Part shown: one piece after another, positions 1 to 21,433 of the stretch
Position numbering within the stretch: position 1 is the stretch's first letter
How the letters are laid out: each line of letters opens with the position of its first letter
Virus record (IMG/VR): IMGVR_UViG_3300035665_000273
Coordinates: 1 to 21,433 of that record
DNA length: 21,433 bases
Source of the DNA: a virus
Strand: one strand, 5' to 3'
Translations under genes and position numbers: made by a program
Notes under the pieces: model-generated
The model's database searches: none
Told to the model about the DNA's origin: nothing
Seen by the model: only the letters and a program-made list of their open reading frames with translations

Positions 1-1182
1 CAGCTCAAATATCAGGGGAGCGCCTGCTGCTTTTGCTTCAATAATGCAAGCGTCCGGCTCCCAATCGTCGTACATCTCTTTCGCCTTCACCTTCAGCTCG
101 GGAAACTCCACCTTTCCCTTCCACGCATCCAGCAAAATGATGTTCACATCGTTCTCATCCTCGTCTTTGTGGAAAACACCCCAGGTCGTACACGCAGAAT
201 AGTCACTCCGCTGGTTTTTTGTGTACGCCGTGTCCCAACTTTGGATGATAAATTCGCACGGAGGCGCTCTATCTGCCTCCCAAACCCGCCACCAGTCCCT
301 TTTTACCAGCGCACCCTCTTCTCCCGTGGGCTTTTGCTGGTACTGGGCGTTCCATTTATACGGCGGAAGCTCCTCTTTTAGCGCCAGAAGCTCGTTTACA
401 GGCCAAAATTCAGGCCATAGGCTATTCCCCGACGGCAAAATCGCAGGGAACTCGATTACTTCCCACTCTGTCGCGTCTGATTTCAACACCCGGCCGGTCA
501 GATCCTTGTCCGACCAGCGCGTCATCACCACAACAATCGCCCCGCCCGGCTGCAAACGCTGACGCGGGCCAGATGTGTACCATTCGTACACACTGTCAAA
601 CACCGTCGGATCGCCCTGCGCGAGTCTCGCCTCTTGTTCTGAATGCGGGTCATCTATTATTAGTAGGTCCGCGCCTTTACCAGTAACAGTGCCGCCGACA
701 CCAATCGCAAAGTAATCCCCGCCGTGACTTGTCGCCCAACGGCCGGCCGCTTTCGAGTCCACTCTCAGTCCCACTCCGGGGAAGATCTTCGCGTAGTGAT
801 CGCTGTCCACCAGGTTCCTGACCTTCCGGCCAAATCCCACCGCCAGTTCGGCCGTGTTTGATGTCTGGATAACCTTCTTCTCCGGGTTGTTCCCCAGATA
901 CCACGCCGGCAATAAGTAACTCGCAAACTCCGACTTCGTGTGTCGCGGCGGCATGTTGATAATCAGCCGCTTCAACTTCCCTTCCGCGATCTCCTCAAAC
1001 TTCTTGGCCATGATGGCGTGGTGTCTGCCATGTATAAACCCAGGCCACATCTCTTTTACGAACGACATGAACTTGCCCTGCGCGCGCTCTCTGGCCACCG
1101 CATCCCGGTACTGCGCCACCTGCTCTAACAACTTATCCTGTTCGGCCGGCGGCAACTTCCCTATCAGCTCACTCAAGTCCAC
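1..1182 (-). CDS. terL: Terminase large subunit (DNA-packaging ATPase/nuclease), 3' end outside window
   Basis: The motor subunit that pumps DNA into the prohead and cuts the concatemer. The reading frame is open from a GTG at 1182 to base 1, giving 394 visible residues, with the C-terminal part beyond the window. A deviant Walker A (MPPRHTKSE, about residues 77-85), Walker B (LLIIDDPHSE, 173-182) and an MTRW coupling motif (220-223) mark the ATPase. SWDTA (316-320) and IEAKAAG (381-387) fit the first two acidic motifs of the RNase H-like nuclease. The GTG start overlaps the upstream stop by 10 bases and is preceded by AAGGCGA. It follows terS by two small genes in the same direction. The family call is firm; the packaging type (cos, pac or other) cannot be told from this part. 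Confidence 0.93.
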   Translation of the reverse strand, partial: MDLSELIGKLPPAEQDKLLEQVAQYRDAVARERAQGKFMSFVKEMWPGFIHGRHHAIMAKKFEEIAEGKLKRLIINMPPRHTKSEFASYLLPAWYLGNNPEKKVIQTSNTAELAVGFGRKVRNLVDSDHYAKIFPGVGLRVDSKAAGRWATSHGGDYFAIGVGGTVTGKGADLLIIDDPHSEQEARLAQGDPTVFDSVYEWYTSGPRQRLQPGGAIVVVMTRWSDKDLTGRVLKSDATEWEVIEFPAILPSGNSLWPEFWPVNELLALKEELPPYKWNAQYQQKPTGEEGALVKRDWWRVWEADRAPPCEFIIQSWDTAYTKNQRSDYSACTTWGVFHKDEDENDVNIILLDAWKGKVEFPELKVKAKEMYDDWEPDACIIEAKAAGAPLIFEL

Positions 1183-1379
1183 GGACTATTCGCCTTTTCT
1201 CTCATTGCCACAATCGACATCTCATCCCGCCGCACAGGCCCGTTTAACCGCTTCTGTATCTTTGCCAAAGTCGGATATATCGACACCGGCCGGTAATACT
1301 TCCGCCCAGCCTTCTGCTCCCGGTAGACCTGATACAACAACCGGAACGCCTCTAACATCAGCTCTTCGTCGTAACTCAC
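1173..1379 (-). CDS. Small hypothetical protein between lexA-like gene and terL
   Basis: A 68-residue charged protein of unknown function, rich in Tyr, Arg and Lys. It starts with GTG at 1379, whose GTGA overlaps the stop of the LexA-like gene, and AGGAC lies about 8 bases upstream. Its stop overlaps the GTG start of terL. These overlaps on both sides argue for a real, translationally coupled gene in the terminase operon. No domain was recognised. A small terminase-associated or DNA-binding role is possible only by position. Confidence 0.7.
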   Translation of the reverse strand: MSYDEELMLEAFRLLYQVYREQKAGRKYYRPVSIYPTLAKIQKRLNGPVRRDEMSIVAMREKANSPWT

Positions 1380-1678
1380 TCTAGTGTCCTGAAGTTGATA
1401 TACACCGGCCGCACAGATCTGCCCGCCCCCTTCACCTTCTTCACCACACCCAGCTTCACCAACCGCTTGATAATCTCATGCGTGTTCCCCATCCCACCCT
1501 TCCCACGCAACTCACATATATCCCGGATAGACGGCCCAAACCCATACTGCTTCCACCACTCATCCACAATCAAAAACACTTCCCGCTGCGCCTGTGTCAT
1601 ACCAACCCCCACACACTCCTCATACGTCATCTCCCGCCGACGACGTACCATTTCTCGATTTATCTGCACATCTGGCAT
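1376..1678 (-). CDS. LexA-type winged-helix DNA-binding domain protein (no peptidase domain)
   Basis: Residues about 27-90 (from MTQAQREVFL to GRSVRP) match the N-terminal DNA-binding domain of LexA: an opening helix, the GFGPSIRDIC turn and a recognition helix ending in a KRLVKLGVVKK wing. The protein is only 100 residues and ends where LexA's self-cleaving serine peptidase would begin, so it cannot self-cleave like LexA. The first ATG (1678) has no clear ribosome site. An internal ATG at residue 27 falls exactly at the domain edge with GAGGAG upstream and is an alternative start. A perfect 14-bp palindrome ends 12 bases upstream of the first start, which suggests autoregulation. Likely a small transcription regulator in the terminase operon. 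Confidence 0.78.
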   Translation of the reverse strand: MPDVQINREMVRRRREMTYEECVGVGMTQAQREVFLIVDEWWKQYGFGPSIRDICELRGKGGMGNTHEIIKRLVKLGVVKKVKGAGRSVRPVYINFRTLE

Positions 1679-1690
1679 ATAACTTGCTTG

Positions 1691-1704
1691 TGTAAATATT
1701 TACA
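1691..1704. repeat. 14-bp perfect palindrome, copy 1 (putative operator)
   Basis: TGTAAATATTTACA, a perfect dyad in the 40-base gap between terS and the LexA-like gene. The identical 14-mer recurs at 8958-8971 and 12739-12752. Position next to a winged-helix regulator gene suggests an operator, but the binding protein is not known. Confidence 0.7.
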
Positions 1705-1718
1705 TAGCTGTTTGGCAA

Positions 1719-2435
1719 CTACGTATTTTCTCCAGAAATATCCCCCCCGGGGGTCTGCGTTTCTGGAGATGACGGGGGGTGTTCCGATTCTGGGGGAAAT
1801 TGTTCGAGGGGATTACTATGCATATGCGCGTCGGAGTCCCATTCTGCATTTGGGGGTGTACCCGTACCCTGGGGTTCATCACCCGCCAATTCCACTAGCA
1901 GGGAATTCGCGTCAACGTCAACGGCATCGGCCGAGCCGAGCATCATGCTCTTGAGTTGATCCAGTATCTGGGAACGTATCGCACCGCTGTCCTGGATATG
2001 CGTAATCTCTTTGCGTTCGGTGAAGGCCGCGACTTCTGTCACTTGCCCCAGGACTTTGGCCGCTTGTATGCGTGTTGCGGGCTTTGTGTCGGGATCAATC
2101 AGCGCGGAAGTGAGGGAAGAAATCACCAGGGAGCGCAAAGCTTCAGCGGTATGCAACGCCGCCACCTGTTTAGCCCGTTCCAGGGCATCTATTTCCATTT
2201 GTATTCTGCTATCGGCCTTAAGCCTACTGGCATTGTTCCCGATTGTTTTCGGCGTTCCCCTGTCGCTGTATGCTTTGCGGTACGCATCAGCGCCTGTCAT
2301 TCCTTCCAATACCAGCGCTTCGGTGAACCGCTTTTGCTTTGCTGTTAGGCCTGTCCGACCAAGCCGCAACGCAGAATCAATACCCTTGCTCTTTATCGTT
2401 TCCTTTACTTGTTCTCTTATGGCTTTCCTACTCAT
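1719..2435 (-). CDS. terS: Terminase small subunit (Terminase_2-like)
   Basis: Recognises phage DNA and loads the large subunit. The segment from about residue 29 (GLTAKQKRFTEALVLEG) through GADAYRKAYS and a TIGNNASRLKAD stretch has the typical arrangement of small terminases that bind DNA with an N-terminal helix-turn-helix. A helical oligomerisation region follows (about 80-150). The last 55 or so residues are rich in Pro, Glu, Ser, Asp and Gly and probably disordered; part of this tail is encoded by G/C runs near 1741-1800. At 238 residues it is longer than many relatives because of this tail. It is the first gene of the leftward packaging operon, with a GAAGATCAGCCC leader before the ATG. 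Confidence 0.85.
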   Translation of the reverse strand: MSRKAIREQVKETIKSKGIDSALRLGRTGLTAKQKRFTEALVLEGMTGADAYRKAYSDRGTPKTIGNNASRLKADSRIQMEIDALERAKQVAALHTAEALRSLVISSLTSALIDPDTKPATRIQAAKVLGQVTEVAAFTERKEITHIQDSGAIRSQILDQLKSMMLGSADAVDVDANSLLVELAGDEPQGTGTPPNAEWDSDAHMHSNPLEQFPPESEHPPSSPETQTPGGDISGENT

Positions 2436-2519
2436 GGGCTGATCTTCGCTTCGCTCAGTTACTCGCCGCCGCTTACCATGTTGTCACAATGACAATCACG
2501 CTCGGCATTACATGGCCGC

Positions 2520-2548
2520 ACTATAGGGGAACAAATACAGAAAATCAA
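2520..2548 (-). promoter_or_regulatory. Candidate leftward promoter for the terminase operon
   Basis: Read on the minus strand: TTGATT (2548-2543), a 17-base spacer, then TATAGT (2525-2520). This would start transcription near 2513, upstream of terS at 2435. Box quality is fair (4/6 and 5/6 to consensus). No experimental support. Confidence 0.5.
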
Positions 2549-2585
2549 TCGATACCGCTAAACCGATCAATAAATACCATTAAAT

Positions 2586-2620
2586 GATGCAATACATACC
2601 CTTGACAAATGTATTGCATC
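2586..2620. promoter_or_regulatory. 12-bp inverted repeat operator around the -35 box of the rightward promoter
   Basis: GATGCAATACAT (2586-2597) and its perfect inverse ATGTATTGCATC (2609-2620) are separated by 11 bases that contain the TTGACA box. A protein bound here would block the promoter at 2602. Ten bases of the arm recur at 11771-11780, next to the other main promoter. Confidence 0.72.
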
Positions 2621-2629
2621 GACTAATAT
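2602..2629 (+). promoter_or_regulatory. Strong rightward sigma-70-type promoter
   Basis: TTGACA (2602-2607), a 16-base spacer and TAATAT (2624-2629), with start expected near 2636. It drives the small-gene operon beginning at 2675. A perfect -35 box together with flanking operator arms suggests a strong, repressible early promoter. Confidence 0.75.
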
Positions 2630-2674
2630 CCCTTCCATGCGCTGCACCCAGTAGCGCCTACATGGAGAGCAAAC

Positions 2675-2998
2675 ATGAAAGACTATCTCACTATCGGAAC
2701 TGTACCGACCGACGAAGATTGCACCCATAACGAACCGACCGGACAGTACGCCGCCGCACAGCGCCGCGAAGCGCAATTATTCGCCGACCAGATTCGCCGC
2801 CACTATCCCGAGCCGGATAACGGATATTTGGTTGTGAAATCTTTCCCGCACGACTTCGGCAGTTACTACGAAGTGTGCGCTGTATTTGATGACGAGGATG
2901 AAGCCGCTTGCACTTGGGCATACACCGTTGAAGCCGACCCTCTCGGCGCATTGCGCCAATGGGATAAAGAAGCACTCGCCACCGCTTCATTTTTCTGA
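2675..2998 (+). CDS. Hypothetical acidic protein, first gene of rightward operon
   Basis: A 107-residue soluble acidic protein with no recognised domain. The start has GGAGAG 6-10 bases upstream. It is the first gene after the strong operator-flanked promoter and is followed within 10 bases by a hairpin terminator, so it is probably the most abundant product of this operon. By position it may be an early host-takeover or anti-defence protein, which is inference only. Confidence 0.72.
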   Translation: MKDYLTIGTVPTDEDCTHNEPTGQYAAAQRREAQLFADQIRRHYPEPDNGYLVVKSFPHDFGSYYEVCAVFDDEDEAACTWAYTVEADPLGALRQWDKEALATASFF

Positions 2999-3006
2999 CC
3001 CGACCC

Positions 3007-3028
3007 GCCCGCTTCGGCGGGCTTTCTT
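3007..3028 (+). terminator. Rho-independent terminator or attenuator after the first gene
   Basis: GCCCGC (3007-3012), TTCG loop, GCGGGC (3017-3022), followed by TTTCTT. A stable 6-bp GC stem with a UUCG tetraloop. Same-direction genes resume at 3041 with no promoter seen, so it may terminate only partly and lower downstream expression. Confidence 0.75.
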
Positions 3029-3040
3029 GGAGCCTAGACC

Positions 3041-3124
3041 ATGCAGACACTCGCCGAACTCATAGCCGGAGCAATTGGCTTTTTGATAATGTGGGCTTTT
3101 CTTTTTGTTCTGTTTTTATTCTGA
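3041..3124 (+). CDS. 27-residue single-span membrane peptide
   Basis: ATG with GGAG 8 bases upstream encodes 27 residues: a short polar start (MQTLAEL) followed by about 18 hydrophobic residues to the end (IAGAIGFLIMWAFLFVLFLF). It would insert as a single transmembrane helix. The next gene starts 12 bases later. Function unknown; small phage membrane peptides include inhibitors and lysis-related proteins, but nothing here identifies a role. Confidence 0.6.
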   Translation: MQTLAELIAGAIGFLIMWAFLFVLFLF

Positions 3125-3136
3125 GGATTACTGACC

Positions 3137-3421
3137 ATGCCAACGATTAACGACCACTATGAATTGACACTTGCCGGACATTGGTTGCCCGCCCTGATTA
3201 ACGGCGATGAAACCGGACTATCCGACCAGGAATCCGCAGACCTAGCCGCTTTCATGCAGACCTACAACGCGCTCGACAATCTGATTATTGAGATTGTCGA
3301 CGATGAATCTAGCTTCGCCGTTGACGAGGTTTCCGACCTACACGCCGACTGCTACACAGTCCGCTTTCATTTCACTAACCACGCGCTCACCCCGCAGCAA
3401 CACGCCCTTGACCTAAATTAA
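3137..3421 (+). CDS. Hypothetical acidic protein
   Basis: A 94-residue, strongly acidic soluble protein (MPTINDHYELTLAGHW at the start), with no recognised domain. The start is preceded by GAGG and the GACC leader shared by its neighbours. Its stop codon overlaps an ATG at 3421, but the next gene more likely begins at 3433. Part of the rightward small-gene operon. Confidence 0.72.
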   Translation: MPTINDHYELTLAGHWLPALINGDETGLSDQESADLAAFMQTYNALDNLIIEIVDDESSFAVDEVSDLHADCYTVRFHFTNHALTPQQHALDLN

Positions 3422-3432
3422 TGGAGCCGACC

Positions 3433-3648
3433 ATGTACACAAACCAAAAACAAATTCGCGCCGCCTTTTTCGAAGCTTTCCCAGACTTGCCCCGCCGCCG
3501 ATATCGTTATTCCTGGCGCAGCAACGACAAAACCGCCGAGCTTGTCTATCCGATAGACACTCGCTGCGCCTTCGTTGATTTTTTGGATAGCTTGCATCGA
3601 GCCGGTTTGATATCCGATGCACTCGCACAACGCGCGACTTTGGGGTGA
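3433..3648 (+). CDS. Hypothetical small protein
   Basis: A 71-residue protein beginning MYTNQKQIRAAFFEAFP. An in-frame ATG at 3421 exists, but the ATG at 3433 has GGAG at 3423-3426 and the GACC leader found before neighbouring genes, so 3433 is preferred. It is rich in Arg and aromatic residues. It ends 3 bases before the next gene. No known family recognised. Confidence 0.68.
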   Translation: MYTNQKQIRAAFFEAFPDLPRRRYRYSWRSNDKTAELVYPIDTRCAFVDFLDSLHRAGLISDALAQRATLG

Positions 3649-3651
3649 AAC

Positions 3652-4332
3652 ATGAAAATTCATTTCATCCAAAAATCTGCAAACCGGAAAACCGGCGCAA
3701 TACCAGTAACCTACAGCGAGCGCGGCACCTGCCCGCCATCATGCCCGCACTACGAGTCGGACTGCTACGGCGAGGATTTTTATACTCGCCTGGCCTGGGA
3801 CAAAGTACCGACCAGGGGTGCATCATTGGCCGACACTTGCGACCGCATAGCCGCCCTGCCAGATGGGGAACTATGGCGCTTCAATATCGCCGGTGACCTA
3901 CCAGGAAAGGGTGAAACCGTAGACCCTGCCGCCCTGGGTGAAATAGTCCGAGCCAATATCGGGAAACGAGGATTCACTTTCACGCATAAAAAATCCGACG
4001 ATGCAATCAGCTGGATTCGACACGCAAACGCCTGGGGCTTTACTGTCAACCTATCGGCCGACGATGCCGGTGAAGCGGACAAGCTTGCCGCGACCGGCCT
4101 GCCGGTGGTCTGTATCGTGCCGATGGACACGCCCGAGCGCACCACCACGCCGGAAGGCCGAGCCATCGTTGTATGCCCCGCGCAGACCCGCGATGATAAG
4201 ACTTGCAAGACTTGCGGATTGTGCGCGGCCGGCAACCGCAAAGTAATTGTCGGATTCCGAGCGCATGGTACACGCGCCAAGCAAACCGACCAACGCGCCC
4301 GCCGAGTTATCCCGATTCAAGCCGCCAACTAA
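3652..4332 (+). CDS. Phage/plasmid-type protein with two cysteine clusters
   Basis: A 226-residue protein with a first cluster C27-x3-C31-x6-C38 in a TCPPSCPHYESDCYG setting and a second C185-x2-C188-x2-C191 cluster, plus C63, C154 and C175. Between them are several short hydrophobic strands (LWRFNIAG, RGFTFTH, FTVNLSADD, VVCIVPMD, AIVVCPAQ) of the kind seen in a repeated strand-helix fold. The layout suggests bound zinc or an iron-sulphur cluster. It resembles uncharacterised phage and plasmid proteins; a distant relation to radical-SAM or gp37/Gp68-type proteins is only a guess. The ribosome site is GGGGTG. It is the largest gene of this operon. Confidence 0.75.
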   Translation: MKIHFIQKSANRKTGAIPVTYSERGTCPPSCPHYESDCYGEDFYTRLAWDKVPTRGASLADTCDRIAALPDGELWRFNIAGDLPGKGETVDPAALGEIVRANIGKRGFTFTHKKSDDAISWIRHANAWGFTVNLSADDAGEADKLAATGLPVVCIVPMDTPERTTTPEGRAIVVCPAQTRDDKTCKTCGLCAAGNRKVIVGFRAHGTRAKQTDQRARRVIPIQAAN

Positions 4333-4347
4333 CAGGAGATCAGACCC

Positions 4348-4545
4348 ATGAAAATTACTATTCGCGCCGACAAAAATTATGGGGTTGAAGTTTTCTACCC
4401 TGCCGACCCTGCCGCCGAGATATTTGCCCGCATAGCAGGAACCAAAAGCCTAACCCGCAACACGTTGCGAGATATAGCCGCCCTGGGATACCAGATCGAG
4501 ATCGAGCAAACAACCCCGCGCACATTCAGCGCACTAGCCGCCTAA
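4348..4545 (+). CDS. Hypothetical small protein
   Basis: A 65-residue protein starting MKITIRADKNYGVEVFYPAD, with mixed strands and a helix predicted by eye and no recognised domain. It sits between two copies of the 17-bp ribosome-site cassette, which supplies AGGAG upstream and the stop codon downstream. Confidence 0.7.
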   Translation: MKITIRADKNYGVEVFYPADPAAEIFARIAGTKSLTRNTLRDIAALGYQIEIEQTTPRTFSALAA

Positions 4546-4559
4546 CAGGAGATCAGACG

Positions 4560-4733
4560 ATGAACTTATACAAATTTCAATGCACCATTTGGGTACGAGG
4601 AACCAGCCCCGCAGACGCAGAGAAACACCTGCACGATGAGGTTGACTATCACTTCGGCCAAGACAATAACCTGATCGCGCTGGAATCCGGCGAGCCGGAA
4701 CTAGTCGATCAGACGCTAACCGAGCGCACCTAA
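4560..4733 (+). CDS. Hypothetical small protein
   Basis: A 57-residue acidic protein, MNLYKFQCTIWVRGTSPADA at the start. The strand-then-SPADAEKHL pattern is common in small phage and bacterial proteins that alternate a beta strand with a helix, but no function is known. It lies between two copies of the 17-bp cassette, which give it a good ribosome site. Confidence 0.68.
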   Translation: MNLYKFQCTIWVRGTSPADAEKHLHDEVDYHFGQDNNLIALESGEPELVDQTLTERT

Positions 4734-4747
4734 CAGGAGATCAGACG

Positions 4748-4945
4748 ATGAGAACACTCGCCCAAATCGAAGCGCTTGCCGCTGGCATGGCAGAGTCGCA
4801 CTTCTACGCAGACCCCGACGACAAAATCGCGTGGGAACCGTTCGAACACTACCCCGAGGGATGGGTAGAGGAGCAGACGGATAACATGGCCGAAATGCTG
4901 GTGCGCTGTATGTTGTGGGCGCAGCAGGATACACTCGCACCATGA
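4748..4945 (+). CDS. Hypothetical acidic small protein
   Basis: A 65-residue, mostly helical acidic protein (MRTLAQIEALAAGMAESHFY at the start). It is preceded by the third copy of the 17-bp cassette. Its TGA stop overlaps the ATG of the next gene as ATGA, indicating translational coupling. No known family recognised. Confidence 0.7.
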   Translation: MRTLAQIEALAAGMAESHFYADPDDKIAWEPFEHYPEGWVEEQTDNMAEMLVRCMLWAQQDTLAP

Positions 4946-5142
4946 CAAATCAAATGATGTTCACCCTGTACCTGATCGAGTCCGACGATGGCTCGGTCAG
5001 GGTTGTGACCGACTACACCGGACAGGGTGATCGCTGCCTTGCGTTGGGGGTGGAGATCATGCAGTCACTTGCCATGATCCAACCCCATACCGGCGGCGCA
5101 CTATCGTTCGTAATGCCTAGCACTACCGATGTTGAGCATTGA
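4942..5142 (+). CDS. Hypothetical small protein, end of rightward operon
   Basis: A 66-residue protein from the ATG at 4942 (MTNQMMFTLYLIESDDGSVR at the start), coupled by ATGA to the previous stop. A start at 4915 is also open but lies deep in the upstream gene. The last 42 bases overlap, tail to tail, the end of the leftward primase gene, with no terminator visible between the two operons. Confidence 0.65.
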   Translation: MTNQMMFTLYLIESDDGSVRVVTDYTGQGDRCLALGVEIMQSLAMIQPHTGGALSFVMPSTTDVEH

Positions 5143-5955
5143 CTGGGTCAGGCTTTGCGTCAACCCGAACAGGCCAACACGCCGATGGTAGTCGTTGGCA
5201 TCCTCGCCCGCAAGATCAGACATCCAAGTAGGCCAGCCGATACTTGCAGCGGCTTGCTGCCCTGTACCGCTTTCGTCGTTGTCCACAATGACCAACCCCT
5301 GCGGCAGCGACTCAGCAACGCGCATCATGTTGCCAGCAGAAAAGCAAATGTGCAGGGTATACCGCTGCTTCATCTGACGCATGGCCGCGCGAACGGATAA
5401 CCCTGTGGCATATCCTTCACACACAATGTTGATGCCCTTGTTGTCGAACGTAAAGGTGGCTCCCGCTGTACGCTGGCCGTACAAGAACCGCTTGGTTCCA
5501 TCAGGCCATATCTGTTGCAGTCCGACGAGTGACTTGCCAGCGCGCATCGGGATCAGAAGGACAGGCTTATTCTCAATGTCCAGCACGATGCCCTGCTCGT
5601 CGGGGAAACCCTTACTTTCAAGGTAAGGGTGAGTCCGGTTGCCGCTAGCGTTCAGCATACCGACAGCCTTGCCTACCGCTGCACTCGCAAGCTTCGCACG
5701 TTCGCGCTCGGCCTTCGCTTGGTCGACAATGATCGCCCGCATATCCAAGTTCAGACGGTTGATTTGGTCAGGCTTCCACAAACTGACAACGGTGTTGGTC
5801 GCATGGTTCTGCACGAATCCATGATCGCCCATGAACTTGACTGCGCCATTGCGCTTGCGCGGGTGATCCTCTGTCGGATACCGCTGCCACATACCTATGG
5901 GCGGCAGCTCGTCAATGATGATGCCATGTGATCTGGCGAATTGAATGAAGTCCAT
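5101..5955 (-). CDS. Toprim-domain DNA primase-like protein
   Basis: A 284-residue protein with a Toprim catalytic domain: Glu180 in INIVCEGYATGLS, the VDNDESG motif with Asp225 and Asp227, and a later EDANDY (251-256). Toprim domains bind the magnesium ions that drive primer synthesis in DnaG-like primases. The N-terminal 170 residues hold the GDHGFVQN and LLIPMR segments seen in phage and plasmid primases, but there is no CHC2 zinc finger, so this is a short primase or one using another DNA-binding part. It starts two bases after the helicase stop with GGGGAG upstream, so the two are likely made together and act at the replication fork. Confidence 0.85.
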   Translation of the reverse strand: MDFIQFARSHGIIIDELPPIGMWQRYPTEDHPRKRNGAVKFMGDHGFVQNHATNTVVSLWKPDQINRLNLDMRAIIVDQAKAERERAKLASAAVGKAVGMLNASGNRTHPYLESKGFPDEQGIVLDIENKPVLLIPMRAGKSLVGLQQIWPDGTKRFLYGQRTAGATFTFDNKGINIVCEGYATGLSVRAAMRQMKQRYTLHICFSAGNMMRVAESLPQGLVIVDNDESGTGQQAAASIGWPTWMSDLAGEDANDYHRRVGLFGLTQSLTQSMLNIGSARHYER

Positions 5956-5957
5956 GA

Positions 5958-7439
5958 TTATCTCCCCACGCTTTTCAAGAACTGCTTCAGTTTCTTATCA
6001 ATGTACCGCTTGGTATCTGCCTCCAACATCTGCGGCGAATCATCGTTCAGACCGCGAGGCCAGACGCCAAACTTTTCCCTGTATGTGTGACTAGCCCTGC
6101 CCTTACTCCAACCCTGATAACGCATGAGCCAGACCATCTGATTCCAGAATGCCTGCTTGCTCTCGCGCGGCACGTTGCCAGACAACTCAATCATCTGGCC
6201 GTCGACTTCTGTCACCAGGTTCCGACGTTCACGCACATGGCCGCAGTTGAAACAGGTATCGCCACCGCCCCACAGAATCTGGCAGACAGGACACTTACTC
6301 TCCTTCTTCTGGCGCTCAGTCAGTTCCTTCTTGGCCTTCTCTTTACCATCTTGCAGTTCGTGAACACCATCCTCAAACAGTTGATCCCAATCCTCACGGA
6401 AACGCAGGTAGTTGCCGGAGTGATCCAGCCATATGGCAAAAGGCTTGGCCGCAGGATCGAGCTGGTTTGCGCGCATCACCCTGCCCATCTGCTGCACATG
6501 AGAACTAAACGACTTGGAGAATGGCCGAGCAGACACGCCGATCATAACGTGTTCGTTGTCGAATCCTTTGGTCAAGATATCGCAGGCAATCAGACCGATG
6601 ATCTTCGAGTCAGGCTTGGCAAAGTCCTCAATGACTTGCCGCTTCCATTCTTCGTCATCCTTGTAGCTCAGACTGACAAAGTTGTAGCCGAGTGCTTGGA
6701 ACTTGGCGGCCAAGTCTGCGCCGTGTGCAACACCAGAAGCAAAGACAATCGTCTTGCGTGGCTCACCAAATATCTCGCGTGTTTTCTTTGCCCACTCCTG
6801 CACAACATCGCCTGTAATCTTCAGGCCACGCTCTGTCGCATCAGCCTGTGACCATTCACCAGCAACCTTCTTCGCGCCGGTCATGTCCACTTCCTTTGCA
6901 ATGAACACACGCAAGGGTACGAGCGATCCCTTCTCCACCAGCTGCCGAGTGGTGATAGGACTAACGACGTTCGAGTATGTGCTTGCCAAGCCCTTCGTGA
7001 ATGGGCTGGCCGACAACCCGACAACCTTCACGTTCGGATTGTTCTTGATGAACTCGATGGTTTGCTTGCGCTGCGCGTGGCATTCATCTACCACCAGCAA
7101 GTCAAGGCCAGGAAAGCTGCCACGTTTCTCTAGCGTTTGTGCCGAGCAAACTTGGATAGGCTCATACGGTTTGTACCGCCAATGCCCTGCTTGCAGTACG
7201 CCGTGATCGACTTTGTACTTGTCGAGCCGCTTGCTGGTCTGATCGCACAGCACGATACGATCCAAGATCATAGCGGCCTTGCTACCTTTCTTACGAGCTG
7301 CTTCCAACATGGCGATAGCAATCTCCGTCTTGCCACCGCCTGTCCCCAAGTACAACAACTGCGTTCTGTGTCCCCTTGCAAATCCTTCTCTGAGTTTCTC
7401 TATTGCTTGTTCTTGATAGTCCCTGAGTTGTAGCGACAT
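5958..7439 (-). CDS. SF2 DEAD/DEAH-type DNA helicase with C-terminal zinc finger
   Basis: A 493-residue ATP-dependent helicase. From the preferred start, motif I is GTGGGKT (32-38), motif II DECH (118-121), motif III SASP (143-146) and motif VI QQMGRVMR (316-323). The RDYQEQAI segment just after the start is a Q-motif-like adenine-binding element. A four-cysteine finger follows (C383, C386, C396, C399; CPVC and CFNC). The C-terminal part (KAFWNQM, GRASHTYREKFG) resembles a conserved end of phage RecG/UvsW-like and Rad25-like helicases. ATG 7439 is chosen over GTG 7457 because AGGAGG lies five bases upstream. Likely replicative or recombination helicase, paired with the adjacent primase. Confidence 0.9.
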   Translation of the reverse strand: MSLQLRDYQEQAIEKLREGFARGHRTQLLYLGTGGGKTEIAIAMLEAARKKGSKAAMILDRIVLCDQTSKRLDKYKVDHGVLQAGHWRYKPYEPIQVCSAQTLEKRGSFPGLDLLVVDECHAQRKQTIEFIKNNPNVKVVGLSASPFTKGLASTYSNVVSPITTRQLVEKGSLVPLRVFIAKEVDMTGAKKVAGEWSQADATERGLKITGDVVQEWAKKTREIFGEPRKTIVFASGVAHGADLAAKFQALGYNFVSLSYKDDEEWKRQVIEDFAKPDSKIIGLIACDILTKGFDNEHVMIGVSARPFSKSFSSHVQQMGRVMRANQLDPAAKPFAIWLDHSGNYLRFREDWDQLFEDGVHELQDGKEKAKKELTERQKKESKCPVCQILWGGGDTCFNCGHVRERRNLVTEVDGQMIELSGNVPRESKQAFWNQMVWLMRYQGWSKGRASHTYREKFGVWPRGLNDDSPQMLEADTKRYIDKKLKQFLKSVGR

Positions 7440-7456
7440 GATTCCTCCTGCCAGCA

Positions 7457-8626
7457 CTAGCCCGCTGGTGTGGGCATCTGTAATTTTATACGTTCACCGA
7501 TCCATTTCATCACAGGTACAGCCATTGAATTTCCTAATGCTTTGTACCGTGGACCATCGGGAGAATCTATCGCCTTGCGCCAAGGGATGTTTGTGTATCC
7601 GTCTGGGAATCCTTGCAGCCGCTCGCACTCAATCGGCGTTAAGCGACGTACGGCCATGTTGGATTGCATGACACTACCTTCAAAGCCCCCGCCAGCGGTA
7701 CGCGCTTTTAGTGTGCCAAAGGCATCAACCATTGCGTTTTGCTCTTCATCTAAACCAATCGGCTGCGCTACGCCATGCACATCTAGTCGATTCAACGTAA
7801 ACGACACTTCTTCATTCCAACCGCTGCCTTGACTATTCTGCGACGCATGCCCAGCACCTTGCAGAGCATATGCTGGTTGCGCCACAGCTAATACGGCGCC
7901 TTCCTCAACATCACGCGCACCCAATGCATTAAACATTCGTGCGGTGATTGTGCCAATGAGATGACCATTAGCAACTGATTGATGTGTTAACTTTCCCCCT
8001 CCACATTCTGTGTCGAGACTGCCAGCAACGCTTGGTACAAAGTCGGCGGCAAACTTTTGCCCCGCTTTTCGGCTCGGCGCAGGATTCCCGCGCAAGCTTT
8101 CTGGCTCAAATAAAACCGCTGCGGCACGTCGCCAGTCTCCAAGGTATCCGACAACGAACACACGGCGGCGGCGCTGTGCCACTCCGAAGTACTGAGCGTC
8201 AAGCACTCGGTAGGCGAACCCATACCCGAGTTCTGCCAACGCCCCGAGGAAGGAACCAAAGTCCCGTCCACCGTTTGAACTGAGGACACCCGGCACGTTT
8301 TCCCATACGCACCACTCGGGTCTAAACCTATCAAGAACTCCGACATAGGTAAGTGCAAGGTTACCTCTTGGGTCTTCGAGTCCACGCCGGAGTCCGGCAA
8401 CGGAAAAAGATTGGCAAGGGGTTCCGCCGACCAGAAGGTCAATTGGCTCAAGGTTCCACTCCTTATACTTGGTCATGTCCCCGTAGTTGCGGACATCAGG
8501 ATAGTGATGTGCAAGCACGGCAGATGGGAAAGCTTCGATCTCGGAGAACCCGACAGGCTGCCAACCCAATGGGTGCCACGCTACCGTCGCTGCTTCAATG
8601 CCGGAACAGACAGACAGGTATTTCAT
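7457..8626 (-). CDS. DNA cytosine-C5 methyltransferase
   Basis: Transfers a methyl group from S-adenosylmethionine to carbon 5 of cytosine. All core motifs are present: I (SVCSGIEAATVAWHPLG, 5-21), IV with catalytic Cys71 in GGTPCQSFSVAG, VI WENVPGV (108-114), VIII QRRRRVFVVG (151-160), IX starting RRLTPIECERLQGFP (327) and X GNSMAVP (365-371). The variable region between VIII and IX, which sets target specificity, is long (about 165 residues) and rich in Gly, Ala and Ser. It is coupled by ATGA to the ParB-like gene and overlaps the helicase region at its end. Probably an orphan enzyme that protects phage DNA from host restriction; no partner endonuclease is visible. Confidence 0.94.
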   Translation of the reverse strand: MKYLSVCSGIEAATVAWHPLGWQPVGFSEIEAFPSAVLAHHYPDVRNYGDMTKYKEWNLEPIDLLVGGTPCQSFSVAGLRRGLEDPRGNLALTYVGVLDRFRPEWCVWENVPGVLSSNGGRDFGSFLGALAELGYGFAYRVLDAQYFGVAQRRRRVFVVGYLGDWRRAAAVLFEPESLRGNPAPSRKAGQKFAADFVPSVAGSLDTECGGGKLTHQSVANGHLIGTITARMFNALGARDVEEGAVLAVAQPAYALQGAGHASQNSQGSGWNEEVSFTLNRLDVHGVAQPIGLDEEQNAMVDAFGTLKARTAGGGFEGSVMQSNMAVRRLTPIECERLQGFPDGYTNIPWRKAIDSPDGPRYKALGNSMAVPVMKWIGERIKLQMPTPAG

Positions 8627-9441
8627 CCGTCTAACTTTTTAAGTTTTTTGAGTAGCGATGTGACTTGCTTTTTTAATTCACCATTCTCGCGCTGGTACAT
8701 ATCGCGACTGATGGTCATCTCTTTTAATTCTATCTCGGCCGCACGAAGTTGTGCGCGCAAATCCCTGATGATCGACTCTGCTTTTTCCTTCTGTATGTCA
8801 TCAATGCTTGCCGCTTGAACAACAGTCAACTGATCTTGCAGGTCTTCGTTTTCTTTACGCAACATCTGGATCGACGCTTGCATATGCTCACGCTGGATTT
8901 CATCCTCGTTGAATTCTGCAACGCCATCAGACTTAAACTGGCCTGCTTCTTGCTTAGTGTAAATATTTACATTTTCATCGGGCTTCTTCGTCTTTGATTG
9001 TTTCGGTTGCTTCGATTCTTTCAACTCCTTGCGAATGTTGAACACCAGCATATGGCTCACGCCAATGTGGTTGCCGATGATCCGATCCGACTGCTCCTGC
9101 CACTCTGGATCAGACACGACACGGATCACCATCTTGCGCTTGTCTGCGCTGCTTGGCCGCAGTCCATGCCCCTTGTTGGCTCCCATGCCATACCACTCTG
9201 CGTCGCGCGCAGTACCGTCATAGACATCGGCCTCGATGGTCAGCTTCTTCAGCCGCTTGGTGGCGAAGTACCGATGAAAGCCATCGGCCAGCCAATAGTT
9301 CTGCCCTTCTGCGAACACGGTGATCGGCGGGAATGTATCGCCGTTCTCCATGTCCTGGGCAAACTGGGCGACGATCTCCTTCTTCATCTCCCGCGACTGT
9401 GTGTGGCCGTCTATTCTTATTTTGTTTACATCAATAATCAT
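8623..9441 (-). CDS. ParB/Srx-fold protein with HTH and long coiled coil
   Basis: A 272-residue protein. The N-terminal domain has the ParB/sulfiredoxin signature: DVNKIRIDG (4-12), a helix, FPPITVF (37-43) and LADGFHR (51-57). A helix-turn-helix follows (about 116-140, SDRIIGNHIGVSHMLVFNIR), then a Lys-rich linker and a coiled coil from about 185 to the end. Similar phage and plasmid proteins are annotated as ParB-like nucleases, but the fold is also used for ATP/CTP-linked chemistry. ATG 9441 is preferred: it has GGGGATTAGACG upstream and overlaps the stop of the 41-residue gene as ATGA. It is upstream of and coupled to the methyltransferase. A DNA-binding role is likely; partitioning is not supported, as no ParA is seen. 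Confidence 0.83.
   Translation of the reverse strand: MIIDVNKIRIDGHTQSREMKKEIVAQFAQDMENGDTFPPITVFAEGQNYWLADGFHRYFATKRLKKLTIEADVYDGTARDAEWYGMGANKGHGLRPSSADKRKMVIRVVSDPEWQEQSDRIIGNHIGVSHMLVFNIRKELKESKQPKQSKTKKPDENVNIYTKQEAGQFKSDGVAEFNEDEIQREHMQASIQMLRKENEDLQDQLTVVQAASIDDIQKEKAESIIRDLRAQLRAAEIELKEMTISRDMYQRENGELKKQVTSLLKKLKKLDG
8958..8971. repeat. 14-bp perfect palindrome, copy 2, inside the ParB-like gene
   Basis: TGTAAATATTTACA, identical to the copies at 1691 and 12739, here inside coding sequence for the linker of the ParB-like protein (NVNIYTK). It may be an intragenic operator or a nucleoprotein-organising site. Confidence 0.65.
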
Positions 9442-9563
9442 TCGTCTAATCCCCAGAAGATTGCTAACACGGACAACAGGCCAATCATGATTAACATGCC
9501 CATGCCCACCAGAAGTCCCGAAAGAAACGGGATATGCAGCATCAAGTCGTACCAAGATTTCAT
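9438..9563 (-). CDS. 41-residue single-span membrane protein
   Basis: ATG 9563 overlaps the stop of the glycosyltransferase gene, and its own stop overlaps the ATG of the ParB-like gene, both as ATGA. The protein begins MKSWYDLMLHIPF and has a hydrophobic helix of about 22 residues (LSGLLVGMGMLIMIGLLSVL and following), ending GLDE. The perfect coupling on both sides makes it a convincing gene. Function unknown; it could anchor a neighbouring protein to the membrane. Confidence 0.72.
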   Translation of the reverse strand: MKSWYDLMLHIPFLSGLLVGMGMLIMIGLLSVLAIFWGLDE

Positions 9564-10678
9564 ATCAGCAGATACCTCCCAACTGGATTCGACAACGAAT
9601 AGTTATCGTCATCGCTCCTGCTCCACTGCGCGGCGTTAGCCAGGTTTGCAGACGGGCAAGAGAAGTTGTGCTTGGCTTCCACCATGGCCAAGTAGTTTTG
9701 AAGGATCGGAATGCAAGACTGCTTGCGCTGCGGCAAATGGTGGTAACCGCCGGGCAACTGGTTGCTGCGATCCAAGACATCCGGGTCGCGGGCTGTAATC
9801 ATCTGCCCGATCATCGGATCATCAGACAATATCACACGCCGCCGGCAGTGCCGTTTCATCCAAGTCAGCTCCTTCAAAATGATGTGCGCTGGTGGCAGGA
9901 CAGTCTCGGTCTGAAGCTTATCCCCGCCCCGCAGGAACATCGTGCCAACGTCATCCTCGACAGAGCCTGTACCAGCGTAGCTGCCGATGGCGTAGTAGAT
10001 CTCGTTGTACCAACCGCACTTGCGACGCGCCAGCTCCTGTGCCTGTGCCAGATCAGCGTCGAAGAACCGCTTACGCATGGAATCAAACCGCAGGATAGGC
10101 AGGCCACCGTTACAGAATTCAAATACGTCCTCGAAGATCTGCTCGAACGGCTCGTCGTACGCCCACCAGTTGCCGGACAGATCAACCTTCAGGCCGTAGC
10201 CATCTTGCTCTGCCGCCATCGAAGCCGCGACGATGTTCTCGACAACCGAGAAGAAGCCTGCGCTCGGTGGCTGGTAGCTGATGTAGCCGTGCATAGCACC
10301 AGCACCTGGAGCAACCACGTCATCGGCCTGCCCTTGCAGGGTGTACCAATCATCTTCCTCGATGTGCCAATGCCGATTGGTCTGCTCGTATCCCAAACAG
10401 CCGGCGATCTCCTGCGCGTACCAGAAGTGACGTGGTAGTTCGGCCGGGATCATCTCGCGGATCTCATCCCAACCCAACACCCCCCAGTGGTGCAGACGCG
10501 CCGCTATGGCTGCGACACGCAGGTTGCCGGGGTACTTGTAGGCCATCTCGAATAAAAGCGGCACAGCGGCTTCTGGTGCGGTTCTGAGGCCTTGCGACAT
10601 CAGGCCGACTAACTTCACGGTGTCGGCGTGGAGATCCGGCGTTTCATCCGGCAGCCGGTAGCGGTTGAACTGGATCAT
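9560..10678 (-). CDS. FUT8/GT23-like putative fucosyltransferase
   Basis: A 372-residue protein with the outline of GT-B fucosyltransferases of the GT23/O-FucT superfamily. After a helical N-terminal region, GFFSVVENIV (141-150) and LKVDLSGNWWAYDEPFEQIF (163-182) parallel the acceptor-side start of FUT8. LRGGDKLQTE (249-258) matches the GDP-fucose-binding RRTDKVGTE motif, VILSDDP (282-288) matches YLATDDP, and 326-350 (with SCPSANLANAA) matches the final motif. The start has AAGGAGGATTAA upstream and overlaps the previous stop. It is coupled to replication and DNA-modification genes, not to the sugar-nucleotide genes far to the right. GDP-fucose is the likely donor by motif and because the phage makes it. 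Acceptor unknown: protein, glycan, lipid or modified DNA. Confidence 0.7.
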   Translation of the reverse strand: MIQFNRYRLPDETPDLHADTVKLVGLMSQGLRTAPEAAVPLLFEMAYKYPGNLRVAAIAARLHHWGVLGWDEIREMIPAELPRHFWYAQEIAGCLGYEQTNRHWHIEEDDWYTLQGQADDVVAPGAGAMHGYISYQPPSAGFFSVVENIVAASMAAEQDGYGLKVDLSGNWWAYDEPFEQIFEDVFEFCNGGLPILRFDSMRKRFFDADLAQAQELARRKCGWYNEIYYAIGSYAGTGSVEDDVGTMFLRGGDKLQTETVLPPAHIILKELTWMKRHCRRRVILSDDPMIGQMITARDPDVLDRSNQLPGGYHHLPQRKQSCIPILQNYLAMVEAKHNFSCPSANLANAAQWSRSDDDNYSLSNPVGRYLLI

Positions 10679-11091
10679 TTAATCCTCCTTTGTTTTGGTC
10701 TGCCTTTGGTGACACCCCACTGATTGTTCCGGTTTTGATGTTCAATATTTGATGCCAAAAAGAAAGTCCCACGGCGCTCGGCCATAACTTTCCTTTTTAA
10801 ATTATTTTTCCAGTTTCTATCGCCGGTCTGCTGTGAGTCTAGATTTACCATCCAGTCCAGCGTCTTGATATCGTGGCTGCGATCGGTGTCCCACAGCCTG
10901 TCTGCCAGTGGTTTTAGACACAGGCCAACAAAAGATTGAACTCGCATCTTGTTGGTCGGTGGTTGGCGTTTCAGGGTTTTGTCTGGAACCTCAATCCCCA
11001 ACCCTTTTAACCACCACCACAACTGCCCAACAGTGACATCGGCGCGGAACGCCTTGATCAACATGGCATCGTAGAGTCTTTGCTTATCCAT
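10675..11091 (-). CDS. Hypothetical basic protein
   Basis: A 138-residue, strongly basic protein (MDKQRLYDAMLIKAFRADVT at the start) with a Lys/Arg-rich C-terminal half, suggesting nucleic-acid binding. ATG 11091 is preferred over a TTG at 11094. It overlaps its upstream neighbour by 8 bases and is joined to the glycosyltransferase start by ATGA. No domain recognised. Confidence 0.68.
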   Translation of the reverse strand: MDKQRLYDAMLIKAFRADVTVGQLWWWLKGLGIEVPDKTLKRQPPTNKMRVQSFVGLCLKPLADRLWDTDRSHDIKTLDWMVNLDSQQTGDRNWKNNLKRKVMAERRGTFFLASNIEHQNRNNQWGVTKGRPKQRRIK

Positions 11092-11503
11092 CAAGATCGC
11101 CCAGATCTAACTCGTTGATCTCAGGATGCCGGTAGATTTCAATGACCTGCTTCTCTCTGTTTATTGTCGACGTATAACTTCCCTTGCCCCACAGTTTGGA
11201 TGCGTAGGCACCCGCGTTGGAGCGCACCACCTCGGAATCATGCGGCGGATACGGTATCTCTACTACCTCGTTGGGCTGCACCGGGGCCAGGTACTTGAGT
11301 ACATATTCCCGCATGAAGCCGTACTGAATATCGCCAGACTCGTAGTACCGTGGCTTCTTGTCCTTGGGCTTTTCCTTTACCACCTCAAGCTTACCCCACT
11401 CGTTCTCGCCGCAGATCACCTTGAACTGGATGTGACCCTTGCTCTCCAACTGCTTCAAGCCGATCAAGGCCGACTTCAGTATCTTTTGAAAGACTGCTTC
11501 CAT
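11084..11503 (-). CDS. Hypothetical protein
   Basis: A 139-residue protein with a mixed alpha/beta look (MEAVFQKILKSALIGLKQLE at the start), a Lys-rich middle (EKPKDKKPRYYESG) and an acidic end. The start has a very strong ribosome site (GGAGGGGAGT). It is the second gene of the long leftward operon. No known family recognised; a regulator or DNA-metabolism helper is possible by position only. Confidence 0.7.
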   Translation of the reverse strand: MEAVFQKILKSALIGLKQLESKGHIQFKVICGENEWGKLEVVKEKPKDKKPRYYESGDIQYGFMREYVLKYLAPVQPNEVVEIPYPPHDSEVVRSNAGAYASKLWGKGSYTSTINREKQVIEIYRHPEINELDLGDLDG

Positions 11504-11512
11504 ACTCCCCTC

Positions 11513-11707
11513 CTAGTTTGCAAGTATCCTGCGGGCGACCTCCTCGCTCGCATACTCAATATCGCGGCAGCCATGGCAGATCATCGCCGCCCGCTCCCGC
11601 TCCCGTTCCTTCGCCAACACAATCAACGCCCGTAGCCTGTTGTACGTACCAATATCCACGTCCAGCAATCCGCAGCGCTCCAACATCTCACGTACTTCAA
11701 TGTTCAT
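11513..11707 (-). CDS. Small hypothetical protein, first gene of leftward replication operon
   Basis: A 64-residue protein. ATG 11707 is chosen over 11764 because GGGAGGGGG lies just upstream and because 11764 falls on the -35 box of the promoter that drives it. The stretch AKERERERAAMICHGC and the ending ASEEVARRIL resemble the C-terminal module of the small genes at 16047, 16549 and 17912. Function unknown. Confidence 0.68.
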   Translation of the reverse strand: MNIEVREMLERCGLLDVDIGTYNRLRALIVLAKERERERAAMICHGCRDIEYASEEVARRILAN

Positions 11708-11735
11708 AACCCCCTCCCTCAACGAATACAGCTCA

Positions 11736-11764
11736 AGGATAATGCAGCACATGGTTCCTGTCAA
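11736..11764 (-). promoter_or_regulatory. Leftward promoter for the replication/modification operon
   Basis: Read on the minus strand: TTGACA (11764-11759), a 17-base spacer, TATCCT (11741-11736). Start is expected near 11729, 22 bases before the first gene. A perfect -35 box and proper spacing make this the likely promoter for the run of genes from 11707 to 5101. Confidence 0.72.
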
Positions 11765-11780
11765 CGCCCGTGTATTGCAT
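11742..11780. promoter_or_regulatory. Operator arms shared with the early promoter at 2602
   Basis: On the minus strand ATGCAATACA (11780-11771) lies 6 bases upstream of TTGACA, and ATGTGCTGCAT (11752-11742) lies inside the spacer. The first arm is identical to that at 2587-2596, and the second differs from ATGTATTGCAT at two positions. The same protein probably controls both promoters. Confidence 0.6.
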
Positions 11781-12073
11781 GATCGCGTTTAGTTTCCCCA
11801 TGGGTGATAGCCCCCCTCCTGCGCAGCACTGGTGGGGTTATCCTCCCTGCCCAACTACTGATCTTGTCAGCAGCCTAGCAATCCCGAAGGCAGCGATTAT
11901 CTCGATGGAAGGTATGTCTCACCACTGGACCTTCCCTCTTGTGCCATCCCTCACTGACAGGTGGCGCGGCTCGCAGGCGGGTGAAACCTCGGCCAGTGTA
12001 TTCTCGACGGCAGCCCATGCAGGCTCACTACTATCGCGGTCGGTGCGCCCGGCTACCTGCCGGGACAGGTAAC
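11765..12073. other. Gene-poor gap with overlapping hairpins
   Basis: About 300 bases with no convincing gene on either strand. The left end holds the operator arm. The right end, just after the stop of the leftward gene at 12074, has two overlapping alternative hairpins: TACCTG/CAGGTA (12054-12059 with 12066-12071) and CCCGGC/GCCGGG (12048-12053 with 12059-12064). Neither has a U run. A 47-codon leftward frame (11875-12018) has no ribosome site. Nothing else was recognised. Confidence 0.5.
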
Positions 12074-12340
12074 TTACTTCGTTGGCTCGTCAACAATCTT
12101 CCCGCGCTCAATACCCACGCGGTGCTTGATTTCAACGGCGTAATACGTGTAATCCACCTGGCCAGAAGCAGCCCGCTCTGCTGCCATACTGCGGCAACCC
12201 TCTATGGCCGACTCAAGTGAATCGTGAAGATATTTGAAATGGGCGCGTAAGCCAGATGGAGACCGCAAAAATATTGCGTACTGTGGAGATACTGCTTCGT
12301 GCAATTGCTGCACGGTTTGTCTTCTCGTCGGCTCTTCCAC
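12074..12340 (-). CDS. Hypothetical small protein
   Basis: An 88-residue protein from GTG 12340, with AGGA 9 bases upstream. The sequence QYAIFLRSPSGLRAHFKYL, a helix around AIEGCRSMAAERAASG and a strand YYAVEIKHRVG looks like a compact alpha/beta fold. No known family recognised. It is a single-gene leftward unit between two gene-poor regulatory stretches, which suggests a regulatory or early function. An overlapping frame from ATG 12348 is less protein-like. Confidence 0.6.
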   Translation of the reverse strand: MEEPTRRQTVQQLHEAVSPQYAIFLRSPSGLRAHFKYLHDSLESAIEGCRSMAAERAASGQVDYTYYAVEIKHRVGIERGKIVDEPTK

Positions 12341-12377
12341 GTTTCCATTCCTGTATGGTTGCGGAGGCCGTAAAAAA

Positions 12378-12471
12378 ACCCTTAAGAACTGGCTCTCCGT
12401 GTATCAGGCACGTTCCCATTTTGGGATAAGAACCAAACCTTAAGGGTTCGATAGCTGTCGCCGCCTGATAC
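12378..12471. repeat. Two interleaved inverted repeats (A-B-A'-B' order)
   Basis: Arm A AACCCTTAAG (12378-12387) pairs with CTTAAGGGTT (12439-12448), and arm B GTATCAGGC (12401-12409) pairs with GCCTGATAC (12463-12471). The order A-B-A'-B' gives pseudoknot topology if transcribed. A small hairpin TCCCA/TGGGA (12414-12426) sits in the middle. Read leftward, the second A arm runs straight into seven Ts, as in a terminator. Confidence 0.6.
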
Positions 12472-12483
12472 AGTGACAAGCAC

Positions 12484-12512
12484 AGTGTATGGCAGATTCA
12501 GATGTGATGCAA
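12484..12512 (-). promoter_or_regulatory. Weak candidate leftward promoter
   Basis: Minus strand TTGCAT (12512-12507), 17-base spacer, TACACT (12489-12484). Each box is 4/6 to consensus. It would transcribe the interleaved inverted repeats and then the gene at 12340. Low confidence. Confidence 0.3.
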
Positions 12513-12592
12513 GTGGTGCTGAAAACCAGCCGCTCTCTCGTGGCTGTGGTGCTGTCAACCGCTCGGCCGGCTTCCAGCTGCCGGCATTATAC

Positions 12593-12627
12593 AAAAAAAG
12601 ACCCCGGTAAGGGGAGTAACCGGGGTC
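12593..12627 (-). terminator. Rho-independent terminator oriented leftward
   Basis: A 9-bp stem GACCCCGGT/ACCGGGGTC (12600-12608 with 12619-12627). On the minus strand it is followed by seven Ts (12599-12593). It is a textbook terminator for leftward transcripts, although no leftward gene lies to its right in this window. Confidence 0.78.
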
Positions 12628-12738
12628 AAGGCAGCTGTCGCTGCTGTCGCCAACAGGGAGACACTCCAGGAGCGAAGGGGAGATCTACGTGAAGGAGTAG
12701 AAGCCCACCGGAATGTCTGAGCAGACAATAGCACACAG

Positions 12739-12752
12739 TGTAAATATTTACA
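12739..12752. repeat. 14-bp perfect palindrome, copy 3, upstream of recombination promoter
   Basis: TGTAAATATTTACA, identical to the copies at 1691 and 8958. It is 43 bases upstream of the -35 box at 12796, a position fitting an upstream operator or activator site. Confidence 0.68.
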
Positions 12753-12795
12753 AAAGTCATTTTTGCAACACATGATTCCGGTATCAAATTGCCTG

Positions 12796-12824
12796 TTGAC
12801 ATACGCTAGATGTAGTTGTACTAT
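12796..12824 (+). promoter_or_regulatory. Strong rightward promoter of the recombination operon
   Basis: TTGACA (12796-12801), 17-base spacer, TACTAT (12819-12824), start near 12831. It leads to the gene at 12849 and probably the long rightward operon beyond. Confidence 0.78.
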
Positions 12825-12838
12825 CATCCTACATCTAG
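12806..12838. promoter_or_regulatory. 10-bp inverted repeat operator over the -10 box
   Basis: CTAGATGTAG (12806-12815) and CTACATCTAG (12829-12838) form a perfect inverted repeat with a 13-base spacer spanning the -10 box and the start site. A bound repressor would exclude RNA polymerase. The arms differ from those at 2586 and 11771, so a different protein may bind. Confidence 0.68.
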
Positions 12839-12848
12839 GGGAGGCAAG

Positions 12849-13724
12849 ATGAAACTTACCAACAAACACGGTCTGCCACAGACCTTTATCAATGTCATTC
12901 AGCGGCCTACTTATAGCAGAGGTAGCTCAGAGATCAGCGTCACTGAGATCCTGTCGCCACCGCAGCTAGTACAACTACGCCGCCGTCATGCAGATGATAT
13001 CGAAGTCGACGCGGCAGATCAGGTCTGGAGTCTGTTCGGCTCCGCAGTCCACAACATATTGCAGCACGGCCAAGACGAGAACCACGTTGTCGAGGAGCGC
13101 CTGTTCACCACGTTTGATAGCTGGAGTATCTCTGGTGCTATCGACTTGCAGACCTTTCAGTCTGACGGCTCTGTTGTCATCTCTGACTACAAGGTGACAT
13201 CTGCCTGGGCAGTCCAGCAGCAGAAGACCGAGTGGGTGGATCAGCTGAACCTGTACGCATGGCTAGTCGAGCGCGTGAAAGCGCATCCGGTTACTGGCCT
13301 ACAGATCATCGGCATCGTTCGGGATTGGAGCCGCAGAGAAGCTGCCCTGAAGGACACCTACCCGCAAGCGCCTATCGTTACGCTGGATATCCCGCTGTGG
13401 GATTCAGAGACACGCGAGCAGTTTGTGCGTGACCGACTGCGCCTGCACAACGAGGCTAACTTCGCGGCCGTCTCTGGCCAGATGCCAACCTGCACGTCAG
13501 AGGAAATGTGGGAGAAGCCAACCACGTTTGCCATCATGAAGGCCGGTGGTGTTCGTGCGAAGAAGGTCTGTGCCACGCAGGAAGAAGCAGACGCATTGAT
13601 TAAGACTAAGTTCCCCGGCCATGAGGTCGAGGTTAGAGAGGGCGGCAGGACACGCTGTGAGTCTTTCTGTCAGGTCGCACCATTTTGTGAGCAGTACAAA
13701 CTTTACCAACAGGAGAAGTCATGA
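12849..13724 (+). CDS. PD-(D/E)XK nuclease of the RecB/Cas4 type
   Basis: A 291-residue exonuclease-like protein. Motifs in order: GSAVH (64-68), EE (82-83), GAIDL with Asp99, SDYKVTSAW with Asp113 and Lys115, and QLNLYAWL (132-139), as in RecB- and Cas4-family nucleases. Three C-terminal cysteines (C270, C274, C280) may bind an iron-sulphur cluster as in Cas4 and AddB. The start at 12849 has GGGGAGG upstream; an earlier in-frame ATG lies in the promoter. With the ERF and SSB-like proteins just downstream it likely resects DNA ends for single-strand annealing recombination. Confidence 0.86.
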   Translation: MKLTNKHGLPQTFINVIQRPTYSRGSSEISVTEILSPPQLVQLRRRHADDIEVDAADQVWSLFGSAVHNILQHGQDENHVVEERLFTTFDSWSISGAIDLQTFQSDGSVVISDYKVTSAWAVQQQKTEWVDQLNLYAWLVERVKAHPVTGLQIIGIVRDWSRREAALKDTYPQAPIVTLDIPLWDSETREQFVRDRLRLHNEANFAAVSGQMPTCTSEEMWEKPTTFAIMKAGGVRAKKVCATQEEADALIKTKFPGHEVEVREGGRTRCESFCQVAPFCEQYKLYQQEKS

Positions 13725-13870
13725 AATATCTCGTCGCTATCTGGGCTATCGCTTCCGCATCCATGGCCTACGCCAGCTGCACATCACACAATTTCTGTGA
13801 CACCCGTGGCAACTGCACGTTCTGCACTACTTGCTGCTATGGCGGTGTGTGCAACACCACCTGCAACTAG
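13721..13870 (+). CDS. Secreted cysteine-rich mini-protein (8 Cys)
   Basis: A 49-residue protein joined to the nuclease stop by ATGA, with AGGAG 6 bases upstream of the ATG. Residues 1-18 form a signal peptide (MKYLVAIWAIASASMAYA) with an AYA cleavage site. The mature part of about 31 residues has eight cysteines (20, 26, 32, 35, 38, 39, 44, 48), enough for four disulphides in the periplasm or outside the cell. It is also rich in Thr, Asn and Gly. No family recognised. It is too short for ordinary ORF calling. It is odd within a recombination operon; possible roles are an inhibitor, toxin or surface protein. The lipoprotein alternative (YAS-C) lacks the usual Leu at -3. Confidence 0.75.
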   Translation: MKYLVAIWAIASASMAYASCTSHNFCDTRGNCTFCTTCCYGGVCNTTCN

Positions 13871-13878
13871 GAGAACAA

Positions 13879-14580
13879 ATGAAAAACATCGCCACAGCAC
13901 TGGTGAAAGCGCAGCGGGAGTTTGGCCCTGCGCTGAAGACCAGTACCAATCCACACTTTCGCAGCAAGTATGCTTCTCTTGATGCTTGTATCGAGGCCGT
14001 CCTCGATGCGTTGAACAACAACGGCATCTACCTGATGCAGCTGACAGACGAGCATGACGGCGGCGTGAAGGTCAGCACCATCTTCCTGCATGAATCAGGA
14101 GAACAACTGTCCGGTGGTAGCCTGTTCATGCCGGCCACCAAGCACGATGCACAGGGCTTTGGTTCCGCGCTTTCGTACGCTCGTCGCTATAGTCTGATGG
14201 CCGCCTGCGGTATCGCGCCAGAAGACGATGACGGCAACCAGGCAACAAAGACAGCGCCTGTAGTGGCACCAAAGCCAGTAGCCAAGCCTGCAACTCCACC
14301 TGCACCACCTGCTCCACCGAAGAAGATGGAAGGTCACGATCGTGAGTGGCAGCTCAAAGTATCTGCGGAGCCGGATACGGAGTGGGAAAACTGGCTGACT
14401 GTTGTCGTTGAAGCGACTGTCACGGCACTTGATTCAGCTTCCAACCTAGATGACATCATGAACATCTGGCGCACGAATGCCAACATCTACAAGCAGATTG
14501 AGATGCAAGATACCGTCGCCTACAGAGAGCTGGTCGACACATTCGGAACCTACAAGGGAGCATTCAAAGATGACAAATAA
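13879..14580 (+). CDS. erf: ERF-family single-strand annealing protein
   Basis: A 233-residue recombinase of the P22 Erf type. The N-terminal domain shows the family hallmarks: KAQREFGPALKTS, NPHFRSKYASLDA (24-36), LNNNGIYLMQ (46-55), and a GFGSALSYARRYSL segment (about 93-106). A Pro/Ala/Lys linker (about 125-150) leads to a C-terminal helical domain with acidic parts. Start 13879 has AGGAGAAC upstream; an earlier in-frame ATG at 13831 overlaps the secreted-peptide gene. It anneals complementary strands exposed by the nearby nuclease, and is followed by an SSB-like protein. Confidence 0.9.
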   Translation: MKNIATALVKAQREFGPALKTSTNPHFRSKYASLDACIEAVLDALNNNGIYLMQLTDEHDGGVKVSTIFLHESGEQLSGGSLFMPATKHDAQGFGSALSYARRYSLMAACGIAPEDDDGNQATKTAPVVAPKPVAKPATPPAPPAPPKKMEGHDREWQLKVSAEPDTEWENWLTVVVEATVTALDSASNLDDIMNIWRTNANIYKQIEMQDTVAYRELVDTFGTYKGAFKDDK

Positions 14581-14851
14581 GTACCCAAACTCTGGCCGCT
14601 TGAATTACAGCAAGCGCAAGATCCATCCGAAGTCACCTGATCTCTACGGCGACATCACCCTGGAGCGTAGCTACCTGCGTACGCTCTTGCAGGAAACGGA
14701 AGGTGATGACATCACGATCAAGTTGGACGCATGGCAGAACGATGGTCAGTACGGCACGTTCTTTCAGCTAAAGGTGAACACATGGAAGAAGACCGAGACA
14801 CTGGAGGCACCCAAGCCACCAGTAGTAGATGATTCAGACGTCCCGTTCTGA
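14570..14851 (+). CDS. SSB-like single-stranded DNA-binding protein
   Basis: A 93-residue protein starting inside the end of the ERF gene (11-base overlap), with GGGAG about 8 bases upstream. The N-terminal part (YPNSGRLNYSKRKIHPKSPD) and the strands FFQLKVNTW fit small phage OB-fold-like proteins. The C-terminus is a Pro linker and an acidic tip DDSDVPF, close to the DDDIPF tip by which bacterial SSB recruits partners. It likely coats single-stranded DNA and recruits the ERF or replication proteins. Confidence 0.72.
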   Translation: MTNKYPNSGRLNYSKRKIHPKSPDLYGDITLERSYLRTLLQETEGDDITIKLDAWQNDGQYGTFFQLKVNTWKKTETLEAPKPPVVDDSDVPF

Positions 14852-14858
14852 GGTGGCC

Positions 14859-15062
14859 ATGAACCATCTTATTGACCACCTGATCAACTTTGCCAACCTG
14901 CGCAGCGATGCAGCCCTTGCGAAGATCATAGGCGTACACCCGCCTACGATCTCCAAGCTGCGGCATGGCCATGTAACGTTAACGCCGTCTGTCATCTTGA
15001 AGATCCACGAAGCTTTTGATATCCCGATCAAAGAGATCAAGCGGATAGCGAATGGCAGCTAA
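14859..15062 (+). CDS. Cro/XRE-like helix-turn-helix regulator
   Basis: A 67-residue protein that is almost entirely an HTH domain: LRSDAALAKIIGV (14-26), a turn at HPP, recognition helix TISKLRHGH (30-38), then a helix with ILKIHEAFDIP. It resembles Cro/C1-type small repressors. The start has AGGTGG five bases upstream. It is one of three DNA-binding candidates (with the LexA-like and RHH proteins) that may bind the operators in this window. Confidence 0.82.
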   Translation: MNHLIDHLINFANLRSDAALAKIIGVHPPTISKLRHGHVTLTPSVILKIHEAFDIPIKEIKRIANGS

Positions 15063-15369
15063 GTCTCCGACGCAGCGCAGCCTCGAGTATCTGCGGGAGC
15101 AGGGCTATCACTGTGAGGTGGTAGAGAAGTGGAACCCGTGGAAGCGTGTGCGTCAGGATCTGTGGGGCTGGTGCGACATCCTGGCTATCCGCAGAGATGA
15201 AGTGCTGGCCGTACAGGTAACGAGCAGCGGGGTGTCATCAAGGATCAAGAAGATCCAGGAGTCCGACACTATCGCGCACGTCAGGGAGGCAGGCATCAGA
15301 GTGGAAGTGCATGGTTGGACTAAACGGGCTAACGGCAAGTACGCATTACGAATAGAGGACATCAGTTGA
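15052..15369 (+). CDS. Restriction-endonuclease-like fold protein
   Basis: A 105-residue protein starting within the HTH gene. After a helix (QRSLEYLREQGYHCEVVEKW) comes RQDLWGWCDILAIRRDEVLAVQVTSSG, the D-x(n)-Q-x-T pattern of PD-(D/E)XK-like phage proteins with Gln-Val-Thr in place of the (D/E)-x-K core. The following HVREAGIRVEVHGWTKR is a typical last strand. Such proteins are annotated as hypothetical nucleases or VRR-NUC-like; catalysis is uncertain because the Lys is replaced. Likely DNA binding in recombination. Confidence 0.65.
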   Translation: MAAKSPTQRSLEYLREQGYHCEVVEKWNPWKRVRQDLWGWCDILAIRRDEVLAVQVTSSGVSSRIKKIQESDTIAHVREAGIRVEVHGWTKRANGKYALRIEDIS

Positions 15370-15791
15370 AAGATCATCCACAGTTCGAATCAGTCAAGGT
15401 AGGGATCAAGCAGGACAACAGCGGCTACATCCTGACACTGCGCATTCACCCCGACGATCTGGATGAACGGATCATGCGGGACTTCGTAGGCGCCAGATAC
15501 ATGACGGTGATGGTCAGGCTGAACGAAGAAGAGAAGCCTATGAACCGGGAGCAAGAGCTGGCCAAGGACATGGTGCGTGTATCTGGAATGCTGTGCCGAG
15601 ATCCCAAGTTCTGGGAGTTCCTCTCGGAGTCCGGGCAGATCATTGAGAAATCAGACAAGGAAGCGACAGAATGGTTAAAGACATACCTGAAGGTGGAAAG
15701 CCGCGCCGACATTGGAAAAAGCCAGCAGGCGACGGAAAAGATGCTGGGAATAAAGCAGGAGTTCGCCGCGTGGAGAAGTCGAAGCGACTGA
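15366..15791 (+). CDS. Hypothetical recombination-operon protein
   Basis: A 141-residue protein from TTG 15366, whose TTGA overlaps the previous stop. The first half is strand-rich (YILTLRIHPDDLDERI, YMTVMVRLNEEE); the second half is helical with GMLCRDPKFWEFLSE, a pattern seen in unannotated phage proteins near recombination genes. Charged throughout. Function unknown. Confidence 0.68.
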   Translation: MKDHPQFESVKVGIKQDNSGYILTLRIHPDDLDERIMRDFVGARYMTVMVRLNEEEKPMNREQELAKDMVRVSGMLCRDPKFWEFLSESGQIIEKSDKEATEWLKTYLKVESRADIGKSQQATEKMLGIKQEFAAWRSRSD

Positions 15792-16054
15792 TCCCGTACT
15801 CGGTTTATCTGGATCCTGAGATACATGACGCGCTGAAAGAGAAGGCTCGCAACCGGCAGGCCAGCAAGATCGTGCGGGATGCAATCACCATGATCCTGGA
15901 AGGCGGCGATCAATTCTCTAGCGGCTACAAGCAAGCGCTGCGTGACGTGTCCAGCTTGATCCACAAGGATGATCTCGCCGGCTCAGTATCTGTGAACGAC
16001 AGACGGATCTCTGACCACTTGATAGATCAGATAGAGAGCATGGCCAATGACTAG
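15770..16054 (+). CDS. Ribbon-helix-helix DNA-binding protein
   Basis: A 94-residue protein. GTG 15770 is preferred, with AGGAG 8 bases upstream; a start at 15671 in the same frame would lie inside the upstream gene. The segment from KRLIPYSVYLDPEIHDALKE through NRQASKIVRDAITMILEG has the strand-helix-helix arrangement of CopG/Arc-type regulators. The C-terminal half is acidic and helical. Probably a transcriptional repressor of phage or host genes. Confidence 0.72.
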   Translation: MEKSKRLIPYSVYLDPEIHDALKEKARNRQASKIVRDAITMILEGGDQFSSGYKQALRDVSSLIHKDDLAGSVSVNDRRISDHLIDQIESMAND

Positions 16055-16274
16055 AGATGACATTATCCGCATGGCGCGAGAGGCTGGAATATCTAAGCCG
16101 TGGGATCAGGAGCCTGTGAAATGGGAAACGCTTGAACGCTTTGCCGAGTTGGTAGCAGCAGCGGAGCGCGAGGCGTGTGCTGCGTTGTGCGACAAGATAG
16201 CTGACGATGATGGGTTTGAAGGTGGGTATGCAGACTATTGCGCCGTTTCTATCCGCGCAAGGAGAGAACAATGA
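16047..16274 (+). CDS. Small protein with shared AEREACA C-terminal module
   Basis: A 75-residue protein (MTRDDIIRMAREAGISKPWD at the start). Its second half, FAELVAAAEREACAALCDKI to AVSIRARREQ, is a recurring module of tailed phages found again in the genes at 16549 and 17912. Overlaps the RHH stop by 8 bases. Function unknown; the repeated module suggests a common docking or regulatory role. Confidence 0.72.
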   Translation: MTRDDIIRMAREAGISKPWDQEPVKWETLERFAELVAAAEREACAALCDKIADDDGFEGGYADYCAVSIRARREQ

Positions 16275-16366
16275 GTAACTATCCGTTAGGCATGGTGTTG
16301 TTTGTAATTGGTTTAGCTTGCTGGTGTTTCTTTATGGGTTATTTGTATGGGAGGAACAGTGGCTAA
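16271..16366 (+). CDS. 31-residue single-span membrane peptide
   Basis: ATG 16271 is coupled by ATGA to the previous stop, with GGAGAG just upstream. It encodes MSNYPLG, a hydrophobic helix of about 15-18 residues (MVLFVIGLACWCFFMGYLY) and a polar GRNSG tail. A single transmembrane segment. Function unknown. Confidence 0.62.
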   Translation: MSNYPLGMVLFVIGLACWCFFMGYLYGRNSG

Positions 16367-16556
16367 GTTACCTTACACAATCACGATCTGCCCAGACGAG
16401 CCAAACCCTAAGCAGTTCACCGCGATGACGCCACAGTTGATCAACGCTATGCGATTTGGTTACGACATGACGATTGATCAGCGGCAGCAAATGTACCCCT
16501 CAGCACCGCAGGGTATAACGCAGATCAATAATCACAAGGAGAAGAACAGTGGATGA
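16359..16556 (+). CDS. Hypothetical small protein
   Basis: A 65-residue protein from GTG 16359, with GGGAGG 4-10 bases upstream; an ATG at 16347 in the same frame is less likely. Sequence opens MAKLPYTITICPDEPNPKQF. No domain recognised. Its stop overlaps the next GTG by a few bases, and both leaders share AACAGTGG. Confidence 0.65.
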   Translation: MAKLPYTITICPDEPNPKQFTAMTPQLINAMRFGYDMTIDQRQQMYPSAPQGITQINNHKEKNSG

Positions 16557-16902
16557 GGATAAAGCAGAAGTAATGCCAAATATAGATTACATATATTCGG
16601 CTGTGATAGCGGACAGTGAGGCACTGGAAGAGGCGAAGATGACGTTGGAGATCATTAAGAAAACTGATCCGGGCGTTTACGATGAGATGATTAACGACAC
16701 GCTTTCTTTGATTCGCAAAGCGTTGAGCAGTTCTATCCTTAGTGTTGTCGATAGGATGGTTAAAGTAGAGGTAGAAGCGGAGCGCGAGGCGTGTGCGAAG
16801 GTGGCTGAAGAGATGGGCAACATAGACGGAAACATGAACAAGACATGGCGCAACGGATGCTTTGACGTTGCGTTCGCTATCCGCGAGAGAGGCGCGTCAT
16901 GA
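16549..16902 (+). CDS. Small protein with AEREACA module
   Basis: A 117-residue acidic helical protein from GTG 16549 (AAGGAG upstream). The C-terminal part VEAEREACAKVAEEMG to FAIRERGAS is a paralogue of the modules at 16047 and 17912; the N-terminal half is unique. Coupled by ATGA to the glycosyltransferase. Function unknown. Confidence 0.72.
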   Translation: MDEDKAEVMPNIDYIYSAVIADSEALEEAKMTLEIIKKTDPGVYDEMINDTLSLIRKALSSSILSVVDRMVKVEVEAEREACAKVAEEMGNIDGNMNKTWRNGCFDVAFAIRERGAS

Positions 16903-17663
16903 TTGACGGCAAGCCAACCATCATGATCGGCACCCCTGCGTACGGCGGTGCGATGTTCATGGAGTACGTCGACAGTCTCGTGCGGAACATCAGCTTCCTA
17001 GAAAGCAAAGGGATCAAGACGCGCTGGCAGTTCATGAACAAAGAAGCGCTGATTACCCGTGCGCGCAATGAGATAGCCAGATACTTCTTGGATGAAACGC
17101 GGGATGACTATCTGATGTTCATCGACGCTGACATCTGGTTCCCGACCGACGGTATCTATCGGCTGCTCCAGCATGAGAAGGATGTGGTGTGCGGGATCTA
17201 TCCCAAGAAGTTCATGTTCTGGGATCGTATCCGGCAGGCTGCTCTGCGCGGCGAAAAGGATATCGAGAAGTTCGGCTGCTCGTATGTGCTGAATGCGGTG
17301 GATGATCAGGGTGATCCTGACGCAGTACCGCTCGGACCCGACGGCCTGGTAGAAGTACTGCACGGCGGCACAGGATTCATGATGATCCACAGGAACGTAC
17401 TGAAAGCCATGCGCTTCAAAGTACCCACCTACCGCACGTCATTGATACAGGATAACGGACAGTTTCTCGCCCCACTCACCCGAGAGTTCTTCGGCACCAG
17501 CATCACAGAGCTAGGATTGCTGTTGTCAGAGGACTATCACTTCTGCGAGTTGTGGAAGAAGGAGGGCGGTAAAATTTATGCAGACCCCACGATTGAGTTA
17601 CGCCACGTAGGCCAGCACGTCTACGCAGGGGATCTTATGCGCGCGGGGCGCAACAACACATAG
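16899..17663 (+). CDS. Anp1/GT2-like glycosyltransferase
   Basis: A 254-residue GT-A-fold glycosyltransferase. It opens with PTIMIGTPAYGGAMF, has ITRARNEIARYFL (52-64) and the metal-binding DxD in FIDADIWF (74-81), then VVCGIYPKK and a later EDYHFCELWKK (about 209) that fits the catalytic acidic site. This set is typical of Anp1/Mnn9-like phage glycosyltransferases. Donor and acceptor sugars cannot be told. First enzyme of the glycosylation block. Confidence 0.82.
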   Translation: MIDGKPTIMIGTPAYGGAMFMEYVDSLVRNISFLESKGIKTRWQFMNKEALITRARNEIARYFLDETRDDYLMFIDADIWFPTDGIYRLLQHEKDVVCGIYPKKFMFWDRIRQAALRGEKDIEKFGCSYVLNAVDDQGDPDAVPLGPDGLVEVLHGGTGFMMIHRNVLKAMRFKVPTYRTSLIQDNGQFLAPLTREFFGTSITELGLLLSEDYHFCELWKKEGGKIYADPTIELRHVGQHVYAGDLMRAGRNNT

Positions 17664-17672
17664 GAGGAAGCA

Positions 17673-17915
17673 ATGCTAAGAGATGGACAATTCGTCAAAG
17701 AGCCGCCACCAAAGATTGGCAGCCACTACGTGCCGCAGTTCTACCAGACAGTGCAGGACACCAACCGGATCATCGAGCAGGAAAGCCGGTGGCAGGCGTT
17801 CTACCGCAAGAACATTTCCAGCTTTGATGTTGGCGCAATCATGATTCTGATCTACGTAGCGCTGGCGGTTGTGATCACGACTCTGCGTGAGTTGTTTCAC
17901 TTCATCTTTGGATGA
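17673..17915 (+). CDS. Small C-terminal membrane-anchored protein
   Basis: An 80-residue protein with a polar N-terminal half (MLRDGQFVKEPPPKIGSHYV at the start) and a C-terminal transmembrane helix (AIMILIYVALAVVITTL). A strong AGGAGG precedes the ATG. It could tether glycosylation enzymes to the membrane, but this is positional inference. Its stop overlaps the next ATG. Confidence 0.65.
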   Translation: MLRDGQFVKEPPPKIGSHYVPQFYQTVQDTNRIIEQESRWQAFYRKNISSFDVGAIMILIYVALAVVITTLRELFHFIFG

Positions 17916-18112
17916 CCCGCAAGTTATTTGAGATGGCAAATCTGGCGGCAGAAGATGAGCAGTTGATCTATGCCCCAGATTCTGCGGCCATGTCTTGGAT
18001 GCGCAAGTTCTCCAAGATGGTAGTGGCAACAGAACGTGAGCGCTGCGCTCGACTGTGTGAAGAGGCCGGACACAAAGACATAGCAGCAACTATACGCAAG
18101 GGGGAGGAGTGA
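17912..18112 (+). CDS. Small protein with ERERCA module
   Basis: A 66-residue protein coupled by ATGA. Its C-terminal half VATERERCARLCEEAGHKDI to AATIRKGEE is the third copy of the module seen at 16047 and 16549. A few bases past the stop, 18117-18145 repeats in degraded form the end of the 16549 gene (IRERG), suggesting past duplication. Function unknown. Confidence 0.7.
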   Translation: MTRKLFEMANLAAEDEQLIYAPDSAAMSWMRKFSKMVVATERERCARLCEEAGHKDIAATIRKGEE

Positions 18113-18140
18113 ACAACTATCCGCGAGAGGGGGGTGCGCC

Positions 18141-18305
18141 ATGAGCAACTTTATTGCTGGCGTTCTTTGGTGTCTGTTTGCGCCAATAAGTTGGTTATGC
18201 AGGTTGTGTAAACACCCATTCAGGACGCAGTGGGAAGAGAGAAGCGTAGGTTTGTATGACCATTGCGAGGTGTGCGGAACCTTAGTTAAACAGGAGAACA
18301 CATGA
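18141..18305 (+). CDS. 54-residue zinc-ribbon-like small protein
   Basis: Opens MSNFIAGVLWCLFAPISWLC, a short hydrophobic stretch, then CRLCKHPF and later HCEVCG, two CxxC-type pairs that could bind zinc (as in DUF1660-like prophage proteins). ATG 18141 has GGGGGG about 5 bases upstream. Its stop overlaps the next ATG as ATGA. Function unknown. Confidence 0.6.
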   Translation: MSNFIAGVLWCLFAPISWLCRLCKHPFRTQWEERSVGLYDHCEVCGTLVKQENT

Positions 18306-18502
18306 CCAAAGAAGAAGCATGGCTTATGTGGATGAAAGAATCCAATCGCTACGTCGAATACGATTGGGACACGATCAAGAAGTCCTCGCACTGGCAAGCG
18401 TTCTCCCGTGGTTGGGATGCGGCAGCAATCAATGTTAACGGCTGGGACGGTGCCTACAAGATGGGCATGGAAGCAGGCAAAGAAATGGAGAAGAACACTT
18501 GA
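18302..18502 (+). CDS. Hypothetical small protein
   Basis: A 66-residue protein rich in Trp, Lys and Glu (MTKEEAWLMWMKESNRYVEY at the start), with WQAFSRGWDAA in the middle. Similar small acidic proteins occur in phages without known function. AGGAG precedes the ATG. Its TGA stop overlaps the TTG start of the fucosyltransferase. Confidence 0.7.
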   Translation: MTKEEAWLMWMKESNRYVEYDWDTIKKSSHWQAFSRGWDAAAINVNGWDGAYKMGMEAGKEMEKNT

Positions 18503-19443
18503 AAGTCGCCGTACACAATCACTACGAGTTCATCACCCGCGACGGCTACCTGTTCAAGAACGAGAACAGCGATGTCGGCCACAACCTGCTACGCCCGTGG
18601 GTAGAGTTGTACAAGTTGTGCCAAGCCAACGGCATAGAACTCTACACGCTTGACCAGGTTGATCCGGCAGAGCTGGACTTCGTGATCTACATGGATCGCC
18701 CACAGGTAGAGCCTGAGATCGGCAACGCCAAGAAGGCGCTGATCTTGTACGAACCAGACCTGATCCTGCCGCAGAACTGGGATACCGCGTATCACGATCA
18801 GTTCGCAAAAGTACTGACGTGGGATGACCGGCTGGTCGGGCGTGGCAACTACGTCAAGCACAACTTCACCGTGGACTGGAGCAGCAGGCTGAACACCGAG
18901 ATCCACAGATCGGAGTTCGAACGCCGCAAGTTACTGACGCTGATGCAGACGGCCAAGAACAGCCAGCAACTACACAGCCTGTACCCCAAGCGGATAGAAG
19001 CCATCTTCTGGTTCCAGCAGAACGCCATGTTCGAGTTTGATCTTTACGGCAGAGGCTGGGATATCAAGACCTTCTTCTGCGCCAAGGGTACGACGAACAA
19101 CAAGCTGGCTACGCTGCACAACTACCGCTTTGCCCTGACGTTTGAGAACTGCGACAACGCGGTCGGCTATATCAGCGAGAAGATCCTGGACGCCTTCATG
19201 GCCGGCATCGTCCCTGTGTACTGGGGCGCACCCAACATCCATGACCACATCCCGCGCGAGTGCTTCATTGACATGACGGACTTCGGCAGCTGGGAGGAGT
19301 TGTACGGCTTCCTGCGTGGCGTGGACTACCACCGCTACTGTGAGTATCTGGAGAACATCGACGCGTTCATCCGGTCAGACAAGAAGTTCAGCAACGAGCA
19401 TGAGATCAAACAACTGTACCGACTGATCGAGGAGAACAAATGA
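18499..19443 (+). CDS. GT10-type alpha-1,3-fucosyltransferase
   Basis: A 314-residue enzyme with the C-terminal GDP-fucose-binding signature of the GT10 family: LTFENCDN (213-220), [20 protein letters not shown] (224-243), and PRECFID (252-258). The N-terminal domain holds the acceptor side. GT10 members transfer fucose from GDP-fucose to GlcNAc or other sugars. Start is TTG 18499, coupled by TTGA to the previous stop, with GGAGAAG upstream. It is immediately followed by both genes for GDP-fucose synthesis, which confirms the donor. The acceptor is unknown. Confidence 0.87.
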
Positions 19444-20429
19444 AGGCACTGATCACAGGCGTGACCGGACAAGACGGTTCATACCTAGCAGAGCTGTTGT
19501 TGGAAAAGGGATACGAGGTACACGGCATCAAGCGCCGTTGCTCCAACCTGAACACCGAACGGGTGGATCATCTCTTTGGCAATCCCAACTTCCACCTGCA
19601 CTACGGTGACATGACCGACGGCAGCAACCTTGCTCACTTGGTCAAGAAGATCAAGCCCACAGAGATATACAACCTTGCAGCCCAGAGCCATGTGGCTGTC
19701 AGCTTCGAGCAGCCTGAGTACACCGCCAACGCTGATGCCGTGGGTACTCTGCGTTTACTGGAAGCGGCACTCTGGGAGGAGGCCAAGTTCTACCAAGCAT
19801 CTACCAGCGAGATGTTTGGCGCTAGTCCTGCGCCACAGGATGAGCAAACGCCGTTCTATCCGCGCAGTCCGTACGGTGCAGCCAAGCTGTACGCCCACTG
19901 GATCACGGTCAACTACCGCGAGGCCTACGGTATGTACGCCTGCTCGGGCATCCTGTTCAACCACGAATCCCCACGCCGTGGCGAAACATTCGTCACCCGC
20001 AAGATCGTGCAGGGTCTAGTCAGGATCAAACGCGGCCAGCAAGACAGGTTGTTGCTGGGTAACTTGGACGCTCGCAGAGACTGGGGTCACGCCAAGGATT
20101 ACGTCCGCGCCATGTGGCTGATGCTTCAGCAGGACGAGCCAGAGGACTTTGTGATTGCCACCGGCTACACATGGACGGTCAGACACTTTGTGAAAGCGGT
20201 CGCTGCCAGACTATGCATGAACCTAGTCTGGAGCGGCAAGGGCGCAAATGAAACCGCAAGCTGGCAGGGCAAGGCGGTAGTGGCTATTGATGCCAAATAC
20301 CTGCGGCCGGCAGAAGTGGACACCCTGTGCGGAGATGCCACCAAGGCGAAAGAGAAACTAGGCTGGGTGCCTGAGTACACATTTGACCAACTGGTAGACG
20401 AGATGGTGGAGGCTGAACTTGAAAGGTAA
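19440..20429 (+). CDS. gmd: GDP-mannose 4,6-dehydratase
   Basis: Converts GDP-mannose to GDP-4-keto-6-deoxymannose, the first step to GDP-fucose. A 329-residue short-chain dehydrogenase/reductase: TGVTGQDG (6-13) binds NADP, STSEMFG (121-127) carries the catalytic Thr and Glu, and Y145-x3-K149 (SPYGAAK) is the catalytic pair. [17 protein letters not shown] (173-189) is a GMD hallmark. Length is a little shorter than the roughly 370 residues usual for bacterial GMD. Coupled by ATGA to the fucosyltransferase. Such genes occur in some cyanophages, so a phage copy is plausible. Confidence 0.95.
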
Positions 20430-21339
20430 AAAGATCATGGTGCTGGGTCACAAGGGTATGGTGGGTAGCGCCATATCCAGGTTGCTCAAGCACAAGAAGT
20501 ATGAAGTGCTGACGGTGGATGCTGACCTACGCAACCCGCCGGAAAACCTGTATGCAGACAAGCCAGACTACGTGTTCATCTGTGCAGCCAAGGTCGGCGG
20601 CATCATGGCCAACAGCACGTACCCTGTGGACTTCCTGTACGACAACACGGCCATAGCATTCAACGCTATTCACCAAGCACATGAGGCTGGCATCCAGAAC
20701 CTGATGTTCTTGGGATCAAGCTGCATCTATCCCAAACACGCGCCGCAGCCAATCAAGGAAGAGCATCTGCTGACAGGCCCGCTTGAGCCTACGAATGAAG
20801 CCTATGCCATCGCCAAGATCGCAGGCATCAAGCTGTGCGAGGCGTACCGCAAGCAGTACAAGCGCAACTACGTGGCCGTCATGCCAACCAATCTCTACGG
20901 CATCGGTGATAAGTACGACTTGCAGAACAGCCATGTCTTGCCGGCGCTGATCTACAAAGCGTATCAGGCCAAGCAGAACAACGAACGCACGATGACTGTC
21001 TGGGGTACAGGCAAGGTCATGCGCGAGTTCATGTTTGCCGATGACCTGGCAGATGCCTGCGTGTTCCTGATGGAGAAGGGCTACGACGGCGGGCTGATCA
21101 ATATCGGCACAGGCAAGGACGTGACTATCCGCGAGGTAGCAGACTTGATTTGCCGTACCGTTCAGTTCAAGGGCGAGCTGACGTTCGACAACTCCAAGCC
21201 TGACGGCACACCACGCAAACTGCTCGATGTATCCAAGTTGCACAAGCTAGGTTGGAAGGCCAAGACTTCTTTGGCAGATGGCATCAATGAAACGTACAAA
21301 GACTTCCTGCGTAGACATATCATGAGGGCTAGCCTATGA
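20419..21339 (+). CDS. fcl: GDP-L-fucose synthase
   Basis: Epimerises and reduces the keto product to GDP-L-fucose. A 306-residue enzyme: GHKGMVG (10-16) binds NADPH, GSSCIYP (99-105), and Y129-x3-K133 in [17 protein letters not shown], followed by MPTNLYG (155-161) and SHV with His172, match Escherichia coli Fcl (WcaG) almost residue for residue in these blocks. Start is TTG 20419, with GGAGG 6 bases before it; ATG 20437 would cut the first strand. It overlaps the gmd stop by 11 bases. Together they complete the pathway from host GDP-mannose. Confidence 0.95.
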
Positions 21340-21433
21340 GTCTGTCTGTCGCAGTAGTCACCAGCACCCAAGGCAGAGACACCCTGACACGGTGTATCGA
21401 AAGCGTCCACAACCAAACCTATAAAGCTACCCA
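21336..21433 (+). CDS. GT2-family glycosyltransferase, N-terminal fragment (cut by window end)
   Basis: Starts with ATG 21336, overlapping the fcl stop as ATGA. The 32 visible residues (VAVVTSTQGRDTLTRCIESV, then HNQTY) match the opening nucleotide-binding strand and helix of GT2 glycosyltransferases. It shows that the glycosylation block continues to the right. The rest is outside the window. Confidence 0.7.
   Translation, partial: MSLSVAVVTSTQGRDTLTRCIESVHNQTYKAT

Follow-up and report, generated by a model that had tools for sequence, protein, structure and literature searches.

A distant relative of FUT8 in an uncultured aquatic phage, probably a fucosyltransferase serving a phage-encoded glycan cassette

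The stretch of DNA analyzed here (the window) comprises 21,433 nucleotides, positions 1 to 21,433 of the IMG/VR virus record IMGVR_UViG_3300035665_000273. The open reading frame at 9560–10678 on the minus strand is a genuine conserved gene of an uncultured aquatic phage, hereafter GTx. It encodes a FUT8-like GT-B glycosyltransferase of 372 amino acids, as assigned from the ORF, a family alignment, AlphaFold2 modeling, and Foldseek. Its start codon is an ATG with a GGAGG ribosome-binding site (10684–10688, minus strand) a short way 5′. The ORF is not a chance reading frame because relatives are encoded at ~40 viral loci and at two loci in bacterial metagenome-assembled genomes (MAGs). It evolves under purifying selection, with a dN/dS of 0.107–0.113 against its 96% relatives and 0.17–0.22 against its 65–66% relatives. 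No membrane-span-like stretch was found in the protein.

GTx is embedded in a minus-strand operon of replication genes. Its ATG overlaps, as ATGA (10675–10678), the end of a gene for a 139-aa protein with no assigned function (10675–11094). At its 3′ end, GTx is coupled by a second ATGA (9560–9563) to a single-span hydrophobic peptide of 41 aa (9438–9563; KD19 2.64), just as the original prediction had described; this peptide is kept only in the nearer relatives. The ParB-like gene that follows (8623–9441; phrog_1033, E 1.2e-14) overlaps the peptide gene by ATGA at 9438–9441, provided that ATG 9441 is its start, the mechanically called ORF running from TTG 9555. This gene in turn overlaps, at 8623–8626 and again by ATGA, a gene for a C5 cytosine-specific DNA methyltransferase (Dcm; 7457–8626; PF00145, 4e-52). 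The ParB-fold and DNA-methyltransferase genes predicted downstream of GTx are thus borne out by their profile matches. A helicase (5958–7457; phrog_16; ResIII/DEAD/Helicase_C) and a Toprim primase (5101–5955; phrog_2249; Toprim_3) complete the series. Across dozens of contigs of the clade, these genes keep the order GTx-(peptide)-ParB-(Dcm)-helicase-primase; Dcm is the variable member, and in many relatives it was not found next to GTx. The Dcm gene shares ~79–81% DNA identity over 535–556 bp with genes of a Roseobacter phage and a Manatee Spring phage, whereas the rest of the window is essentially without a near DNA match; this difference in identity points to a recent exchange of the Dcm gene.

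Glycan genes occupy the right part of the window on the plus strand. They include a GT2-like glycosyltransferase (16899–17663; phrog_1574), which has a homologue in the cassette of a distant phage described below, and a GT10 fucosyltransferase (18499–19443; PF00852, 7.7e-17). These are followed by gmd, encoding GDP-mannose 4,6-dehydratase (19440–20429; TIGR01472, 532 bits, cut-off 415), and fcl, encoding GDP-L-fucose synthase (20419–21339; NF047922, 448 bits, below the cut-off of 500; E 1.7e-134). gmd lies 8.8 kb and fcl 9.7 kb from GTx, compared with the ~8 kb stated originally.

Sequence searches of GTx in Pfam, PHROGs, NCBIfam, and the PDB gave no credible match, and zero homologues were found among the 50,697 phage records searched. 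NodZ and FUT8 family models were absent from the Pfam matches of GTx and its family at E ≤ 10. DUF3833, Fas_alpha_ACP, and CENP-S were rejected as the identity of GTx, being sub-threshold and different between members. A PF05830 search of the two bacterial MAGs was empty and, having had no positive control, carries no weight. Bacterial GTx is rare: it was present in 1 of 369 genomes in the class of one of these MAGs (locus L041), namely in that MAG itself. The family alignment comprised 32 members, down to 23% identity; one locus (L014) was left out because its contig is broken in many genes, which was taken as sequencing error.

The conserved blocks of this family are GFFSxxEN (aa 141–148; 10235–10258), WWxY (171–174; 10157–10168), K220..Y224, RGGDKxxxET..P (250–263), SDD (285–287; 9818–9826), CPSxN (341–345, CPSAN in GTx; 9644–9658), and PxxxY (365–369), GFFSxxEN being nearly invariant and WWxY invariant. 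The three motif regions of the original prediction, 249–258 (R..DK...E), 282–288 (VILSDDP), and 326–350 (..SCPSANL), all fall in these family-wide blocks. Missing from it were the N-terminal blocks GFFSxxEN and L.VD..GNWW.YDEPF (163–178), which carry detectable similarity to NodZ.

The fold of GTx was predicted by AlphaFold2 from the 32-member alignment (pLDDT 88.5, pTM 0.89). An all-helical N-terminal region (aa 14–114) is followed by two Rossmann-like halves. When the model was compared with the PDB by Foldseek, FUT8 ranked top (best E 1e-6), followed by Arabidopsis FUT1 (AtFUT1), NodZ, and POFUT1/POFUT2. Each of the best 50 PDB matches was a GDP-fucose transferase (FUT8, AtFUT1, NodZ, or POFUT1/2), and no outsider to the GT11/23/37/65/68 superfamily scored higher; the TM-scores were ~0.4 and the global rmsd was high. 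In a viral structure library, an O-fucosyltransferase and Fut1/Fut2-like proteins were among the top matches. The most remote usable member, from bacterial locus L042 (26% identical), was modeled separately (pTM 0.80), and FUT8 was again its top match (E 1.1e-6). NodZ was matched by both models with E 1e-3 to 1e-4. The comparison with FUT8 and NodZ that had been proposed as a check therefore yielded a GT-B fold in both models, with these two enzymes among the nearest solved structures.

Relatedness to NodZ was also examined at the profile level. NodZ-family proteins gathered by a phylum-wide genome search were aligned into a NodZ-like set, whose profile retrieves both NodZ and FUT8 from the PDB. 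In hhalign, the GTx family scored 34.7 against this set (P 0.00096, probability 22%), with GFFS and LxVDxxGNWWxYDEPF of GTx paired with GFGD and LAIDWRGSCYLDEPF of NodZ. The true score exceeded those of all 150 column shuffles (mean 15.6, sd 2.8, max 23.3), and the control scores were 17.9 for the reversed profile and 12.0 for the GT10 family. The global alignment of the two profiles, collinear across the motif blocks, scored 22.1 versus 3.4 ± 2.3 for shuffles. Profile similarity to known fucosyltransferases was accordingly recovered in part: a weak NodZ-like signal stands above shuffles, and ordinary HMM searches were blank for GT23. GTx is not a member of GT10 either, with no PF00852 match and an hhalign score of 12.0, which is at the shuffle level. 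The phage thus carries two unrelated fucosyltransferase folds, GT10 and GTx, as had been proposed.

The residues of known function in FUT8 are found in the segment R250-G-G-D253-K254-L-Q-T-E258 (9905–9931), the counterpart of FUT8 R365/D368/K369/E373. The spacing of R250, D253, K254, and E258 is identical to that in FUT8, and all four are invariant in 32/32 members. In FUT8, R365, K369, and E373 are essential, with roles in pyrophosphate binding and, for E373 on a mobile loop, as the catalytic base (PMC7033129), and D368 contacts OH4 of fucose and couples the loops (PMC12930516). The match of region 249–258 to functional FUT8 residues, claimed originally, therefore stands. By itself the loop pattern is only suggestive, since 0.24% of shuffles of the GTx protein yield it; it becomes convincing because it is fully conserved at 23% identity and sits on the same fold element. 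The R..DK...E loop is absent from the NodZ-like set. The pLDDT of the GTx model dips at 251–260 and 301–320, roughly where the two mobile loops of FUT8 would be, which is compatible with such loops in GTx and no proof of them. Outside the R..DK...E loop, the residue correspondences with FUT8 are approximate: hhalign places GFFSxxEN opposite the GxGxx donor/acceptor loop that NodZ and FUT8 have, SDD corresponds to ATDD in FUT8 and CTDS in NodZ, and CPSAN is the probable counterpart of the pyrophosphate-binding segment TFSSQ of FUT8, with its exact register inferred. The guanosine contact H363 of FUT8 and its neighbor R366 are not kept (F248 and G251 in GTx), so the donor contacts of GTx differ from those of FUT8.

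The fold, the catalytic loop, and the controlled profile comparison agree with the predicted FUT8-like GT-B fucosyltransferase, and GTx almost certainly belongs to the FUT8/NodZ/FUT1/POFUT superfamily with a FUT8-type loop. It is a new, distant family within this GDP-fucose GT-B superfamily, and it is not GT23 by sequence. We did not place it in GT23 because its sequence does not assign it there, and its FUT8-like function is predicted from fold and loop. With FUT8, a eukaryotic alpha-1,6-fucosyltransferase of GT23, GTx shares the R-x-x-D-K-x-x-x-E loop, the xDD strand end, and the motif order in addition to the top fold match. In contrast to FUT8, to which it is ~14% identical in the structural alignment, GTx has no C-terminal SH3 domain and no membrane anchor, and its helical N-terminal region differs. 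NodZ, the rhizobial alpha-1,6-fucosyltransferase of GT23 (PF05830), resembles GTx in its detectable profile, size class, solubility, and collinearity, whereas NodZ, like the NodZ-like proteins used here, has no DK...E loop, and the Pfam NodZ model misses GTx. POFUT1/POFUT2 (GT65/GT68) and AtFUT1 (GT37) share the GT-B superfamily fold by Foldseek and a donor-site arginine, but their fold scores to GTx are lower and their acceptors are different.

That GTx is no degenerate or non-catalytic GT-like protein of lectin or regulatory type, as its lack of a known family match might suggest, is indicated by catalytic-loop residues that are invariant from phage to bacteria at 23–26% identity and by the strong purifying selection, which make that explanation most improbable.

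The genomic company of GTx was compared across loci; apart from the distant phage locus L038 and the bacterial loci, the counts below come from related phages. In a 65-kb record with an identical GTx (locus L102), the cassette runs on past the right end of the window and holds GT2, a second GT2/Anp1-like transferase, RfbH (626 bits, NCBIfam equivalog cut-off 423), an acetolactate-synthase-like TPP enzyme (best PDB match 8rph, E 1e-110), and an SDR. GT10 was present in 16 of 18 GTx-bearing records, both misses being fragments that end before the region, and in 0/4 related records in which the replication operon is present and GTx is absent. RfbH was found in 14/14 GTx-bearing records reaching the region and in none of the four without GTx; this split would give p ~3e-4 if the records were independent, and is only an indication because they are related. 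A GT2-type transferase was present in 15/16 GTx-bearing records and 0/4 without GTx, and the second GT2/Anp1-like transferase in all 14 that reach the region and in none of the four (for RfbH and this second transferase, the 14 include interrupted copies in G004, an error-ridden contig). The phage's own genes for GDP-fucose are optional, as gmd and fcl were found in only 3/18 GTx-bearing records. This weakens the argument from their proximity, and we put the association with GT10 and RfbH in its place.

The same genes are physically linked elsewhere. At L038, GTx heads a cassette of overlapping or adjacent genes, being coupled by ATGA to GT10, with GT2, a GT2-type transferase, RfbH, a split TPP enzyme, and an SDR; the replication genes of the clade are not around it. 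In the bacterial locus L042, GTx, an RfbH-like enzyme, fcl, and GT10 stand in a row, with a glucose-1-phosphate cytidylyltransferase adjacent. These two unrelated contexts are the strongest evidence: because both pair GTx with glycan genes, it belongs with them; co-inheritance with GT10, GT2, RfbH, TPP enzyme, and SDR together with this linkage makes its membership in the cassette highly likely. That it sits among replication genes in this clade is an arrangement peculiar to the lineage.

The stretches with RfbH, TPP enzyme, and SDR (L102:8539–13951; L038:9567–13454) are conserved in GTx-bearing phages and seem to encode the synthesis of a yersiniose-like, C4-branched 3,6-dideoxy sugar: RfbH together with a YerE-like enzyme is a route to such C4-branched dideoxy sugars (PMC12247030). 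Enzymes characteristic of CDP-3,6-dideoxy sugar synthesis are thus also part of the cassette.

We propose that GTx is a soluble inverting transferase, probably fucosyl in type, that helps build a phage-specified oligosaccharide. GDP-fucose, the likely donor, would bind between the two halves of the protein, R250 and K254 would neutralize and hold its pyrophosphate, and D253 would help to position the sugar. E258, on a mobile closing loop, would deprotonate the acceptor hydroxyl, giving inversion in one displacement step, and L-fucose or a related 6-deoxyhexose would move from GDP to a sugar acceptor. GDP-fucose would come from the phage gmd/fcl where present and otherwise from the host; fucose itself is not certain because these genes occur in so few records. 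GT10, whose presumed donor is also GDP-fucose and whose profile is unrelated to that of GTx, and GTx would probably fucosylate two positions of one oligosaccharide made by the GT2-type enzymes. The two separate targets originally suggested are unsupported: GTx, GT10, the GT2-type transferases, and RfbH are present or absent together, which favors one shared glycan. A cytoplasmic acceptor is favored because GTx has no membrane span and no export or ligation gene was seen among the cassette proteins examined. The oligosaccharide would be assembled in the cytoplasm, with a virion protein as its most likely carrier; PMC12619734 cites virion glycosylation in mycobacteriophages. Among acceptors, a virion protein ranks first, at slightly less than an even chance, followed by a host lipid-linked glycan, with DNA unlikely. 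Taken as a whole, a fucosyl GT-B enzyme for a phage glycan, likely on a virion protein, is a probable explanation. That this family outside GT23, with GT10, the GT2-type transferases, and the RfbH/YerE-like/SDR enzymes, builds a self-specified fucosylated branched-octose oligosaccharide on virion proteins is a more speculative extension; if true, it would be a phage-owned protein glycosylation system with a FUT8-style reaction.

Alternatively, GTx might alter a host surface glycan (LPS/O-antigen or a lipid-linked precursor), for instance as a barrier to superinfection in the manner of phage serotype-conversion enzymes. The bacterial relatives do lie in LPS-like sugar loci (the L042 cytidylyltransferase, RfbH-like enzyme, fcl, and GT10; the GT4-type gene at L041), RfbH and YerE-like enzymes typically belong to O-antigen sugar pathways (PMC12247030), and the phage cassette is located with early-type recombination genes. 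On the other hand, the cassette proteins examined included no membrane glycosyltransferase, flippase, polymerase, or ligase, and no integrase was seen among the annotated genes, which cover part of the ORFs; phages that convert serotype are typically temperate. We consider this role unlikely, if the most serious of the competing ones.

Less likely still, the donor could be a CDP- or GDP-linked 3,6-dideoxy hexose, possibly C4-branched, supplied by RfbH, the YerE-like TPP enzyme, and the SDR. The far steadier presence of RfbH than of gmd/fcl beside GTx points this way, as does the nearest solved relative of RfbH, CDP-4-keto-6-deoxyglucose 3-dehydrase. However, all listed structural relatives of GTx are GDP-fucose enzymes, the FUT8 donor/catalytic residues are retained, and the GT2-type transferases of the cassette could take the branched sugar.

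Glycosylation of phage DNA at a hypermodified base would fit the ParB-like/Dcm/helicase/primase neighbors, a position conserved in dozens of contigs, and phage DNA glycosyltransferases are known. Yet the Dcm product, 5-methylcytosine, has no hydroxyl, Dcm itself was not found beside GTx in a good many relatives, and no base hydroxymethylase or thymidylate-synthase homologue was found among the annotated proteins (part of the ORFs). Related phages have the replication operon without GTx, and no DNA glycosyltransferase of the T4 AGT/BGT kind was among the listed fold matches in the PDB and the viral library. Cassette co-inheritance, the placement at L038 apart from replication genes, and the bacterial sugar loci argue against DNA as the acceptor, and on this cassette evidence we rejected a DNA-modification role, which is very improbable. 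The functional link to replication or DNA modification in the original prediction is thereby opposed: the operon seat is clade-conserved and not diagnostic, and it would have misassigned GTx. For the preferred glycan role, a place among replication genes would mean early expression in this clade with no functional link to DNA.

FUT8 is the enzyme that attaches core fucose to proteins, and in humans it alone carries out core fucosylation. A compact, soluble viral and bacterial family that keeps its loop would give a simple model and possibly a fucosylation tool, and is relevant to the origin of the FUT8-type mechanism. GTx also marks a dedicated sugar-making and transfer cassette in a widespread uncultured aquatic phage lineage, and this cassette offers a direct test of the purpose of phage-encoded fucose. 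Phage fucosylation gene sets in general are not new, since cyanophage S-SCSM1 carries gmd, fucose synthase, and several fucosyltransferases, one annotated as NodZ (PMC9602691). These were annotated from known families, whereas GTx was unmatched in the phage records searched.

Several neighboring genes were also recorded. At L041, the bacterial GT4-type transferase directly upstream of the GTx relative (59–1840, plus strand) has, in its C-terminal part, a weak O-FucT match and the motif VQIRKTDFGSN, and this part is possibly a second fucosyltransferase-superfamily domain. A 2OG-Fe(II) oxygenase (L103:11834–12580, minus strand; phrog_81, PF13759) lies beside tail genes and could hydroxylate a virion protein. 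A polyvalent protein of 1,800 aa (L102:14521–19923, minus strand), which contains ddrB-like ParB and LPD38 domains, is probably carried in the virion. In the window, a DUF7227 protein (3652–4332, plus strand; E 4e-75) is kept in some relatives. A 49-aa peptide (13721–13870, plus strand) without a Pfam match begins like a signal peptide and ends in a cysteine-rich tail (CTSHNFCDTRGNCTFCTTCCYGGVCNTTC); its gene overlaps an exonuclease gene by ATGA and is conserved in ~40 related loci, phages without GTx included.
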